Shown: piece by piece, positions 1 to 64,000 of the stretch
How the letters are laid out: each line of letters opens with the position of its first letter
How positions within the stretch are numbered: the first letter of the stretch is position 1
Assembly (NCBI RefSeq): GCF_001719065.1
Contig: NZ_LWAF01000003.1
Coordinates: 62,001 to 126,000 of the forward strand
Source of the DNA: Fervidobacterium thailandense
GTDB taxonomy: Bacteria; Thermotogota; Thermotogae; Thermotogales; Fervidobacteriaceae
Direction: 5' to 3'
DNA length: 64,000 bases
Notes under the pieces: generated by a model
What the model saw: the letters and a program-made list of their open reading frames with translations, nothing else
Told to the model about the DNA's origin: nothing
Database searches by the model: none
Made by a program: the position numbers and the translations under genes

Positions 1-1290
1 ATTTTTCCACCAGTAAGGAAGGACTGTATTGTTCAGGAGTAACGGATCCTCACGTCCAGTGAGCAAACCTTTGTTGACGAGTTCAATCCATATATCCGTA
101 CCCACGATGGGTGTGAATTCGTTAATTGAATAGTCGATCCCAGCATCCACGCACACATCAACGGCGTTCATAACGTCTTCGACCGTTTGCCCCGGCAAAT
201 TCACCATTATGTACGCACTAACTTCCTTGTGAGTGAAACCTGCGTTTTTCAAAATACGTGCCGCCCGGAGCAAATCCTCATCACGAATCTTGTCACCGGT
301 GGTACGTTGCAACTTTCCAGCGGTCTCGTAGCCAAGTTTTATGGTCTTAAAATTTGCCTCGTATAGTAAATCGGCTATTTCCTGGGTGAGCAACCTGGCG
401 TGGATCCCATTGGGGAGGTGAAACCTTAGCTTTTTGTTGAGTCCCCTTCTGATGATTTCTTTCAAGAGCGGTTTGAAATGGTTCTCTGCGTTCACCAAAA
501 TCGCATCGTCGAAGAATACGATGTCTTGTACGTTCAGAATTTCGGAGAACTTCTCGATCTCCTCGAGCACCAATTCCACAGGTTTGAACCTCATACGCTC
601 CCAGTTCCTGTGGGCAATACAATAAGTGCATCGGTACGGACAACCGAGGGTTGTGAGTAAAACAACGTACCCAACCTTCTCGTAAAGTTCGTAAGCTGGG
701 GAAAGTTGTGTGAACCAATCGATGTCAACCTCCGGTAGTTCCCAACCGAGAGTTCTGTTTAAAAACCGCGGTAGGTATCTCAAATCGGTATGTGTGAAAA
801 GAATCGTTCCACTTCGCTTTGCAACCGACGGCTGATTTCTAACGAAGAATCCGCCAAAGAAAATTGGAGCGTCCAGCTCCTCCTTGATTACCGATATCGT
901 ATCGAAGTAACCCGGGTACCAATAGGTGAGTGTCGAGGTAACGAAAACCGCGTCGACACCATTTTCACGTTCGCGACGGAGTTTTTCCCTAAAAAGTTCC
1001 TCGGGCATTCCGTAGCGTTTGTACTTGCGTGGCATAAAACTGAGTATTGGAGGCTTGGCAATCTCGACGTGTGGAAACTTACCGGTACCGTAAAATTTGT
1101 CCCTTGGAACTTTGACCCTCGACTGTAGTTCCGGATCGTAGCGGTTCATAAGGTCTATGAGTGTTACTTCCAATCCAAGTGTTTTTAAAAAGCTCCCAAC
1201 GTACAAAAGCCCAACGGGTTTCAACCAGAAATCGTAGGCTGCAAAGTCCTCTATCCAAGGGTTAACGAGTAAGATTCTTTTTCGCCTCAT
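1..1290 (-). CDS. B12-binding-type radical SAM protein, C-terminus beyond window
   Basis: An open frame runs from an ATG at 1290 to the window edge without a stop: 430 codons, 3' end missing. The N-terminal 150 or so residues (starting MRRKRILLVNPW) have the look of a cobalamin-binding Rossmann domain, with a WLKPVGLLYVGSFLK segment like those of B12-dependent radical SAM enzymes. The radical SAM cluster motif CPYRCTYC is at C217, C221 and C224, preceded by LLTTLG; further on come GYETAG and VNLPGQTVEDV. Such proteins bind a 4Fe-4S cluster and S-adenosylmethionine; the substrate cannot be told. The start lies 29 bases inside the end of coaX, so the two are probably co-transcribed. The family assignment is firm; a methylthiotransferase is unlikely because no N-terminal UPF0004 cysteines are present. 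Confidence 0.85.
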   Translation of the reverse strand, partial: MRRKRILLVNPWIEDFAAYDFWLKPVGLLYVGSFLKTLGLEVTLIDLMNRYDPELQSRVKVPRDKFYGTGKFPHVEIAKPPILSFMPRKYKRYGMPEELFREKLRRERENGVDAVFVTSTLTYWYPGYFDTISVIKEELDAPIFFGGFFVRNQPSVAKRSGTILFTHTDLRYLPRFLNRTLGWELPEVDIDWFTQLSPAYELYEKVGYVVLLTTLGCPYRCTYCIAHRNWERMRFKPVELVLEEIEKFSEILNVQDIVFFDDAILVNAENHFKPLLKEIIRRGLNKKLRFHLPNGIHARLLTQEIADLLYEANFKTIKLGYETAGKLQRTTGDKIRDEDLLRAARILKNAGFTHKEVSAYIMVNLPGQTVEDVMNAVDVCVDAGIDYSINEFTPIVGTDIWIELVNKGLLTGREDPLLLNNTVLPYWWKN

Positions 1291-2023
1291 AAAAGTAGTA
1301 CATCCCCCGCAGTGTCAGGTCTGGGTCCACAATACCATCCAGCCAACCTGCGACCAAGCTGGCCTGGCCTCCAGTGTGAACGATAACTGGATTTTCCCTG
1401 TATTCTCTCGATATATTTTCTACAAGGTACTTAACGGCACCAACGGTCGCGTTTATCGTACCGATCCTGATGTTTGAATCGGTATCCTTACCAACGAAAC
1501 CGTCGTACGGCTTCAATTCCACCTGCGGTAACTTCGCAGTACCACGAAACAGCGCGTGCACCATCATCTTGAAACCGGGGAGTATCGCACCACCTTCGTA
1601 ACGCCCTTCTTTTAAGACTTCGATCGTTATGGCCGTTCCATAGTCGACCACTATGCAATTTGGTCCGTATTCCTTGAAAGCGGCGATCACATCGCAAACG
1701 CGATCCGCGCCGATCTCCTTGGGATAATTGACCGCCCACACGATGCCATCGTAATCCTCCGCCTTGACAAAGTAGACCTCTCCCGAACCGTACTTTGAAG
1801 CGAAGTACTCGAAGATAATGTTGACCGACGGCACGACGGAGGAAACGACGATTGGCTTCGCGTTCACCATCTCTCCGAAGAGCGTTCTCAAAAACACGTA
1901 AAGTTCGTCTTCCGTCTCGTAGCGCTGCGTGGAAATGCGAAACTTTTTGAACTCCTTGCCATCACTCGTCAACGCCACGGTTGTGTGTGTATTACCCACG
2001 TCGAAAAGTAAAACACCTGCCAT
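1262..2023 (-). CDS. coaX: Type III pantothenate kinase
   Basis: Phosphorylates pantothenate with ATP, the first step of coenzyme A synthesis, in the cytoplasm. The protein opens with the ASKHA phosphate-1 motif (LLFDVGNTHT, D8 to N11), has the middle motif VVDYGTAITIEVL and later GGAILPG and HTGGQ, as in the CoaX family. At 253 residues it has the usual length. I chose the ATG at 2023 because GGGAGG lies 7 bases before it; an upstream in-frame ATG at 2047 would add 8 residues without a better site. It overlaps the following radical SAM gene. It fits with panC, the preceding pathway enzyme, at 30973 in the same window. Confidence 0.95.
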   Translation of the reverse strand: MAGVLLFDVGNTHTTVALTSDGKEFKKFRISTQRYETEDELYVFLRTLFGEMVNAKPIVVSSVVPSVNIIFEYFASKYGSGEVYFVKAEDYDGIVWAVNYPKEIGADRVCDVIAAFKEYGPNCIVVDYGTAITIEVLKEGRYEGGAILPGFKMMVHALFRGTAKLPQVELKPYDGFVGKDTDSNIRIGTINATVGAVKYLVENISREYRENPVIVHTGGQASLVAGWLDGIVDPDLTLRGMYYFYEAKKNLTR

Positions 2024-2055
2024 TTCTCTTCCCTCCCAGCTACTCATCCCAGTTT

Positions 2056-2064
2056 ATTATATCA
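2056..2064 (-). promoter_or_regulatory. Extended -10 promoter of coaX
   Basis: The minus strand reads TGATATAAT, a perfect TATAAT with the extended TG one base upstream, about 35 bases before the coaX start. No good -35 box is visible. It lies back to back with the plus-strand element at 2083. Confidence 0.55.
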
Positions 2065-2082
2065 CGAGTTCTCGGACACGCA

Positions 2083-2091
2083 TGGTATAAT
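2083..2091 (+). promoter_or_regulatory. Extended -10 promoter of the MBL-fold gene
   Basis: TGGTATAAT at 2083-2091 is an extended -10 element, 57 bases before the ATG at 2148. The same nine bases recur before panC, osmC, the rubredoxin gene and the Mini-III gene, which supports real use. The -35 region is poor. Confidence 0.55.
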
Positions 2092-2147
2092 GAATTTGTA
2101 CATCCAACATCACAACTCTATGACGATACCGGTAGTTGGAGGGAGTC

Positions 2148-2768
2148 ATGGGCCGTATGCTTGAAACACTGCAAGTCTTCAAAACGTCAGGACTTTTCCA
2201 AACGAACACGTACGTTTTTAAGGTCGGTGATGGTTGGTTCGTCGTTGATCCTGGAAAAGGCGTTCTGGATTTCCTAAAGAACTTCCTGTCACAGGATGTT
2301 AGCTTGAACGTTTTGTTAACCCACGGTCATTACGATCACATCGCGGGTATTCCAGAGCTCGAGTATTTTAACAGTCTCAAAATCTTTATCTCGGAAGAGG
2401 ATTCACCGCTTCTAAAAGATCCGAATTGGAATTATTCAGCCCCACTCGGTGATCCGCTGGTTTTAGAACGTGAGTGGACGAACGTAGATGATTACTTTAA
2501 CACAATATCTGCTCCGGGGCACACTCCGGGTTCTCGAATCATCATTTTTGATGGATACGTTTTCACCGGTGATGTGGTGTTTTCTAACACCGTGGGACGT
2601 TGGGACTTGTGTCCGTTGCCCAACGCACACGAGTTGATGGTCGAAACGATCAGAAGATTATCCGAGGCTTTCCGTCAGTTGCCGAACGATTGGTTGATCT
2701 TACCGGGCCACGGAGAGGTTGTAACCGTTGGAAAGCTTTTTTCTCTGAATCCGTTTTTCAAAAGGTAG
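2148..2768 (+). CDS. MBL-fold metal-dependent hydrolase (glyoxalase II-like)
   Basis: A 206-residue single-domain metallo-beta-lactamase-fold protein. The metal-binding signature is THGHYDHIAG (H59, H61, D63, H64); further ligands are in APGHTPGS, FTGDVVF and LPGHGEV near the end. Members hydrolyse thioesters such as S-lactoylglutathione or act on other substrates; the true substrate is not visible here. There is no rubredoxin or flavodoxin domain, so it is not an FprA-type oxidase. The ATG at 2148 follows GGAGGG by 4 bases; a TTG at 2136 overlaps the ribosome site and is less likely. The next gene, comB, starts 58 bases downstream on the same strand. Confidence 0.88.
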   Translation: MGRMLETLQVFKTSGLFQTNTYVFKVGDGWFVVDPGKGVLDFLKNFLSQDVSLNVLLTHGHYDHIAGIPELEYFNSLKIFISEEDSPLLKDPNWNYSAPLGDPLVLEREWTNVDDYFNTISAPGHTPGSRIIIFDGYVFTGDVVFSNTVGRWDLCPLPNAHELMVETIRRLSEAFRQLPNDWLILPGHGEVVTVGKLFSLNPFFKR

Positions 2769-2826
2769 GATGCCTCGCAACTAACTTTGATTCAGGCAGG
2801 GAGTGAGGTGAAGAGTTACGAAACTT

Positions 2827-3549
2827 TTGGACGTGTTATTCCTGCCCGATCTTCGCCCCACGTGGGATTTAGAGTACGATACCGCGGTCGTGATCGATGT
2901 ACTCAGGGCAACAACAACGATAGTCACAGCTTTAGCCAACGGGGCCCTGGAGGTCGTACCGGTCGCCTCCCTGGAAGAGGCGATGGAGTTCGGCAAGAGA
3001 GGATACTTAGTCTGCGGAGAACGTGGAGGACTGAAACCTCCAGAATTCGATCTGGGGAATTCACCGCTTGATTACACTCGCGATCGTGTAGAAGGCAGAA
3101 AGATTTGCATCACCACCTCGAATGGAACGAAAGCCATATTATGCGCTCTCAACTTTTCAAAGCGTGTCTTCCTCGGATCTTTTCTGAACTTATCAACCTT
3201 GGCTGAACGACTTAAAAATGTCGAAAAAATTATAATCATTTGCGCTGGAAACGAAAAAACGGTATCCTTTGAGGATTGCCTGCTGGCCGGGGCTATCGTG
3301 AGCAAATTGGTCGGCGCAGACGTGAGTTCAAACGGACCAAACGAGTCAGGTAAATTTTTCCTGAGTGACTCAGCGATGATAGTAAAGTACCTTTGGGAGA
3401 GTGTGAGGTTTCCGAATTTCCACGGTGTCCATGCAAAGAAACTAAGAGAGCTTGGCTTTTCTGAAGACGTTGAGTTCGCAAAAAGCGTCGACCTTTATAG
3501 TGTTGTTCCTGAGTTCGACGGGAACAAGATAGTACCTACGAACCGTTGA
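2827..3549 (+). CDS. comB: ComB-family 2-phosphosulfolactate phosphatase
   Basis: A 240-residue protein with the features I associate with ComB: an early acidic VVIDVLRATTTIVTA segment, the VCGERGG region, TTSNGTKA, and a C-terminal half with EDCLLAGAIV. ComB removes phosphate from 2-phosphosulfolactate in the coenzyme M and sulfolactate routes. ComA or ComC partners are not in the window, so the role in this bacterium is open; many bacteria carry this family outside methanogenesis. Translation probably starts at TTG 2827, since the frame is closed by a TGA at 2809 and no ATG or GTG fits. It converges on the small gene ending at 3569. Confidence 0.8.
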   Translation: MDVLFLPDLRPTWDLEYDTAVVIDVLRATTTIVTALANGALEVVPVASLEEAMEFGKRGYLVCGERGGLKPPEFDLGNSPLDYTRDRVEGRKICITTSNGTKAILCALNFSKRVFLGSFLNLSTLAERLKNVEKIIIICAGNEKTVSFEDCLLAGAIVSKLVGADVSSNGPNESGKFFLSDSAMIVKYLWESVRFPNFHGVHAKKLRELGFSEDVEFAKSVDLYSVVPEFDGNKIVPTNR

Positions 3550-3568
3550 GTTCACTTTCGGCAGGTAA

Positions 3569-3853
3569 CTATTCGTTTTTAAAGACGGTGACGACGTACA
3601 GAGCCCCAAATGAGAGCTGAAGGATAGCGGTGATTCGCCCATCGGTGATTCTGATTCGTCCACTCTTCTGAAGTATTGCCTTGGAACCACCCGACTCCAA
3701 CATTTCAACCAGCTCGTCGAGCATGATACTGCGTTCGATCATGCGCTGGAAGGTGTGCGGAGTTAGCAAAATGAGTCTTCCCAGACGGTTAATGTAAATC
3801 TCGCTAACCTCGCCACCTTCGTCATTTTTCAGCTTCGTGTCGCTATTCGTCAT
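3569..3853 (-). CDS. Small protein, DUF4258-like
   Basis: A 94-residue protein of unknown function. The stretch TPHTFQRMIERSIMLDELVEML followed by a short beta-rich tail (GRIRITDGRITAILQ and ALYVVTVF) resembles the layout of DUF4258 proteins, which are distant relatives of RelE/BrnT-type toxins. I see no antitoxin-like partner and the gene is the last of a housekeeping operon, so a toxin role is not supported. Its ATG directly abuts the stop of the yqeG-like gene (stop base 3854, start base 3853), implying translational coupling. The family guess is tentative. Confidence 0.6.
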   Translation of the reverse strand: MTNSDTKLKNDEGGEVSEIYINRLGRLILLTPHTFQRMIERSIMLDELVEMLESGGSKAILQKSGRIRITDGRITAILQLSFGALYVVTVFKNE

Positions 3854-4342
3854 CTAACACCTTTCCCCACTCTTTCGTTGGAATTTAAAGACGAGGCGTT
3901 CAAATAGTCGGAGAATTTTCGTTGACAGAAACTCCCTTCTGGTATCGAGCGGATCGACCTTTATCGTAAAGGCTCCCAGTAAATTCCCGAAAAGCACGTC
4001 AGTAAAGAGCTGATCACCGATGACGACAACCTTTTCCTTATCTTGCAAAAGTTCCTTCAGCTTTATTTTTACCTTCCAGACAAGTGGCTTCATCGCACGC
4101 CAGATAACCTGCACCTCGCAGTTCAACTTCCGAGGTTTACCGTTCGAAACGATAACAACCGTCGCACCTTTAGATTTCAGATATTCAAAAATGTCCAGAA
4201 CTTTGTCAGGTATTTCAGAGGACTTCCAAAGGTTGATGGTGTTGTCGAAATCAAATAAAAAAACGCTCTTGCCGTTTTGCAAGAGACTTTCGTAATCTAT
4301 ATCGGTTACACTACGCACGGTGAGGTCAATCCTCAAACTCAC
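3854..4342 (-). CDS. yqeG: YqeG-like HAD phosphatase
   Basis: A 162-residue HAD-superfamily protein of the YqeG (HAD-IIIA) type. Motif I is FLFDFDNTIN (nucleophile D31, acid D33), motif II is in VVIVSNGKPRK, and the final motif is VVVIGDQLFTDVLFGN. These enzymes hydrolyse phosphate esters in the cytoplasm; physiological substrates of YqeG proteins are not established. The start overlaps the stop of the sigma factor gene by 4 bases (ATGA), and the next gene begins right after its stop, so it sits inside an operon. Confidence 0.85.
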   Translation of the reverse strand: MSLRIDLTVRSVTDIDYESLLQNGKSVFLFDFDNTINLWKSSEIPDKVLDIFEYLKSKGATVVIVSNGKPRKLNCEVQVIWRAMKPLVWKVKIKLKELLQDKEKVVVIGDQLFTDVLFGNLLGAFTIKVDPLDTRREFLSTKILRLFERLVFKFQRKSGERC

Positions 4343-4962
4343 CCCTCCAGAAAAGTTAATAGCGAAGCGCTCAAGCGGTTACGCACGATCTTTTTTACCT
4401 TCTGAACGGTATTGTCCACCTTCTTGAAGTTAACACCAACCTTGTCTTGGATTTCGCGGTAGCTGAAGCCGTCGAGCCAAAGCTGAAATATTTCAATCTC
4501 GTCATCCTTCAGAGATTCAATAACCTCCTCGTAAACGATGCTCAGGATCGCTCGTTTTACGACGTTCTTATCCGTACTCACATCCGGAAGGAAGTAATCT
4601 ATCTGTTCGTCCTCATCATCGGTGAATATTGAATCGATACTCGTTGAATCCGATAGCATCTTGTTTTTCTTTCTGTTTTGGTACGTGATAAAGGTCTTTA
4701 TCTCCGACTCAATACTGCGCCATGCGAACGTAGAAAAAGAACTTTTCCCAGGTTCAAAGTAGAATATCGCTTTTATCAAACCTATAAGACCGTTTTGCAC
4801 GATATCGTCGAACTCGGCCCAGGGGGCGTAAAACTGCGAAGCAATTTTGACCACCATGGGGTGGAACTTTTCAACGATCAGATCCATAGCCTCGGCCAAG
4901 CCACTCTGTGCGAGTTCAACCAACTTCTCAACCGGTTTGCTCCTTAGAGCGTACTTTATCAT
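4339..4962 (-). CDS. Sigma-70-family RNA polymerase sigma factor, SigH-like
   Basis: A 207-residue sigma factor with region 2 and region 4 but no regions 1.1 or 3, as in SigH/sigma-30-type alternative factors. Region 2 includes WAEFDDIVQNGLIGLIKAI and FSTFAWRSIESEIKTF (the core-binding and -10-reading part). The C-terminal helix-turn-helix is in LDGFSYREIQDKVGVNFKKV. An acidic linker (TDDEDEQIDYF) separates the two. It would direct RNA polymerase to a separate promoter set; the genes it controls cannot be read from this window. It lies between two HAD phosphatase genes and overlaps the downstream one by 4 bases. No anti-sigma gene is adjacent. Confidence 0.88.
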   Translation of the reverse strand: MIKYALRSKPVEKLVELAQSGLAEAMDLIVEKFHPMVVKIASQFYAPWAEFDDIVQNGLIGLIKAIFYFEPGKSSFSTFAWRSIESEIKTFITYQNRKKNKMLSDSTSIDSIFTDDEDEQIDYFLPDVSTDKNVVKRAILSIVYEEVIESLKDDEIEIFQLWLDGFSYREIQDKVGVNFKKVDNTVQKVKKIVRNRLSASLLTFLEG

Positions 4963-4984
4963 CCAATTTGTCTCCCTCTAAACT

Positions 4985-5824
4985 TCACGAGATAATCTTG
5001 GCAAGTGTTCCTATGTCTTGAACTATGATATGCGGTTTGACGGGACCACGAAGACCATCCTCGGCCGTCGCTTCGCCGGTGAGTACCAGAACGGTCAGTG
5101 TACCACTTCGAATTCCGGCAAGAATGTCGGTGTAAATTCTGTCGCCAACAACGCAAGTTTCGTTCGGCGAGAGCCCGTGGTGACGGATAATCATATCGAT
5201 TAGCCTCGGTTCCGGCTTTCCGAAAACGATGTTTGGATAGACTCCGGAGGCCTTCCTCACAACGGAAGCGATGGCACCAGCATCCGGCAAAGGTCCATCC
5301 ACCGAAGGACAGTTCAAGTCAGGATTGGTCACCACGAAAAGCGCCCCTCTGGAAACGAAGATCGTGGCCTTTCTGATTTTTTCGTACGTTAACATTAGGT
5401 CAAAGGTTACGACGACGATTTCCGGGTCGTCCTCAACAACGGTGTGGCCAACCCGCCTAAATTCCTCTTTGATCTCCTCCGTGCCCACCACGTACACGCG
5501 TTTTGGTCCAAATTCCTCGAGCAAGTATTCAGCCGTAGCGACACCCGCCGTCACAATTTGTTCTCGCGAAAGCTGGAAACCAAGTCTTCGAAATTCCTCT
5601 AAGTAGCTGTCAATACTCTTGTTCGAATTGTTCGTAAGAAAGACAAGCCTGCAACCTTTTTTAAGGACCGTCTCGTAAAAAAGCTTGGAACCATCGAACG
5701 GTTTACCACTTAAGTAGAACGTACCATCTATATCCAGTATGAACAGTTTGCAATTTTTCACCCGTTCCAGACTTCCATCGTCAACCTCGATAACACGCGC
5801 ATCGTCAAGTATCGATTCTCTCAC
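4985..5824 (-). CDS. HAD-IIA (NagD-like) sugar phosphatase
   Basis: A 279-residue HAD hydrolase of subfamily IIA. Motif I is LFILDIDGTFYLSG (D31, D33); motif II is VFLTNNSNKS; the cap occupies the middle; the last motif is CVVGDRIYTDILAG, preceded by VFGKPEPRLID. NagD/PGP-type enzymes dephosphorylate small sugar or nucleotide phosphates. The GTG start at 5824 overlaps the stop of the Mini-III gene by 4 bases, and the sigma factor gene follows after 22 bases, so it belongs to the same operon. Confidence 0.88.
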   Translation of the reverse strand: MRESILDDARVIEVDDGSLERVKNCKLFILDIDGTFYLSGKPFDGSKLFYETVLKKGCRLVFLTNNSNKSIDSYLEEFRRLGFQLSREQIVTAGVATAEYLLEEFGPKRVYVVGTEEIKEEFRRVGHTVVEDDPEIVVVTFDLMLTYEKIRKATIFVSRGALFVVTNPDLNCPSVDGPLPDAGAIASVVRKASGVYPNIVFGKPEPRLIDMIIRHHGLSPNETCVVGDRIYTDILAGIRSGTLTVLVLTGEATAEDGLRGPVKPHIIVQDIGTLAKIIS

Positions 5825-6300
5825 CTTTTTTCCACCTCACTGGAACGTTTTAGGTCGTCTGCATCTGTCGAAATGTCCTCCACATCGGATCTGAGCGCTA
5901 CTTCCAACAATGCCTTCAACCTACTGCGGTCAGTTAGGTAAAGATACCCGACCAGTGCTTCGAACCCCGTGCTTCGCATGTATCGCTTATCACCGCCGTG
6001 CCTCCGTGCGCCTTTGCTGTTTATACCTCTTCTAACTACGCCAAGCTCCTTTTCGTTCAAAAGCGGTTCGATTATACCCAGAAGTCGACTCTGACCATCC
6101 CTCGAAACTAAGCGACTTGCACCTCGGTGCAGACGATCAACTTTCGTATCTCTGAGTACGAACAACTTCGCGTACAGGTTAAAAACCGCATCACCGATGT
6201 ACGCGAGTACATCTATGGAGACTTCTTCCGGATTCACCGAGGTATCCGGAAAGAACCCAGCTGGTGAGTTATCATCCGAGAGGAGGGGCAAAGCTACCAT
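5821..6300 (-). CDS. mrnC: Mini-ribonuclease III
   Basis: RNase III catalytic domain without a double-stranded-RNA-binding domain, the hallmark of Mini-III, which trims 23S rRNA ends. Visible motifs are DVLAYIGDAVFNLYAKLFVL (metal-binding acidic residue in GDAV), LHRGASRLVS, a RRGINSKGAR segment and RSTGFEALVGYLYL. About 159 residues, the usual length. The reading frame stays open far upstream, but that part is antisense to tmk and is not real coding. The ATG at 6300 directly abuts GGGAG; the TTG at 6291, nine bases after GGGAG, may be the true start. First gene of the Mini-III/HAD/sigma/yqeG operon. Confidence 0.85.
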   Translation of the reverse strand: MVALPLLSDDNSPAGFFPDTSVNPEEVSIDVLAYIGDAVFNLYAKLFVLRDTKVDRLHRGASRLVSRDGQSRLLGIIEPLLNEKELGVVRRGINSKGARRHGGDKRYMRSTGFEALVGYLYLTDRSRLKALLEVALRSDVEDISTDADDLKRSSEVEKR

Positions 6301-6343
6301 CTCCCACACGTAATCGTTGATACTGCTACGGAAATCCGTTGTT

Positions 6344-6352
6344 ATTATACCA
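6344..6352 (-). promoter_or_regulatory. Extended -10 promoter of the Mini-III operon
   Basis: The minus strand reads TATGGTATAAT, that is TGGTATAAT with an extended -10, about 45 bases upstream of the Mini-III start. No convincing -35 box. It would drive the five-gene operon down to 3569. Confidence 0.6.
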
Positions 6353-6430
6353 TAGTACGGGCTTTTATGATAGAATTTTCCTGTACCACACTGATGAGAA
6401 TGCAAAAGCAGCGTCGGAGGTGTTGTTGGG

Positions 6431-7039
6431 TTGTTCATATCGTTTGAAGGGCTCGATGGTTGCGGCAAGAGTACGCAAATAGAATTGCTCGCTGCGTATT
6501 TTGAAAGGAACGGGATTGAATACGTGAGAGTCAGGGAACCCGGTGGCACGAGTTTGGGTGAAGAAATTCGCAAACTCTTGCTCCACAAAGAAATGTGCGC
6601 AAGGAGTGAGTTGCTACTTTTCCTCGCGTCGCGAGCGCAACTTGTGGAAGAGGTGATAAAACCTGCCTTAAGTCGAGGAGTTGTTGTCATTGCGGACCGC
6701 TTCGCACATTCAAGCAACGCGTACCAGGGATGTGGACGCGGTTTGGGATACGAACTTGTCAAAAGCTTGAACGATTTTGCAACCGACAGGGTATATCCCG
6801 ACATCGTGTTCTTCCTTGATATACCGGAGGAAACCGTGTTTCAGCGGTTGGGAGTTGAAAAGGACAGAATCGAGAGGGAGACCTCAGAATTTTGGCGAAA
6901 CGTTCGGACTTGCTATATGAAGATGGCACAGGAAGAACCGGAAAGGTTCATCGTGATAGACGGCACAGCCGATGTGAGCGAAATTCACGAGAAGATCATC
7001 GGAGTTGTCCGGGCAAGAATGCGTGGGAAAAAATACTAA
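6431..7039 (+). CDS. tmk: Thymidylate kinase
   Basis: Phosphorylates dTMP to dTDP with ATP in the cytoplasm. P-loop FEGLDGCGKST (residues 6-15), the substrate motif REPGGTSLGEEIR, the DRFAHSSNAYQG segment with the catalytic DR, and a late LDIPEETVFQRL region; 202 residues is normal. The start is TTG 6431, placed 8 bases after GGAGGT; no ATG fits. The gene is transcribed away from the Mini-III operon and its end converges on fliQ, 18 bases apart, without an obvious terminator between them. Confidence 0.95.
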   Translation: MFISFEGLDGCGKSTQIELLAAYFERNGIEYVRVREPGGTSLGEEIRKLLLHKEMCARSELLLFLASRAQLVEEVIKPALSRGVVVIADRFAHSSNAYQGCGRGLGYELVKSLNDFATDRVYPDIVFFLDIPEETVFQRLGVEKDRIERETSEFWRNVRTCYMKMAQEEPERFIVIDGTADVSEIHEKIIGVVRARMRGKKY

Positions 7040-7057
7040 CTTGTCAGAAAGACGAAA

Positions 7058-7324
7058 TCAGACCATACTCATGTATTTTTCGATGATGTCTTTCACGAAC
7101 TCAATCATACTCTCGACCATCCAACCGAAAAGAAAGAGGAGTGTGATAAAGACTACTATTATCCTTGGAGCGAACGTTAGCGTTTGCTCGTGGATTTGTG
7201 TTGCCGCCTGGAATATGCTTATGAGGATACCAACGACCAGACTCACCAAAAGCGGTGGAAGTATGAGTGTTAATAATAACCTGATGGCATGCTGCATGAC
7301 GTCTATGAACACCTCAAGCGTCAC
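7058..7324 (-). CDS. fliQ: Flagellar biosynthesis protein FliQ
   Basis: An 88-residue membrane protein of the flagellar type III export gate. Two hydrophobic helices are seen, LLLTLILPPLLVSLVVGILI (with the family's PxLxxSLxVG pattern) and IIVVFITLLFLFGWMV, linked by FQAATQIHEQTLTFAPRI, the conserved FliQ cytoplasmic loop. FliP, FliQ and FliR form the export pore. The GTG start at 7324 lies 6 bases after GGAGGGAT. It is the last gene of the big motility cluster visible here; fliR is not in the window. Confidence 0.95.
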   Translation of the reverse strand: MTLEVFIDVMQHAIRLLLTLILPPLLVSLVVGILISIFQAATQIHEQTLTFAPRIIVVFITLLFLFGWMVESMIEFVKDIIEKYMSMV

Positions 7325-7356
7325 CGCAATCCCTCCGCAAAAAGCCGACAGCTTAA

Positions 7357-8124
7357 CTACCGAGCAAAACTCTTGACCAGGCTAACTATTACCGACTCCC
7401 AACCGTTTGCCAAGACGAAAATCAGTACCTTGAAGGGTAACGAAACAAGCACGGGAGGTATCATTATCATACCAAGAGACAATAGAATACTGGCAACAAC
7501 CATATCTATGACAATGAACGGGATGTAAAGGAGTATTCCCATCTTGAAACCTATCTCGATCTCTCCAAGTACGAAAGCCGAAACCAGGATGCTATCTGGT
7601 GCTTTGTCGATAGACTCCACACTTTGTTTTAACGCGTTAGCAAGTACGAAAACGTTATCTTCGTTGTGATGTGTGATAAGTTCGGCTATCATGAACTTCC
7701 TCACGCTTTTCATAGTTCGGTCGAAAAACTCCTGGTAGGTTATCTTCCCATCCACGTACGGTTGAATGGCGTTCTGATTTATCTCGTTCCAGGTAGGTTG
7801 CATGATGAAAAACGTAAGAATCAAAGCCAGCCCGATCAGAACTTGGTTGGGAGGAACCTGCCTCGTACCGAGTGCGTTCCTAACAAACGAAAAGACAATG
7901 ATTATACGAGTGAACGAGGTAAAAAGGATCAAGATACTCGGAGCGAGCGTTAGTACCGTTAAAACTAAAAGTATCTCCAGGGTAGCAACAAGATCCCTGG
8001 GACGTTGTGTCGGGGTTACTTGTATGCTGATACCAGGAAGGGGAACCTCGTCCTGAGCAAAAACCAGGTTGGGCAGAATCAGAAGGAGAAACGCGAGAAA
8101 AATTAGTCTGTGCCCATTCTTCAC
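7357..8124 (-). CDS. fliP: Flagellar biosynthesis protein FliP
   Basis: Core subunit of the flagellar export gate, 255 residues. An N-terminal signal peptide is clear (FLAFLLLILPNLVFAQ, cut after about residue 24), as in FliP proteins. Family signatures are FTRIIIVFSFVRNALGTRQVPPNQ and, near the end, GFKMGILLYIPFIVIDM with VASILLSLGMIMIPP. The GTG start at 8124 overlaps the stop of fliO by 4 bases; fliQ follows after 32 bases. Confidence 0.96.
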   Translation of the reverse strand: MKNGHRLIFLAFLLLILPNLVFAQDEVPLPGISIQVTPTQRPRDLVATLEILLVLTVLTLAPSILILFTSFTRIIIVFSFVRNALGTRQVPPNQVLIGLALILTFFIMQPTWNEINQNAIQPYVDGKITYQEFFDRTMKSVRKFMIAELITHHNEDNVFVLANALKQSVESIDKAPDSILVSAFVLGEIEIGFKMGILLYIPFIVIDMVVASILLSLGMIMIPPVLVSLPFKVLIFVLANGWESVIVSLVKSFAR

Positions 8125-8459
8125 TTTTTACCACCCACATATCTACTCAGCAAGGACCTAAAATCATCGGGCGGTTCAAGCTCGCCCTCATCGATCGTGT
8201 CGAGTTTCTTCACCACTTCTGCGTGAGAAGGCGAGACCAGAATAACGTAATATTCCTTGAGGACCCTCACAAGAACCAGTGAAACGTTACGATCCACGTA
8301 CACGCGACTCACAACCTTAGCAAAACGCCCCCCAACGGCGTTGGGGAGCCTTTTCCTCAAAAACCAATATGTCGCTAAGAGAAGCAAGCTGACGAGTAAT
8401 AAGCCTATGAAGAACGAAACCAACTGCCCTATGGTAACCGCACTCCCGAAAGCGAACAC
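8121..8459 (-). CDS. fliO: Flagellar FliO/FliZ-like protein
   Basis: A 112-residue protein with one membrane helix near the N-terminus (LVSFFIGLLLVSLLLLATYWFL, about residues 10-31), a basic stretch, then a small domain with VYVDRNVSLVLVRVLKEYYVILVS, the usual FliO layout. FliO assists FliP complex assembly. Position just before fliP supports the call. I take GTG 8459, two bases after the cheY stop, preceded by GAAGG; the frame is open further into cheY but that part is out-of-frame coding. Confidence 0.85.
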   Translation of the reverse strand: MFAFGSAVTIGQLVSFFIGLLLVSLLLLATYWFLRKRLPNAVGGRFAKVVSRVYVDRNVSLVLVRVLKEYYVILVSPSHAEVVKKLDTIDEGELEPPDDFRSLLSRYVGGKK

Positions 8460-8460
8460 C

Positions 8461-8823
8461 TTATTTTGCCGTAACCTTCTGAACGGCCTCGATAACCCTC
8501 GAAGCCTGGAACGGTTTGACGATAAAGTCTTTTGCACCAGCCTGGATTGCTTCGATAACCATAGCTTGTTGGCCCATCGCACTGCAAACAATAATCGTCG
8601 CATTCGGATCGATCTTCTTAATTTCCTTTATGGCATCGATGCCGTTCATTTCCGGCATCGTGATATCCATCGTAACTACGTCAGGCTTCAGTTCCTTGTA
8701 CTTTTCAACCGCTTCAACACCGTTCGCAGCCTCTCCAACGACCTCGTGACCGGCCTTCGTCAGTATATCCTTCAACATCATCCTCATGAACGCCGCATCG
8801 TCAACAACCAAAACTCTTGCCAT
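8461..8823 (-). CDS. cheY: Chemotaxis response regulator CheY
   Basis: A stand-alone receiver domain of 120 residues. Acidic pocket D8 and D9 (VLVVDDAAFMR), phosphate acceptor D53 (TMDITMPEMNG), the conserved T/S position in IIVCSAMG, and the lysine in KDFIVKPF. Phosphorylated by CheA it binds the flagellar switch. It lies directly downstream of cheW (1 base between) and upstream of fliO. Confidence 0.97.
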   Translation of the reverse strand: MARVLVVDDAAFMRMMLKDILTKAGHEVVGEAANGVEAVEKYKELKPDVVTMDITMPEMNGIDAIKEIKKIDPNATIIVCSAMGQQAMVIEAIQAGAKDFIVKPFQASRVIEAVQKVTAK

Positions 8824-8824
8824 C

Positions 8825-9277
8825 TCATGCCACCTCCGAACCTATGATTTCCTTGAGCATTTCTTCCAAATTCAAGTAAACGATGAGTCTGTTACCCTTT
8901 TTGATTAAACCTTTAGATTTCCGACCATAGGTGTTCATCTTCCCCAAATTCGTTTCGAGCTCACCTTCGTTCGTTCTTAAAACACCCACGACCTCATCCA
9001 CCATCAAACCGAACTCGACATCCTCAACTTTGACAATGATTATCTTCCGGTAATCCTTCTGCTCCACACCTGTCAGCAACGTTGGGAGGCTTATCACCGG
9101 TACTATCTTTCCCCTGAGATTAATAACCCCCTCGATAATCTTCCGAGCGCGTGGTACTGGCGTAATATCCACTTTCTCGATCACCATCTCTACGTATTCC
9201 ACATCTATTGCCATCTCTTGGTTGAGGGCCTTGAAAACAAGAACCTCAAACTCCCTCACTTGTTCCATAAATTTCAC
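8825..9277 (-). CDS. cheW: Chemotaxis coupling protein CheW
   Basis: A 150-residue CheW domain linking chemoreceptors to CheA. Family segments seen are [48 protein letters not shown] and [13 protein letters not shown]. It overlaps the cheA stop by 4 bases and precedes cheY, so CheA and CheW are likely made in step. The chemoreceptor at 57261 is its probable partner. Confidence 0.97.
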
Positions 9278-11322
9278 CTCACACTCTCGATTATGTTCGT
9301 AACATCAAGGATCAGCGCAATACTACCGTCTCCGAGTGTGGCCCCACCGCTGAATATCTTAACGTCACTGAAAACCTTGCCAAGTGATTTGATAACGATG
9401 TCTTCTTGCCCAATCAACGTGTCAACTGCGATTCCGTACTTCCTTGTTCCATACCTAACCACAACAACGTTCATCTCTGCTGGTGTTTTCTCGTGCTCCA
9501 TGCCGAAGACTTCCCACAGCTTTATCAAAGGTATGACCTCACCGCGTATTACGATGACTTCCTCATTTTGAACGACCTTTATTTCATCGGCCGTAATTAT
9601 CAACGTACTGTCGATGATGGATATTGGAATTGCGTACACGAAGTTATTAACCTTCACAAGCAACGCCTGGATTATTGCGAGTGTTAAGGGCAACCTGATG
9701 GTAACTTTGGTACCTTTCCCCAACTTACTCTCGATCGAGACCGTTCCGTTGAGCGATTCTATCGTGTTTTTCACCACATCCATTCCAACACCACGACCGG
9801 AAAGTTCGCTAACCTGCTCTTTGGTGGAGAAACCAGGCAAGAAGATGAACTCGAAAATTCGCTCATCAGGAAGCCCCTGTGCCTTCTCCTCCGTAATCAA
9901 CCCTTTCTCGATAGCCTTTCTAAGGATCTTTTCGCGGTCCATCCCCCTACCGTCGTCCTCAACTTCTATAACGACGTTGTTTCCTTCATGGCGTGCTGAA
10001 AGCTTAACTGTGCCTATCGGAGGCTTGCCAAGAGCGATCCTCTCTTCCTTCGTCTCGATACCGTGGTCGATTGCATTGCGAATGAGGTGTACTAAAGGAT
10101 CACCTATGACTTCCACGAACGTTCTGTCAAGCTCGGTCTCCTCTCCTTCCATGATGAAGTTGATCTCTTTGCCGAGGTTCCTGGCAAGGTCTCTGACCAT
10201 CCTCGGGAACCGGTTGAAGACGAACTCGATTGGTACCATCCTGACCTTCATTACAACGTTTTGAAGATCGAGCGTTATCCTACTCAACTGCGCAAGTGAC
10301 TCATCAACTTCCTTTATGTTGTACTTCTTCAAAATATCCGCGATGCGGCTACGGGCGATAACGAGCTCTCCCATCAAGTTCATGAGGTTATCAAGTTTTT
10401 CAATATCGACACGAACCGTCTGCGTGATTTTCGCACGCTTTTCTTCGGTTTTCTTCACCTGTTGAACGGCTTCATCCGCTTTTTCGTTTTCTTGTTTCTT
10501 TGTTTCTTCTTCAACGCTGATCGGTTTGACATGAACGCTCTTAATTTCCGAGATTCTCATGATCTTCTCGTAAATCTTCTCGGCTGGTACGTTCCCGATG
10601 CCAATGAGCTCCACGGTTAAGTCGAACTTCTCGTTTTCAATATCCTCAACGGACGGAACGGTCTTAACCACTTCCACCCCTATTTCCTCAAGAGTGTGGA
10701 AGACCATGTACATCCGCGCCGATTTTAGTTGCGTTCCCTCTTGAAGGTTTACGACGATATGGTAAGCTGGAACGTTACGCTTCTTTGCTTCCAGAAGAAC
10801 GTCCTTCAGTACTTCTTCGGCAAAGTTGTCTGGAAGGGCTTGCACTGCGGTACCAACCTTCGCACCAACTTGGACTTGTTCAGCTTTCAACTGTTCTGCA
10901 CCCTTCTCCTTGAAAACCCTGGAACTGATTTGTTCACCGGTAGCGATCCTTTCAAAAATCTCGGTCAGTCCGCGAACATCCTCGGTGATCTCGTCGCTTC
11001 CGGTGTTAACAATGTTCTGCAACATCTTCTCAATTAGGTCAAGACCGGCGAAAAGAAAGTCGAGCTCATTACTGGTTATCTTGACCTTTCCAGAACGTAC
11101 AGCATCCAGGTAATTTTCCATCCGGTGGCAAAGTTTCGCAAGATTTTCAAATCCCATAGTTCCAGCCATACCCTTCAGCGTGTGCAAAGCTCTGAAGGCT
11201 TTGTTAATTTGCTCCATGTCCGAGGTATTTTTCTCAAGCTCAAGAAGCGATTCGTTTAAAAGTTGGATGTACTCTTTAGATTCGTCTATAAAAACTCCAA
11301 GGTATTCACCGAAGTCTCCCAT
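9274..11322 (-). CDS. cheA: Chemotaxis histidine kinase CheA
   Basis: A 682-residue class II histidine kinase. Order of domains: P1 histidine phosphotransfer with H47 in [14 protein letters not shown]; a P2 CheY-binding domain around 170-280; a charged linker rich in K and E; P3 dimerisation helices ([18 protein letters not shown]); P4 ATPase with [22 protein letters not shown] and GRGVGMDVV; and P5, a CheW-like domain at the C-terminus. It phosphorylates CheY under receptor control. The ATG at 11322 follows AGGAGGG. It lies 16 bases downstream of an unknown exported protein gene and overlaps cheW by 4 bases. Confidence 0.97.
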
Positions 11323-11338
11323 ATAAACGTCCCTCCTT

Positions 11339-12745
11339 TCAGGACAAAACGATTCTGTAAAACGTGAAGTAGTCCGAATTGTAACTCCAGAAAACCAGTT
11401 TAGAGCTTAGGGTAAATCCCAAGGTTGACTTTACAAGGTCACCCACATCGATGAACACTTTAAACTCGTAATTCGTGATCCTGGCGAAATCGTTGAATAT
11501 TGGAAAGTCTTTCAGCTTCTTCCTTGTCCTCTCCAGTTGGAGGTACCGCTCCTTGCTTAACAATCCTACGAAAAATTTGTTACTATACTTGAATATGTGG
11601 AGCTGAGTAGCACCCAATTGTAGATACCACTCTTGCTTCTGAACATCACCCCTGGCACCAACTTTTGAAAGCTGAACTTCGAAATCTTTTCCCACAAAAT
11701 TGTCAAAAATAAATAGAAACTCTCCAGTTTCGATTCTTCCAGTGGTATACACGCTTGTCGACAGACTCGTGAGGTACTCAAATAGAGAGATTAACTTTGT
11801 AAGCTCACCCTCAGTGCCTTTAAACCAACTCTTCATTGACGCAATAACATTCTCGGTGTTTTGCGAGCTGATAACCATGTAGTAATTCCACGCGTTCGGC
11901 AATTCTAAAATTGCATCACTTGACTTCTTACTCACAAGCTTGGTTTTGTTCCTCTGCTCAATCGTAAAGTTGAACGATCCAGCCGAGGCAGTTGAATAAA
12001 AGATTATCTGTTCCGCATTCTCCCACTTCACAACACCGGTGCCAGGCATCTCGAGTTTGAGAGCACCCGGTTTTGCGTATCCACTAACCAAGAATGTACC
12101 TGCACGAAGCCTGTCGAAATCCCTTACGCTTCTTGCAAGTTGCATTTCCGGGGTTGCGTAGGTCTTGAGGGCAAGTTCGAGTGCCTGTTTGCTTCCAGCA
12201 ACGACGAGGTATCTTCCTGATACTCCACAGAACAGGGAATCCCCGATAATGTAGTTCGTTCCAACCTGCTTGTAACTCAAAGAGAGTAAATAAGCTAAAG
12301 CTCGCGGCAGTTTCTGCGGATTTTTGGTTTCAAAGACCACGATCGCGTTGGATGCCAAAGTCTTGATAAGTTCAAAATAGTAGTTTAGGTCGAACGCCAC
12401 AAATTCCATAAGATTTACGTCGAGGCCTTTTGAGGCGAAGAGTACGTCGCTTGATATGGCGTCCGTCACAACCTCCGGATCGATTCCCGTTCTGTATTTC
12501 ATATCCTCAAGGAGCCTCAGAAACGCATCTTCAAACCCCAAACCCTTTCTATCAAGCACGAATTTGAAAAACGTCACTTTTTTCAATTCCTGGTACCACG
12601 AACCACCTTTGGAGAAGCGAAGAACAAAATCGTAGTCCTTGTGAACGAAACTAAAAATATCAGAATTCGCAAGCATGTTGGATGTAAACACTGTGATGAG
12701 TAGAATTAAAACAAAAACCTCCAGTCTTTTCAAAAACTGGTTCAT
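11339..12745 (-). CDS. Exported protein of unknown function, DUF3352-like layout
   Basis: 468 residues, not assigned with certainty. It begins with a signal peptide or membrane anchor ([17 protein letters not shown], about residues 11-27) and is otherwise soluble, rich in beta strands. The arrangement (a [10 protein letters not shown] opening, [20 protein letters not shown], then [15 protein letters not shown]) recalls DUF3352 proteins, periplasmic proteins of unknown role; this is inference from layout only. The start has an excellent site (GGGAGG, then ATG) and overlaps the tlyA stop by 4 bases. It directly precedes cheA in the same run, which hints at a role near the cell surface or motility, but nothing in the sequence proves that. 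Confidence 0.75.
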
Positions 12746-13530
12746 CCATTATCCTCCCAGGCTCTTTCTACAACTGTTATTATATCACCATCGATAATTT
12801 CGTTGCAAACATTTTTTTCTCCACCCACACGGAAGACCGCGAAGAATTCTATATTACCTTCCGCACCCTTCATCTTGGAATAGGTGAGGTATTCGCAGTC
12901 AAAACCAGCCTCTCTGTAAGTGGTAAGTACCGCTTTTATCGCTTCTACGTGGATCAATTTGTCACGCACGACACCTTTGTGACCCTCTGGAATTTCGAAT
13001 TGTGGTTTAATCAGTACGATGATCTTTGTTTTGGCTGATGCAAGCTTTTTAACAGTTTGCACCAACTTTCTGACGGAGATAAATGAGACGTCTATACTTA
13101 TGAAATCGAGCTCCTCCGCGATCAAACTCGGATCAAGCTCTTTCGCGTTCGCGCGAATCGGGACGACTCGCTGGTCTCTCTTTAACTTCTCGTGTAACTG
13201 CTCAACGTTCACATCAACAGCGTAAACCTTCGATGCACCATGCTGGAGAAAGAAATCGACAAACCCTCCTGTTGACGAACCTATGTCACACACAATCTTC
13301 CCCGTGAGCTCAACTGGAAACTCTTCGAATAGTCCCTCGAGCTTGTAACCTGCTCTACTGACGTACTTCAAATTCTCAACTACTTCTACCACGTCCCCCG
13401 GGGATACTTTCTTCGAAACCTTTGTGCACACAATTCCATTGACCTTAACGTGGCCATTCTCGACCACCCAACGGGCTTTCGACCTCGACTCGACGAGACC
13501 CTTTTCCACCAAAAAAACGTCTAAACGCAT
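12742..13530 (-). CDS. tlyA: TlyA-family 2'-O-ribose rRNA methyltransferase
   Basis: About 262 residues: an N-terminal S4 RNA-binding domain (MRLDVFLVEKGLVESRSKA, with VENGHVKVNG) followed by an FtsJ/RrmJ-type Rossmann methyltransferase domain (VCDIGSSTGGFVDFFLQHG for SAM binding, YAVDVN, ISIDVSFIS, IVLIKPQFE). TlyA methylates cytidine 2'-O in 16S and/or 23S rRNA. Its loss is known to affect motility in some epsilonproteobacteria. The ATG at 13530 shares its first base with the preceding stop (TGATG); a GTG at 13554 is possible. The next gene overlaps by 4 bases. Confidence 0.92.
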   Translation of the reverse strand: MRLDVFLVEKGLVESRSKARWVVENGHVKVNGIVCTKVSKKVSPGDVVEVVENLKYVSRAGYKLEGLFEEFPVELTGKIVCDIGSSTGGFVDFFLQHGASKVYAVDVNVEQLHEKLKRDQRVVPIRANAKELDPSLIAEELDFISIDVSFISVRKLVQTVKKLASAKTKIIVLIKPQFEIPEGHKGVVRDKLIHVEAIKAVLTTYREAGFDCEYLTYSKMKGAEGNIEFFAVFRVGGEKNVCNEIIDGDIITVVERAWEDNG

Positions 13531-14888
13531 CAATTCTGAAGATCCAGCACCCACGTTCCCACATCCGTTAGAAGGAACATCTTATTTGATTTCACGAAGA
13601 AAAAGAATACCTCGTTCCCGATGAACGTGTCTTCAAGGAAAATCCCAAAGTTTGTTCTAAAAAGTCTTGTAACGCTGGGGTATACGGGTTGTGAATAGAG
13701 GTAACGATCAGTCCCAGAAGGTTCCCGAAAACTTGAGACCACCTTTTTCTTAAGAGTTTTACCAAATTCCAAAACTCTGTCCGTGGTCTCGATTAAAATT
13801 CCACTCTCAGTTCTACCAAGTCTCTTAAAATCGGGAAAACGGTCGTTGTAAATTATTCTGCGTGTTTTGATGTCAAGAACATAAAAATTTCCGGCAACAT
13901 CAAGAATCGTAAGCAAACCATCGTAAACCAGGAAGTCCACGGGCGTTTGGGAAACTTTCATCCTCCAGGAAAGTGAGGAATCGGAAACACTACCATCCGC
14001 GAAAAGAACAATGTTATCCCATATCGCCAAAACTCTGAGGTTGTTCCAGATAGTTCTCGTTCCTTCGATCATTCTGTCCACGTAAAGTTGACGCGCCCCA
14101 CTAGTAACTATTGGAATTTCGTAAAGAGCCCTTAGGAGATCGTCCTGAGTGTTGAACTTGAGCTTCGGATCGTAAACCTCGCCAGAAAATGTCACCATGC
14201 CAGGTACGTAATCGAGATTCCTTGAGACAAGGAGTGGTAGTCCGTAGCCAGGTATGATCTTCAGCTCACCATCTCTACCAACGAACACGGTATCGGGAAC
14301 AGTTTTTTGAAATTCGGCACGCTTAGTTTCCGTACTTTCAGCTGATTCTTCACTTAACGAGGGCTCAAAACCCGTCCGCTTCAGGATTTCGCTTAACACA
14401 AGAGAAAGGTTTTCAAAGTTAAGATGATCGGCTGGAATGGAAAAAATTATTTCTTCCCCACAAGAAAACGTACGAAAGTCGACAAGCCTCTCGTCCCGGT
14501 GAACGTGAACGTTTATCTCAGCAACTATCTTCCGCTCAAGTTCATCGCTTGTTTGGTTTGTAAAGAGTTTGTAGGAAGTTTCGCGATCCTCCAGAGGTAC
14601 ACACCCAAGTTCAACCAACACCCGTCCAACAGCGTAACGCAAATCGGGAGGAATTTCCGCCCCATAGTATTTCAGTTGAACGAGCGGTAGGTTATACCAT
14701 CTTTCCAGAAGGAGTTCGAACAGTGCACTACCTGTGGAACTTCCAACCTCCAACGATATTTGGGTGTATGCGGGAACTATGCTTAGAACAAGACACGGTA
14801 CAAGAATAAGCCATGCGGTGGTGCCAATCCTGCGGATTCCGTACGATCTTTCGATAGCAATACCTCCTCGATCCTTTCCGGTGGCCAT
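13530..14888 (-). CDS. Exported protein of unknown function with propeller-like C-terminus
   Basis: Up to 452 residues. Around residues 20-42 there is a basic then hydrophobic signal peptide (RRIGTTAWLILVPCLVLS, ending VPAYTQ). The middle has helices (LFELLLERWYNL, RYAVGRVLVELG); the second half has repeating beta segments such as NFYVLDIKTRRIIYND and LRVLAIWDNIVLFADGS, like PQQ or WD-type propellers. No enzyme motif is seen. The only ATG that includes the signal peptide is at 14888, which overlaps truA by 106 bases; a GGAGGT at 14862-14867 sits downstream of it and could serve an ATC or ATT start, so the exact start is unsure. It is translationally linked to tlyA. Confidence 0.7.
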   Translation of the reverse strand: MATGKDRGGIAIERSYGIRRIGTTAWLILVPCLVLSIVPAYTQISLEVGSSTGSALFELLLERWYNLPLVQLKYYGAEIPPDLRYAVGRVLVELGCVPLEDRETSYKLFTNQTSDELERKIVAEINVHVHRDERLVDFRTFSCGEEIIFSIPADHLNFENLSLVLSEILKRTGFEPSLSEESAESTETKRAEFQKTVPDTVFVGRDGELKIIPGYGLPLLVSRNLDYVPGMVTFSGEVYDPKLKFNTQDDLLRALYEIPIVTSGARQLYVDRMIEGTRTIWNNLRVLAIWDNIVLFADGSVSDSSLSWRMKVSQTPVDFLVYDGLLTILDVAGNFYVLDIKTRRIIYNDRFPDFKRLGRTESGILIETTDRVLEFGKTLKKKVVSSFREPSGTDRYLYSQPVYPSVTRLFRTNFGIFLEDTFIGNEVFFFFVKSNKMFLLTDVGTWVLDLQN

Positions 14889-15526
14889 TGATGAGTTCCA
14901 ACCTTTACCAGATTCGCAACGATACTTCTGACCATTCCACGCAAAAAAGAGATACCTTCCACTCGGATCAGTATCAACTCACGTCTAAGCTTCACAACTC
15001 GCACGTTAAAGATAGTTTTAACGGTGTTCTCCTTTTCTTCGTCCTTCTTGCTGAACGCAGCAAAATCGTGCGTACCAACTAAAAATCTTGCCCCTTTTCT
15101 CATAGCTTCAATGTCGAGTTCGTACGGGAACCACCAGACGTACCTTTGCAGGAAAAGATCTTTGAACTCACTGTTCAGTATGTAGTAGTGGTATATGCGT
15201 TTTTTTGCCTCGTAGCGTGGGTTGAACTTATCGTGCGTAAACCAAACTCTCCTCACGTAGATATCACCAGGTAAGTTGGCATTTAAGGCGTTCCGTATAT
15301 CGTTTTCGGACAACCTTGGATTCGGACAATCGAACGCGGCCACCTGGCCACACGCATGTACACCCGTGTCCGTCCGTCCAGCCGCCACTGTGGGAACTTT
15401 CACCTTGAAGATCCTCTCCAAAGCCTTCTCCAACTCTCCTTGGACTGTACGAACCGAAGGTTGGATCTGGTAGCCGTAAAAATCCGTGCCGTCGTAGGAA
15501 AATTCTATTGCAACCCTTTTATACAC
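14783..15526 (-). CDS. truA: tRNA pseudouridine synthase A
   Basis: Converts uridines 38-40 of the tRNA anticodon arm to pseudouridine. 247 residues. Catalytic D53 lies in AAGRTDTGVHACGQVAAF, and FSYDGTDFYGYQ at the start plus FLRGMVRSIV near the end are family hallmarks. The start overlaps the end of the GGDEF gene by 8 bases; the end overlaps the next gene's likely signal-peptide coding region. Confidence 0.96.
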   Translation of the reverse strand: MYKRVAIEFSYDGTDFYGYQIQPSVRTVQGELEKALERIFKVKVPTVAAGRTDTGVHACGQVAAFDCPNPRLSENDIRNALNANLPGDIYVRRVWFTHDKFNPRYEAKKRIYHYYILNSEFKDLFLQRYVWWFPYELDIEAMRKGARFLVGTHDFAAFSKKDEEKENTVKTIFNVRVVKLRRELILIRVEGISFLRGMVRSIVANLVKVGTHQWPPERIEEVLLSKDRTESAGLAPPHGLFLYRVLF

Positions 15527-17204
15527 CGATGGCCCTACCTCCTCCGGATTTTTTCACGGTTCTGAGTGCCACCTTCAATTTTTCGAGCAACTCTTCAAGA
15601 TTCATCCCGTCAGATGGAAATTTTGCGACACTCGAGCTCAGGCTCACCTTGAACCCCCGCGCCCTCAGCTCGCTCATAACCCTCTCGGCCAACAAGAGAC
15701 CATCGGTTTTACTATTACTGTGCAAACATACGAAGAATTCATCACCGGAAAAAGTGTAAAAACCCAAGTTTTCAAGGGCCTCGGACAAAAATTTTCCGGT
15801 CGCCGAGATAAGCTCGTCACCGGACCTGAAACCGTTCTTCAAATTGTACTCCTCGAAATCGTCCACGTCTATTAAAACAAGAACAAAGCTCTTTTCCGAG
15901 CTAATTAATTTCGAAACATCCTCCCAAAACTTTGCGAAGCTAACCTGCGGCGTTGATTCCTTCTGCACAAAGTGAATATGTTGACTTTTCTGGATTAGAT
16001 TCATAATCTGCCATGAGAAGAACTTTCCAAGTTCCACTTCTCTTTTGGTTGGACGCAAGCCGGATTTCGGCTTGTCGTAACTAACGTACCCGACAATCCT
16101 ACCTCGGTGGATTAGTGGAACCAAGAAGAGGTCCTCAGGATCCCATGCATCCTCTACATCCACCTTCACGTACTCCCGAGGTGTGTAAACGTAACTGTCC
16201 GATAGATCCACACTACCTTTCGGTATGAAATATGCACCGCCAACATCAAACCTTTGCTGCAACAATACAAGCGCATCTGTGAGAGATGGTCTGTTGATCT
16301 TCAACCTTTCAAAGACCTCCGCAGGTAACCCGTAATTTGCTATTCTCACCACTTTCCGCTCACGGAAATCGAAGAGGTTAAGTAGGGCGTACTCGAATCC
16401 CATCACTTTACACGCGACAGCGAGCATCTTCTCGATGGCTTTATCAACATCCAAGCCTGTTTCGACGTCTTGATGCACTTCCACTATTTCTTTTAGATGG
16501 TCAATTTCCCAGTGGAGCTTTTCTTTTTCCAGATTTAATTCCATTTGCCAGACCTCTGACTTTACAGCATAAAACAGAATTAAAAGGAATCCCGAATATA
16601 TCAATGTCACGACAACCATGTTAGTAAGACTAGCGTACTCAAAAAGGAAAGCAACTGAAAGAAGCGCGGAAGCGTACAAACCAAAGCCAAATGTCAGAAT
16701 GTAGCTTTTCAAAAACTTCTTGAAAAACGAAAAGAACGTAGCCTGAGAAAACATCAAAGTCGAGATGAAACTTAAAAACTGGTTCGCAAGGTAGTACCCA
16801 ACCGCAAAGAACACCAACCTTAGATAGTCTGAAGGTGCCAGCCTGTACATTAAAGTTCCAAGACCAAACTGAACGATTTCGAATGACGCACGCTTGAGAA
16901 ACGTATGGAAATTGTTCGTCGAGAAAAAGATTAGAGGTATCGATATTGACGCTACACTTTCGGGAGTTAGAAAAAGCATCAAGTATAGTGCCGCAAAGCT
17001 TCTGAGCGTAAATCTCAAATTTCCCACGTAAAGAAAAACATTCTGAGCGAGCAAAAGAAGGAACACTGCCGGAATCATAAGGTACCAGTTTGTGCTGATG
17101 TTAATCGGAGCTGACAGTACAAAAAAGAAAGTCCCAACTGCAAAACACGTTACGACGAACAGGATTTCTTTCTTATTCAAGATGGCTACCCCCAATGTCG
17201 TCAT
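15519..17204 (-). CDS. Membrane GGDEF protein with GAF-like domain
   Basis: A 561-residue signalling protein, probably making cyclic di-GMP. Residues 10-215 hold about seven hydrophobic helices (for example FVVTCFAVGTFFFVLSA and VVVTLIYSGFLLILFYAV). A short coiled segment then leads to a GAF-like domain (about 240-400). The C-terminal GGDEF domain has the signature SGDEF at 486-490; serine at the first position is tolerated in active cyclases. IDVDDFEEYNLKNGFRSGDELI is the usual upstream part. I see no RxxD inhibitory site before the signature. It heads the motility cluster and overlaps truA by 8 bases. Activity is inferred, not shown. Confidence 0.88.
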   Translation of the reverse strand: MTTLGVAILNKKEILFVVTCFAVGTFFFVLSAPINISTNWYLMIPAVFLLLLAQNVFLYVGNLRFTLRSFAALYLMLFLTPESVASISIPLIFFSTNNFHTFLKRASFEIVQFGLGTLMYRLAPSDYLRLVFFAVGYYLANQFLSFISTLMFSQATFFSFFKKFLKSYILTFGFGLYASALLSVAFLFEYASLTNMVVVTLIYSGFLLILFYAVKSEVWQMELNLEKEKLHWEIDHLKEIVEVHQDVETGLDVDKAIEKMLAVACKVMGFEYALLNLFDFRERKVVRIANYGLPAEVFERLKINRPSLTDALVLLQQRFDVGGAYFIPKGSVDLSDSYVYTPREYVKVDVEDAWDPEDLFLVPLIHRGRIVGYVSYDKPKSGLRPTKREVELGKFFSWQIMNLIQKSQHIHFVQKESTPQVSFAKFWEDVSKLISSEKSFVLVLIDVDDFEEYNLKNGFRSGDELISATGKFLSEALENLGFYTFSGDEFFVCLHSNSKTDGLLLAERVMSELRARGFKVSLSSSVAKFPSDGMNLEELLEKLKVALRTVKKSGGGRAIGV

Positions 17205-17268
17205 AAATTAATTGTTACGTCGAGCAACATTTTTTTAAAGCGGTGTTTATGTATATTCCGGCAAATAT

Positions 17269-17296
17269 ATTCTATCATAAACTCGATATTTTACAA
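17269..17296 (-). promoter_or_regulatory. Candidate promoter of the GGDEF-to-fliQ cluster
   Basis: On the minus strand TTGTAA (17296-17291), a 16-base spacer and TAGAAT (17274-17269) lie about 65 bases before the GGDEF start. Box matches are moderate. The gap 17205-17315 must also hold the plus-strand promoter of the decarboxylase gene, which I cannot place. Confidence 0.4.
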
Positions 17297-17315
17297 AGGG
17301 GAGGTTAAACGCGAG

Positions 17316-18482
17316 ATGAAAAAGTTGCGCCAGATTGCGGAGAGGTACGGTACACCTGTTCTCGTAATGGACCTGACAGTTGTCGAGAGAAACTACCGTC
17401 AACTCGTCGAGAACATAAGAAACTGTAAAGTCTACTACGCCGTCAAGGCAAACTCCCACGTCGAGATTGTAAAACTTCTCAGAGACTTGGGAAGTTACTT
17501 CGATGTGGCCTCCCGCGGTGAGATCGAGAAGTTGCTGTCAATCGGGGTAGAGCCTTACAGGATGAGTTTCGGCAACACGATAAAGAAGATCGAGGATATC
17601 AAATTCGCTTACGACGTTGGCATAAGGATGTTCGCTGTTGATTCTGAAATGGAACTCGAGAAAATTGCAGCAGTTGCACCAGGTAGTGACGTGTACGTGA
17701 GGATCAGCACCAACGGCATGGAAGAAGACGCCGATTGGCCTTTAACAAGAAAGTTCGGTACGAGCGTCAGCCACGCTATTGAGCTTGTGAAGTACGCAAA
17801 GGACCTTGGACTCAACCCAATCGGCTTGAGTTTCCACGTTGGTTCCCAGAATTACAATCCGGAGAACTGGAGAACGGCGATACGTGAAGCTTCCGTGGTC
17901 TTTGAAGAGGCAAGGCAATTCGGTATTGAGATGAAGATGATAAACACCGGTGGCGGAATGCCCGTCTACTACACACGCGAAATACCATCGGTTGCGGAAA
18001 TTTCGAGGGTTATCAACGAAGCCGTTGAGGAATACCTGGGAAGTGACGTAACCGTTATCGTTGAACCTGGAAGATCGATGGTTGGAAACGCGGGAATCAT
18101 GATAACGAGGGTTATCCTAAGAAGCAGAAAAGGAGACGAAAATTGGATATACCTCGATGCAGGTGTCTTCCACGGATTAACCGAAACGATCCAGAACATC
18201 CGCTACAGGATCACCGTGGATGGCAAAGATGGTGAGGAACTCGACAAGTTCGTACTCGCTGGACCAACGTGCGACAGCGTCGATGTTATGTACTACGATG
18301 CTATGCTCCCGAAATCAACAACTCTCGGAGACATTGTTTACATCCACACAGCCGGAGCTTACACAACCGAATACGGCACGAATTTCAACGGGATTCCCTC
18401 ACCAAGCATCGTCTTCGAAAACGGTCTTTTATTGGAGGAAGAACCGGAAGTTGTTTGCGAACCGGCAAAGGAGTGCGAATGA
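17316..18482 (+). CDS. Ornithine/diaminopimelate-type PLP decarboxylase
   Basis: A 388-residue fold-III (alanine racemase-like) decarboxylase. The PLP lysine is K44 in VYYAVKANSH; the glycine-rich phosphate loop is MINTGGGMPV; EPGRSMVGN follows; the active-site cysteine from the partner subunit is C319 in AGPTCDSVDV. CDSVD and the 388-residue length point to ornithine (or lysine/ornithine) decarboxylase rather than LysA, which usually is longer. It would make putrescine or cadaverine for polyamine synthesis, important in thermophiles. Starts with ATG after GGGGAGG. It stands alone and is closed by a strong hairpin. Substrate choice between ornithine, lysine and diaminopimelate is not certain. 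Confidence 0.9.
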   Translation: MKKLRQIAERYGTPVLVMDLTVVERNYRQLVENIRNCKVYYAVKANSHVEIVKLLRDLGSYFDVASRGEIEKLLSIGVEPYRMSFGNTIKKIEDIKFAYDVGIRMFAVDSEMELEKIAAVAPGSDVYVRISTNGMEEDADWPLTRKFGTSVSHAIELVKYAKDLGLNPIGLSFHVGSQNYNPENWRTAIREASVVFEEARQFGIEMKMINTGGGMPVYYTREIPSVAEISRVINEAVEEYLGSDVTVIVEPGRSMVGNAGIMITRVILRSRKGDENWIYLDAGVFHGLTETIQNIRYRITVDGKDGEELDKFVLAGPTCDSVDVMYYDAMLPKSTTLGDIVYIHTAGAYTTEYGTNFNGIPSPSIVFENGLLLEEEPEVVCEPAKECE

Positions 18483-18511
18483 GGCTTTTTGAAAAGGCAA
18501 AAAATTAACGT

Positions 18512-18550
18512 AAAAGCCCGCCGTTGTGGTTCCACCGGCGGGCTTTTCTC
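18512..18550 (+). terminator. Bidirectional rho-independent terminator
   Basis: AAAAGCCCGCCG at 18512-18523 pairs perfectly with CGGCGGGCTTTT at 18535-18546, followed by T-rich sequence on both strands. It lies 29 bases after the decarboxylase stop and just beyond the end of the oppositely directed MFS gene, so it probably serves both. Confidence 0.93.
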
Positions 18551-18572
18551 ATTTTTTATACTCCAAACAAAC

Positions 18573-19916
18573 TCACCACCAGCGCTCCAATCGCTTTCGT
18601 CCAACCACAACGTCCGAGCGGTTGCCTTCTTGGATCCTTATCGCATGCCGGCTGGAAAGTATCGAAAGGACATTCGAAAATACGATAGTAGGTGAAACGT
18701 ATTTGCGGGTTTCCACCTTCAAAAAGAGCGGTATCACCGAGAAACGAAGGATACTTTCGATCACGAAGAAAAGTTGCAGTCCGTACACGTGAAACTCCCC
18801 GATGTAAAAGTGGAAAGAGTTGAACCACCTTGCGATCGGTCCACCGACAATGGACCCCAAGGTTCCACCTAATCCCCCAAGTGCCGAGAAGACGGCGAAG
18901 TACATTGGGGAACTGACCTTAGCAGCTTCCATAGGAACCGTGACGAATGCAAGGTTCACAGCTGCCCAACCAATACCTGAAAGTACCGCGTCGAGAGTCA
19001 GTGCAAACACCCAATCTCGCTCGTTCATTAAAAGCCAGATGGCAGGGATGGTCGAGACAATAGCTAAACCCGTTATCAATACACTTTTGTGACCGAACTC
19101 ATCAGAAATCTTACCCCAGACACTGTAGAATACCATTGACAAAAGGGAGGCTACGATCGAAGCGTAACTGACGTATGTAACGGGTAATTTCAAATTGTGC
19201 AGCTCGTGGTATCCGAAAAACGGAGCTGTCAGAAGGACGACGAAATTCCATAAAAAGTAAGCTTTCGATAGTTTCATAAAGTTCGTGTCCTTTAGGACAT
19301 GCCACAGATCGTTTATACTACCCGTCTTTTTACTTTCCGGCTCCGTCAACGGTGCGAGTGACACCATCGAAAGGAGCGAGGTAACCATCGTGATCAGTAT
19401 GACGAGTAAGTAATTCACCGGCTTGGGCAACGAGTCAACGATCAGGGAGTAAAGATAGAAGGCCAGTAGCGTTGCAAACGAAACGAACAAATTTCTCAAA
19501 CCGAGGTACTTCCCTCGCCGCTCTGGGGACACGGTTTCCGAAACGATCGCCAACCAGACGTTACCGGCAAAAGAGGTGAAGACTTGGCTCAGCGCGAACA
19601 CCAGCAGAAAGATCTTAGGATCCCTGTGAGTTCTGAAGAGGAACGGTATCAAGATTAACCAGAAAAATCTTCCAGAATTGAAAAGCACAAGCAAGTTCTT
19701 TTTTACGTTGAACCTTTCTATGATCGCCGGTGCGAATATTTGAAAGACCTGGAACATCATGGGAAAAGACGAAGCCAAGCCCAACCATATCTCGTTGAGG
19801 TTGAAGTACAGCGCTATCGATGTAAATATCACTGTTTGCGTCAGCACCATGTAAAAGGAAGACAACACACCTTCAAGTGTCAGCGCAAGTTCGTTTTTGT
19901 CTGTGTGCCATCTCAT
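18573..19916 (-). CDS. Major facilitator superfamily transporter
   Basis: A 447-residue protein with about 12 hydrophobic helices and the loop motif between helices 2 and 3 (AIIERFNVKKNLL) as well as RRGKYLGLRNLF and WGKISDEFGHKSVLITG, the repeated MFS signature in the second half. The substrate is not evident. It resembles the MFS gene at 60413-61696 in layout (similar ERRGKYLGLRNLF versus ERRNTYFAFRNSV segments). The start overlaps the rtcB stop by 4 bases, so it is the last gene of the gltX-cysS-proS-rtcB operon. The tail after the last helix is basic and poorly conserved looking. Confidence 0.85.
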   Translation of the reverse strand: MRWHTDKNELALTLEGVLSSFYMVLTQTVIFTSIALYFNLNEIWLGLASSFPMMFQVFQIFAPAIIERFNVKKNLLVLFNSGRFFWLILIPFLFRTHRDPKIFLLVFALSQVFTSFAGNVWLAIVSETVSPERRGKYLGLRNLFVSFATLLAFYLYSLIVDSLPKPVNYLLVILITMVTSLLSMVSLAPLTEPESKKTGSINDLWHVLKDTNFMKLSKAYFLWNFVVLLTAPFFGYHELHNLKLPVTYVSYASIVASLLSMVFYSVWGKISDEFGHKSVLITGLAIVSTIPAIWLLMNERDWVFALTLDAVLSGIGWAAVNLAFVTVPMEAAKVSSPMYFAVFSALGGLGGTLGSIVGGPIARWFNSFHFYIGEFHVYGLQLFFVIESILRFSVIPLFLKVETRKYVSPTIVFSNVLSILSSRHAIRIQEGNRSDVVVGRKRLERWW

Positions 19917-21325
19917 CCCTTAATCACACCAAGTGGCACGCACTTGGCCACCTTGCGTGAGATTCCAAGCTCATCCACTATCTGAACAACTTTATCAACG
20001 TTCTTGTAAGCCTCCGGCGCTTCTTCGACGATGCCCTTTTTGGATTTGGCCATCAATTTTACACCTTTCTCCTTAAGTTCGTTAATGATCCTATCAGCAC
20101 TTAACTCACGTGTCGCCTCCCTGCGTCCCAAGGTCCTACCTGCACCGTGGGCGGTCGAACCAAAGGTCCATTCTTCAGCTTTCTTTGTGCCGACCAGTAA
20201 GTAAGAGGCCGTTCCCATACTTCCCGGTATGATAACTGGTTGGCCCGTTTCCCTGAAGAGTGCCGGAAGTTTAGGATTGCCCGGTCCGAACGCACGTGTG
20301 GCACCTTTACGGTGAACGATCACTTTCGTAGTCTTTCCATCTATCTGGTACTCCTCAACCTTGGCTATGTTGTGAGCCACGTCGTACACGAGCTTAACGT
20401 TCAGTCCACACACCGACTTGAACGCTTTCCTTATCATGTGTGTTATGATCTGCCTGTTTGCGAACGCATAATTCGCCGCGCAGTTCATTGCACTGTAATA
20501 CGCTTGACCCAAGCTGTGTTTGAATGGGGCGTTGATAAGTTGCTTATCGGGGAGTCCTTTGTTATGTTCTTTGAGCTCGTCTCTCATGTACCTGATATAA
20601 TCCGTTGCAATTTGGTGACCAAAGCCCCGACTTCCAGTGTGAATCAAGACGGTGATACTGCCCGGGGCAACACCGAAGACTTTCGCAATTTCTGGATCGT
20701 ACACTTCCACAACCTCTTGGATCTCGATAAAATGGTTACCCGCCCCAAGCGTGCCGAGTTCATCCTTTCCCCTGTCGTAAGCCTCATCGCTAACATCGGA
20801 AAAGTCGCAATATTCAATACTTCCGTAGTCTTCGATTCTCTCCAGATCCTCTGGTTGTCCGTATCCCATTTCTACAACGACCTTTGCGCCACCAGTGACG
20901 ATTCTTTTGAAGTCTTTTTTGGAGAATTTCAAGTCACTTGTCTCTCCAACACCCACCGGGACAAGTTCGTAAATCCTTTTAACCAGTTCGTCCAATCTCC
21001 CTTTGACGATACTCGCAGGGCCGTCAACCACCAACATCCTAACTCCGCAGTTTATGTCGAATCCGACACCACCGGGACTTATGATTCCGTCTTCAACATC
21101 GAAGGCGGCCACACCGCCGATGGGAAATCCGTATCCCCAATGGATATCGGGCATGGCGTACGCTTCCTTGACGATACCCGGCAGGGTGGCAACGTTGATG
21201 ATTTGCTGAATGGCTTCCTCGTCTATGGTTTCCCAGTCGGAGAGTATGACCGCATCGGTTTTCATCTCACCATGCTTCTTAACACGGTACACGTATTTAC
21301 CTTCCTTTTCCGCAACTTTGGGCAT
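19913..21325 (-). CDS. rtcB: RNA-splicing ligase RtcB
   Basis: GTP- and manganese-dependent ligase joining 2',3'-cyclic phosphate or 3'-phosphate and 5'-OH RNA ends; used in tRNA splicing or RNA repair. 470 residues, uninterrupted (no intein). Metal-binding cysteine C93 in GGVGFDINCGVR; AMPDIHWGYGFPIGG; GAGNHFIE; HTGSRGFGHQ; and the guanylylated histidine region STAHGAGRTLGR. No archease gene is next to it; neighbours are proS upstream and an MFS gene overlapping the stop. RtcA and RtcR are absent here. Confidence 0.96.
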   Translation of the reverse strand: MPKVAEKEGKYVYRVKKHGEMKTDAVILSDWETIDEEAIQQIINVATLPGIVKEAYAMPDIHWGYGFPIGGVAAFDVEDGIISPGGVGFDINCGVRMLVVDGPASIVKGRLDELVKRIYELVPVGVGETSDLKFSKKDFKRIVTGGAKVVVEMGYGQPEDLERIEDYGSIEYCDFSDVSDEAYDRGKDELGTLGAGNHFIEIQEVVEVYDPEIAKVFGVAPGSITVLIHTGSRGFGHQIATDYIRYMRDELKEHNKGLPDKQLINAPFKHSLGQAYYSAMNCAANYAFANRQIITHMIRKAFKSVCGLNVKLVYDVAHNIAKVEEYQIDGKTTKVIVHRKGATRAFGPGNPKLPALFRETGQPVIIPGSMGTASYLLVGTKKAEEWTFGSTAHGAGRTLGRREATRELSADRIINELKEKGVKLMAKSKKGIVEEAPEAYKNVDKVVQIVDELGISRKVAKCVPLGVIKG

Positions 21326-21358
21326 GGGAGTTCACCTCCCTATCTTTTGAAGCGTTCG

Positions 21359-23068
21359 TTAAAGCCTCCATTCGTTCTTTGCTGCCACCAGGTACTCGAG
21401 AATTTTGGAAGGCTGTGCTGGTACCTTGTCCTGCCTACCCGTTCTCCACTTTACTTCCACGTATCCTTCGTTGTAGGCCTTTCCAACGGTAATCCTGAAC
21501 GGTATACCGATAAGGTCCGCATCGTTGAACTTTATTCCGGGCGAAACGTTCCTATCGTCGAACAGTACTTCCTCTCCTTTTTGGATGAGAAACTGGTACA
21601 GGGACTCGGAAAAGCTCATCAGCACCTCGTTGTTACTAACAGGTGTTATTACGACGGTGAAAGGAGCAACAGATATCGGCCAGATTATTCCCTTTTCATC
21701 GTGCAGCTGTTCGACGATAGCTCCCATTGTCCTGGATATACCCCATCCGTAGCACCCCATAATGAACGGCTTGAGTTGACCGTCCCGGTCCATGAACTTC
21801 GTTCCCATCGCCTCGGAGTACTTGGTACCGAGCTTGAATATGTGTCCCAATTCGATACCCTTCCGCGCATTCAAGGGCCGTCCACAAACGGGACAAGGAT
21901 CCCCAGCGGTTGCCACGACCAGATCCACCCAAGCATCGACTTTGAAATCCCTACCAACGTTGACGTTGACATAGTGGTAGTCCTTCTCCATACCGCCAAC
22001 CACAAAGTTCTTCATACCACCAACCAGAGGATCGGCAACGATCGTTATTCCTTTAACACCAACTGGTCCGAGGAAACCGATGGGAACGTTGAAGCGTTCG
22101 TAAACCTCTTCCGGCGTCGCAAACGTCAACGATTGGTCGCCGAGGAACGTTTTCAACTTCTCTTCGTTCAGTTCCCGATCACCCGGCACGAGTGCCATGA
22201 AGAAACCATTTCGCCCCTTGTATATAAGCGTTTTTACAATCTTACGTACCGGAACCCCCAAGAAATCTGCGACCTCTTTGGCGGTTCTCACGTTCGGGGT
22301 GTAAACTTTTTCGATCTGAGCTTCCTGTTCTTCGTCAACGACGACCTGCCCTTTGAACGGCACACGCTCATCGTTACCAGCATACCCACACTCACAATAA
22401 AGTATGTTACTCTCCCCGGTATCGGCAAAAGCAACGAACTCGTGCGATTCGCTACCACCGATTGCGCCAGTAGCCGCTTCGACAACCGCGTACTTCAAAC
22501 CGATGCGTTCCATGATCCTTGAGTACGCTTGCTTGTGCGCTTGGTACGTCTCATCCAGTGACTCCCAGCTACTGTGGAAACTGTAGCCGTCCTTCATTAT
22601 AAACTCCCTGGCCCTCAGAACCCCAAACCTTGGTCTGATTTCGTCCCTGTACTTGTTGGCAATCTGGTAAAGCGTGATGGGCAGCTGCCTGTAGCTGTTG
22701 AGCTCATTCTGAACCAGGTAGGTTACGAGCTCTTCGTGCGTTGGTCCAAGTGTGAACTCCCTATCGTGCCTATCGCGAAGTTTCATCATCTCTGGACCAT
22801 AGTCATCCCACCTACCGGACTGTTTCCACAGTTCGGCAGGCTGGATTATAGGCATGAGAATCTCATTTGCACCGATCCGGTTCATCTCCTCACGGACGAT
22901 ATTCTCGATTTTCAGCAATACCCTTCTGCCAAGTGGTAAATAAGTGTACACACCAGCGGCTATTTTTCTTATAAACCCCCCGCGAACAAGTAATTCCTGA
23001 CTGATAATTTCAGCATCGGCCGGCGCTTCTTTAAGAGTTGGGGCGTAAAACTGTGAAAATCTCATCAC
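21359..23068 (-). CDS. proS: Prolyl-tRNA synthetase, bacterial type
   Basis: Charges tRNA-Pro with proline. 569 residues, class II fold: motif 2 in [21 protein letters not shown] and motif 3 in [13 protein letters not shown]. Between them is the editing insertion domain typical of bacterial-type enzymes ([31 protein letters not shown]). C-terminal anticodon-binding domain with [21 protein letters not shown]. It starts 3 bases after the cysS stop on the transcribed strand side and is followed by rtcB after 33 bases. Confidence 0.97.
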
Positions 23069-23071
23069 GTG

Positions 23072-24478
23072 TCACCTCCACTCGTACTTTGTTCCCTCAG
23101 GTGTATCGATTAGGACAATATTAGCTTCCGAGAGCGCGTTTCTTATCTTGTCGGCTATATCGTACTGTTTGTTCTTCCTGAACTCTGACCTCAGATCTAT
23201 CAGGGATGTGATCAGCTTGTCTACGCTTTCGACAGAAGCTTTTTGTTCCGTTTCGTAACCCGTATCGAAAAGGCCGAGGATAGGTCCAAAGACCCTTTTG
23301 ATCAAATGGTACATCTTCAAAGCTCGCTCATCGCTACCTTCATCCATGGACCTATTGAGTTCTTTCACCACTTCAAAGAGTACCGCAAGCGCCTGCGGTG
23401 TGTTGAAATCATCACTCAAGGCTTCCAAAAACCTTGTTTCGTAATCCCTGATCTCTGCATCCACCTTCGGGACCAGTGGATAAGGGTATTTATCGTTGAA
23501 TCGCCTCAGTGCTCCGTAAACCCTGTTAACCGCACGTTTGTTATCCTCGAGTGCTTCTTCGGAAAATTCTATCGGAGAACGGTAGTGCTTCGAAAGTAGG
23601 AAGAGTTTCACCGCGTCTTTCCCGTACCTTCCCACCGCTTCCCTGACCAGGAATATGTTCCCCACGCTCTTACTCATCTTATCCCCGCGAACGATTATCA
23701 TCCCGTTGTGCATCCAGTACTTCGCGGGAGGTTTTCCGGTTAAAGCAATACTCTGCGCAATCTCATCTTCGTGGTGCGGAAAAATTAGGTCCTCCCCACC
23801 TCCGTGGAGATCAAACATTTCACCGAGCAACTTCTGAGACATCACGGAACATTCTATATGCCATCCGGGCCGTCCCTTGCACCATGGGCTGTCCCAAACT
23901 GGCTCTTGAGGCTTGCCCGATTTCCAGAGGACAAAATCGAGAGGGTCCTTCTTGTGCTCACTAACTTCCACCCGTGCACCGGCGATCAGGTCCTCGATCC
24001 TCTTTCCCGAGAGCATTCCGTAGTTTTCCAACTTACGCACACTGAAGTAGACATCGCCATTTGCTGTGGGATAGGCAAACCCTTTCTGAATCATCCGTTC
24101 GATGGCTTCAACGATTTCCGGAACGAAATCCGTGGTCCGGGGATGGAAGTTAGCCGCACGCACACCGAGGGTGTGGGCATCGTGGAAATACTCGGCGATA
24201 AACGTGTCGGCAACGGTTTTCCAATCGACACCCCATTCCCTCGCTTCGTTTATTATCTTGTCATCGATATCAGTGAAGTTTTGAACGAGCGTTACCTTGT
24301 ATCCGACGTACTCGAGGAACCTTCTGAACGCGTCGAAAACGACCATCGGTCTTGCATTGCCAACGTGGATGTAGTTGTAAACTGTTGGGCCGCACACGTA
24401 CATTCTTACTGAACCGGGCTCTATCGGCTCAAATTCAACTTTTTCCTTTCTGAGTGTGTCGTAAACGTAGACCTTCAT
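23072..24478 (-). CDS. cysS: Cysteinyl-tRNA synthetase
   Basis: Class I synthetase, 468 residues. Zinc ligand C29 in [19 protein letters not shown], where HVGN (38-41) is the HIGH motif; further zinc ligands lie in [10 protein letters not shown] and [15 protein letters not shown]; the KMSKS motif is [10 protein letters not shown]. The start overlaps gltX by 4 bases and proS follows after 3 bases. Confidence 0.97.
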
Positions 24479-25902
24479 ACCACTTCCTCCCGCTCGATGT
24501 ACTTCCGAATCCTCGCTGTTGTTTCATCCTTACCCAACGCTTCCAAGATGTCTATCAACTCCGGGCCCTCGGTCTTTCCGGTTAGTATCAGACGAAGGTT
24601 CATGTAAAACTCCTTACCCTTCAACCTTGCCGATTTCATCGCGTTCTTGAAAGCTGCGTAAATGGTCTCCTTTGTCCAAGCTTCCAACTTCTCAAGTTCA
24701 CCCAGCAATGCTGTGTAAGTTTCTACAGCTTCGGGAATTTGCTCGGGCAAGTTTTCTGGGCGCTCGAAGAAGAACCTTGTCAGTTCCGGGAGTTCTGAAA
24801 GTTCTTCGATCCGGTCACGAACGGCAAGGATGATTTTCTTCAACCGTTCCTCTTCCACATCCCAGTTTATGTATTGACGCGCTATCTTGACCAGCTCGTC
24901 TATAGGTTTCATCCTTATATGCTCTGCGTTCATCCACCTCAGTTTTTCGGGATTGAATATGGCCGGATTCTTAACTAGCCTCTCGAGCGAGAAGCTCTGG
25001 ATCAACTCTTCTTTTGTTAGTATTTCCTTGCCTTCGGGATGAGACCAACCGAGCAAAGCCAAAAAGTTCACGAGTGCTTCCGGCAAATAACCCCTGTTTC
25101 TGAACTCTTCAACCGACGTGGCACCGTGTCTTTTGCTCAGCTTACTACCATCCGGTCCAAGAATCATCGAGACGTGTCCAAAAACGGGAACGGGCCATCC
25201 CAAGGCTTCGTAGAGTGCTATCTGCTTTACGGTGTTGGAAAGATGGTCATCGCCTCGAAGTACGTGTGTGATTTTCATCAATCCGTCGTCAATCACGCAT
25301 GCGTAGTTGTACGTCGGCATCCCGTTACTACGGAGCAACGCAAAATCGCCAACACTACCGGCTTTGAAATGTACCTCACCTTTCACAACATCGTGGATCA
25401 CGTAATCCTTTCTGGGCATTGAGAAGTAGATAGCCGGCCTCAGACCTTTTTCCGCGTACTCACGCTTTCTTTCCTCGGTTGTGAAGGCTTCGAGCATCTC
25501 ACGCGTATAATGCGGGGCTTTGCCTTCCGCAAGTAATTTTTCCCTAAGTGCTTCTATTTCCTCCGGATAGGCGTAAACTTCGTAGGCTTTACCTTCGTTG
25601 ACGAGTTTTTGGGCGTATTCTTGGTAGATCTCCACCCGTTCGCTCTGCCTGTAGGGGCCGTAGGGACCTCCGATATCAGGACCCTCGTCCCAATCGAGTC
25701 CAAGCCACCTGAGTGCGGCTATCAACTGTTCTTCGTACACCCGTTCCGAACGCTCAAGGTCCGTATCCTCGATTCTCAAGATGAACTTACCACCCATCTT
25801 CCTCGCGAAAAGGTAATTGAACAGTGCGGTCCTGGCACCACCTACGTGAAGATAGCCTGTCGGACTCGGTGCGAATCGAACTCGAACCGTAATTTCGGAC
25901 AT
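24475..25902 (-). CDS. gltX: Glutamyl-tRNA synthetase
   Basis: Class I synthetase, 475 residues. HIGH-like motif [16 protein letters not shown] (19-22), KMSKS-like [20 protein letters not shown] and the C-terminal all-helical anticodon domain. Thermotogota may carry two GluRS genes, one acting on tRNA-Gln; this sequence alone does not tell which one this is. First gene of the gltX-cysS-proS-rtcB-MFS run, with a weak promoter candidate at 25942. Confidence 0.96.
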
Positions 25903-25941
25903 GTCGAAACCTCCCTAACGCAATACTCATGGTCAAAAACA

Positions 25942-25947
25942 ATTATA
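25942..25947 (-). promoter_or_regulatory. Candidate -10 box of gltX
   Basis: The minus strand has TATAAT 40 bases before the gltX start, without a recognisable -35 box. The 9-base tandem repeats at 25973-25999 lie just upstream, where an activator or upstream element could act. Confidence 0.35.
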
Positions 25948-25972
25948 ATCCGTTTGTACTTGAGTGCGCACG

Positions 25973-25999
25973 ATACACTGAATACATTGAATACACTAA
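25973..25999. repeat. Three tandem 9-base repeats
   Basis: ATACACTGA, ATACATTGA and ATACACTAA follow one another without a gap, differing at one or two positions. They sit between the gltX promoter candidate and the GC-rich hairpin at 26001. Function unknown. Confidence 0.7.
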
Positions 26000-26000
26000 A

Positions 26001-26019
26001 TGGGGGGTTGAGCCCCCCA
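26001..26019 (-). terminator. GC-rich hairpin downstream of the rubredoxin gene
   Basis: TGGGGGG and CCCCCCA form a perfect 7-base stem around the 5-base loop TTGAG. On the minus strand it is about 80 bases after the rubredoxin stop and is followed by only a short T run (TTTAG), so as a terminator it is imperfect. On the plus strand TTTTTT follows after six bases but no plus-strand gene needs it. Confidence 0.55.
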
Positions 26020-26100
26020 CTTCGATTTTTTAGCTCCACAATCAAACCAAAATCTAAAATCTGAGCTATCTACTGAACCAGCGAAGTGAACTGCGTAAGT

Positions 26101-26262
26101 TCACTCCTCGAGGGGTTCGAACATATCCTTGCTAACCCCACAGACCGGGCAGGTCCAATCGTCAGGTAGATTCTCAAAAGGAGTTCCCGGATTGATACCG
26201 TTGTCTGGATCTCCAACTTCTGGATCGTAAATGTAACCGCACACCGTGCACCTGTACTTCAT
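26101..26262 (-). CDS. Rubredoxin
   Basis: A 53-residue one-iron electron carrier. The four iron ligands are C5 and C8 in [11 protein letters not shown] and C38 and C41 in [11 protein letters not shown], with the conserved DPDNGI and [11 protein letters not shown] segments between them. ATG 26262 follows GGAGGTG. It carries electrons in oxygen and peroxide defence or to hydrogenase- or ferredoxin-linked enzymes. It has its own promoter and stands as a single gene, with no rubrerythrin or FprA next to it. Confidence 0.96.
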
Positions 26263-26312
26263 ACGAGCACCTCCATCGACAAGGTAAGAAGAACGGGTTC
26301 TTGGCCTTGATT

Positions 26313-26342
26313 ATTATACCACATCCAAACATCGTGAGGCAA
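26313..26342 (-). promoter_or_regulatory. Promoter of the rubredoxin gene
   Basis: Minus strand: TTGCCT (26342-26337), 18-base spacer, TATAAT (26318-26313) with extended TGG before it, about 50 bases upstream of the rubredoxin ATG. The miaB promoter at 30850 has the same -35 sequence. Confidence 0.7.
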
Positions 26343-26384
26343 GTCGTAGGTTCCAAACCACCGAGAAGAAACGTTAAAGTATTC

Positions 26385-27155
26385 TCACCACGGTACTCTA
26401 CCTGGAGCTGACCTACTTTCCAGCACTTTTTTTGCTAACTCCAGAACGAATGGTTCGTCTGAGAAAACGACTACACCCGATCTTGCAAACGTTTTCCTAA
26501 CCTGGATTTCCCCTGGAGAAAGGTAAATTATCGCGTTGGATAGGACCTTTCGCCTCAGTTCATCGGCATCCAACATAGCTGACGACCAGTAGAGGATTTT
26601 TGGTGCGCCGTTGAGGAAGGTGTATCCCCCATCTTGAACCAAGATGAAGCTCGTGTTAAAACCGAGGTTCACCAACAAATCCGCTTTTGACCGATCTTCC
26701 ACAATTGTCGGTAACGTTAACTTTCTATTGTTTAAAGCTCCTATCAGACCGGCATCGATCTTTCCCCTGCCATCGAGCACCGCAATAACTCCGGAACTTC
26801 CGAGTCCCTGACTGAGGTATTCGTAGACTTCCGCGGTGATAAAGGGTGATTTATGAACTCTGTAAAAGTGATCCGGATCATCTTGGCTAAGTGTGTCCAA
26901 AGGCCCTATCACGTAGTAGTAATATCCCATCGAGCGAACAACGTTACCCACATACCTCCCTACGTCAAACGCAAGTCCCAAGTTGCCAAGGCTTCCGAGT
27001 GTCAGAAGTGAAACATCCTTCAAGAACGACTCGAGAGGTTGTTCGCACACCAATTTACTTTTCGACATTGCGACGGAGGTATTCAGGGAGGTACTGAGGA
27101 TAAAGCACACTAAAAGCGTAAAGAACGCCGTTCTCGTCGTTAGAGAGCGTAACAA
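26385..27155 (-). CDS. Exported protein, possibly a degenerate GH3-like fragment
   Basis: About 256 residues. The N-terminus is a signal peptide (TTRTAFFTLLVCFILSTS then NTSVA). The rest (LTLGSLGNLGLAFDVGRYVGNVVRSMGYYYYVIGPLD, quoted only for its pattern of Gly and helices; then SPFITAEVYEYLSQGL and GVIAVLDGRG) resembles the N-terminal barrel of family 3 glycosidases such as NagZ, but conserved catalytic motifs (KHFPGHG) are missing, so activity is doubtful. The TTG at 27155 lies 9 bases after AAGGAGG; using it, the first 33 codons overlap the HAD gene. An ATG at 27068 would overlap by only 14 bases but lose the signal peptide and has no ribosome site. Assignment is tentative. Confidence 0.6.
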   Translation of the reverse strand: MLRSLTTRTAFFTLLVCFILSTSLNTSVAMSKSKLVCEQPLESFLKDVSLLTLGSLGNLGLAFDVGRYVGNVVRSMGYYYYVIGPLDTLSQDDPDHFYRVHKSPFITAEVYEYLSQGLGSSGVIAVLDGRGKIDAGLIGALNNRKLTLPTIVEDRSKADLLVNLGFNTSFILVQDGGYTFLNGAPKILYWSSAMLDADELRRKVLSNAIIYLSPGEIQVRKTFARSGVVVFSDEPFVLELAKKVLESRSAPGRVPW

Positions 27156-27900
27156 AATCGGCAACCTCCTTGAGCTTTTCCACCGCGTTCTGAACAGCTA
27201 CACGCGTTCCAGCCACTTCGAACATGAAGATATCATTTTCGTTATCGCCGAATACCGTCGTACAGCGAAGGTCGAAATTCAGTTTCTTTGCAAGGAAACT
27301 GAGAGCAATACCTTTATTCGCATCTGGTGGCACCATGTCAAGGAATATCGGAAAACTCTTGAAAACATTGGCACTCTCACCCACAAGTCCCTTCACTTCG
27401 GGTATCAGATTGTCGAGAACCTCAGCCGAAGCTATGGCAAGCATTTTTACGGGTGCTGGGAGTTTCTTCAGATCATCAACCACGACGTAAGGTATGTCCG
27501 CGTGCGTAGAGTACAACTTTACCTCCTCACTGTCCTTCTCCGAGTACAGTCCGTCGTCGACGTAACTCTGGATGTGTACCCCCTTCGATTTGAAGAAATC
27601 CACGATTTTGTCAGCGGTTTCTTTAGTGAGCGTTCGCTTAAAGACGATACCTTCACCGGGCACGTAGACAACAGCACCGTTGTAAGAAATGATCGGAAAA
27701 TCTACGCGTCCCTCGAACACCCTGTCGAGCAACTTTTTGGCGGAGACGTGCATACGACCCGTGGCGAATACAACAAGATCGCCGTTTGAAAGGATATTTA
27801 GCACCAACTCTTTAACTTCTTCTGGAAATTCGTTCTTCGAGTTCAACACCGTTCCGTCAAGGTCAAAGACAAAGGTGCGTCTGTTTCCAACGTTTGCCAT
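27055..27900 (-). CDS. Cof-type HAD-IIB phosphatase
   Basis: A 281-residue HAD hydrolase with an IIB cap. Motif I is FVFDLDGTVLNSK (D13, D15), motif II is VVFATGRMH, and the last motif is TTVFGDNENDIFMFEVAG, typical of the Cof/YidA family, which dephosphorylates sugar phosphates and cofactors such as FMN. The substrate is not evident. It follows rsmA after a 94-base gap that contains a perfect inverted repeat ending 11 bases before its ATG. Confidence 0.9.
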   Translation of the reverse strand: MANVGNRRTFVFDLDGTVLNSKNEFPEEVKELVLNILSNGDLVVFATGRMHVSAKKLLDRVFEGRVDFPIISYNGAVVYVPGEGIVFKRTLTKETADKIVDFFKSKGVHIQSYVDDGLYSEKDSEEVKLYSTHADIPYVVVDDLKKLPAPVKMLAIASAEVLDNLIPEVKGLVGESANVFKSFPIFLDMVPPDANKGIALSFLAKKLNFDLRCTTVFGDNENDIFMFEVAGTRVAVQNAVEKLKEVADFVTLSNDENGVLYAFSVLYPQYLPEYLRRNVEK

Positions 27901-27910
27901 ATAGACTCGC

Positions 27911-27970
27911 CGATTCTCCGCGGATATCCATAGCTACTGTTCAGTTATTCAATATGAACGCGGAGAATCG
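27911..27970. repeat. Perfect 12-base inverted repeat before the HAD gene
   Basis: CGATTCTCCGCG (27911-27922) and CGCGGAGAATCG (27959-27970) are exact reverse complements with 36 bases between, which themselves can form small hairpins (ACTG-AA-CAGT, TTCA-TAT-TGAA on the minus strand). No T run follows, so it is not a standard terminator. It covers the region just before the HAD ATG and could affect its translation or processing of the rsmA-HAD transcript. Confidence 0.7.
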
Positions 27971-27994
27971 CTCACCGCCCTCCTTTCTACCAAC

Positions 27995-28807
27995 TCATCT
28001 ACTTGAAACCTCGCGGTACCTATGCCACATATGGACGAAATCTTCCTCAGAAATCTCCTCGGGCCGCAGGTTAGTGAGAATCGGCCCCAAAACATAAGGA
28101 ATATCCTCAACCTGAACAAAAGACTTTAGATTGTTCGTTATCGTCTTCCGTTTCTTGGCAAAGCATTTCGAAACAAAGTCCCAGAAATCAAGTAATTCCT
28201 GGTGGTTTCTAAATGGTACCATTTCGCGTTTTCTGATGCGTAGCACGACGCTCTCGACCTCAGGATTCGGAACGAACGCACTCCTTGGTACTGTAAGAAC
28301 CCGCTCCACGGTACCGATCGTTTGAACCACAACGCTTAGAAATCCTCTGTTGGAGCTTCCAGGTCTCTCGGCCAACCTGCCGCCCACTTCACTCTGGACC
28401 ATGAGTACCAGGTCGGAAAAATCCGTGAAGAGTAGTTTTTTTATTATCGGTGCCGTTATGTAGTAGGGGATGTTCGACACGCACCTGTACGACTTTGGCA
28501 AAAACGACAAGTCAAGCTTTAGGAAATCTTCGAATATCAGCTCGACGTTTTTGTACCCGGAGAGCCTTTCCTCAAGAATTGGTTTGAGTCTGGTGTCTAT
28601 CTCCACCGCGAAAACTTTCGCTCCCGTGTTGGCTAACGCAACAGTTAAGGTGCCGGCACCGGCACCTATTTCGAGTATAACATCTTCGGATTTAACCTCA
28701 ACCGCTTCGACGATTCTTCGGGCATAATCGTCACTTGCGAGGAAATTCTGGCCCAGTGATTTTTTTAACGCTATACCGTATTTCCTCAAATAGTCCGAGG
28801 TCTTCAC
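27995..28807 (-). CDS. rsmA: 16S rRNA dimethyladenosine transferase RsmA/KsgA
   Basis: Dimethylates two adjacent adenines near the 3' end of 16S rRNA. 270 residues. QNFLASDDYARRIVEA, the SAM-binding ILEIGAGAGTLTVAL and AVEIDTRL, and the catalytic motif IV VSNIPYYITAP are all present; the C-terminal helical domain follows. The ATG overlaps the end of the upstream exported-protein gene by 4 bases. Confidence 0.96.
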   Translation of the reverse strand: MKTSDYLRKYGIALKKSLGQNFLASDDYARRIVEAVEVKSEDVILEIGAGAGTLTVALANTGAKVFAVEIDTRLKPILEERLSGYKNVELIFEDFLKLDLSFLPKSYRCVSNIPYYITAPIIKKLLFTDFSDLVLMVQSEVGGRLAERPGSSNRGFLSVVVQTIGTVERVLTVPRSAFVPNPEVESVVLRIRKREMVPFRNHQELLDFWDFVSKCFAKKRKTITNNLKSFVQVEDIPYVLGPILTNLRPEEISEEDFVHMWHRYREVSSR

Positions 28808-29433
28808 TTCTTCACTCGCTCCACGACGATACCGTTAGAGTATTCCATACGTACTATACCATCCTTGTCCACCGTTATCCTGATCTCAACACCTTCATAA
28901 CTGAATATGAACCTTCCCTGGTTATCGCGTTTCAGCGTCGCGGTTCCAGATGCTTTTTCCGTTTTCGATGGATCGAAGAGTGCCTGCGGAATCAGGATTT
29001 GGTACACCGGTCGCGGGTTTTTCAACAACATCTCGAAGTGTGGTATAACGAAGTTGTTGTCAACAATGAAGATTTCGGGATTGTCGAAGGCAAAAGTTTT
29101 CACAGCCGGTCTCGAAGAATCGTTGTACGCGTACAGAGTCACATTCGTCGTACCTTGCCTCCTCGTACCAACGATTTTCGCTACCACTTCCCCACGCGTC
29201 CTGAAAATAGCCTCGTAGTGTGCGAGCACGCCGCTTGCCGCGTAAACCGTGCGCGTTTCAACTATGTACTTCTCGCCGTACTCAAGTTCGCTCACGCTCA
29301 CCCAGCCGTTCTTCCCAAAACTGGTCCTAACCCTGCCAAGTACCATACTGTCAACTCGAACAATGTACTCCGCACCGAAAACGTTCGCTAGGAAGAGTAT
29401 CAGCATGAGTATAGGTACTTTCAACCATTTCAC
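28804..29433 (-). CDS. Small exported protein of unknown function
   Basis: About 209 residues with a signal peptide (LKVPILMLILFLANVFGAEY, cut near residue 20). The mature part is beta-rich: EYIVRVDSMVLGRVRTSFG, TTNVTLYAYND, and a final GRFIFSYEGVEIRITVDKDG. It may be a LolA-like or similar outer-envelope protein by pattern of beta strands, but I cannot name a family. GTG 29433 lies 9 bases after GAGGAG; a TTG at 29442 abuts that site and is less likely. It lies between miaB and rsmA and overlaps rsmA by 4 bases. Confidence 0.7.
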   Translation of the reverse strand: MKWLKVPILMLILFLANVFGAEYIVRVDSMVLGRVRTSFGKNGWVSVSELEYGEKYIVETRTVYAASGVLAHYEAIFRTRGEVVAKIVGTRRQGTTNVTLYAYNDSSRPAVKTFAFDNPEIFIVDNNFVIPHFEMLLKNPRPVYQILIPQALFDPSKTEKASGTATLKRDNQGRFIFSYEGVEIRITVDKDGIVRMEYSNGIVVERVKK

Positions 29434-29508
29434 GATGATCAACTCCTCGTACCAATTTAATTCAAACCCTCCACAGGTCGAACCGTTTGAAATTTTACCA
29501 TGCGGACC

Positions 29509-30798
29509 TTAAAAAATCTTTAAAATGCTCCCGTAAAGTGGACCTGCCGTCACTTTTTCAACCCGAACAATTACGGTCTTTCCCAGAAGCTCGTCGGAGG
29601 CCTCAAAGGAAATTATCTTATTTCTGATATCCCGCCCGTAGTAGAGGCCGTTTTTCGCACGTGCCTCAACGATCACTTCAACTTCCCGTCCCAGGTACGC
29701 CTCGTTCAGTTCCCTGTTGATGGCTTTTTGAAGGTTCAGAATGTAACTCATCCGCTTGGTTTTCACGTGGTGTGGTACATCGTCTTTGAGATACTTCCAC
29801 GCTACTGTACCCTCGCGTGGAGAGTAAATCGCAAGGTTCAACCTCTCGAACTTGATTTCCTTGACCAGTTCAACAGATGCTTCGAAGTCTTCATCAGTCT
29901 CACCGGGAAATCCTACGATCATGTCGCTCGATATCGATGCATCTGGAACGATCCTCCTTATCTCGTTCACAAGATCTATGAAATCTTGCCTGGTGTACCT
30001 TCGATTCATCACCCTGAGAATTTTGTCGCTCCCGTGCTGGACTGGTAAGTGGATAGACCTGGCCACTTTCCCCGATTCTAACATCACCTGGGGAATTTCG
30101 AGTGAAAAATCTGTCGGGTAGGATGTCAAGAACCACAGCCTTCGCACGCCGTCCAATTTGGAAGCTTCTCGCAACAACTTGGCAAGAGATGTACCATTGC
30201 CTAAGTCCTTCCCGTACGCATCGACATTTTGACCCAAAAATGTAAATTCGATATATCCGCGCTCTACAAGGGTTTTCAATTCTTTCAAGACATCTGGAAG
30301 TGGTCTGGATTTCTCACGTCCCCTGGTGTACGGAACTATGCAGTAGGTACAGAACCTATTACAACCGTATATTACCGTGACCCACGCGTGATGTTTAGAA
30401 CTACGTGTGTAAACCTTGGAATAATCGATCTCATCCAGTGTGTCGTCGAAGATAGCCACTTTAGAGCCGTTAAGTCCATGCTGTACGGCTTCGACTACCT
30501 TACCCAATGCACGTGTCCCTAGAACGAAGTTAACTCCCCTCTCGAAAAGTTTCTCCTTCTCCTTTTCAGCAACACATCCCATTACTCCAATGCGTTTACG
30601 TTTCTTTCTCAACTTCCCGATATGGCTGTAAACCTTCTCTTCAGACTTCTTACGCACCGCACAAGTGTTCAAGATGACAATATCAGCGTCATCCTCATTG
30701 TCAACCAATTCGAACCCCGCGTTTACCAAAAGCTGTTTTGCAACTTCCGTGTCGTTCTCGTTCATCTGACAACCGTAGGTGTGGATGTAGACCTTCAT
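29509..30798 (-). CDS. miaB: tRNA-2-methylthio-N6-dimethylallyladenosine synthase
   Basis: Radical SAM methylthiotransferase acting on A37 of tRNAs, 429 residues. UPF0004 domain cysteines C10, C46 and C75 ([27 protein letters not shown]) bind the auxiliary cluster; the radical SAM cluster is C146, C150, C153 in [17 protein letters not shown]; a TRAM RNA-binding domain ends the protein. [11 protein letters not shown] favours MiaB over MtaB or RimO. It has a good promoter at 30850. Confidence 0.95.
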
Positions 30799-30849
30799 CC
30801 TTCCGTACTTACCTCCCTCGGGTCGTATCTTCTTTCTCTTTTCAGATGA

Positions 30850-30878
30850 ATTATATTACCCACCGTCCTTACAGGCAA
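30850..30878 (-). promoter_or_regulatory. Promoter of miaB
   Basis: Minus strand TTGCCT (30878-30873), a 17-base spacer and TATAAT (30855-30850), about 52 bases before the miaB ATG. It lies back to back with the panC promoter. Confidence 0.7.
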
Positions 30879-30912
30879 GAGCTAAAATGTGGCTTTGAGA
30901 AGTAGTCGACTG

Positions 30913-30921
30913 TGGTATAAT
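30913..30921 (+). promoter_or_regulatory. Extended -10 promoter of panC
   Basis: TGGTATAAT at 30913-30921, 52 bases before the panC start; TTGAGA lies 15 bases further upstream of the TATAAT as a possible weak -35. Same extended -10 as other promoters in the window. Confidence 0.6.
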
Positions 30922-30972
30922 TGCATTGGAGATTGAGAAAGAAAGATACGAAACCAGTGAGGAGGGAAAGAC

Positions 30973-31824
30973 GTGCGACTTGTCCAGACGGTTGCGGAGA
31001 TGAAATCCATAGTGAGAGAGCTCCATAACCAACACAAATCAATCGGTTTTGTTCCTACGATGGGTTACCTTCACGAAGGACATCTTAGTCTTGTTCGACG
31101 TGCGCGTGCCGAGAATGATGTGGTGGTCGTAAGCATCTTCGTAAATCCCACGCAGTTCGGCCCAAACGAGGACTTTGAAAGGTATCCACGCGATTTGGAA
31201 AGGGATCTCAGATTACTCGAGCCACTGGGTGTGAATTACGTGTTCCACCCAACGGTGGAGGAGATGTATCCGAAGAACTATTCGGTGTACGTGGAAGAAA
31301 TTTCGCTTTCCAGGTACCTTTGCGGTGCCAGTCGGCCTGGTCACTTCAGGGGAGTCTGCACGGTGGTGACCAAACTTTTCAACATAGTTAAACCGACGAG
31401 GGCTTACTTCGGTCAGAAAGACGCGCAACAATTTCGGATCCTCAAGAGAATGGTGGAGAATCTTAATATGGATGTTGAAATGGTCGAACTCCCAATCGTC
31501 AGGGAGCCCGACGGTCTGGCAATGTCTTCGCGTAACGTCTACCTTACTCCAGAGGAGCGGAAAGAGGCTACACGGTTGTACAGGGCACTCAAGAGGGCCG
31601 AAGAACTAATCGCTGATGGCGAGCGAGAGGTATCGATTCTCAAAGCGGAGATGATGAAAGTACTTGAGCATCCGTTGCTCAAGATCGACTATGTGGAAAT
31701 CGTCGATGAGGCGACACTCGAACCCGTGGAGCGGGTCGAAGGTAGAGTGTTGATCGCCTTAGCCGTGTTCGTTGGAAAAGCGCGTCTAATCGACAACACC
31801 ATTGTCGAAGTTTCGAGACTGTGA
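30973..31824 (+). CDS. panC: Pantothenate synthetase
   Basis: Condenses pantoate and beta-alanine with ATP to pantothenate. 283 residues, nucleotidyltransferase fold: [15 protein letters not shown] (H34, H37), [27 protein letters not shown]-type segment [15 protein letters not shown] and [12 protein letters not shown] (KMSKS-like). GTG 30973 follows GAGGAGGG. CoaX at 1262 takes the product onward. It is the first gene of a run with a GH31 enzyme and xseA. Confidence 0.96.
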
Positions 31825-31836
31825 GGAGGAAAAGTG

Positions 31837-34017
31837 ATGGTATACAAGGTAATCTACGGGACCCCAGACGTTGAAAGCGAGGCTACGGAAAAAGATGTGA
31901 AATTTACCCTGGTGAAGGGTGAAAACTTAGCGAAAATCGATAAACTGGCGACTTTCTTCGAGACTGAAGAACTCACGTCTACAGTTCACGAAGGTAAACC
32001 TCTCTTGGTACTGAAAAGGAAACACAGAATAAATGGATTTTTTTACGGTTTCGGTGATAAGGTTGGCCCCCTCGACAGAAAGGGAAGACGGTACGTCTTT
32101 TGGAACACCGACAACTTCACACACCATCCTTCCGCGGATCCACTGTATAAGAGTATCCCGTTCTACGTGTTTGCAAGCGAAGACGCGAGACATTGGTACG
32201 GTTGTTTCACAGACTATCCCGGGTGGATGGAGATAGACCTCGATCCCGAGGGCAGCCGAGAGTTGATTTTCAAGGTTTTAGGCAATGGTTTTGCGCAGTA
32301 CATAATCACCGGTCGCAATGTCAAAGAAATTGTACGTCAATACGTGAATTTAACAGGTCAGAACATCGCGTTCCCAGTCTGGGCTTTCGGTTACCAGCAA
32401 TCACGGTGGAGTTATTCTACTGAAGATGAGGTGCTCGACGTTGCGAGAAACTTTCGGGAGCGCGGTATTCCGTGTGATGTAATCTACCTGGATATCGATT
32501 ACATGGACGACTACAAAGTCTTCACTTGGAATCCGAAAGGTTTCAAAAACTACAAGCAGACCATCGAAGAGCTCCATCACGACGGTTTCAAGGTGGTCGC
32601 CATACTCGATCCCGGTGTAAAAGTGGAGGAAGGGTACAGCGTCTTCGAAGAGGGGAAGAATAGGTATTTCTTGAAGGACGCAAAGAAACCCGACCAGGAC
32701 TTTGAGGGAGCGGTGTGGCCTGGGCGTGTGAGATTTCCGGACTTCAGAGAACCTGAGGTTAGAAAATGGTGGGCAAATCACGTTCGTAATTACATGGAAG
32801 ATGGGATCGACGGATTTTGGAATGATATGAACGAGATCGCCATCTTCGCAACAGAATATGACTTGCAAGAAGCGCAGGAGAATTTGGAAAAACTAAGACT
32901 TGAAGATGGGATAAAAGTGGCTGGAACCCTGGGAGCCATCGGTGAAATAGGTCGGAGGGGACACGGGGATGATATACAGCACCTGGACGGAACTCCGCAT
33001 TGGAAGGTGAAAAACGTTTATGGATACAACATGCAACGCGCGGTTGCGGAAATGTTGAAAAACGACGGACGCCGACCATTTCTCATTTCAAGATCCGCGT
33101 ACGCGGGAATCCAAAAGTTCGGAGGGGTTTGGACCGGTGATAACCACAGTTGGTGGGAGCATATTTTACAAGAAATTGTCAGGCTAAATTCGCTTAGTTT
33201 GTGCGGAATCTTCTACTCCGGTTGCGACATCGGGGGCTTTGGCGGAGATGTAAATGCCGAGCTCCTGGTACGATTCATGCAATTCGGAGTTTTCACACCC
33301 ATGTTTCGCAATCATTCGGCCATAGGGACCAGACGGCAAGAGCCTTGGCAATTCGGTCCCGAAGTGGAGGAATTGTTGAAGAAAACGATAAAGTTGCGTT
33401 ATGAATTGCTTCCTTACATCTACACACAGTACATGCTCGGTGTCCTAACAAATATTCCCCTAATGAGACCGATGTTCTACGATTTTAACTCTCCCGAGGC
33501 ACTTCGGATTGAAGATCAGTACATGTTCGGCGATTCTCTGCTGGTAGCTCCCGTGTTCAGATCCAACACGGTCAAACGTCTGGTGTGGTTCCCAAAGCCG
33601 GCTCGTCACTTGACAATTGGAGCTATACTGCGCAAGGGGTGGAACATCGTCGATACCCCTATCGAACATCCGGTTGCATTCCAACTTATCGACAGCGCAG
33701 TCCCAACGGTGCAAGCTCCCAACTACGTTGATATGGGAAAGATCGACCGCGTCACGTGGAAGGTTTTCCTGAGAAACAAGGCTATCGGATACTTGTACGA
33801 AGATGACGGTACTTCTCTGGACTACTTGAAGGGAATTTACAACCTCAAAAAAGTCGTCGTTACCAGAGACCGGATCGAAATTCAAACCATTCACTCCGGT
33901 TATCCTTCGATCGAGCGTGAGTGGTTGTTCGATATCATTACGAAAAAAGGTAAGCAAACAACAGTGAGGGTAGTGGTAAGACATGACTCCAACATTACCG
34001 TTCCAGTTGAATGGTAA
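31837..34017 (+). CDS. GH31 family alpha-glucosidase
   Basis: About 726 residues. Order: N-terminal galactose-mutarotase-like beta domain (KRKHRINGFFYGFGDKVG), then the TIM barrel with IYLDIDYMDDYKVF, the nucleophile D330 in FWNDMNE and the acid/base D435 in WTGDN, then GCDIGGFGG and the C-terminal beta domains. No signal peptide, so it acts in the cytoplasm, probably on maltose-like or isomaltose-like oligosaccharides brought in by ABC transporters. A GTG at 31834 directly precedes the ATG and could start too. It begins 12 bases after panC and overlaps xseA by 35 bases. Confidence 0.93.
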   Translation: MVYKVIYGTPDVESEATEKDVKFTLVKGENLAKIDKLATFFETEELTSTVHEGKPLLVLKRKHRINGFFYGFGDKVGPLDRKGRRYVFWNTDNFTHHPSADPLYKSIPFYVFASEDARHWYGCFTDYPGWMEIDLDPEGSRELIFKVLGNGFAQYIITGRNVKEIVRQYVNLTGQNIAFPVWAFGYQQSRWSYSTEDEVLDVARNFRERGIPCDVIYLDIDYMDDYKVFTWNPKGFKNYKQTIEELHHDGFKVVAILDPGVKVEEGYSVFEEGKNRYFLKDAKKPDQDFEGAVWPGRVRFPDFREPEVRKWWANHVRNYMEDGIDGFWNDMNEIAIFATEYDLQEAQENLEKLRLEDGIKVAGTLGAIGEIGRRGHGDDIQHLDGTPHWKVKNVYGYNMQRAVAEMLKNDGRRPFLISRSAYAGIQKFGGVWTGDNHSWWEHILQEIVRLNSLSLCGIFYSGCDIGGFGGDVNAELLVRFMQFGVFTPMFRNHSAIGTRRQEPWQFGPEVEELLKKTIKLRYELLPYIYTQYMLGVLTNIPLMRPMFYDFNSPEALRIEDQYMFGDSLLVAPVFRSNTVKRLVWFPKPARHLTIGAILRKGWNIVDTPIEHPVAFQLIDSAVPTVQAPNYVDMGKIDRVTWKVFLRNKAIGYLYEDDGTSLDYLKGIYNLKKVVVTRDRIEIQTIHSGYPSIEREWLFDIITKKGKQTTVRVVVRHDSNITVPVEW

Positions 34018-35521
34018 AAATAATTGTGCGGAATTCTCCACACTGAAAGACCTCGTAGACTTCATCCACAGGGAAATCGATCAGAAAACTTCAATAACAA
34101 ATACCCGCATTAAATTCACCGCTGACGTGGTGAAAGCCGAAAAACGTCAGAACGGACACGTTTACATCACCGTATCCCAAGAGACCGAGGAAAACAAAAA
34201 GATAGAACTGACGGTTGTAGTATGGAAGAACTTCGTGCAACCAATGGAAAGGACACTTGCCGGTTTTGGACTTAGAAGTTGGCAGGGATTGGTGAACAGG
34301 AAGTGGGAATTTCAGGGAACTTTGCATTTTTATCCCGACAGAGTCCAGTTCAGTTTCTGGGCAGATTCTATCGCTCCGCAGGGAGAGTCGGACATACTCA
34401 AGCGCCGTAAACTCATCACCGAACAGTTGCGACGTGAAGGACTGTTGATGGAAGTGCAACACAGCCTCGATGAGCTCGGCCCAATTGGATTGATAGCCAT
34501 CATCACCTCAAAGAGTGCTCAAGGCTACCACGACTTTCTCTCAAACCTCCTCGTTCCGGAAAACTACCAACCCATAGTTCATCTCTACGAATCCACGATG
34601 CAAGGTGTAAACACCGCCCAGGACGTTATTAACGCACTCGATAGAATCGAGGCCTTTTGCGATACGTACCAAATCAAATACGATGTGATTGTCATCATCA
34701 GAGGTGGCGGTGGTCCAAGTGATTTGATGTACTTTGACGATTACGAGCTTGCAAAGAGAATAGCCATCATGAACGAAAAAATTCCTGTTTTGACCGGTAT
34801 AGGGCACGAGAAAGATTACACCATACCCGACTTTGTAGCATGGAAAAGGTTTCCTACACCAACTGCCGTTGCAAAGGAGATCTCGAACCAGATAAAGAAT
34901 TACCTTGAATCCCTTTCTCGGAAGCATTTCGAGATTAAAGGACTTTTTGAGCGGAATTTCGTTAGCATCCAATCTTACCTGGAAAACGACGAAGGAAAGA
35001 CGATCTACTCCAGCCTTTCCAGACGTCTACATGAACTCGATGCTTCTGTCGTGGATCTTGCGAAGAACTTACGCAAAACCTTCTCTCTCAAGTCACTCGA
35101 GTCAGCGTTTGACACAAATTTCGTGGCCAGGCTTTCAAAGAGCATAGAAAATAAAATTTCTTCACTCGTCCGTGCGCAACTTGAAGAATTCAACTACTTC
35201 AGATCGCAGATGGATGGAAGGCTTCAAAGTACTGAGATGAAAATCCTCGATTTGGATGGCCTAAAGATTAGCCTCGAGAGAGCTGTCTTGAACTTGTCAG
35301 AGTGGTTGGAATCCAAAACCGGTGAGTTTTCACAAATTGGCGGGCCTCTCAGTGCACTAATACATGGTGGAGCACTGGTACTTAAGAATGGAGAACTTGT
35401 GAGGAGTATCAAGGAAATACGGGAAGGTGAGGAACTAAGGGTTCACCTGATAGATGGAGCAATGACGACACGCGTCGAAACGATTTTAAAGAACGAAGTG
35501 GATGCAAGGTCCAGGAGGTGA
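33983..35521 (+). CDS. xseA: Exodeoxyribonuclease VII large subunit-like
   Basis: 512 residues: an N-terminal OB-fold (ADVVKAEKRQNGHVYITV, FQGTLHFYPDRVQF), the XseA catalytic core with IAIITSKSAQGYHDFL, IIRGGGGPSDLMYFDDYELA and LTGIGHEKDYTIPDFVA, then FPTPTAVAKEISNQI and a long C-terminal helical tail. It degrades single-stranded DNA into oligonucleotides as part of a complex with XseB. The usual XseB partner gene is not adjacent; a different small protein follows. The OB part is unusually divergent from common XseA sequences. Confidence 0.88.
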   Translation: MTPTLPFQLNGKNNCAEFSTLKDLVDFIHREIDQKTSITNTRIKFTADVVKAEKRQNGHVYITVSQETEENKKIELTVVVWKNFVQPMERTLAGFGLRSWQGLVNRKWEFQGTLHFYPDRVQFSFWADSIAPQGESDILKRRKLITEQLRREGLLMEVQHSLDELGPIGLIAIITSKSAQGYHDFLSNLLVPENYQPIVHLYESTMQGVNTAQDVINALDRIEAFCDTYQIKYDVIVIIRGGGGPSDLMYFDDYELAKRIAIMNEKIPVLTGIGHEKDYTIPDFVAWKRFPTPTAVAKEISNQIKNYLESLSRKHFEIKGLFERNFVSIQSYLENDEGKTIYSSLSRRLHELDASVVDLAKNLRKTFSLKSLESAFDTNFVARLSKSIENKISSLVRAQLEEFNYFRSQMDGRLQSTEMKILDLDGLKISLERAVLNLSEWLESKTGEFSQIGGPLSALIHGGALVLKNGELVRSIKEIREGEELRVHLIDGAMTTRVETILKNEVDARSRR

Positions 35522-35526
35522 AGAAC

Positions 35527-35760
35527 TTGTACATCACTGAAAACACAACCTTCGAAGAAATTGCTGAACGCTATCCGTACCTGATTCAACCTTTGCTCGA
35601 GAAGGGCGTAAAGGTCATCGTGTGCGGTGATGTGAAGTGGGGAACGCTCGGTGAGGAACTTGACAAGTTAGGGCTTAAAAAAGATGAGATTCTTGAGGAA
35701 CTGAACGAGATTGCGAGGAAAAACGGTGGATCTGTGCGTTCATTAAGGCTCGATCTTTAA
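35527..35760 (+). CDS. Small DUF1858-like protein
   Basis: About 77 residues. ENTTFEEIAERYPYLIQPLLEKGVK and the following helical tail (EELDKLGLKKDEILEELNEIA) match the DUF1858 pattern, whose function is unknown, but only one cysteine is present (VCGD) instead of the usual CxxC. The TTG at 35527 sits 8 bases after AGGAGG; a GTG at 35518 touches that site directly. It lies where xseB would be expected, but it lacks the XseB FEEALxxLExIV pattern. Confidence 0.7.
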   Translation: MYITENTTFEEIAERYPYLIQPLLEKGVKVIVCGDVKWGTLGEELDKLGLKKDEILEELNEIARKNGGSVRSLRLDL

Positions 35761-35792
35761 ATTTGCTAATGGAATTTTAAAGTTCGAAATGT

Positions 35793-35798
35793 TATAAT
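35793..35798 (+). promoter_or_regulatory. -10 box of the sugar-binding protein gene
   Basis: TATAAT 74 bases before the ATG at 35872, in AT-rich surroundings; -35 match is weak. The 70-base leader has no clear regulatory structure. Confidence 0.45.
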
Positions 35799-35871
35799 TT
35801 TATGCTCGGGTAAAAAACATGCGAGTTCTTAGTATGTTCTTAACCTATGCAAACGGGAGGTGCGTGTTTTT

Positions 35872-37131
35872 ATGAAAAGGTTCCTACTGGTAGTTTTTTT
35901 GATACTTTCCGTTACGTTCTTTGCAAAAACCAAGGTCGTTTTCTGGCATGCCATGGGTGGAGGTCACGGTGAGGTACTGAACCAGATCGTCAAGGCGTTC
36001 AACGAGTCGCAACCGAACATCGTCGTGGAAGCGGTATACATTGGAAACTACAGTGCGCTTCAACAGAAGTTGCTCGCCGGTGCACAAGCAGGTCAACTCC
36101 CGACAATTTCGCAGGCTTACTCGAACTGGACCGCAAAGCTTTTACAAAGTGGTATCGTTGAACCACTCAACAAGTACATGAACGATCCGAAAATCGGTAT
36201 AACAAAGCAGGAATGGGAAGATGTTTTCAAGGCGTTCAGGGATAACTGTACGTGGGGCAACACGGTTTACGCGGTGCCCTTCAACAAGAGTTTGTACATC
36301 ATGTACTATAACGCAACTGCACTTTCGGCAGCCGGTATAAGCGTACCAAAGAGTATCAACGAGCTACTCTACTCGGCAAAGGTCTTGACAAAGGACAAGA
36401 ACAAGGATGGTAAACCGGACGTTTACGGATTCGCGTTCAGAACAACGGTTGATACGTTCCAGATATTCCTCATGATGCGCGGCGGGGAAATCGTGAAACT
36501 TGGAAAGGATGGAAAGTACGTATCGGCCATCGATTCGCCCGAAACGAGGGAAGTTCTCCAATTCTTCAAGAAGCTCCTCGACGACAAGGTTGCGTTTGCT
36601 CAGGGTGGATATCTGAACGACATCTTCGGTCAAGGTACGGTTCTGATGTACATCGACACGATCGCCGGTCGTCCGTACGTCGAACAATCAACGAAAGGTA
36701 AGTTCCAGTGGGCATGGGCTCCAGTACCGGTTTGGAAAACAAGGAACGTTCCATTTGCGGGAACTGACATCATAATGTTCTCGACAGCCAAAGAAGAGGA
36801 AAAGAGAGCGGCGTGGGAATTCATGAAATACCTCATCTCGCCAGAGGTCACAGCTTACTGGGCTGTCAACACCGGTTACCTACCAGTTAGGAGGGCGGCG
36901 CTTCAGACCACGATCTGGAAACAAGCAGCCAAGTCCGATCCACTTCTCGAAATTCCTCTCCAGCAAATTGACAATGCGAAGATGGATCCACAGTTGAGCG
37001 TCTGGACCGAGATTAGGAATGTTGTGAGCACAATGTTCAACGATTTCATCAACGGAAAGGTGGATATGGAAACAGCCATCAAGAGGGCCGATGCAGAGAT
37101 CAAGAAGTACCTTGCCGAGGAATACAAATAA
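35872..37131 (+). CDS. ABC transporter sugar-binding protein, UgpB/MalE type
   Basis: 419 residues. Signal peptide MKRFLLVVFLILSVTFFAKT, no lipobox cysteine. The mature protein is a family 1 solute-binding protein: KVVFWHAMGGGHGEVLNQIVK, FNESQPNIVVEAVYIGNY, a WGNTVYAVPFNKSLYIMYYN segment and a C-terminal AWEFMKYLISPE. It captures a sugar or glycerol phosphate outside the membrane; the exact ligand is not clear. It stands alone: own promoter and terminator, no permease or ATPase next to it, so it must share a membrane complex encoded elsewhere. The ATG at 35872 is 11 bases after GGGAGG. Confidence 0.92.
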   Translation: MKRFLLVVFLILSVTFFAKTKVVFWHAMGGGHGEVLNQIVKAFNESQPNIVVEAVYIGNYSALQQKLLAGAQAGQLPTISQAYSNWTAKLLQSGIVEPLNKYMNDPKIGITKQEWEDVFKAFRDNCTWGNTVYAVPFNKSLYIMYYNATALSAAGISVPKSINELLYSAKVLTKDKNKDGKPDVYGFAFRTTVDTFQIFLMMRGGEIVKLGKDGKYVSAIDSPETREVLQFFKKLLDDKVAFAQGGYLNDIFGQGTVLMYIDTIAGRPYVEQSTKGKFQWAWAPVPVWKTRNVPFAGTDIIMFSTAKEEEKRAAWEFMKYLISPEVTAYWAVNTGYLPVRRAALQTTIWKQAAKSDPLLEIPLQQIDNAKMDPQLSVWTEIRNVVSTMFNDFINGKVDMETAIKRADAEIKKYLAEEYK

Positions 37132-37151
37132 AGTTCTACCGTAAAAAATTT

Positions 37152-37180
37152 GAGGCCCCGGAATGGGGCCTCTTTTTTTT
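37152..37180 (+). terminator. Rho-independent terminator of the sugar-binding protein gene
   Basis: GAGGCCCC (37152-37159) and GGGGCCTC (37165-37172) form a perfect 8-base stem with a short loop, followed by eight more T. It ends the solitary binding-protein gene and may also stop the oppositely directed transporter operon (AAAAAA on the other side). Confidence 0.93.
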
Positions 37181-37196
37181 GCCGCTTAGCCCTGTA

Positions 37197-38378
37197 TCAC
37201 AAACTACCTGGGAAGTGACACGCAACGTAGTGGTCGGGCTTAACCTCGCGAAGTTCCGGTCTTTCCTGGGAGCATATTGGCTTGGCAACCGGGCACCTTG
37301 GGTGGAAGTGACACCCTTTCGGCGGATTAACGGGACTTGGAACATCTCCTTGCAAAATGATCCTTTGCTTCTTGTACTCCGGATTTGGTACGGGAATGGC
37401 ACTCATCAGTGCCTTCGTGTACGGATGTAGTGGCTCTTCGAAAAGATCCTTTTTCTTCGCGGTCTCAACAACTTTACCCAAGTACATGACAACCACTCTG
37501 CTGGATATGTACTTGATTAACGAGAGATCGTGCGATATAAACAGGTACGTGAGGTTGTGTTCCTTTTGCAAGTCCATCATGAGATTTATCACTTGAGAAC
37601 GTATGGAAACATCGAGAGCTGCAACTGCCTCGTCAGCAATGATGAGTTTCGGGTTCATTAGTAGTGCCCTTGCAATTCCAATCCTTTGCCTCTGACCACC
37701 GGAGAATTCGTGCGGGAAGCGGTACATGTGCGTCGGATGGATACCTACCTCTTCCAAAGCTCGTCCTACACGGTCTATTGTCTCAGCTTTTTTGAAGAGC
37801 CCGTGTGCGAGAGGGCCCTCGGCTAATATGTTTTTGACCCTCATCCTCGGGTTAAGCGAACTGTAGGGATCCTGGAATACGATTTGGATGTCCCGTCTGA
37901 ATTTGAGTCTCTTTTCCTCGAGATCGCCGATTAAGTACTCCAGCAGCCCTTCCTCGCCTTTGTTTGTGAATATGTCAAAATATTTCCGGTCCAGTTCATC
38001 CACCGGCTGAAAGTTGCTATTCCTGAATCGACTGAGATACGTTTTTTCCACGTACCTTCTTGCCTTCCACTTTGGTAAGAAATAGTGCGTCGTATCCTCA
38101 CCATCAACTATTATTCTTCCGGAGGTGGGCTCGTAGAGCCTCAGTAACGTCATCCCCACGGTAGTCTTGCCACAACCTGATTCTCCGACCAATCCCACCG
38201 TTTCACCTTTGTAAACTTCAAAAGAGACACCGTCCACAGCTTTTACCCAAGCAACAATCCTCTTGAAAACACCTGCACGTATCGGGAAGTACTTAACGAG
38301 GTTATCTATCCTTAATAGAACATCCTTCTTTTTCTCGCCTGCGACAGCTCTACTTACCGTCGAGTTCGTATTCGTCAT
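37197..38378 (-). CDS. Oligopeptide ABC transporter ATPase, OppF/DppF type, with insertion
   Basis: 393 residues. Walker A GESGCGKT (65-72), Q-loop Q169 in VFQDPYSSLNPRMRV, signature SGGQRQRIGIARAL, Walker B LIIADEAVAALD, H-loop FISHD, and the Opp-type C-terminal extension with cysteines (CHFHPRCPVAKPIC) that can bind a 4Fe-4S cluster. Compared with usual OppF, about 48 extra residues lie between Walker A and the Q-loop (about 98-160, charged and helical), so the gap is 98 instead of about 50 residues. It overlaps the dppD-type gene by 4 bases. Confidence 0.93.
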   Translation of the reverse strand: MTNTNSTVSRAVAGEKKKDVLLRIDNLVKYFPIRAGVFKRIVAWVKAVDGVSFEVYKGETVGLVGESGCGKTTVGMTLLRLYEPTSGRIIVDGEDTTHYFLPKWKARRYVEKTYLSRFRNSNFQPVDELDRKYFDIFTNKGEEGLLEYLIGDLEEKRLKFRRDIQIVFQDPYSSLNPRMRVKNILAEGPLAHGLFKKAETIDRVGRALEEVGIHPTHMYRFPHEFSGGQRQRIGIARALLMNPKLIIADEAVAALDVSIRSQVINLMMDLQKEHNLTYLFISHDLSLIKYISSRVVVMYLGKVVETAKKKDLFEEPLHPYTKALMSAIPVPNPEYKKQRIILQGDVPSPVNPPKGCHFHPRCPVAKPICSQERPELREVKPDHYVACHFPGSL

Positions 38379-39412
38379 TTTGCATCACCAACCTTGGTGG
38401 AGTTATGAATATTTTCGACCTTTTTGTAATAGAAACACCTAACCATGTGACCTGGTTCGACCTGCACAAGGTCCGGCATCTCTATTTCGCACCTGTTCTC
38501 CTTGAACTCGCATCTGTTGCTAAAGCGACAACCTGGTGGGAAGTGAAGTGGGTCCGGGACCATACCGGGAATGCTGTACAGCCTCTCCTGTTCAATGTCA
38601 AGGCGTGGTATCGCGTTCAACAATCCCCAGGTGTAGGGATGTTTTGGCTTTTTGAATACGGTGTACACATCGGCACTTTCCATGACCTTTCCACCGTACA
38701 TAACAACGACGCGATCTGCATTTTCGGCAATGACACCGACGTCGTGTGTGATAAGAATTATTGCCATACCGTACTCCTTTTGCAACTCTTTCATTAACTC
38801 AAGAATCTGCGCTTGAATTGTCACGTCAAGGGCGGTTGTAGGTTCGTCAGCTATCAACAACTTCGGTCTGCAGGAAAGTGCCATAGCGATCATCGCTCTT
38901 TGGCGCATACCACCAGAAAGCTCGTGCGGATACTCATCAACACGCTTTTCAGGTTCAGGGATACCAACCTTCTTTAGCATCTCTATCGCCATTTGCCTTG
39001 CAGTTTTTCTATCGACGTCCTGGTGCAGTAGAATGGCTTCCATTATCTGCTCACCGATGGTGAAAACCGGGTTCAACGCCACCATCGGTTCCTGGAAGAT
39101 CATCGCAATTTCGTTACCGCGGATCTTCCTCATTTCATCTTCACTCAACGTCAGAAGATTTTTACCGTTGAATATAATTTCGCTACCTTCTTCGATCTTA
39201 CCTTTCGGATCCAAGAGTCTCATGATTGAAAGCGATGTCACACTTTTACCACTACCGGACTCCCCAACAATTCCTAGTGTTTCCCCTTCGTAGACATCAA
39301 AGTCCACGCCATCAACTGCTTTCACGATACCGTCTTCTGTATAGAAGTAAGTACGCAAATTTCTAACACTCAGTAACGGGTTTTTTTCCAAGGCCTCCAC
39401 CTCCAACTTCAT
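38375..39412 (-). CDS. Oligopeptide ABC transporter ATPase, OppD/DppD type
   Basis: 345 residues. Walker A GESGSGKS (50-57), Q-loop in IFQEPMVALNPVFTIG, signature LSGGMRQRAMIAMAL, Walker B LLIADEPTTALD, ILITHD and the C-terminal cysteine cluster (CRFSNRCEFKENRCEIE). Partner of the OppF-like ATPase. Overlaps both neighbouring genes by 4 bases. No insertion like that of the OppF partner. Confidence 0.95.
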   Translation of the reverse strand: MKLEVEALEKNPLLSVRNLRTYFYTEDGIVKAVDGVDFDVYEGETLGIVGESGSGKSVTSLSIMRLLDPKGKIEEGSEIIFNGKNLLTLSEDEMRKIRGNEIAMIFQEPMVALNPVFTIGEQIMEAILLHQDVDRKTARQMAIEMLKKVGIPEPEKRVDEYPHELSGGMRQRAMIAMALSCRPKLLIADEPTTALDVTIQAQILELMKELQKEYGMAIILITHDVGVIAENADRVVVMYGGKVMESADVYTVFKKPKHPYTWGLLNAIPRLDIEQERLYSIPGMVPDPLHFPPGCRFSNRCEFKENRCEIEMPDLVQVEPGHMVRCFYYKKVENIHNSTKVGDAK

Positions 39413-40338
39413 TTTAATCGAGGATCGAAGATGTCTCTGAGAGCATCACCGACAAGGTTCCAAGCAAGCACAAACAGGACCATCGCCATACCTGGGTAGA
39501 ACACAGCGTACCAGTAGGTCATCGACGAACCGCTCGTACCCAGTATCCAGTTCCTGGTGAAGTTGAGCATCGATCCCCAGTCTGCGTACCCCAACGGCGC
39601 CCCAAGTCCAAGGAACGACAACCCAGCCGCGGTAATCACCAGTGACCCCATCCTCATCGAAGCTTGAATGAGCACCGGGAAAATCGTGTTTGGAAGGATG
39701 TGCCTGAGTATTATGAAGAAATCCTTGATTCCCAACGCCTTGGCCGCGAGTACAAATTGTTCCTCTTTTACTTGCAGTATATTGGCCCTGATCAACCTTG
39801 CCGCACCCATCCAACCGAAGACAATCATCGCGATCATAACCTTGTCAAGGCCGTTACCAAGGATCGTTGTCAGCACCATCGCAGCAAGAAGGAATGGGAT
39901 TGACATGAACACGTCGGTGATTCTCATTAGGATTTCGTCTATCCAGCCTCCGTAGTAACCGGAAATTGAACCTATCACTATACCTACAGCTGTGGAAATG
40001 AGTGTAACTGTCAGACCTATGTAGAAGGCCGTTCTCGTTCCCCAAACGACCCCGTAGAATATATCACGGCCCTGAATCATTCCAAACGGATGTTCTTTGG
40101 ACGGTGGTATGGGCTCTGAGCTCCACGTAACAACGGGCATTATGTAAGGATTATCCAATTTCATCGGCTTTCCATTCTCATCAAGCATTTGTGGGTTAAC
40201 CGGTTCGGCGATGTACGGGGCGAAGATGGCAACGAGCACAAAAAATGTCAGCAGCGAGAACCCAAGAATTGCCGATGGATTTCTCAGTAATTTTCTCATC
40301 ATCCTTTGAAATTCGCTTCTTGGTTTCGGTTCGCTCAT
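39409..40338 (-). CDS. Oligopeptide ABC transporter permease, OppC/DppC type
   Basis: 309 residues, six membrane helices. N-terminal cytoplasmic tail then LGFSLLTFFVLVAIFAPYIAEP, a large outer loop with HPFGMIQGRDIFYGVVWGTR, and the EAA coupling loop AAKALGIKDFFIILRHILPNTIFPVL, followed by GLSFLGLGAPLGYADWG, the usual OppC pattern. It overlaps the ATPase gene by 4 bases and starts 15 bases after the OppB-type gene. Confidence 0.94.
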   Translation of the reverse strand: MSEPKPRSEFQRMMRKLLRNPSAILGFSLLTFFVLVAIFAPYIAEPVNPQMLDENGKPMKLDNPYIMPVVTWSSEPIPPSKEHPFGMIQGRDIFYGVVWGTRTAFYIGLTVTLISTAVGIVIGSISGYYGGWIDEILMRITDVFMSIPFLLAAMVLTTILGNGLDKVMIAMIVFGWMGAARLIRANILQVKEEQFVLAAKALGIKDFFIILRHILPNTIFPVLIQASMRMGSLVITAAGLSFLGLGAPLGYADWGSMLNFTRNWILGTSGSSMTYWYAVFYPGMAMVLFVLAWNLVGDALRDIFDPRLK

Positions 40339-40353
40339 ATCTAAATTCCCTCC

Positions 40354-41391
40354 TCAACCGAGTCTGACTCTTGGATCAAAGACGGCGTACAGTATGTCGA
40401 TTATCAGGTTACCCAGCACGAGGATGATCGAGTAGAACAATGTCGTACCGAGAACCGTCGCGTAATCTAACTCAACAGCCGCACGAGCTGCTAACTGCCC
40501 AATTCCAGTGCGGTTGAAGATAACCTCGATGATAACTGTTCCGGAGAGCAAACCGATGACCATTGCACCAGCAACGGTTACGACTGGAATCATCGCGTTT
40601 CTCTTCGCGTGTTTGTGTATAACATCCCTTTCGGGAACACCCTTCGCTCGGGCCGTTCTGACGTACTCTTTCGAGAGGACCTCTAACATGCTCGAACGCG
40701 TAATCCTAAGCAAGTAGGCCCACCAGAGGAACGAGAGCGTGATCACCGGACCAACGATGTGTCTCAGGGCATCGAGGAAGATATCAAACCTTCCGTTTAT
40801 TAGCGCATCGATAGTCAAGAGATGTGTGACCTTTAAGTAGTTCGGTGATTTCACAACCTGCTCAGCCCAAAGAGAGAGGTTTCCTGGAGGGAACCACCCC
40901 AAGACCGAGTAGAAGATCATCAGTATGAGCAACCCGAAGACGAAATCTGGGAACGACCAACCGATGATGGCAACTATCCTGATGAAGTGATCCAAGAACC
41001 TATCCCTGTTTACAGCGGCTTTCACACCGAGCCAGATTCCCACACCAACGACTGGAAATAGTGCGTACAATGCAAGTTCGAGTGTGTAAGGAAACCGTCC
41101 AAGGATGGCCTTCAGGACAGGCTCCTTTCCAACTTGCGACCAACCCAGATCGCCTTTTAGTGCGTTCACCAACCACTTCCAGTACCTCTGAACAAATGGA
41201 TCCTTGAGACCGTATTTCTCCATTAGAGCGTCAAGTTCCGCCTCCGACAATTTGTCAAAGACGTTTGGATTCACGTAAGAGGCCAGTAGCCTGTTGGGGC
41301 CCAGGATTTGAAAGAGGCTGAAAATTATGAGTGAGACCCCAAGTACGATGATGGGTAGAAGCAATAGCCTTCTTATGATGAAAGTAGTCAA
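40354..41391 (-). CDS. Oligopeptide ABC transporter permease, OppB/DppB type
   Basis: 345 residues. First helix LLLLPIIVLGVSLIIFSLF, then a large periplasmic loop (WLVNALKGDLGWSQVGKEPV) and the EAA motif RTARAKGVPERDVIHKHAKRNAMIPVV, with a final VVIEVIFN-like helix. The TTG at 41391 lies 8 bases after GGAGG; an ATG at 41409 upstream would overlap that site. First gene of the four-gene transporter set; no peptide-binding protein (OppA/DppA) is next to it. Confidence 0.92.
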   Translation of the reverse strand: MTTFIIRRLLLLPIIVLGVSLIIFSLFQILGPNRLLASYVNPNVFDKLSEAELDALMEKYGLKDPFVQRYWKWLVNALKGDLGWSQVGKEPVLKAILGRFPYTLELALYALFPVVGVGIWLGVKAAVNRDRFLDHFIRIVAIIGWSFPDFVFGLLILMIFYSVLGWFPPGNLSLWAEQVVKSPNYLKVTHLLTIDALINGRFDIFLDALRHIVGPVITLSFLWWAYLLRITRSSMLEVLSKEYVRTARAKGVPERDVIHKHAKRNAMIPVVTVAGAMVIGLLSGTVIIEVIFNRTGIGQLAARAAVELDYATVLGTTLFYSIILVLGNLIIDILYAVFDPRVRLG

Positions 41392-41440
41392 CGCCAACAC
41401 CTCCTGCATCTTTGGGGAAATTGTGGCTTAATTCGTCTAA

Positions 41441-41468
41441 ATTATAACACCATGACCTCAATTATCAA
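41441..41468 (-). promoter_or_regulatory. Promoter of the oligopeptide transporter operon
   Basis: Minus strand TTGATA (41468-41463), 16-base spacer, TATAAT (41446-41441), about 50 bases before the OppB-type start. It overlaps the last codons of uvrC, so the transporter may be read both alone and together with uvrC. Confidence 0.7.
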
Positions 41469-43176
41469 GTTCGTTATCTTTCGCTTGGCTGTGAAAGGAC
41501 TCATTTAGCTTTTCTAACAATCTTTGAGCGGTTCTTTTTCCAAGCAATCGTTCCAAATCCTCCTTGGGAGCCCGTTTCAAGGCTTCGAGTGAAGGGAAAT
41601 TTTCCAGAATAAGACGTTTTCTCTTCGGACCGATGCCCTCAACCTCGTCCAGGAAACTTTTAAGCTTGTCGGTTATCGAAAGCTTTCCCGTAAACGTATT
41701 GGCAACCCTGTGCGTTTCGTCCCGGAGCTTTACCAACAGTCTCAGAACGGGATGATCGAGTGGAAGTTTCAAGCTCCCGCTGGGTGTGACTATCGTTTCC
41801 TCTTCTTTGGCTATCCCAACCACATCGGTTTCCTTACCAATTTCCCTAAGTCCTTGGAGGGCCGCCTTCACCTGCCCCACACCACCGTCGACAAATAGTA
41901 AATCTGGAACATCGTGCTTTGCGTACCTGCGTTTAACAACGGTCCTTATACTCTCGTAATCGTTGAGAATGTTCCCGAGTTTGTACCTTCTGTACTCGTC
42001 CTTCTTAACCTCACCGTTTTCAAAGACAACGAGCGAAGCTGTTGTGAATTTTCCGGCCAGGTGAGATATATCAATTCCCTCAATGCGGTTTGGAACGCGC
42101 TTCAACCCGAGTAATTCTTTCATCTGTCTCAAGACGTTCTTATTCGACAGTATTAATCCCGTTTCGTAGTTTAGGTTATCGATGGCCTTGTCCAGTAGTT
42201 GTCTTTCCCACTCATCCGAAGGTTCTTCTATTTTCAAGCCAAGTACCCTGGCAACCGTTCCAAGTCCACGTTTCTTTTCAACGATGATACGCTCGGGTAT
42301 GTCCGAGCGATATTCAGCATAATACCTTTCGATGAACTCCTCAAGTTCCCCGTCAAACTCGTAAACGAGCTTCGATACGAGGAAACCACTCCTTATCCTG
42401 AAGACCAGAAACACGTCCAACTTTCCGACGATAACGTCAAGGTTGTAATTGTGGGGAAGCACAACCCCTTGGCTCTCCATTAATTTGTTGAAGTTCAAGA
42501 GTAAGTCCCTGTACTTGGCAGCGTTCTCAAAATCCAAAAGCTTGGCGTGTTGTTCCATCTTTCCCTTAACGTAATCCACCACAAAGTGGAAGTTGCCCTT
42601 AAGGACTTCCCTCATCTTTTCCAAGCGACTGAAGTATTCATCTTCAGTTTCCTCACCAACGCAGATACCACCACACAATCCTAAGTGAAAATCCATACAA
42701 GGTTTCAACCGATTTCTCGGAATACTCAAATCCTTTTTGCACGTTCTGAACTTGAAAATCTTCCTCAACACCTCGAACAACCGCCTGGTGAACTGCACGT
42801 TCGTGAACGGCCCGTAAAACTCTCCGGTGCCTTTTCTCGAACGGACGATTTCGACACGCGGAACTGGTTCGTCGGAGACCTTTATGTAGGGGTACACCTG
42901 TGTATCCTTCAGTAGGGCGTTGTACTTGGGCTTATGTTCAAATATCAGTTGTGCCTCTAGGATTAACGCTTCTTTTTCGTTGGCCAGGATTATGATCTCC
43001 AAATCGTCCGCTTCGCTAACAATGAGTTTACTCTTACCGTCCACGGCCTTGAAGTGGGAGGTGAGGCGTTTTTTTAAACTTTTCGCCTTTCCAATGTAAA
43101 TTGGGACCCCTGCATGTTTGAAGATGTAAACTCCAGGTTTGTTGGGCACGCTTTCAAGCACCCTCGGTTCGAGCAT
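41458..43176 (-). CDS. uvrC: Excinuclease ABC subunit C
   Basis: Makes both incisions in nucleotide excision repair together with UvrB. About 572 residues: GIY-YIG nuclease domain (GVYIFKHAGVPIYIGKAK), a UVR motif (KGKMEQHAKLLDFENAAKYRD), an RNase H-like endonuclease domain (RIEGIDISHLAGKFTTAS, PDLLFVDGGVGQVKAAL) and C-terminal helix-hairpin-helix motifs (VEGIGPKRKRLILENF). I prefer ATG 43176, which follows GAGAGGGG; the frame extends 20 residues upstream to 43236 without such a site. Confidence 0.95.
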   Translation of the reverse strand: MLEPRVLESVPNKPGVYIFKHAGVPIYIGKAKSLKKRLTSHFKAVDGKSKLIVSEADDLEIIILANEKEALILEAQLIFEHKPKYNALLKDTQVYPYIKVSDEPVPRVEIVRSRKGTGEFYGPFTNVQFTRRLFEVLRKIFKFRTCKKDLSIPRNRLKPCMDFHLGLCGGICVGEETEDEYFSRLEKMREVLKGNFHFVVDYVKGKMEQHAKLLDFENAAKYRDLLLNFNKLMESQGVVLPHNYNLDVIVGKLDVFLVFRIRSGFLVSKLVYEFDGELEEFIERYYAEYRSDIPERIIVEKKRGLGTVARVLGLKIEEPSDEWERQLLDKAIDNLNYETGLILSNKNVLRQMKELLGLKRVPNRIEGIDISHLAGKFTTASLVVFENGEVKKDEYRRYKLGNILNDYESIRTVVKRRYAKHDVPDLLFVDGGVGQVKAALQGLREIGKETDVVGIAKEEETIVTPSGSLKLPLDHPVLRLLVKLRDETHRVANTFTGKLSITDKLKSFLDEVEGIGPKRKRLILENFPSLEALKRAPKEDLERLLGKRTAQRLLEKLNESFHSQAKDNELDN

Positions 43177-43239
43177 CGTTAGACCCCTCTCGTATCCGTC
43201 TTCACACCTCGATTCGCTATCATTATTCGGTATCATTAT

Positions 43240-43267
43240 ATTATAGACCTGTCAGGACAATTTTCAA
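43240..43267 (-). promoter_or_regulatory. Promoter of uvrC
   Basis: Minus strand TTGAAA (43267-43262), 16-base spacer, TATAAT (43245-43240); a second overlapping TATAAT lies at 43240-43235. It lies about 65 bases before the ATG at 43176. Confidence 0.6.
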
Positions 43268-43332
43268 ACGTTTGTGAGTCGGGATGTCTCGATACGTTAC
43301 CGGAGGATAACTTTAAGTTAATGCATTTTTTC

Positions 43333-43361
43333 TTGAAAAAGCACGGTCACGTAGTTAAAAT
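43333..43361 (+). promoter_or_regulatory. Promoter of pyrG
   Basis: TTGAAA (43333-43338), 17-base spacer, TAAAAT (43356-43361), 45 bases before the ATG. No pyrimidine-responsive leader hairpin is evident in the short leader. Confidence 0.55.
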
Positions 43362-43405
43362 TCTTTTGATAATATTTTCGTTAAATTGACGAGAGGGAGA
43401 AGGAC

Positions 43406-44983
43406 ATGCCGAGAAAGTACATCGTTGTAACCGGTGGAGTGTTGAGCGGTATTGGTAAAGGGATATTCTCTGCGTCGCTAGCACGAACGCTGAAGGAAGT
43501 TGGTGTTGACATCAACGTACTGAAGATCGATCCGTATTTGAACGTGGACGCAGGAACGATGAATCCGAACCAGCATGGTGAAGTGTTTGTCACCGACGAT
43601 GGGTACGAGGCCGACCTCGATTTGGGACATTACGAGAGATTCCTTGGTGTGAGCATGACGCGCAAAAACAATATTACCGCGGGGCAAATTTACTCGACCA
43701 TAATAAGCAGGGAACGTGAAGGAAAATACCTTGGCTCCACGGTTCAGATGGTGCCACATGTAACTTCCGAGATAAAGGACCGCATTATTTCGATGAGTGG
43801 CGACGTACTCTCGATCGAAATCGGTGGGACTGTCGGTGACATTGAGGGAGAAATCTTTTTGGAAGCGGTGAGGGAACTTGCGTTCGAAAAGAATCGGGAC
43901 GATTTCCTCTTCATTCACGTGACCTATGTGCCGTACTTGAGGGTCACGAACGAGTTCAAGACAAAACCAACCCAGCAGTCCGTTCAACTGCTGAGAAAGA
44001 TCGGAATCCAACCGGACCTTATTGTCGTTCGGAGTGAATTTCCGATCGATTCACACAGTCTGTACAAAATTGCACTTTTCAGTGGTGTTCCACGCGAGAT
44101 GGTGATAAACCTACCCGACATTGGCAACGTTTACCAGATACCGGAGACTCTATACGAATCCGGGGTACACAGACTTGTCGCCAAGAAGTTGGGACTCCAG
44201 ATCAACGAGGGAAGCTTTTCGTGGAATTATCCCAAATCATTCAAACCTTACCGCATAGCGTTGGTAGGCAAGTACCTGGGAACGGACGACGCGTACAAGA
44301 GCATCATAGAATCCATCTTCCTTGCTGGCGTTCAAAAACCGGTTGTGGTCGACGCACAGGAACTTGAGGAACTTGATGACCACGGTGTAGCGCAAAAGCT
44401 GTCGGCCTTCGATGCGATTATAATACCCGGTGGATTTGGAAGGCGCGGGATAGAGGGCAAAATAAAGGCAATAAAGTTCGCAAGGGAACACCGCAAACCC
44501 ATACTCGGTATCTGTCTTGGAATGCAATTGATGGCCGTGGAGTTTGCCCGTCACGTGATGGGTTACACCGATGCCAACTCCACCGAGTTTGACCCCTCGA
44601 CACCGTACCCGGTTGTGAATATGATGGAGGAACAAAAAAAGGTTATGAACCTTGGTGGAACCATGCGCCTTGGAGCGCAAAGGATGAAGGTTTACAGGAA
44701 CACGAAACTTTTCGAGGTGTACGGTGAGGAAGAAGTTTACGAACGGCACAGGCACAGGTACGAGGTAGATATTGACAGGTTTCCGGAGATGTTCAAGATG
44801 CCCGGTGAGGAAGGTTACAAACTGACCATCTCGGCCAGGTCCGAGTTCCTCGAAGCCATAGAAATCGAGGACCATCCGTTCTTTGTTGGTGTTCAGTACC
44901 ATCCGGAGTTCAAGTCGAAGGTCGGTAGACCGCATCCGATATTCGTCGCGTTGGTTAAAGCCATAGAGGAGGTTAACAGGTGA
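43406..44983 (+). CDS. pyrG: CTP synthase
   Basis: Makes CTP from UTP, ATP and glutamine. 525 residues: synthetase domain with VTGGVLSGIGKGI, LKIDPYLNVDAGTMNP, EIGGTVGDIEG and RSEFPID; then a class I glutaminase domain with PGGFGRRGIEGK, nucleophile C370 in GICLGMQ, and the catalytic His-Glu in YHPEFKS. ATG after GAGGGAGAAGG. The PHP phosphatase gene overlaps its stop by 4 bases. Confidence 0.97.
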   Translation: MPRKYIVVTGGVLSGIGKGIFSASLARTLKEVGVDINVLKIDPYLNVDAGTMNPNQHGEVFVTDDGYEADLDLGHYERFLGVSMTRKNNITAGQIYSTIISREREGKYLGSTVQMVPHVTSEIKDRIISMSGDVLSIEIGGTVGDIEGEIFLEAVRELAFEKNRDDFLFIHVTYVPYLRVTNEFKTKPTQQSVQLLRKIGIQPDLIVVRSEFPIDSHSLYKIALFSGVPREMVINLPDIGNVYQIPETLYESGVHRLVAKKLGLQINEGSFSWNYPKSFKPYRIALVGKYLGTDDAYKSIIESIFLAGVQKPVVVDAQELEELDDHGVAQKLSAFDAIIIPGGFGRRGIEGKIKAIKFAREHRKPILGICLGMQLMAVEFARHVMGYTDANSTEFDPSTPYPVVNMMEEQKKVMNLGGTMRLGAQRMKVYRNTKLFEVYGEEEVYERHRHRYEVDIDRFPEMFKMPGEEGYKLTISARSEFLEAIEIEDHPFFVGVQYHPEFKSKVGRPHPIFVALVKAIEEVNR

Positions 44984-45702
44984 GGTTCAGGATCATCGAA
45001 GACTACCACATACACAGTAATTTTTCACCCGATTCCAACAGTACGGTTGAAGAGATCATACAGGTTGCCAGGGAAAAGGGGATTGGGCACATAATAATCA
45101 CCGATCACTTCGAACTTGCAGACCAGCATGCGAACGAAATTGACGTTGAAACTTACCGAAAGGTGATGGAGCGTTACTCACTACCCGTGGGAGTCGAGCT
45201 CGGTTGGGACGGTATCAAAGAATTGAACGTTGATACAAGCAAGTTCGATTACGTGCTCCTTTCACACCACTTTGTCGAAGAACCGATCACTCAGGAAAGT
45301 TACAAGAACTACCTTCTTAGGATACTCGATATCATGGAACGATTCGACGGTTATCACGCACTCGCACACTTGGACTTTCCACGGCGTTACCATCCAAGCA
45401 AAGAACCTTTTTCGCTCGAGCTTTTCGACATAATCGCGGAAATTCTCAACAAAGTCATCAGAAACGGCAAAATCCTCGAAGTGAACATGTCATCTTTCAA
45501 ACTCTACAATGAACCAAACCCGTCGCTTGAGATTCTCAAGTTGTACAGGTCCCTTGGTGGTCGAAACATCGTTATCGGTTCCGATGCCCACGACGCACAG
45601 CATGTAGGTCGGTACGTACTCGAAGGTATTGAAATGCTAAAAAGTATAGGCTACAATTATATCCTGGTCTTCGATATGGAGTGGCGTGAGGTAAAAATAT
45701 AA
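44980..45702 (+). CDS. PHP-family phosphatase, histidinol-phosphatase-like
   Basis: 240 residues. DYHIHSNFSPDS (first metal-binding motif), ITDHFE, GVELGWD, HLDFPRRY and SDAHDAQHVG are the metal ligands of a PHP domain phosphoesterase, most like HisK-type histidinol phosphatase. Histidine genes are not nearby, so another phosphate ester could be the substrate. GTG 44980 overlaps the pyrG stop. Confidence 0.85.
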   Translation: MRFRIIEDYHIHSNFSPDSNSTVEEIIQVAREKGIGHIIITDHFELADQHANEIDVETYRKVMERYSLPVGVELGWDGIKELNVDTSKFDYVLLSHHFVEEPITQESYKNYLLRILDIMERFDGYHALAHLDFPRRYHPSKEPFSLELFDIIAEILNKVIRNGKILEVNMSSFKLYNEPNPSLEILKLYRSLGGRNIVIGSDAHDAQHVGRYVLEGIEMLKSIGYNYILVFDMEWREVKI

Positions 45703-45743
45703 CCTAATAAGTTGTTAACTCTTTACAAAGGGGAGGTATTGGA

Positions 45744-46340
45744 ATGGAGATTAGTGCTCAAATGGTGAAAGAACTCAGGGAAAGAACCGGAGCAGGTATG
45801 ATGGATTGCAAGAGTGCACTTATGGAAGCCAACGGCGATATGGAAAAGGCTATTGAAATCCTCAGAAAGAAAGGACTTGCAAAGGCTGCCAAGAAAGCCG
45901 GAAGGGAAACGAAAGAAGGACTCATCATATCGTACGTTCACCACAACGGAAAACTTGGCGTCCTTGTGGAACTGAACTGTGAGACCGACTTTGTTGCAAG
46001 GACGGATGAATTCAAAGAGCTCGGCAACAAGATCGCGATGCATATAGCCGCGATGGCACCAAAGTGGGTGAAGAGAGAAGACGTCCCGGCGGAAGTTATC
46101 GAAAAAGAGAAGGAAATATACAGGGAACAACTCAAGGATTCCGGTAAACCGGCACACGTTATTGAAAAGATAATCGAAGGCAAGCTCGAGAGCTTCTTCC
46201 AAGAAAACTGTCTCCTTGAGCAAAAGTACGCGCTTGATCAGAGTGTAACGATCAAAGAGATGATCCAGCAAGCCATTGCGAAGATCGGAGAGAATATCCA
46301 GGTTTCAAGGTTCGTAAGGTTGATGGTTGGGGAAGAGTAA
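45744..46340 (+). CDS. tsf: Elongation factor Ts
   Basis: Nucleotide exchange factor for EF-Tu. 198 residues, the short form. N-terminal UBA-like domain ([35 protein letters not shown]) and core with [17 protein letters not shown]. Translation starts after GGGGAGG at 45744. The ribosomal protein S2 gene, a common partner, is not adjacent; pyrG and the PHP gene precede it. Confidence 0.96.
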
Positions 46341-46374
46341 GGGTTTGACAAGTTGTATTGTAATCGTCGAAAAC

Positions 46375-46410
46375 ACCGCGTAACGTCAAAAACGTTACGC
46401 GGTTTGTTTC
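46375..46410 (+). terminator. Terminator after tsf
   Basis: ACCGCGTAACGT (46375-46386) and ACGTTACGCGGT (46392-46403) form a perfect 12-base stem with loop CAAAA, followed by TTGTTTC. Moderately good rho-independent terminator before osmC. Confidence 0.85.
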
Positions 46411-46455
46411 TATAGGTATCTTCTCTATTCAATCTGTCTCAATTTTGCTTGAGTG

Positions 46456-46464
46456 TGGTATAAT
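46456..46464 (+). promoter_or_regulatory. Extended -10 promoter of osmC and following genes
   Basis: TGGTATAAT at 46456-46464, 59 bases before the osmC start; same extended -10 as elsewhere in the window. It probably drives the long run to fliD. The -35 region is weak. Confidence 0.6.
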
Positions 46465-46522
46465 CGTTTAGGAACGTTTTTCCACTAAAGTTTTCAATCA
46501 TTTTCGAAGGGAGGAATATCCT

Positions 46523-46951
46523 ATGCCAACAGCGAAAATGGATTACTACGCAGGAATGTTGTTCTATTCGAAGACTGCATCCGGACACGACCTTATCTTG
46601 GATGCAGACCCGTCGGTGGGTGGTAAGGACGCAGGGCACAGACCTAAGGAACTGCTTCTCTACGCACTTATGGGATGTACTGGTATGGACGTGGTTTCGC
46701 TTCTTAAGAAAATGAAAGTTATTGATCGGATGGAGAGCTTCCGAATGGAACTTGACTACGAGGTTTCCCAAGATCATCCGAAGGTGTACACAAAACTCCA
46801 CCTCAAGTACATATTCAAATTCAACGGCGAACCCCCGCGGGAACAGGTTGAAAAAGCTGTAAACCTGTCCCAGGACAAGTATTGCGGAGTTTCAGCCATG
46901 CTAAAGAAGGCGATCCCGGAATTCAGTTGGGAAATCGTTTACGAAGAATGA
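46523..46951 (+). CDS. OsmC-family protein
   Basis: 142 residues. Two catalytic cysteines lie in [15 protein letters not shown] and [11 protein letters not shown], as in OsmC/Ohr-type peroxiredoxins that reduce organic hydroperoxides with thiols; whether peroxide or another thiol chemistry is the role is not determined. ATG after GGGAGG. It starts the long plus-strand run into tsaE. Confidence 0.88.
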
Positions 46952-46984
46952 CCGTGTTCCCCAAGTGATTTGGTGGTGCAAGGA

Positions 46985-47467
46985 ATGCAAAAATTCGAGA
47001 TTGTTTTAGAAAGACTCAACGAGGACCAAGTTTTGTCCGTTGCAAGACAGTTGGCCAGATGTTTGAGACCCGGTGATATTTTGTTGCTGTCCGGAGAAAT
47101 CGGCGCGGGTAAGACAACCTTCACACGCGGATTGGTGGAAGGTCTGGGTGGTGACAGCGGGGTTGTGACAAGTCCAACCTTCACGTTACTGAACGTCTAT
47201 AACTGTCGAGAAACGGTGTACCACGTCGACGCGTACAGACTTGGTAGCATAGAGGAAGCCTTTTACGTTATCGAAGGAGAGCTTGAACTGGGAGAAGGAA
47301 TCTTCGTTATCGAATGGGGAGAACGGATAAAAGAACTTTTCGACGAGAACTTGATAGTCGTGGAGTTGCGTCACGTTGATAGCACGCATCGGGACGTTAT
47401 CGTAACTGCAAACAACGTACTCGGTGATCGCGTAAGGAGGTGCTTCGAGGGTGCCAAAGAAAAATGA
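46985..47467 (+). CDS. tsaE: tRNA threonylcarbamoyladenosine synthesis ATPase TsaE
   Basis: About 160 residues, ATPase required with TsaB and TsaD for t6A at position 37 of tRNA. P-loop GEIGAGKT (37-44), [20 protein letters not shown] and a late [12 protein letters not shown], all family marks. The start is uncertain: the ATG at 46985 has weak upstream signal, and the frame is open to TTG 46970. The end overlaps lon by 17 bases. Confidence 0.92.
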
Positions 47468-49895
47468 ATCGAATAAGGAAAACGCAAAAAAGTTTTCACG
47501 ACTCGAAAAAGAAGCAAGAAAGAGCCAGGAAGAACGGATTGCGATACCAACCGAACTACCAACCATCGCGATGAGAAGCAACATGGTAATCTTTCCCAAC
47601 ACCGTCGTCCCGTTTTACGTTGGACGCGAAAAATCTCTGATGGCCTTAGAGGAGGCCATGGAAAAGACTAATCAGCTCGTGTTTGTAGTTAACCAAAAAG
47701 ATCCCGCTATCGAAGATCCAAAACCGGGTGATCTGTACAAAATCGGAACGATCGTCCGCGTGATACAGATAGGGAAGTTACCTGATGGGACGTTCAAAGT
47801 GCTCGTGGAAGGTATCGCAAGGGCAAAGATAGTGAAACCTATCGAAGAGAAATTCTTGAAATTCGAGATCGAAATACTCAGACCCCGCTACGGTAGGTCC
47901 AAAAGACTCATCGCACTCATGCGAATGGTCAAAGAGGAACTACATAAGTACGTTCAATATTCCAGAAAGATTCCGCCGGAAACACTTATGTTGTTGGAAG
48001 ATGTCGATAATCCGGACGTCTTCGCGGATATCGCCGCTTCACTCTGCCCTGGTACGATCGAGGAGAAGCAAAAGCTACTGGAAACGATACATCCGGCCGA
48101 AAGGCTTGAGAAGGTTCTCGATATCCTTGCAAGGGAAACAGAGCTACTGGAAATAGAACAGCAACTTGATCAGAAGGTGAAAGAACGCATTGAGAAAACT
48201 CAACGCGAGTACTACTTGAGGGAAAAGCTACGAGTTATACGCGACGAACTCGGTGGGGAAGAGGACCTGGAAATCAAAGAACTGAGAGAGAAAATAGAGA
48301 AGGGAAACTACCCGGAACAGGTGAGAGAAAAAGCCTCTGCCGAGTTATCAAGATTGGAGAAGATGTCACCGTACGCGCCGGAAGCTACGGTAGTGCGCAC
48401 GTACCTGGACTGGATTTTGAATCTCCCGTGGTTCGAAAAGACCGAAGAGACGGTCGACATTGAGTTTGCAGAAAGGGTTCTCAACGAAGATCATTATGGA
48501 CTTGAGGAACCTAAGAAACGCATTCTCGAATACCTTGCCACAAGGAAACTAAGTGATAAGGCAAAAGCACCGATAATCTGTTTTGTAGGACCTCCCGGTG
48601 TCGGTAAAACTTCTCTCGCAAAGTCGATAGCACGTGCGACAAACAGAAAATTCGGACGCATGTCACTTGGTGGTTTGAGGGATGAGGCCGAAATACGAGG
48701 CCACAGGCGAACCTACGTAGGAGCGATGCCAGGGAGAATAATCCAGTTGATACGAAAGCTTGGGGTGAAGAACCCGGTTATACTACTCGACGAGATAGAC
48801 AAAATGGGAATAAGTTTTCAGGGAGATCCCGCAGCCGCATTACTTGAGGTCCTTGATCCGGAACAGAACAAGGATTTCGTGGACCATTACATAGAGCTTC
48901 CGTTCGATCTATCGGATGTGCTTTTCATCACCACCGCAAACGTGTTGTACACAATTCCACCAGCGCTCAGGGATAGGATGGAAGTCATCGAGATATCGAG
49001 CTACACGGACTTGGAAAAGTTCCACATCGCCAAGCGACACATCATCCCACGGATCGAATCCGAGTTCGTTGAACAACCAACGAAGATATTCAAATTTAAG
49101 GACGCTGCGATCAGGAAGATAATCCAGGAGTACACGCTGGAGCCGGGAGTTAGGGAACTTGAGCGTGAGCTACGGAGCGTGGTTCGCAAAGCCACGCTAG
49201 AGTTCGTGAAAACGGGAAAAACGGTGATAATCGATCAGGAAAAAGTAACCGAATACCTGGGACCAAGTAAAGTGCGCGAGGAAGACGTGCTTGAAAGGGA
49301 TATGCCGGGTGTTGCTACGGGACTTGCTTGGACACCGAACGGTGGTACAACACTCTACATCGAGGCTTCATTGATTCCGGGTAACGGCGGTTTGATCGTC
49401 ACCGGTCAACTCGGGGATGTGATGAAAGAATCCGTCAGGATCGCACTCAGTCTCGCAAAAAAGATGTGTGGTGAGGAGTATGCGGAGAAATTCACAAAAT
49501 ACGACGTGCATATCCACGTACCTGAGGGAGCAGTTCCCAAGGACGGTCCGAGTGCCGGTATAACGATAACGACGGCTTTGATATCGATAGTCAAAGATAT
49601 ACCGGTGCGCAAGGACGTGGCTATGACCGGGGAAATAACGCTAAGAGGACGCGTCCTTCCGGTTGGTGGAATTAAGGAAAAGGTTATCGCAGCGTACCGA
49701 AAAGGTATTTACAACGTCATATTACCCAAGAAAAACGAAGTGGACCTCGAAAAACTCCCAGAGGAAGTAAGATCGAAGATGAACTTTATATTCGTTGAAA
49801 CCATAGACGAAGTACTGGAGGTGGCGCTTAATGTCAAAAGGTCCGATAAAGGTCGAGGACGTAAGGCTCGAAAAGGTGATAGCAAGACCGGGTGA
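47451..49895 (+). CDS. lon: ATP-dependent protease Lon
   Basis: 814 residues. N-terminal substrate-binding domain ([19 protein letters not shown]), coiled-coil middle, AAA+ ATPase with Walker A GPPGVGKT (380-387) and ILLDEIDK, and serine-lysine protease domain with catalytic S701 in PKDGPSAGI and the lysine in [10 protein letters not shown]. Degrades misfolded and regulatory proteins. GTG start 47451. A 30-residue basic tail ends the protein. Overlaps tsaE and, by 65 bases, engB. Confidence 0.97.
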
Positions 49896-50442
49896 TCGTT
49901 TCCCCGAGCCCAAGGCTGGAGAATTTCCCTTCGTTGGTCGTTCAAACGTAGGTAAGTCCAGCTTACTGAACGCTTTGCTTGGCAAAAAAGTCGCTTTCGT
50001 GAGTAAGAACCCGGGAAAGACAAGGAGCATCAACTATTACCTCATCAACCACAAATTTTACTTTGTCGATCTTCCCGGATACGGCTACGCCAAGGTTTCT
50101 AAGAAAGAACGCGAGGAATGGAGAAAGATAATAGAGAGGTATTTCCACGAGCGAGATTGGAACATTAAAACCGTCTTCTCCCTGATAGATAGCCGACACG
50201 AACTGATGGACAGTGACACACAACTTCTTGGCTGGCTCCAAAGCTTGGGAATTCAGCCAACGGTAGTCCTAACAAAGGTGGACAAGCTCAGCTCGACCGA
50301 GCGGAACCGACAGTTATCGTATTTCGAGCGAGTACTTCCCGAATTCGGTGTTGAACACTGGATTCCTTGTTCATCCGTCACTGGGGAGAATTTAGAAAAA
50401 ATCTGGACCGTGATCGTGGAAAAGTTGGAGGTGCTTCGATGA
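49831..50442 (+). CDS. engB: Ribosome-assembly GTPase EngB/YsxC
   Basis: 203 residues. G1 GRSNVGKS (36-43), G2 region [12 protein letters not shown]3 [10 protein letters not shown]4 LTKVDKL and G5 SSVTGEN are all present, as in EngB, needed for large-subunit assembly. ATG 49831 has AGGTGG before it and overlaps the end of lon by 65 bases. The stop shares ATGA with argS. Confidence 0.95.
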
Positions 50443-52067
50443 TTCGGAAGGAAATCGAGAATCTCCTGAGAAGTTACCTATCCGAACTGGGTTACGATTA
50501 CGATTTTGTTGTGGAAATCCCCGAGGAACAGTTCGGTGATTTTTCGACAAACGTAGCGCTGGTTGGTGCTAAATACTTTAAAAAGCCTCCACGCGATGTA
50601 GCGAAGTACTTTGTTGACAAACTCACCGGTCATCCGATGTTCAGGGAAATCACGGTGGCTGGTCCGGGGTTCATAAATTTCCGTGTATCGAACGAGTTTT
50701 ACCGTGATTTTCTGGCACGTTACATCCAAAGTCCGCACTCGATTTGGACTTTTAAGAAATCAGGAAAAATCCTACTTGAGTACGGTAGTGCAAACCCCAC
50801 TGGTCCGCTAACGGTGGGGCACGGTAGGCAAATCGTCATCGGTGATGTGCTCGGTAACGTGTTGCGCTACGTTGGTTACGACGTGACGAAAGAGATGTAC
50901 GTCAACGACGCGGGAAGGCAGATAAAGCTACTTGCGCGCTCGGTCTGGGCACGGTACAACCAACTCCACGGCCGGCAAGAGGAGATACCCGAAGACGGGT
51001 ACCGCGGGGAGTATGTGATCGACATTGCTAAGAAAGTTCAGGTTGACCACGGGGACAGGTTCGTTGGGGTCTGGAACGACGAGGTCGAGGAAATATTCAG
51101 AAAGTACGCTCTCGAGGAAATAATGAAGATGTTCGAAGTATCTCTTGAGAAGATAGGTGCGAAATTCGACAGTACTTACAGCGAGAAAAGTTTGATCGAA
51201 GATGGGACCGTGCAAGAGGTTCTTGAGATTTTGAAAAACAAAGACCTGATATACGAAAGTGAAGGAGCCGTATGGTTGAAAGTCTCGAAATTCATCAAAG
51301 AAAACGATAAGGTACTTGTAAAGAGTGATGGTAGCTATACATACTTCTTAACAGACATCGCCTACCATTACAGGAAATTCCGAAGAGGTTTCGATTGTGC
51401 CATCGACATATTCGGAAGTGACCACCACGGTCACATACCACGCATGGTGGCTGCGATGATGGCGCTGGATATTCCGGAGGACTTTGTGACCTTCGTGCTC
51501 CACCAGTTCGTAACACTCAAACGCGGTAACGAAATAGTGAAGATGAGCACAAGGGCTGGAGAGTTCGTTACCCTGGACGAGTTGATCGACGAAGTCGGTA
51601 GAGATGCCACACGTTACTTTTTTGCAATGGTCGACGTTAACACACACCTCAACTTCGACCTCGAGCTTGCCAAGGCTCAAACAAACGACAATCCGGTTTA
51701 TTACGTCCAGTACGCGCACGCCAGGATTTCGAGCCTGTTCGAGAAGGCTTCCGAAAAAGGTCTTGAATTCAACCTGCTTGATGGGATAGAACTTCTCGAC
51801 CACGAACTCGAGATGGGGTTAATAAAACTCATCTCCTCTTTCGACGACGTGCTCGAACGAATTGTTGAAAAACTGTCTCCGCATTACCTGACCGATTACC
51901 TGGAAGACCTGGCTTCGATGTTCCACAGGTATTATGCGGACGTGAAAATTGTCGATCCCGAGGATCCAAAACTCACGAACGGTCGTCTGAACCTGTGTTT
52001 AGGTGTGAAGATCGCAATCGCGGAAGGGTTGAAATTACTTGGAGTGTCCGCTCCCGACAAGATGTGA
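50439..52067 (+). CDS. argS: Arginyl-tRNA synthetase
   Basis: Class I synthetase, 542 residues. HIGH region ANPTGPLTVGHGRQIVIGD, arginine specificity segment YVNDAGRQIKLLA, a KMSKS-like KMSTRAGEFV, and DALR anticodon domain with YYVQYAHARI. The ATG 50439 follows GGAGGTGC and overlaps the engB stop; upstream extension to 50367 has no site. Confidence 0.95.
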   Translation: MIRKEIENLLRSYLSELGYDYDFVVEIPEEQFGDFSTNVALVGAKYFKKPPRDVAKYFVDKLTGHPMFREITVAGPGFINFRVSNEFYRDFLARYIQSPHSIWTFKKSGKILLEYGSANPTGPLTVGHGRQIVIGDVLGNVLRYVGYDVTKEMYVNDAGRQIKLLARSVWARYNQLHGRQEEIPEDGYRGEYVIDIAKKVQVDHGDRFVGVWNDEVEEIFRKYALEEIMKMFEVSLEKIGAKFDSTYSEKSLIEDGTVQEVLEILKNKDLIYESEGAVWLKVSKFIKENDKVLVKSDGSYTYFLTDIAYHYRKFRRGFDCAIDIFGSDHHGHIPRMVAAMMALDIPEDFVTFVLHQFVTLKRGNEIVKMSTRAGEFVTLDELIDEVGRDATRYFFAMVDVNTHLNFDLELAKAQTNDNPVYYVQYAHARISSLFEKASEKGLEFNLLDGIELLDHELEMGLIKLISSFDDVLERIVEKLSPHYLTDYLEDLASMFHRYYADVKIVDPEDPKLTNGRLNLCLGVKIAIAEGLKLLGVSAPDKM

Positions 52068-52109
52068 GGTAAACATTTATCAACAATAACCATCCTTGAG
52101 AAAAGGCTG

Positions 52110-53528
52110 GTGTTTGACTTGGAAGTCCAGCACTTACTCTCAAAGTACATTTTGGAAATCTCGAAGGTAAAGGACGAAAGCACATTGTACATCGCACTCT
52201 CCGAAATCACGAGGAAAGTCTTGGACTACGAAGCCTTGAACGTTCTAAAAGATGGCACGCTCGTACACTCAGATCCACCCGTTGAAATAGACAGGAGCGT
52301 GTACGAGGATTTTGTACCCTGGGTTGAGGAGAGACTATCACCATCCTTTGTGCCACTTGAGGAAGGCTACGTTGGATTGATCCCTATATTCAAAGGTACG
52401 AAGGTCCTATCGTTAGTCGTTCTGAAAACCCCAAACGAACCGACTCCGGAAACGATGGATTACTTGCAACTAATTGCTTACCTGTCGGGAGTCACCCTTG
52501 AAAACTTGAGGTTACTCGAGTTCGTCGACAAAGCGAGGGAATACTTCGAAAGCATTTTGAACCTCGCAAACGATGGTATACTGGTGCTTTCCGGTGGAAA
52601 ATTGGAATTCACGAACACCAAAGCAAAAACTTTAATTGACGAAAACCCGGAGTTACTCGTGCACCTGATGAACAACATCACCGGCGAAGAACAGAGTTTC
52701 GAACTGGAAATTGGTAAACTCTTCTTGAGCGTTTTCGCAAAACCGGTTAAGTTGCTCGGCGAAGAGAAGTTACTCATCGGTTTAAGAAACATCACCTCCG
52801 AAAAGGAAGTACAAAAGCTAAGGGAACTCGATAAAATCAAAACGAACTTCATTGCGAACATCTCACACGAACTTAGAACCCCCCTCGCGGCTATAAAAGC
52901 TTACACGGAGACGATCCTGAACACGGAGATGAATCAAGAAGAAATTATCGAGTTTCTGAGCATTGTTTACGAACAATCCATCAAGCTTGAGCAACTACTC
53001 AACGATTTACTCGATTTCTCACAGTTAGAATCGCACACGATGAAACTTGTAAAAGAAAACGTAAACCTGTGCGAAATCTTGGATAGAGCCATCGAGACTG
53101 TGAGAAACTTGGCCGTCCAAAGGAACGTCGAGGTTAGAACCAGTTGTAAGAATGTCATGGCATTTTGCGATCCGCGGAGAATTGAGCAAGTTCTTGTAAA
53201 CCTGTTATCGAACGCGATAAAGTTCAGCGACGAGAAGAAGGAAACCAAGTACGTGACAGTCCAAATTGATAAAACCCCCACAAATCAAGTTGAGATCGTC
53301 GTGGAGGATAACGGCATCGGCATTCCCGAAGACAAGCTCGATAAGATTTTCGAAAAATTCTACCGCGTGGACAACGAACTTACTTACTCTATCCCCGGTA
53401 CGGGATTGGGACTTGCCATAGTCAAGGAGATCGTCGAACTCCACAACGGAGAAATTTCCGTTTCGTCGAGGGAAGGGGTTGGTACAACGTTCACGGTGAG
53501 ATTTCCAGCTAGTGAAAATTCGAACTAA
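52110..53528 (+). CDS. Soluble sensor histidine kinase
   Basis: 472 residues without membrane helices. N-terminal GAF-like sensor (about 1-145), a PAS-like segment (DGILVLSGGKLEFTNTKAKTL), HisKA with phospho-acceptor H253 in NISHELRTPLAAIKA, then HATPase with N-box LVNLLSNAIKFS, G1 DNGIGIPEDKL, F-box and G2 GTGLGLAIVK. No response regulator is next to it, so it is an orphan kinase. Starts with GTG after a weak site. It lies directly before the HDOD gene, which suggests but does not prove a link. Confidence 0.93.
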   Translation: MFDLEVQHLLSKYILEISKVKDESTLYIALSEITRKVLDYEALNVLKDGTLVHSDPPVEIDRSVYEDFVPWVEERLSPSFVPLEEGYVGLIPIFKGTKVLSLVVLKTPNEPTPETMDYLQLIAYLSGVTLENLRLLEFVDKAREYFESILNLANDGILVLSGGKLEFTNTKAKTLIDENPELLVHLMNNITGEEQSFELEIGKLFLSVFAKPVKLLGEEKLLIGLRNITSEKEVQKLRELDKIKTNFIANISHELRTPLAAIKAYTETILNTEMNQEEIIEFLSIVYEQSIKLEQLLNDLLDFSQLESHTMKLVKENVNLCEILDRAIETVRNLAVQRNVEVRTSCKNVMAFCDPRRIEQVLVNLLSNAIKFSDEKKETKYVTVQIDKTPTNQVEIVVEDNGIGIPEDKLDKIFEKFYRVDNELTYSIPGTGLGLAIVKEIVELHNGEISVSSREGVGTTFTVRFPASENSN

Positions 53529-53559
53529 GTGAATCTACCTTTCAGCTTAGGAGGAGTTT

Positions 53560-54423
53560 ATGATCAAGGAACTCGTTACAACCGTTTCCGAAATCCCAAC
53601 GCCCGATGTCATAGTCCAGCAAATCATCGCAACAGCTTCGAATCCGAACACGAGTGCCAAGGAACTTGAAAAGGTTATTTCCATGGACGTGGGATTATCG
53701 ACGAAAATCCTCAGACTTGTTAATTCCGCATACTACGGACTACCAAGGAAAGTTACGAAGCTGAGTGAAGCGATCGTCATCATTGGATTCAAGACCGTTA
53801 GAAACCTGGCACTCAGCGTCTTCACCTACTCAGCACTCCACTTCAAACAAACGTTCGTTGACCATGACAAATTGTGGGCACACTTCATGCTCACAGCCGT
53901 GTTTTCCGAGCAGATCGGAAAATCCATCGGCTTCATGAACCGCGAAGAACTCTTTCTGGCCGGTATGTTGCACGACGTGGGAAAGCTTGCGATAGACCTT
54001 ATCTTTCCAACGTATTTCTACGAACTAACAAAGGTCAGTCAAAACACGAACATGCCAGTTTACGATGTTGAAATGCGTATCAACTCCGAACCCCACACCG
54101 AAGTTGGGGCGGAGCTATTGAGGTTCTGGAAATTCCCGGAAGAGTACATCCAGTCGGCACTTTTGCACGAGCGTCCGTCTATAAATCCCAACTCACCGTA
54201 TATCGAAATGGCTTGCATCGTTCACCTTGCAAACGTCTTTGCGAACATCTTCCTACCGGGAGCCTCGCTCTCTTACGGAGAGCCGTACCTCGATCCCATC
54301 GTTTTCAACATACTCGGCGTGAAACCATCGAGGTTATCTTACCTGATAAAAGAGCTCGACAAGGTATACGAAAAATCCAGAGACATGATATTTGGAGGTG
54401 TTGAAGATGAAACAAGAGTATAA
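53560..54423 (+). CDS. HDOD domain protein
   Basis: 287 residues. SAYYGLPRKVTKLSEAIVIIGFKTVRNLALSVF is the HDOD core segment; HDVGKLAID retains an HD-like pair. HDOD proteins act in signalling and in some bacteria regulate motility or nucleotide second messengers; they mostly lack hydrolase activity. ATG after AGGAGG. It lies between the histidine kinase and rbfA, with the rbfA start inside its end. Confidence 0.88.
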   Translation: MIKELVTTVSEIPTPDVIVQQIIATASNPNTSAKELEKVISMDVGLSTKILRLVNSAYYGLPRKVTKLSEAIVIIGFKTVRNLALSVFTYSALHFKQTFVDHDKLWAHFMLTAVFSEQIGKSIGFMNREELFLAGMLHDVGKLAIDLIFPTYFYELTKVSQNTNMPVYDVEMRINSEPHTEVGAELLRFWKFPEEYIQSALLHERPSINPNSPYIEMACIVHLANVFANIFLPGASLSYGEPYLDPIVFNILGVKPSRLSYLIKELDKVYEKSRDMIFGGVEDETRV

Positions 54424-54781
54424 GCTGAAGATGCTGGAATCCGAGATCCGAAAGGTCATCTCCGAAGCCTTACTAGAGATGAAAGATGAGAATCTGGAGA
54501 ATATAAAGAGTCTCATAACGATCTCACGCGTTGAGGTTTCCAAAGACAAACGGTACGCGGATGTTTTTGTGAGTTTTCTCGGTGATGAGCAAAAGAGAAA
54601 GGAAGTTGTGAAGTACCTTGAAAGCAAAAAGGGCTACTTCAGAACCTACGTAGCCAAGAACATAAGGATGTACACAGCTCCGGAGATAAGGTTTAAGGAA
54701 GACAAAGGTCTCGAGGCAACTGTCAGGATAGGACAACTTTTAGATTCCATTAAAGAATCTGGGAAAAGTTCCGATAAGTGA
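54407..54781 (+). CDS. rbfA: Ribosome-binding factor A
   Basis: 124 residues. Family segments KMLESEIRKVISEALLEMKD, LITISRVEVSKDKRYADVFVSFL and APEIRFKEDKG identify RbfA, a 30S maturation factor that binds helix 1 of 16S rRNA. ATG 54407 lies after GGAGGTG; the end overlaps a GTG in the following frame. Confidence 0.93.
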   Translation: MKQEYKLKMLESEIRKVISEALLEMKDENLENIKSLITISRVEVSKDKRYADVFVSFLGDEQKRKEVVKYLESKKGYFRTYVAKNIRMYTAPEIRFKEDKGLEATVRIGQLLDSIKESGKSSDK

Positions 54782-54822
54782 TTAGGGAAAGTACACAACG
54801 TGTTGCGCTGGAGGGGTATACC

Positions 54823-55200
54823 ATGGACGGTGTGAAGGGTGTGACCAAGAACGGAGAAATCGTTCAACTTCAAAGAAATGTAAATCCGTCAACCCAACCC
54901 TCGGATCAACTGAACGTTGGCGCTGTGATGCTCAAAGAAGATAAAGGCGAGCACCACAAAAACTCTTTGATAGACGTGGAAAAGGGCGTAGACTTGCTCA
55001 AGGAAACTTTCGAGAAATTGAAGAAAATTTTCAGAGGACAAGCAGAATTCAAGATCGACAGGGAAGCGAACATGATAATAATCAGGATCAAAGATCCGGA
55101 AACGGGTGAGATCTTAAGACAGATTCCTCCGGAACAGGCCGTAAAACTGGCAAAGAATATCCAAGAACTACTGGGAGTGCTGATGGACGAAAGGGTGTGA
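54823..55200 (+). CDS. flaG: FlaG-family flagellar protein
   Basis: About 125 residues. The C-terminal half holds the FlaG signature: AEFKIDREANMIIIRIKDPETGEILRQIPPEQAVKLAKN. FlaG proteins act in filament length or number control and typically precede fliD, as here. I prefer ATG 54823 after GGAGGGG; a GTG at 54778 overlaps rbfA. Confidence 0.9.
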   Translation: MDGVKGVTKNGEIVQLQRNVNPSTQPSDQLNVGAVMLKEDKGEHHKNSLIDVEKGVDLLKETFEKLKKIFRGQAEFKIDREANMIIIRIKDPETGEILRQIPPEQAVKLAKNIQELLGVLMDERV

Positions 55201-55204
55201 GGAT

Positions 55205-56986
55205 ATGGATCTATCCTCAATTGCAAATAACATTAATTACCATTATCAGCAAGGCTCCAGAAAAATACAGATAGGGGGAGCCGTGAGTGGTTTAGATACA
55301 GCCTCCATAATCGAGAAACTCCTGGAAGTTGAGGCCATACCCCTCCAGCGGCTCAACGAGAAGTTTCTAAAGTACTCAAATCTTCAAAAGGCCTATAAAA
55401 ACGTCTCGGAAAAAATTAGAGAGTTCTACAATTTCCTCGGGAATTTCTCACTCCAAGCTAACTTGATCCCGAAGACCGCATCGGTAAGTTCGAGTGTGCT
55501 ATCGGCCAGTGCAACTGCTGCGGCTGTCGATGGGAGTTACCTGATTAACGTAGAGTCCGTTGCAACAAATAGCAACTTCATTGGTGGCATCTTTGCAAAA
55601 TCCGTAACCGAAGAGTCCCAACTTTCGGAGTTGAACACGCGGTACGTACCGATGAACGGAACAGTGCGCGTGAGGGTTGGGAATTTGGAAAGAACTTTCG
55701 ACTACTCGACCACGGATACCGTAGGGGACGTTGCGGCCAAACTCGAATCCACTCTTTCGGATCTCGGTGTAACGGCCTTCGTGAAATTCCAGGACGGAAG
55801 GTTGATCATTGAGGCAAACACGGCTTTTCAAATCTCAAACGTGAGCGGGAACTTCACATTCCTCTTCAGGTTGAACGACTCTTACGTGCGTTATGTTGAT
55901 GGTAAATACATTCTGGAAAGCTCCGGCCACGTAGGTGCTTTCTCAAGTTTCAAAACACTGAGTGATCTTGGTATCAACGAAGATAAGACACTGACCATCA
56001 ACGGAAAAGAAATCACGCTTGCTAAAGGTGACTCGATATCGAAAGTGGTATCCAAAATAAACAGCTTGTTGAACGACGTTTCTGCACACTACGACGACAA
56101 ATACGGAAGGCTCGTGCTGGTCAGTAAAAAGACCGGTGATGAGTTAATCTCCGTTTCGGGTGATAGTGATATTATGCAAGTCCTCGGCTTATCCGAGGGT
56201 ACATTCAACATTGGTAGCGTGGCAAGGTTAACCGTAACTTTCAACGGCTACTCCGAAACTGTGGTTTCTAAATCCAACTCCGTCATGTACAAAGGCCTCA
56301 CTTTGAACCTATCGGGCACGGGGCAGACCACGGTAACCGTCTCGACGGATGTCGATGCGATCGTCAACAAAGTAAAGGACTTCGTGAACAAGTGGAACGA
56401 ACTAACGGACTTCCTCTACAAGAAGCTGACCGAGGACAAGGTCAAAGGAAAAAAAGAGGATGAAATGTCCGAAGAAGAAAAATTACAAGGACTGTTGAAG
56501 AATGACAGTTACTTGCGTAGGATATTCGACCGCTTCAGAAACTTCCTCTACCAGAGTGTGAACGGTGTGAAACTCGCGGATCTCGGAATAGTTTCCGGTG
56601 ACAGAGGTAAGGGTTTCACGAACACGATGCGCGGAAAACTGGAACTGGACGAAGATAAACTGAAAAAATTCATCGAGACAAATGGTACAGATGCGGTGTG
56701 GAAATTCTTCGGTTCTACCGAGGGCGACAAAGGATTCGGTCTCAGGTTAAAAGATTTCACATTCGATTTGACAAAATTCAACGGAGAGATAGATACCGTT
56801 GCGGGAATGAACGGACGCCTTGAACGAGAAAAGAGGATCCTATCAAAACGCATGGTCGCGATGATGCAGTACATCGAGAAGAAAGAGCAGATGCTCTGGC
56901 AAAAATACTCGGCACTTGAAAGCGCACTCTCGAAACTGGCAGCACAAGGTTCCTTCATGGCCAACGCGTTTGCGCAGAGGAAGTAA
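55205..56986 (+). CDS. fliD: Flagellar hook-associated protein 2 (filament cap)
   Basis: 593 residues. N-terminal coiled region SGLDTASIIEKLLEVEAIPLQ is the FliD_N mark; the middle is a beta-rich adhesin part; the C-terminal coiled coil (REKRILSKRMVAMMQYIEKKEQ, LWQKYSALESALSKL) ends in QGSFMANAF. It caps the filament tip and lets flagellin add on. Starts 4 bases after the flaG stop. A strong terminator follows 50 bases after its stop. Confidence 0.95.
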   Translation: MDLSSIANNINYHYQQGSRKIQIGGAVSGLDTASIIEKLLEVEAIPLQRLNEKFLKYSNLQKAYKNVSEKIREFYNFLGNFSLQANLIPKTASVSSSVLSASATAAAVDGSYLINVESVATNSNFIGGIFAKSVTEESQLSELNTRYVPMNGTVRVRVGNLERTFDYSTTDTVGDVAAKLESTLSDLGVTAFVKFQDGRLIIEANTAFQISNVSGNFTFLFRLNDSYVRYVDGKYILESSGHVGAFSSFKTLSDLGINEDKTLTINGKEITLAKGDSISKVVSKINSLLNDVSAHYDDKYGRLVLVSKKTGDELISVSGDSDIMQVLGLSEGTFNIGSVARLTVTFNGYSETVVSKSNSVMYKGLTLNLSGTGQTTVTVSTDVDAIVNKVKDFVNKWNELTDFLYKKLTEDKVKGKKEDEMSEEEKLQGLLKNDSYLRRIFDRFRNFLYQSVNGVKLADLGIVSGDRGKGFTNTMRGKLELDEDKLKKFIETNGTDAVWKFFGSTEGDKGFGLRLKDFTFDLTKFNGEIDTVAGMNGRLEREKRILSKRMVAMMQYIEKKEQMLWQKYSALESALSKLAAQGSFMANAFAQRK

Positions 56987-57033
56987 ATCTGGTAAAGAGA
57001 TTAGACTTAATATGAAATTGATCATAACTTAAC

Positions 57034-57077
57034 AAAAGACAGCAAACGAAAAATGTTTGCTGTCTTTTTTTTTTTTA
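57034..57077 (+). terminator. Strong rho-independent terminator after fliD
   Basis: AAAAGACAGCAAAC (57034-57047) pairs with GTTTGCTGTCTTTT (57055-57068), loop GAAAAAT, followed by a long T run to 57077. It ends the osmC-to-fliD run and isolates the chemoreceptor gene. Confidence 0.95.
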
Positions 57078-57195
57078 ATTTTTGACTGTTACCATTTCTT
57101 AGGTTCGTTAACAAAATCTTAGCGACACTGAATCGTAATCTAACAATGCTAAAAAAGTTTACGGCAAATTTTCTCTGCATTCTCAAAGTACTCGC
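57078..57195. other. AT-rich leader before the chemoreceptor gene
   Basis: 118 bases between terminator and -10 box with no open frame, RNA gene or repeat. AT-rich stretches could be an upstream promoter element. I found no match to the flagellar sigma-28 consensus. Confidence 0.5.
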
Positions 57196-57201
57196 TATAA
57201 T
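57196..57201 (+). promoter_or_regulatory. -10 box of the chemoreceptor gene
   Basis: TATAAT 60 bases before the ATG. No TG extension, and the -35 region (CTCTGC) is poor. Confidence 0.45.
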
Positions 57202-57260
57202 AAGGCTGGTGATTCAAACTTAACACAAACAACAATCTCAAAAGTTGGGAGGTGAAAGAC

Positions 57261-58868
57261 ATGGCCGCTTTCAAAAGCATCGCTCAAAAGTTCATCTTCG
57301 GTTTTGGAGTTGTTTTATTTGCGCTGTTTGTTTTGATGCTGAGCATGATGTTCATGTTTGCAAAAATCGAAAAACTCGTTTTAGACACAGCTACGTTGAA
57401 CTCGTCATTGGCCAACATTGCGGTTCTGTCCGCCGAAGCACGAAACATAGTCGCATCTGAAACATCGAAAACCATCAACCAAATCGCCGATGCTATAGAA
57501 AAAGAAGTTTCACAACTTGAGACTTTCCTCGATACTGTAAAAGTTTCTAAAACCATTCGAGGTGGAATCTTGAAAATAAACTCCACAGCCGAGCTTTTGG
57601 CCAAGAACCTCAACAATTCAAGTACGTCAGCAACAATCTTACAAGATATTGATGAGGTAAAAAAAGCTTCCACAGAATTGATCCGTTTGTTAGCTGACGA
57701 ACAAGCACAAAATTTCAAAAATGCGCGTGCTCTCTTGGTACTCATTACTTCGGTAATCATTGTAGTTGCTATCATCGTTGCTATTCTCATGACAAAGAGC
57801 TTTACTTCACCAATCAAAAAGCTCTCAGTCCTGCTTGCCAATCTGAGTAAAGGAACGCTCAACATTGCCATGGAAGTGGTCAAATCTCAGGACGAAATAG
57901 GCACGATGGCAAACGCGACGGAGAGTCTTCGAAAGAGTTTACTCGATATAATCACAACTATCTCCCACTCTTCGGAAAACTTGTCATCAACGTCCGAAGA
58001 ACTTGCAGCAAGCGCACAACAGCTTTCCGCAACAGTTAATACAATAGCTTCAACGCTCAACAAGATATCCCAGGAGGCATCGGATAACAGCGCCACAATA
58101 CAGGAGATTAACGCAACTGTTGAAGAACTTTCAAGTACCGCTCAATCCAACGCCGCTCAACGAATGCTTGAGGTCAGTGAGAAGATCATGATGGACTTAA
58201 ACGAAAACTCAAAGAAGATGAAAGGTGTTCAAGAGATAACGAAACAAACCTACGCTTCAGTTGAAACGGTTTTTAAAACTGTTCAAAGCCTCAGGGAATA
58301 TTCGCAAAACATAGGGCAGATTGTCGAAACCATCGAATCTATTGCCGAGCAGACGAATCTATTGGCCCTGAATGCTGCAATTGAAGCTGCCAGGGCTGGT
58401 GAAGCTGGAAGGGGATTCGCTGTGGTAGCAGATGAAATCAGGAAATTGGCTGAGGAAAGTAGACAAGCAACGGCTCAAATAAGTCATATACTGGGTTCCA
58501 TAAGAAATTCCATCGAATCATCCAGTGGAGAGGTCGCAAGTAGTTTTGAAATGATCGAGAAAACTTCCAAATTTGTTGAAGAAGCATTGGAAAGTTTTAG
58601 AGATTTGGAAGCTGCTCTAAAAACACTGCAGTCGCACGTTGAAAGTGTTGCTGCAAGTGCTCAACAACAAGCTGCAGGTGCTCAGGAAATAAGTGCTGGT
58701 ATCAGCAGAATCGCAAACTTAATTGATTTGTCGACCAGGGAAGTAGAATCGATAAATGCTTCTTTGCAAGAAGCCAACGCATCGCTCGAGGAACTTTCAG
58801 CAGCAAGTCAAAACGTCGCTAACAGTGCACAGGCTCTGCAAGAAAAGATCGGATACTTCCAAATTTAA
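57261..58868 (+). CDS. Methyl-accepting chemotaxis protein
   Basis: About 535 residues. TM1 near 11-36 ([20 protein letters not shown]), a short periplasmic helical bundle (about 115 residues), TM2 near 155-180 ([19 protein letters not shown]), HAMP ([16 protein letters not shown]), then the long coiled-coil signalling domain with the hairpin tip [20 protein letters not shown]. The C-terminus is short and lacks the CheB/CheR tethering pentapeptide. Ligand unknown. ATG 57261 follows GGGAGG. It signals to CheA and CheW at 8.8-11.3 kb. Confidence 0.95.
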
Positions 58869-58892
58869 AGGTTTGTCAAAAATAAATGCACT

Positions 58893-60384
<1,492 letters not shown>

Positions 60385-60412
60385 TTAATCTCTCCCTTTA
60401 TATTCGCTTTTC

Positions 60413-61696
60413 TCAAAAACGCCTTGTTATCATCCTATATCCCATTTCAACAAATCTCATATCCCTCTGACATGAGCCAAGCTCCAGTTTGGAAAAGTAT
60501 ATAAAGACCGCAACACGCATCAATAAAGCAAAGAGGAACATGACGTTATAAGGCGAAAGCCTACCAAAATCCATCGTTCTGATAAAGCTCAGCACTAATC
60601 CACCAAGATACGAGGCAAAGAGTGAGGAAACGCCTGCGACAAATGCATGCATGGAGAAATAAATTTCCGATGGTTCTTCCGAAATTTTTAAAAGGAGCGT
60701 GAAGTAATTAAGATTTATCGCACTCCAAGCTGTTGACGCAAAAATCGTGGCTAACACGATCAGGAATTTGTAGTTCGAGGTGTTCATAAAAGAATACATC
60801 GAGACACTCGCAAATGTGAGAGCAATTCCAAACTTTATCATGTTCTTTTCACCAAAGTAATTCGAGACCCTACCGAAGAATGAATAAGCGAGCATGGTGA
60901 CAACGGCACTCAGTAAGTTTAAGAAGCCCAGGTACGAATACGGTACCTTTAAATACGAAACTTCAAAATAGCTAAAAAATGGCCCCGCAAATTGTATCGC
61001 AACGTTCCAAAATACGACGAATCCTATGAATTTTCTGAATTTGGCAATTTTCAGCGTGCTAAGTGGAGCCAGTAGGCTGAAGTGCGTTTCTTTCGCTTCT
61101 GGAATGCGATGGAGTTTAAGTAGATATGCGGTGAGCACAAAAATCACGGACGAAAAAAGATAGGAAACCAAAAGCCCATTTTTTCTGTCCATTACTTGAA
61201 GTACTGAGGAATAAAAAAGCCATCCCACAAGACCAGCAAACGTAGCCACCGAATTCCTAAAGGCGAAGTAAGTGTTCCTTCTTTCCTCCGGTACGAGGCT
61301 CTTCATTGCCGAGGTCCACAAATTACCAACGATGTTGTTAAGGACGTTGAATACCACAAATGGGATGGCTACGATGATACCATTCTCATAATTTATCATA
61401 AGTGCGACCGGTACGATTATGAACGATGCTCGAGCCACAAGAGCAAGCCAGAAAATTGCCTTTGACTTCGACGGAATGAGACGATAGACCAAGGGCGTGA
61501 AAAACTGAACAATTTGAGACGTTGCCGGTAGGACTGCAACTACTGAAACTATCACGGGAGAGAAATTAAAATGCAACGCGAGGGTCGAGTAGACAAACCC
61601 TTGCGTTGCATTAAATGCGATTGTGTAGAGCGCTCCCTCTATTACGGAAAGTTTCAGGGTCCTTTCATCGACAACTTTGTAATTTAATTTTTCCAT
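60413..61696 (-). CDS. Major facilitator superfamily transporter
   Basis: 427 residues, about 12 hydrophobic helices. Helix 2-3 loop LVYRLIPSKSKAIFW, an ERRNTYFAFRNSVATFAG segment and FGRVSNYFGEKNMIKFGI match the same positions of the MFS gene at 18573; the two proteins look like paralogs with the same length and layout. Substrate unknown. It lies between malG and ribF; no obvious promoter of its own. A flavin-related role is only a guess from the neighbour. Confidence 0.85.
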   Translation of the reverse strand: MEKLNYKVVDERTLKLSVIEGALYTIAFNATQGFVYSTLALHFNFSPVIVSVVAVLPATSQIVQFFTPLVYRLIPSKSKAIFWLALVARASFIIVPVALMINYENGIIVAIPFVVFNVLNNIVGNLWTSAMKSLVPEERRNTYFAFRNSVATFAGLVGWLFYSSVLQVMDRKNGLLVSYLFSSVIFVLTAYLLKLHRIPEAKETHFSLLAPLSTLKIAKFRKFIGFVVFWNVAIQFAGPFFSYFEVSYLKVPYSYLGFLNLLSAVVTMLAYSFFGRVSNYFGEKNMIKFGIALTFASVSMYSFMNTSNYKFLIVLATIFASTAWSAINLNYFTLLLKISEEPSEIYFSMHAFVAGVSSLFASYLGGLVLSFIRTMDFGRLSPYNVMFLFALLMRVAVFIYFSKLELGSCQRDMRFVEMGYRMITRRF

Positions 61697-61724
61697 AAAC
61701 CTTTTGGGCTCCCAGTATCGATCA

Positions 61725-63893
61725 TTACTTCAAACCAGTTCTCGCGATACCACGTACGAAGTACTTTTGTGTGAAGAGGAATATTATCACAACTGGAAGT
61801 ATGCTGAACGTTGCCGCAGCCATCAGCATGTTGTAGAGTGTTCCCACCTCGGAACTGAAGGTCTGCAGCCCGACGGTCAAAGTACGGTACTTTGGACTGT
61901 TGGTGACTATCAGTACCCACAGGAACGCGTTCCAACTTCCCACAAATTTTAACAGCGCCGAGGTAACGACAACAGGTTTACTCAGTGGAACGGCTATTTG
62001 CCACAGGAACCTCCAGTGTGAGCAACCATCGATCTTGGCCGCATCGAAGAGTTCGAGCGGCAAGCTTAAGAAGTGCTGTCGCATGAGAAAGATAGAAAAG
62101 ACACTCACTATCCAAGGTATTATCAGCGCGTAGTAGGTGTCTATCCAACCGAATTTCGTGACAGTGATGAAATTCGGAACAAGCAAAACCTCTCCGGGCA
62201 CCATCATCGTTGCAAGGAAGATGCTGAAGAGTATGCCCCTACCTGGAAACTGCATCCAGCTGAACGCGTACGCCGCCATCGCCGAAACAATGATCTCAAG
62301 TATCGTGGTCACAACCGCTATGAAGACGGTGTTCGCATAGTACCGACCGAACGGCGCCGCTTTCCAGGCAAGTGCGTAATTTTGGAAGACGTTTTTAACA
62401 ACATCCGACGCGGAGAATTTTAATTCAACTTTGCGAATGCCATCGTCAATGAAGTAAATTGGACTTACACCTTCCATGACTACCTCGATACTTTTACCTT
62501 CTTTGACAAGCACAGATTTGACGAACTCCGGAGCCTCGATAAGTTTCCATGCGTACCTCGTGTTTTCAAATATCGTTCTGAAATCCTGAAGTTCGAGCGC
62601 GTTCAACGCTACGTCCCTGAAAAGCTCGTCAGCATTTTTGAACTCTTCCCTGTAAGCCTGTAGTTTTGATCTGACCGAAACAAACGTAAGGTTGAACCCT
62701 ACCGCATTTTCAACAGCCGATTCGAATCGGGCAAAAGAACCGTCTTTATCCGCAAGGTAGATTTCTGGATCAACATCGTGCTCGTAAGCAAGGTTCACAA
62801 GCGAACCCACGAGTGACTTCAGGTTTGCAAGCTCTATACCGGTAATACCGTACTTTTTCTCAAGGTCTTTATCCAAGAATTTGGAAAACTCCTCCGGTAT
62901 ATTATCCAATGGGAGCTTTTCCACTAGTTCTTTTATCAACGATGCGTCCTTGAAGTGCTGTGTCCTCTCGATTAAAATTCGCCTTTTATCTTCTTCGGTC
63001 AACGGTTGCGCTACAACGTCTTTTCCGGCAGTCCTATCCTGGACCTCTTTGAAGAACTTGTCAACTGCAAGGAAGAATTCGAGGTGTTTTAATTGATTCC
63101 CCAGGCCGTTCCGAATAGCCGAGTTGTAGTTGTCGATGACTTCGTGCGAACTATTCGTGGTGTACACCAAATCCAGCGAGTTGAGTATCTTCTGAATTTC
63201 AGTAAGCTCGTTTTGGGAGAGTATCAGTTCCTCTCCAGCTTTGTACCTCTGAACCAACGGCTTAACCTTCTCGAGTTCTTCAAGTTTCTTCTCAAGGAAG
63301 TTTGCGAAACGGTCCCGTTCCGATTCATCCTCTATCCTATCCACCGCAAAAGTCAACATTGTATCGATCATATCTGCCAGACTTTCGATAGAGTTGAGAA
63401 TAGTCTCTATGTAAGTGTCGCGCTTGAAATAAGGAGAGGCTCCGAGAATGTAATGGAGATAAACGTTCTCAAAGAACACCTCCGGGGAGTCGGTTGGGAA
63501 CTCCTTCGGAAACTCCAATTTCTCCAGAAATTGGGAAAATTTCTCCGTCGTTACCGCTGCGGTGTATGTTGCACCTTTGAAGGGGATTCTGAGTGTGCCT
63601 CTGTAGAACGGATCATCGTTGACGTTCAGCACCAAGCCCTCACTCTTCTTCGCGACGAAGGTCAGTGCTTCCCTCAAACTCAGACCTTTTGCGATAGTTG
63701 CGGATCCGGTAGTTGGCACAACTTTCACTGTTCTACTCGTCGCGAACGAACGGGTTGTCCACCTCGGTGGCCACGTGTTAACCTCGCTTGGGAGCTTGAA
63801 AGACGTCACAACCATCCAAGCAAAAGGAGCGAGCATGACCACGGAACCAACTATCAGAAGGAAGTAAATAAGCATTCTTTTAAGTTCTTTCAT
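61725..63893 (-). CDS. malG: Maltose-type ABC permease (MalG-like) with large insertion
   Basis: 722 residues, versus about 280 for standard MalG. TM1 is YFLLIVGSVVMLAPFAWMVV (about 9-28), then about 450 residues (about 50-500) of mostly helical, charged sequence between TM1 and TM2. The rest is a normal permease: GRYYANTVFIAVVTTILEI, YYALIIPWIVSVFSIFLMRQ, the EAA coupling loop LFDAAKIDGCSHWRFLWQIAVPLSKPVV and YFVRGIARTGLK at the end. From memory, Thermotoga MalG proteins also carry an extra outer domain of this kind. It lies 24 bases downstream of the MalF gene end and would import maltose or a similar oligosaccharide. Confidence 0.9.
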   Translation of the reverse strand: MKELKRMLIYFLLIVGSVVMLAPFAWMVVTSFKLPSEVNTWPPRWTTRSFATSRTVKVVPTTGSATIAKGLSLREALTFVAKKSEGLVLNVNDDPFYRGTLRIPFKGATYTAAVTTEKFSQFLEKLEFPKEFPTDSPEVFFENVYLHYILGASPYFKRDTYIETILNSIESLADMIDTMLTFAVDRIEDESERDRFANFLEKKLEELEKVKPLVQRYKAGEELILSQNELTEIQKILNSLDLVYTTNSSHEVIDNYNSAIRNGLGNQLKHLEFFLAVDKFFKEVQDRTAGKDVVAQPLTEEDKRRILIERTQHFKDASLIKELVEKLPLDNIPEEFSKFLDKDLEKKYGITGIELANLKSLVGSLVNLAYEHDVDPEIYLADKDGSFARFESAVENAVGFNLTFVSVRSKLQAYREEFKNADELFRDVALNALELQDFRTIFENTRYAWKLIEAPEFVKSVLVKEGKSIEVVMEGVSPIYFIDDGIRKVELKFSASDVVKNVFQNYALAWKAAPFGRYYANTVFIAVVTTILEIIVSAMAAYAFSWMQFPGRGILFSIFLATMMVPGEVLLVPNFITVTKFGWIDTYYALIIPWIVSVFSIFLMRQHFLSLPLELFDAAKIDGCSHWRFLWQIAVPLSKPVVVTSALLKFVGSWNAFLWVLIVTNSPKYRTLTVGLQTFSSEVGTLYNMLMAAATFSILPVVIIFLFTQKYFVRGIARTGLK

Positions 63894-63916
63894 CGCACAT
63901 TACCTCCCAAGGTCCG

Positions 63917-64000
63917 TCAGCTGACGTACTCCACGACCCTGTTACCAACCCTGTACTGTATGAAAGTAAACGCAAGTATTATTAGAAAGAGCAAATAAGC
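63917..64000 (-). CDS. Maltose-type ABC permease (MalF-like), C-terminal end only
   Basis: Only the last 27 codons and stop are inside the window. The sequence is hydrophobic then basic (LLFLIILAFTFIQYRVGNRV), the usual end of a family 1 ABC sugar permease (last helix then a short basic tail). Its location immediately upstream of malG supports a MalF-type protein. The start lies beyond the window. Confidence 0.7.
   Translation of the reverse strand, partial: AYLLFLIILAFTFIQYRVGNRVVEYVS

Follow-up and report, generated by a model that had tools for sequence, protein, structure and literature searches.

Analysis of a window of 64,000 nucleotides from Fervidobacterium thailandense identified a gene, here denoted X, whose open frame begins inside the upstream gene truA and is the -1 frame relative to it. 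Sequence statistics establish that X overlaps truA and that both the -1 frame and a Shine-Dalgarno sequence inside truA are under selection; by the same statistics the dual coding is class-wide and selected. The account that we consider probable is that X is exported, that its signal peptide is dual-coded with the truA tail, and that translation starts from the internal GGAGGT at an ATC codon (Table 1).

The minus-strand gene order is GGDEF gene, truA, X and a tlyA-like gene, with an overlap at every junction, and truA and X are each present in one copy in the genome. The ATG of the tlyA-like gene overlaps the stop of X at 13530, and this gene comes after X or, where X is missing, directly after truA. 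The frame of X is open from 14978 to 13530. Read from the ATC, X has a basic stretch followed by a hydrophobic stretch that ends shortly after the truA stop. The part RRIGTTAWLILVPCLVLS is shared with the truA tail as far as that stop, its last Ser codon using the final base of the TAA. An h-region of selected hydrophobicity and basic residues in the n-region would suit a Sec signal peptide, with a cleavage point placed by eye, and the N-terminus of X would be a functioning signal peptide. At the borders of this cluster, the GGDEF stop overlaps the truA GTG by 8 nt (15519-15526), and a second protein with a signal-peptide-like start and no Pfam family is encoded after tlyA (window positions 11339-12745, minus strand).

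Table 1. Features of the truA-X locus, in window positions.
Feature	Position	Strand	Evidence or remark
truA, tRNA pseudouridine synthase, 247 aa	15526-14783	minus	Pfam PF01416, E = 1.7 × 10−39
Gene X, predicted exported protein, 441 aa from ATC	14855-13530	minus	ORF and homologs in 40/61 relatives
ATG, alternative start (site 1), made by conserved TruA Trp codon	14888-14886	minus	only upstream in-frame ATG
GGAGGT, Shine-Dalgarno of site 2, within truA codons	14867-14862	minus	duplex energy -12.9 kcal/mol
ATT, in X frame	14861-14859	minus	0 nt after GGAGGT
ATC, predicted non-canonical start codon (site 2)	14855-14853	minus	6 nt after GGAGGT
Dual-coded stretch, truA tail and X signal peptide	14855-14783	minus	overlap of frames and -1-frame selection
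Predicted signal peptide IERSYGIRRIGTTAWLILVPCLVLSIVPAYT	14855-14763	minus	cleavage point inferred by eye
tlyA-like S4/FtsJ methyltransferase	13530-12742	minus	PF01728 and PF01479

The original prediction had proposed a signal peptide dual-coded within truA, with either a rare start codon or a start further in. The GGAGGT that it placed at 14862-14867 in truA is present, and ATG 14888 is, as it stated, the only in-frame ATG upstream. The ATT and the ATC that it took to be at the right distance are both in frame; only the ATC (6 nt) is well spaced, the ATT following the GGAGGT at 0 nt. It had also held that ATG 14888 lacks a good site, and this site is indeed weak, though not absent, with a duplex energy of -5.8 vs -12.9 kcal/mol for the ATC.

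We identified homologs of X in 40 of the 61 genomes searched, the window's own included. Of the 40 X stretches fetched, 39 carry truA (in the exception, L079, truA is on another contig), and X directly follows truA in the -1 relation in all 39. The frame of X is unbroken in 38 of these 39, reaching 73 to 448 nt into truA; in L056 (g7) a frameshift near residue 70 splits X into two pieces in different frames, which reflects either a real pseudogene or a sequencing error. We located truA in 45 of 45 genomes of the order and in 101 of 103 genomes of the class, and fetched 46 more truA stretches (6 from the order and 40 from 58 other genomes of the class). The added class stretches extended X to further families, where only controls had been expected, and a profile of the mature part, with the dual-coded columns left out, found X at 59 of 85 truA loci. 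With the single protein as query, a scan of genome contigs found no relative. The profile also recovered a remote relative in L119 (f7; E = 3 × 10−6), which has an ATG start and a signal-peptide-like segment. Two other arrangements were observed beside truA: a larger exported ORF after truA in L118 and L119 (f7), which starts at an ATG within the truA end, in a different frame, and a different small membrane-type ORF in L094 and L107 (f4; 109 and 91 aa), where truA is longer and its end is overlapped in the -1 frame. In the four genomes L074-L077 of g3, a genus of the same family, X is absent and tlyA lies 25-29 nt after truA, which suggests that X was lost. In L096 X does not overlap truA, whose tail is not open in the -1 frame: X starts 20 nt past the truA stop and has a Shine-Dalgarno of its own, an ATG and a classical signal peptide. 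Since this non-overlapping X has a signal peptide of its own, export appears to be a property of the X family, the signal being written inside truA in most genomes. The comparison of orthologs suggested in the original prediction supports a signal peptide and an overlap across the class.

Because a conserved TruA tail could give an open and hydrophobic -1 frame as a by-product, we compared the tails to synonymous shuffles, in which codons were drawn from the upstream part of each truA; genomes of one genus are non-independent in the resulting counts. Over the final 25 codons of truA, the 58 genomes with X have 7 stops in the -1 frame vs 96.8 expected; 3 of the 7 are in the non-overlapping L096 and the other 4 (L053, L057, L058 and L080) just upstream of ACG. 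The 27 genomes without X have 56 stops vs 55.1 expected. L096 is classed with X and L103 without X in this count; in the start-boundary, hydrophobicity and blocked-site tests, L103, whose contig ends 59 nt after truA, is classed with X and L096 is left out. From the position of site 2 to the truA end, the -1 frame has 0 stops vs about 80 expected in the 58 overlapping genomes. The dual-coded h-region is more hydrophobic than expected in 53 of 58 genomes with X (26 of 27 site-2 and 27 of 31 site-1 genomes) and in 13 of 26 without X; in the genome of the window the hydrophobicity of the -1 frame is 2.43 vs a synonymous expectation of 1.22 (p = 0.002). The charge of the n-region is barely higher than expected (2.70 vs 2.08 for site 2, and 1.65 vs 1.56 for site 1). 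Synonymous codons at invariant TruA residues are unusually constant in the tail in g2 and g7 (0 of 20,000 resamplings each) and in g10 (p = 0.004), with GAG GTG TTA GAA fixed in 9 of 9 g2 genomes; such conservation was not found in three X-less groups, nor in the X-carrying f9a (p = 0.92) and g5 (p = 0.53). In a same-strand overlap test with X-less truA as controls, both frames are selected in the shared stretch. The proposed dual coding of the signal peptide is therefore supported by orthologs across the class and by selection on both the openness and the hydrophobicity of the -1 frame.

Comparison of the lineages shows two positions at which a start could lie. Site 1, 103 nt upstream of the truA stop, is an NTG from a conserved TruA Trp codon, and its Shine-Dalgarno derives from TruA Lys/Arg-Val-Gly codons; this position is used in g5, g6, g10, g11, g13, f6 and f9, where the Shine-Dalgarno is mostly -7 to -9.7. 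Site 2 consists of GGAGGT(G) followed by an ATC at 70 nt, or an ACG at 67 nt, upstream of the truA stop, with a shift in f8 and L040, and the data point to its use in nine lineages, the window's included (g1, g2, g4, g7, g8, g9, g14, f8 and f10; 27 genomes). The genomes were grouped by Shine-Dalgarno strength at the lineage level, after looking at the data, and L065 (g12), which has a strong site-2 Shine-Dalgarno and no ATC or ACG, was kept in site 1 with its genus. Mean site-2 energies in the site-2 lineages are -11.6 to -13.5 per lineage vs -3.7 to -7.3 expected from synonymous shuffling, and site 1 stays close to expectation there, single genomes excepted; in site-1 lineages the pattern is mostly reversed. 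Both sites are at expectation in 26 X-less truA (-3.3 vs -2.9 for site 2, and -5.8 vs -5.5 for site 1). A site-2 Shine-Dalgarno of -10 or below occurs in 28 of 58 genomes with X (4.8 expected) and in 1 of 26 without X (0.2 expected).

The distribution of stops, which had no part in the grouping, yields the same boundary. In the 27 site-2 genomes, we observed 10 stops vs 10.3 expected between the two sites, then 0 vs 28.9 and 0 vs 9.1, and the counts for the same intervals in the 31 site-1 genomes are 0 vs 16.2, 0 vs 31.1 and 0 vs 10.5. A strong site-2 Shine-Dalgarno is present in 14 of 14 genomes in which site 1 is blocked by a stop vs 14 of 44 others (p = 4 × 10−6, uncorrected for relatedness; with one p for each of the five blocked lineages, combined p = 3 × 10−4).

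Of the 27 site-2 genomes, 15 have ATC, 11 have ACG one codon on, and one (L103) has the site-2 Shine-Dalgarno and neither codon. Searching from the last in-frame stop, we found ATG, GTG and TTG to be missing before the hydrophobic stretch in 19 of 58 genomes, 18 of which, spanning seven lineages (g2, g4, g7, g8, g9, f10 and f8), have GGAGGT and ATC or ACG; L070, also without these three codons, has only a CTG, at site 1. A TGA lies between GGAGGT and ACG in five genomes (L053, L057, L058, L080 and L081), so that ACG is the sole near-cognate codon in range. We found no specific enrichment of the ACG codon, which is also seen, with no Shine-Dalgarno, in 4 of 4 genomes of g5 and in 4 of 26 genomes that lack X; the ACG start is therefore named by elimination. 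These findings suggest that in many species translation of X starts at ATC or ACG, with ATC predicted for the window.

The need for a near-cognate codon may come from TruA. An NTG in the -1 frame requires a TruA codon TGN (Cys or Trp), and the only such codons in the TruA tails are the Trp of site 1, which all 58 have, and a single Cys close to the end, which 2 have. We infer that a rare start codon is used because TruA has no TGN between the GGAGGT and the hydrophobic stretch, so that a lineage must use either the distant Trp codon of site 1 (as ATG, GTG or TTG) or a near-cognate codon at site 2; a normal start near the signal peptide would need an amino-acid change in TruA. Under the proposed mechanism, ribosomes would bind the GGAGGT inside truA and initiate with initiator tRNA at ATC 14855-14853 (at ACG in other lineages); the truA tail would be read in two frames, its last ~25 codons also encoding the X signal peptide in the -1 frame, and the product would be a secreted or envelope-facing beta-propeller protein.

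A start of the window's X at ATC 14855 is accordingly a prediction in which we have reasonable confidence. The site-2 Shine-Dalgarno is -12.9 in this genome vs -7.0 by synonymous shuffling (p = 0.107, non-significant alone); the sister species gives -12.2, with -6.0 expected (p = 0.025). Among 50 ORFs of the window, the best Shine-Dalgarno has a median of -9.75, with 16% weaker than -6 and 23 of 50 at -10 or better, and T. maritima genes generally have strong ribosome-binding sites, which are strongest at 4-6 nt before the start (PMC3636130); site 2 is thus unremarkable in strength. The ATG at 14888 is a real alternative, beyond what the original prediction allowed, as other lineages use the same position at the TruA Trp codon. 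A start there, although rather unlikely, would use an ordinary codon and lengthen the n-region by 11 residues, and the signal peptide would be dual-coded in either case. In the window's genus this ATG is in frame, with the frame open in both g1 genomes, and the position serves the site-1 lineages with the mostly -7 to -9.7 Shine-Dalgarno given above. However, its Shine-Dalgarno in this genome is at chance level (-5.6 vs -5.7 expected), the codon itself is forced by the TruA Gln-Trp codons (probability of a canonical NTG, 1.00), site 2 is strong in both g1 genomes, and 14 genomes of other lineages have kept a strong site 2 with site 1 blocked by stops. Of the two options in the original prediction, we favour a rare start codon, here ATC 14855, over a start past the truA stop. 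The latter, in which termination-coupled reinitiation near or after the truA stop would give X without a signal peptide, is very improbable: a TTG or ATG overlaps the truA stop in g7 (positions -1 and +2) and an ATG lies at it in L034, L046, L047, L048 and L055, but these stop-overlapping codons are preceded by hardly any Shine-Dalgarno (about -0.6 in g7), in contrast to the strong sites general in T. maritima (PMC3636130), and the first canonical codon of all lies 77 nt past the stop in L037 and 101 nt past it in L051. Moreover, in every lineage the -1 frame is kept open and hydrophobic deep within truA, and we rejected this start because frame and hydrophobicity are selected inside truA and the X of L096 carries its own signal peptide. 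Least probable is a TruA-X fusion through programmed -1 frameshifting that the internal GGAGGT would stimulate, much as dnaX has an SD-like element upstream of its slip site: X is in the -1 frame of truA and Lys-tRNA could slip at the Fervidobacterium TCA AAA, but a slippery heptamer X XXY YYZ of the dnaX type is not at the site in g1, g2, g7 and g14, re-pairing is impossible at the same place in g7 (GCA CGN), g1 (TCG AAA) and g14, site-1 lineages start at an ordinary NTG, and upstream of site 2 we saw no selection for a frame open as far as the shift point, for which reasons (no slippery site, no re-pairing, no selected frame) the fusion was rejected.

The X protein appears to have an N-terminal alpha/beta region and C-terminal BamB-like beta-propeller blades, with weak similarity to PQQ_2 and BamB. 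Pfam and NCBIfam searches with the X protein of the window gave nothing usable and no PQQ_2 match, and PQQ_2 (PF13360) matches 7 of 39 members of the X family at E up to 0.05 (best 7.2 × 10−4). NCBIfam BamB profiles score 13-17 bits vs cut-offs of 285-423, below the profile level for BamB membership, and similarity to the BamB structure 4hdj in the PDB has E = 0.0027. A structure model from 5 sequences is poor (mean pLDDT 48.7); its best Foldseek matches include chains of BamB, an eight-bladed propeller (E = 2.9 × 10−4), and VIA-align places the similarity mainly in residues ~271-379, with clathrin and WD40 chains listed too, so that the fold matches of this model are no more than a hint of propeller blades. 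X resembles BamB/PQQ_2 beta-propeller lipoproteins in putative blades weakly similar in sequence and fold and in its predicted export, and differs from BamB in its N-terminal domain and genomic place. BamB-like blades would suit an envelope protein, and X may be a periplasmic or toga-associated scaffold.

We know of no conserved natural ACG start in bacteria; the AUU start of infC serves autocontrol of IF3. Non-AUG initiation at the infC AUU is cited in PMC9845219. Like infC, X is predicted to use a near-cognate codon, here with a strong Shine-Dalgarno; unlike infC, the AUC or ACG of X appears to be forced by the overlapping truA protein. PMC4683798 describes nog1/citC as bacterial genes overlapping in alternate frames, and X/truA similarly comprises two proteins in different frames of one stretch, by overprinting. 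Whereas nog1 is recent and fully embedded, the X/truA pair overprints only a predicted targeting signal, is conserved class-wide and has switched its start site between lineages. A limited literature search found no paper on a truA overlap or start codon in Thermotoga, or on a dual-coded signal peptide with a Shine-Dalgarno in overlapping bacterial genes, and truA is not mentioned in the main text of the 2013 T. maritima multi-omics paper.

Automatic annotation expects ATG, GTG or TTG and therefore probably truncates or misplaces members of the X family, hiding their export. The locus illustrates how overprinting can place a signal peptide on a housekeeping gene, and related genomes that carry truA with and without an overlapping X, and with two alternative start sites, provide a natural experiment in which stable non-AUG initiation in bacteria becomes directly testable. 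On balance we lean towards a Thermotogota-wide situation in which the TruA sequence, having no Cys or Trp where one is needed, dictates the start codon of X. AUC in some lineages and ACG in others would then be natural non-AUG starts that are stable in evolution, with a near-perfect Shine-Dalgarno to rescue them, and possibly set a low or IF3-sensitive level of expression.
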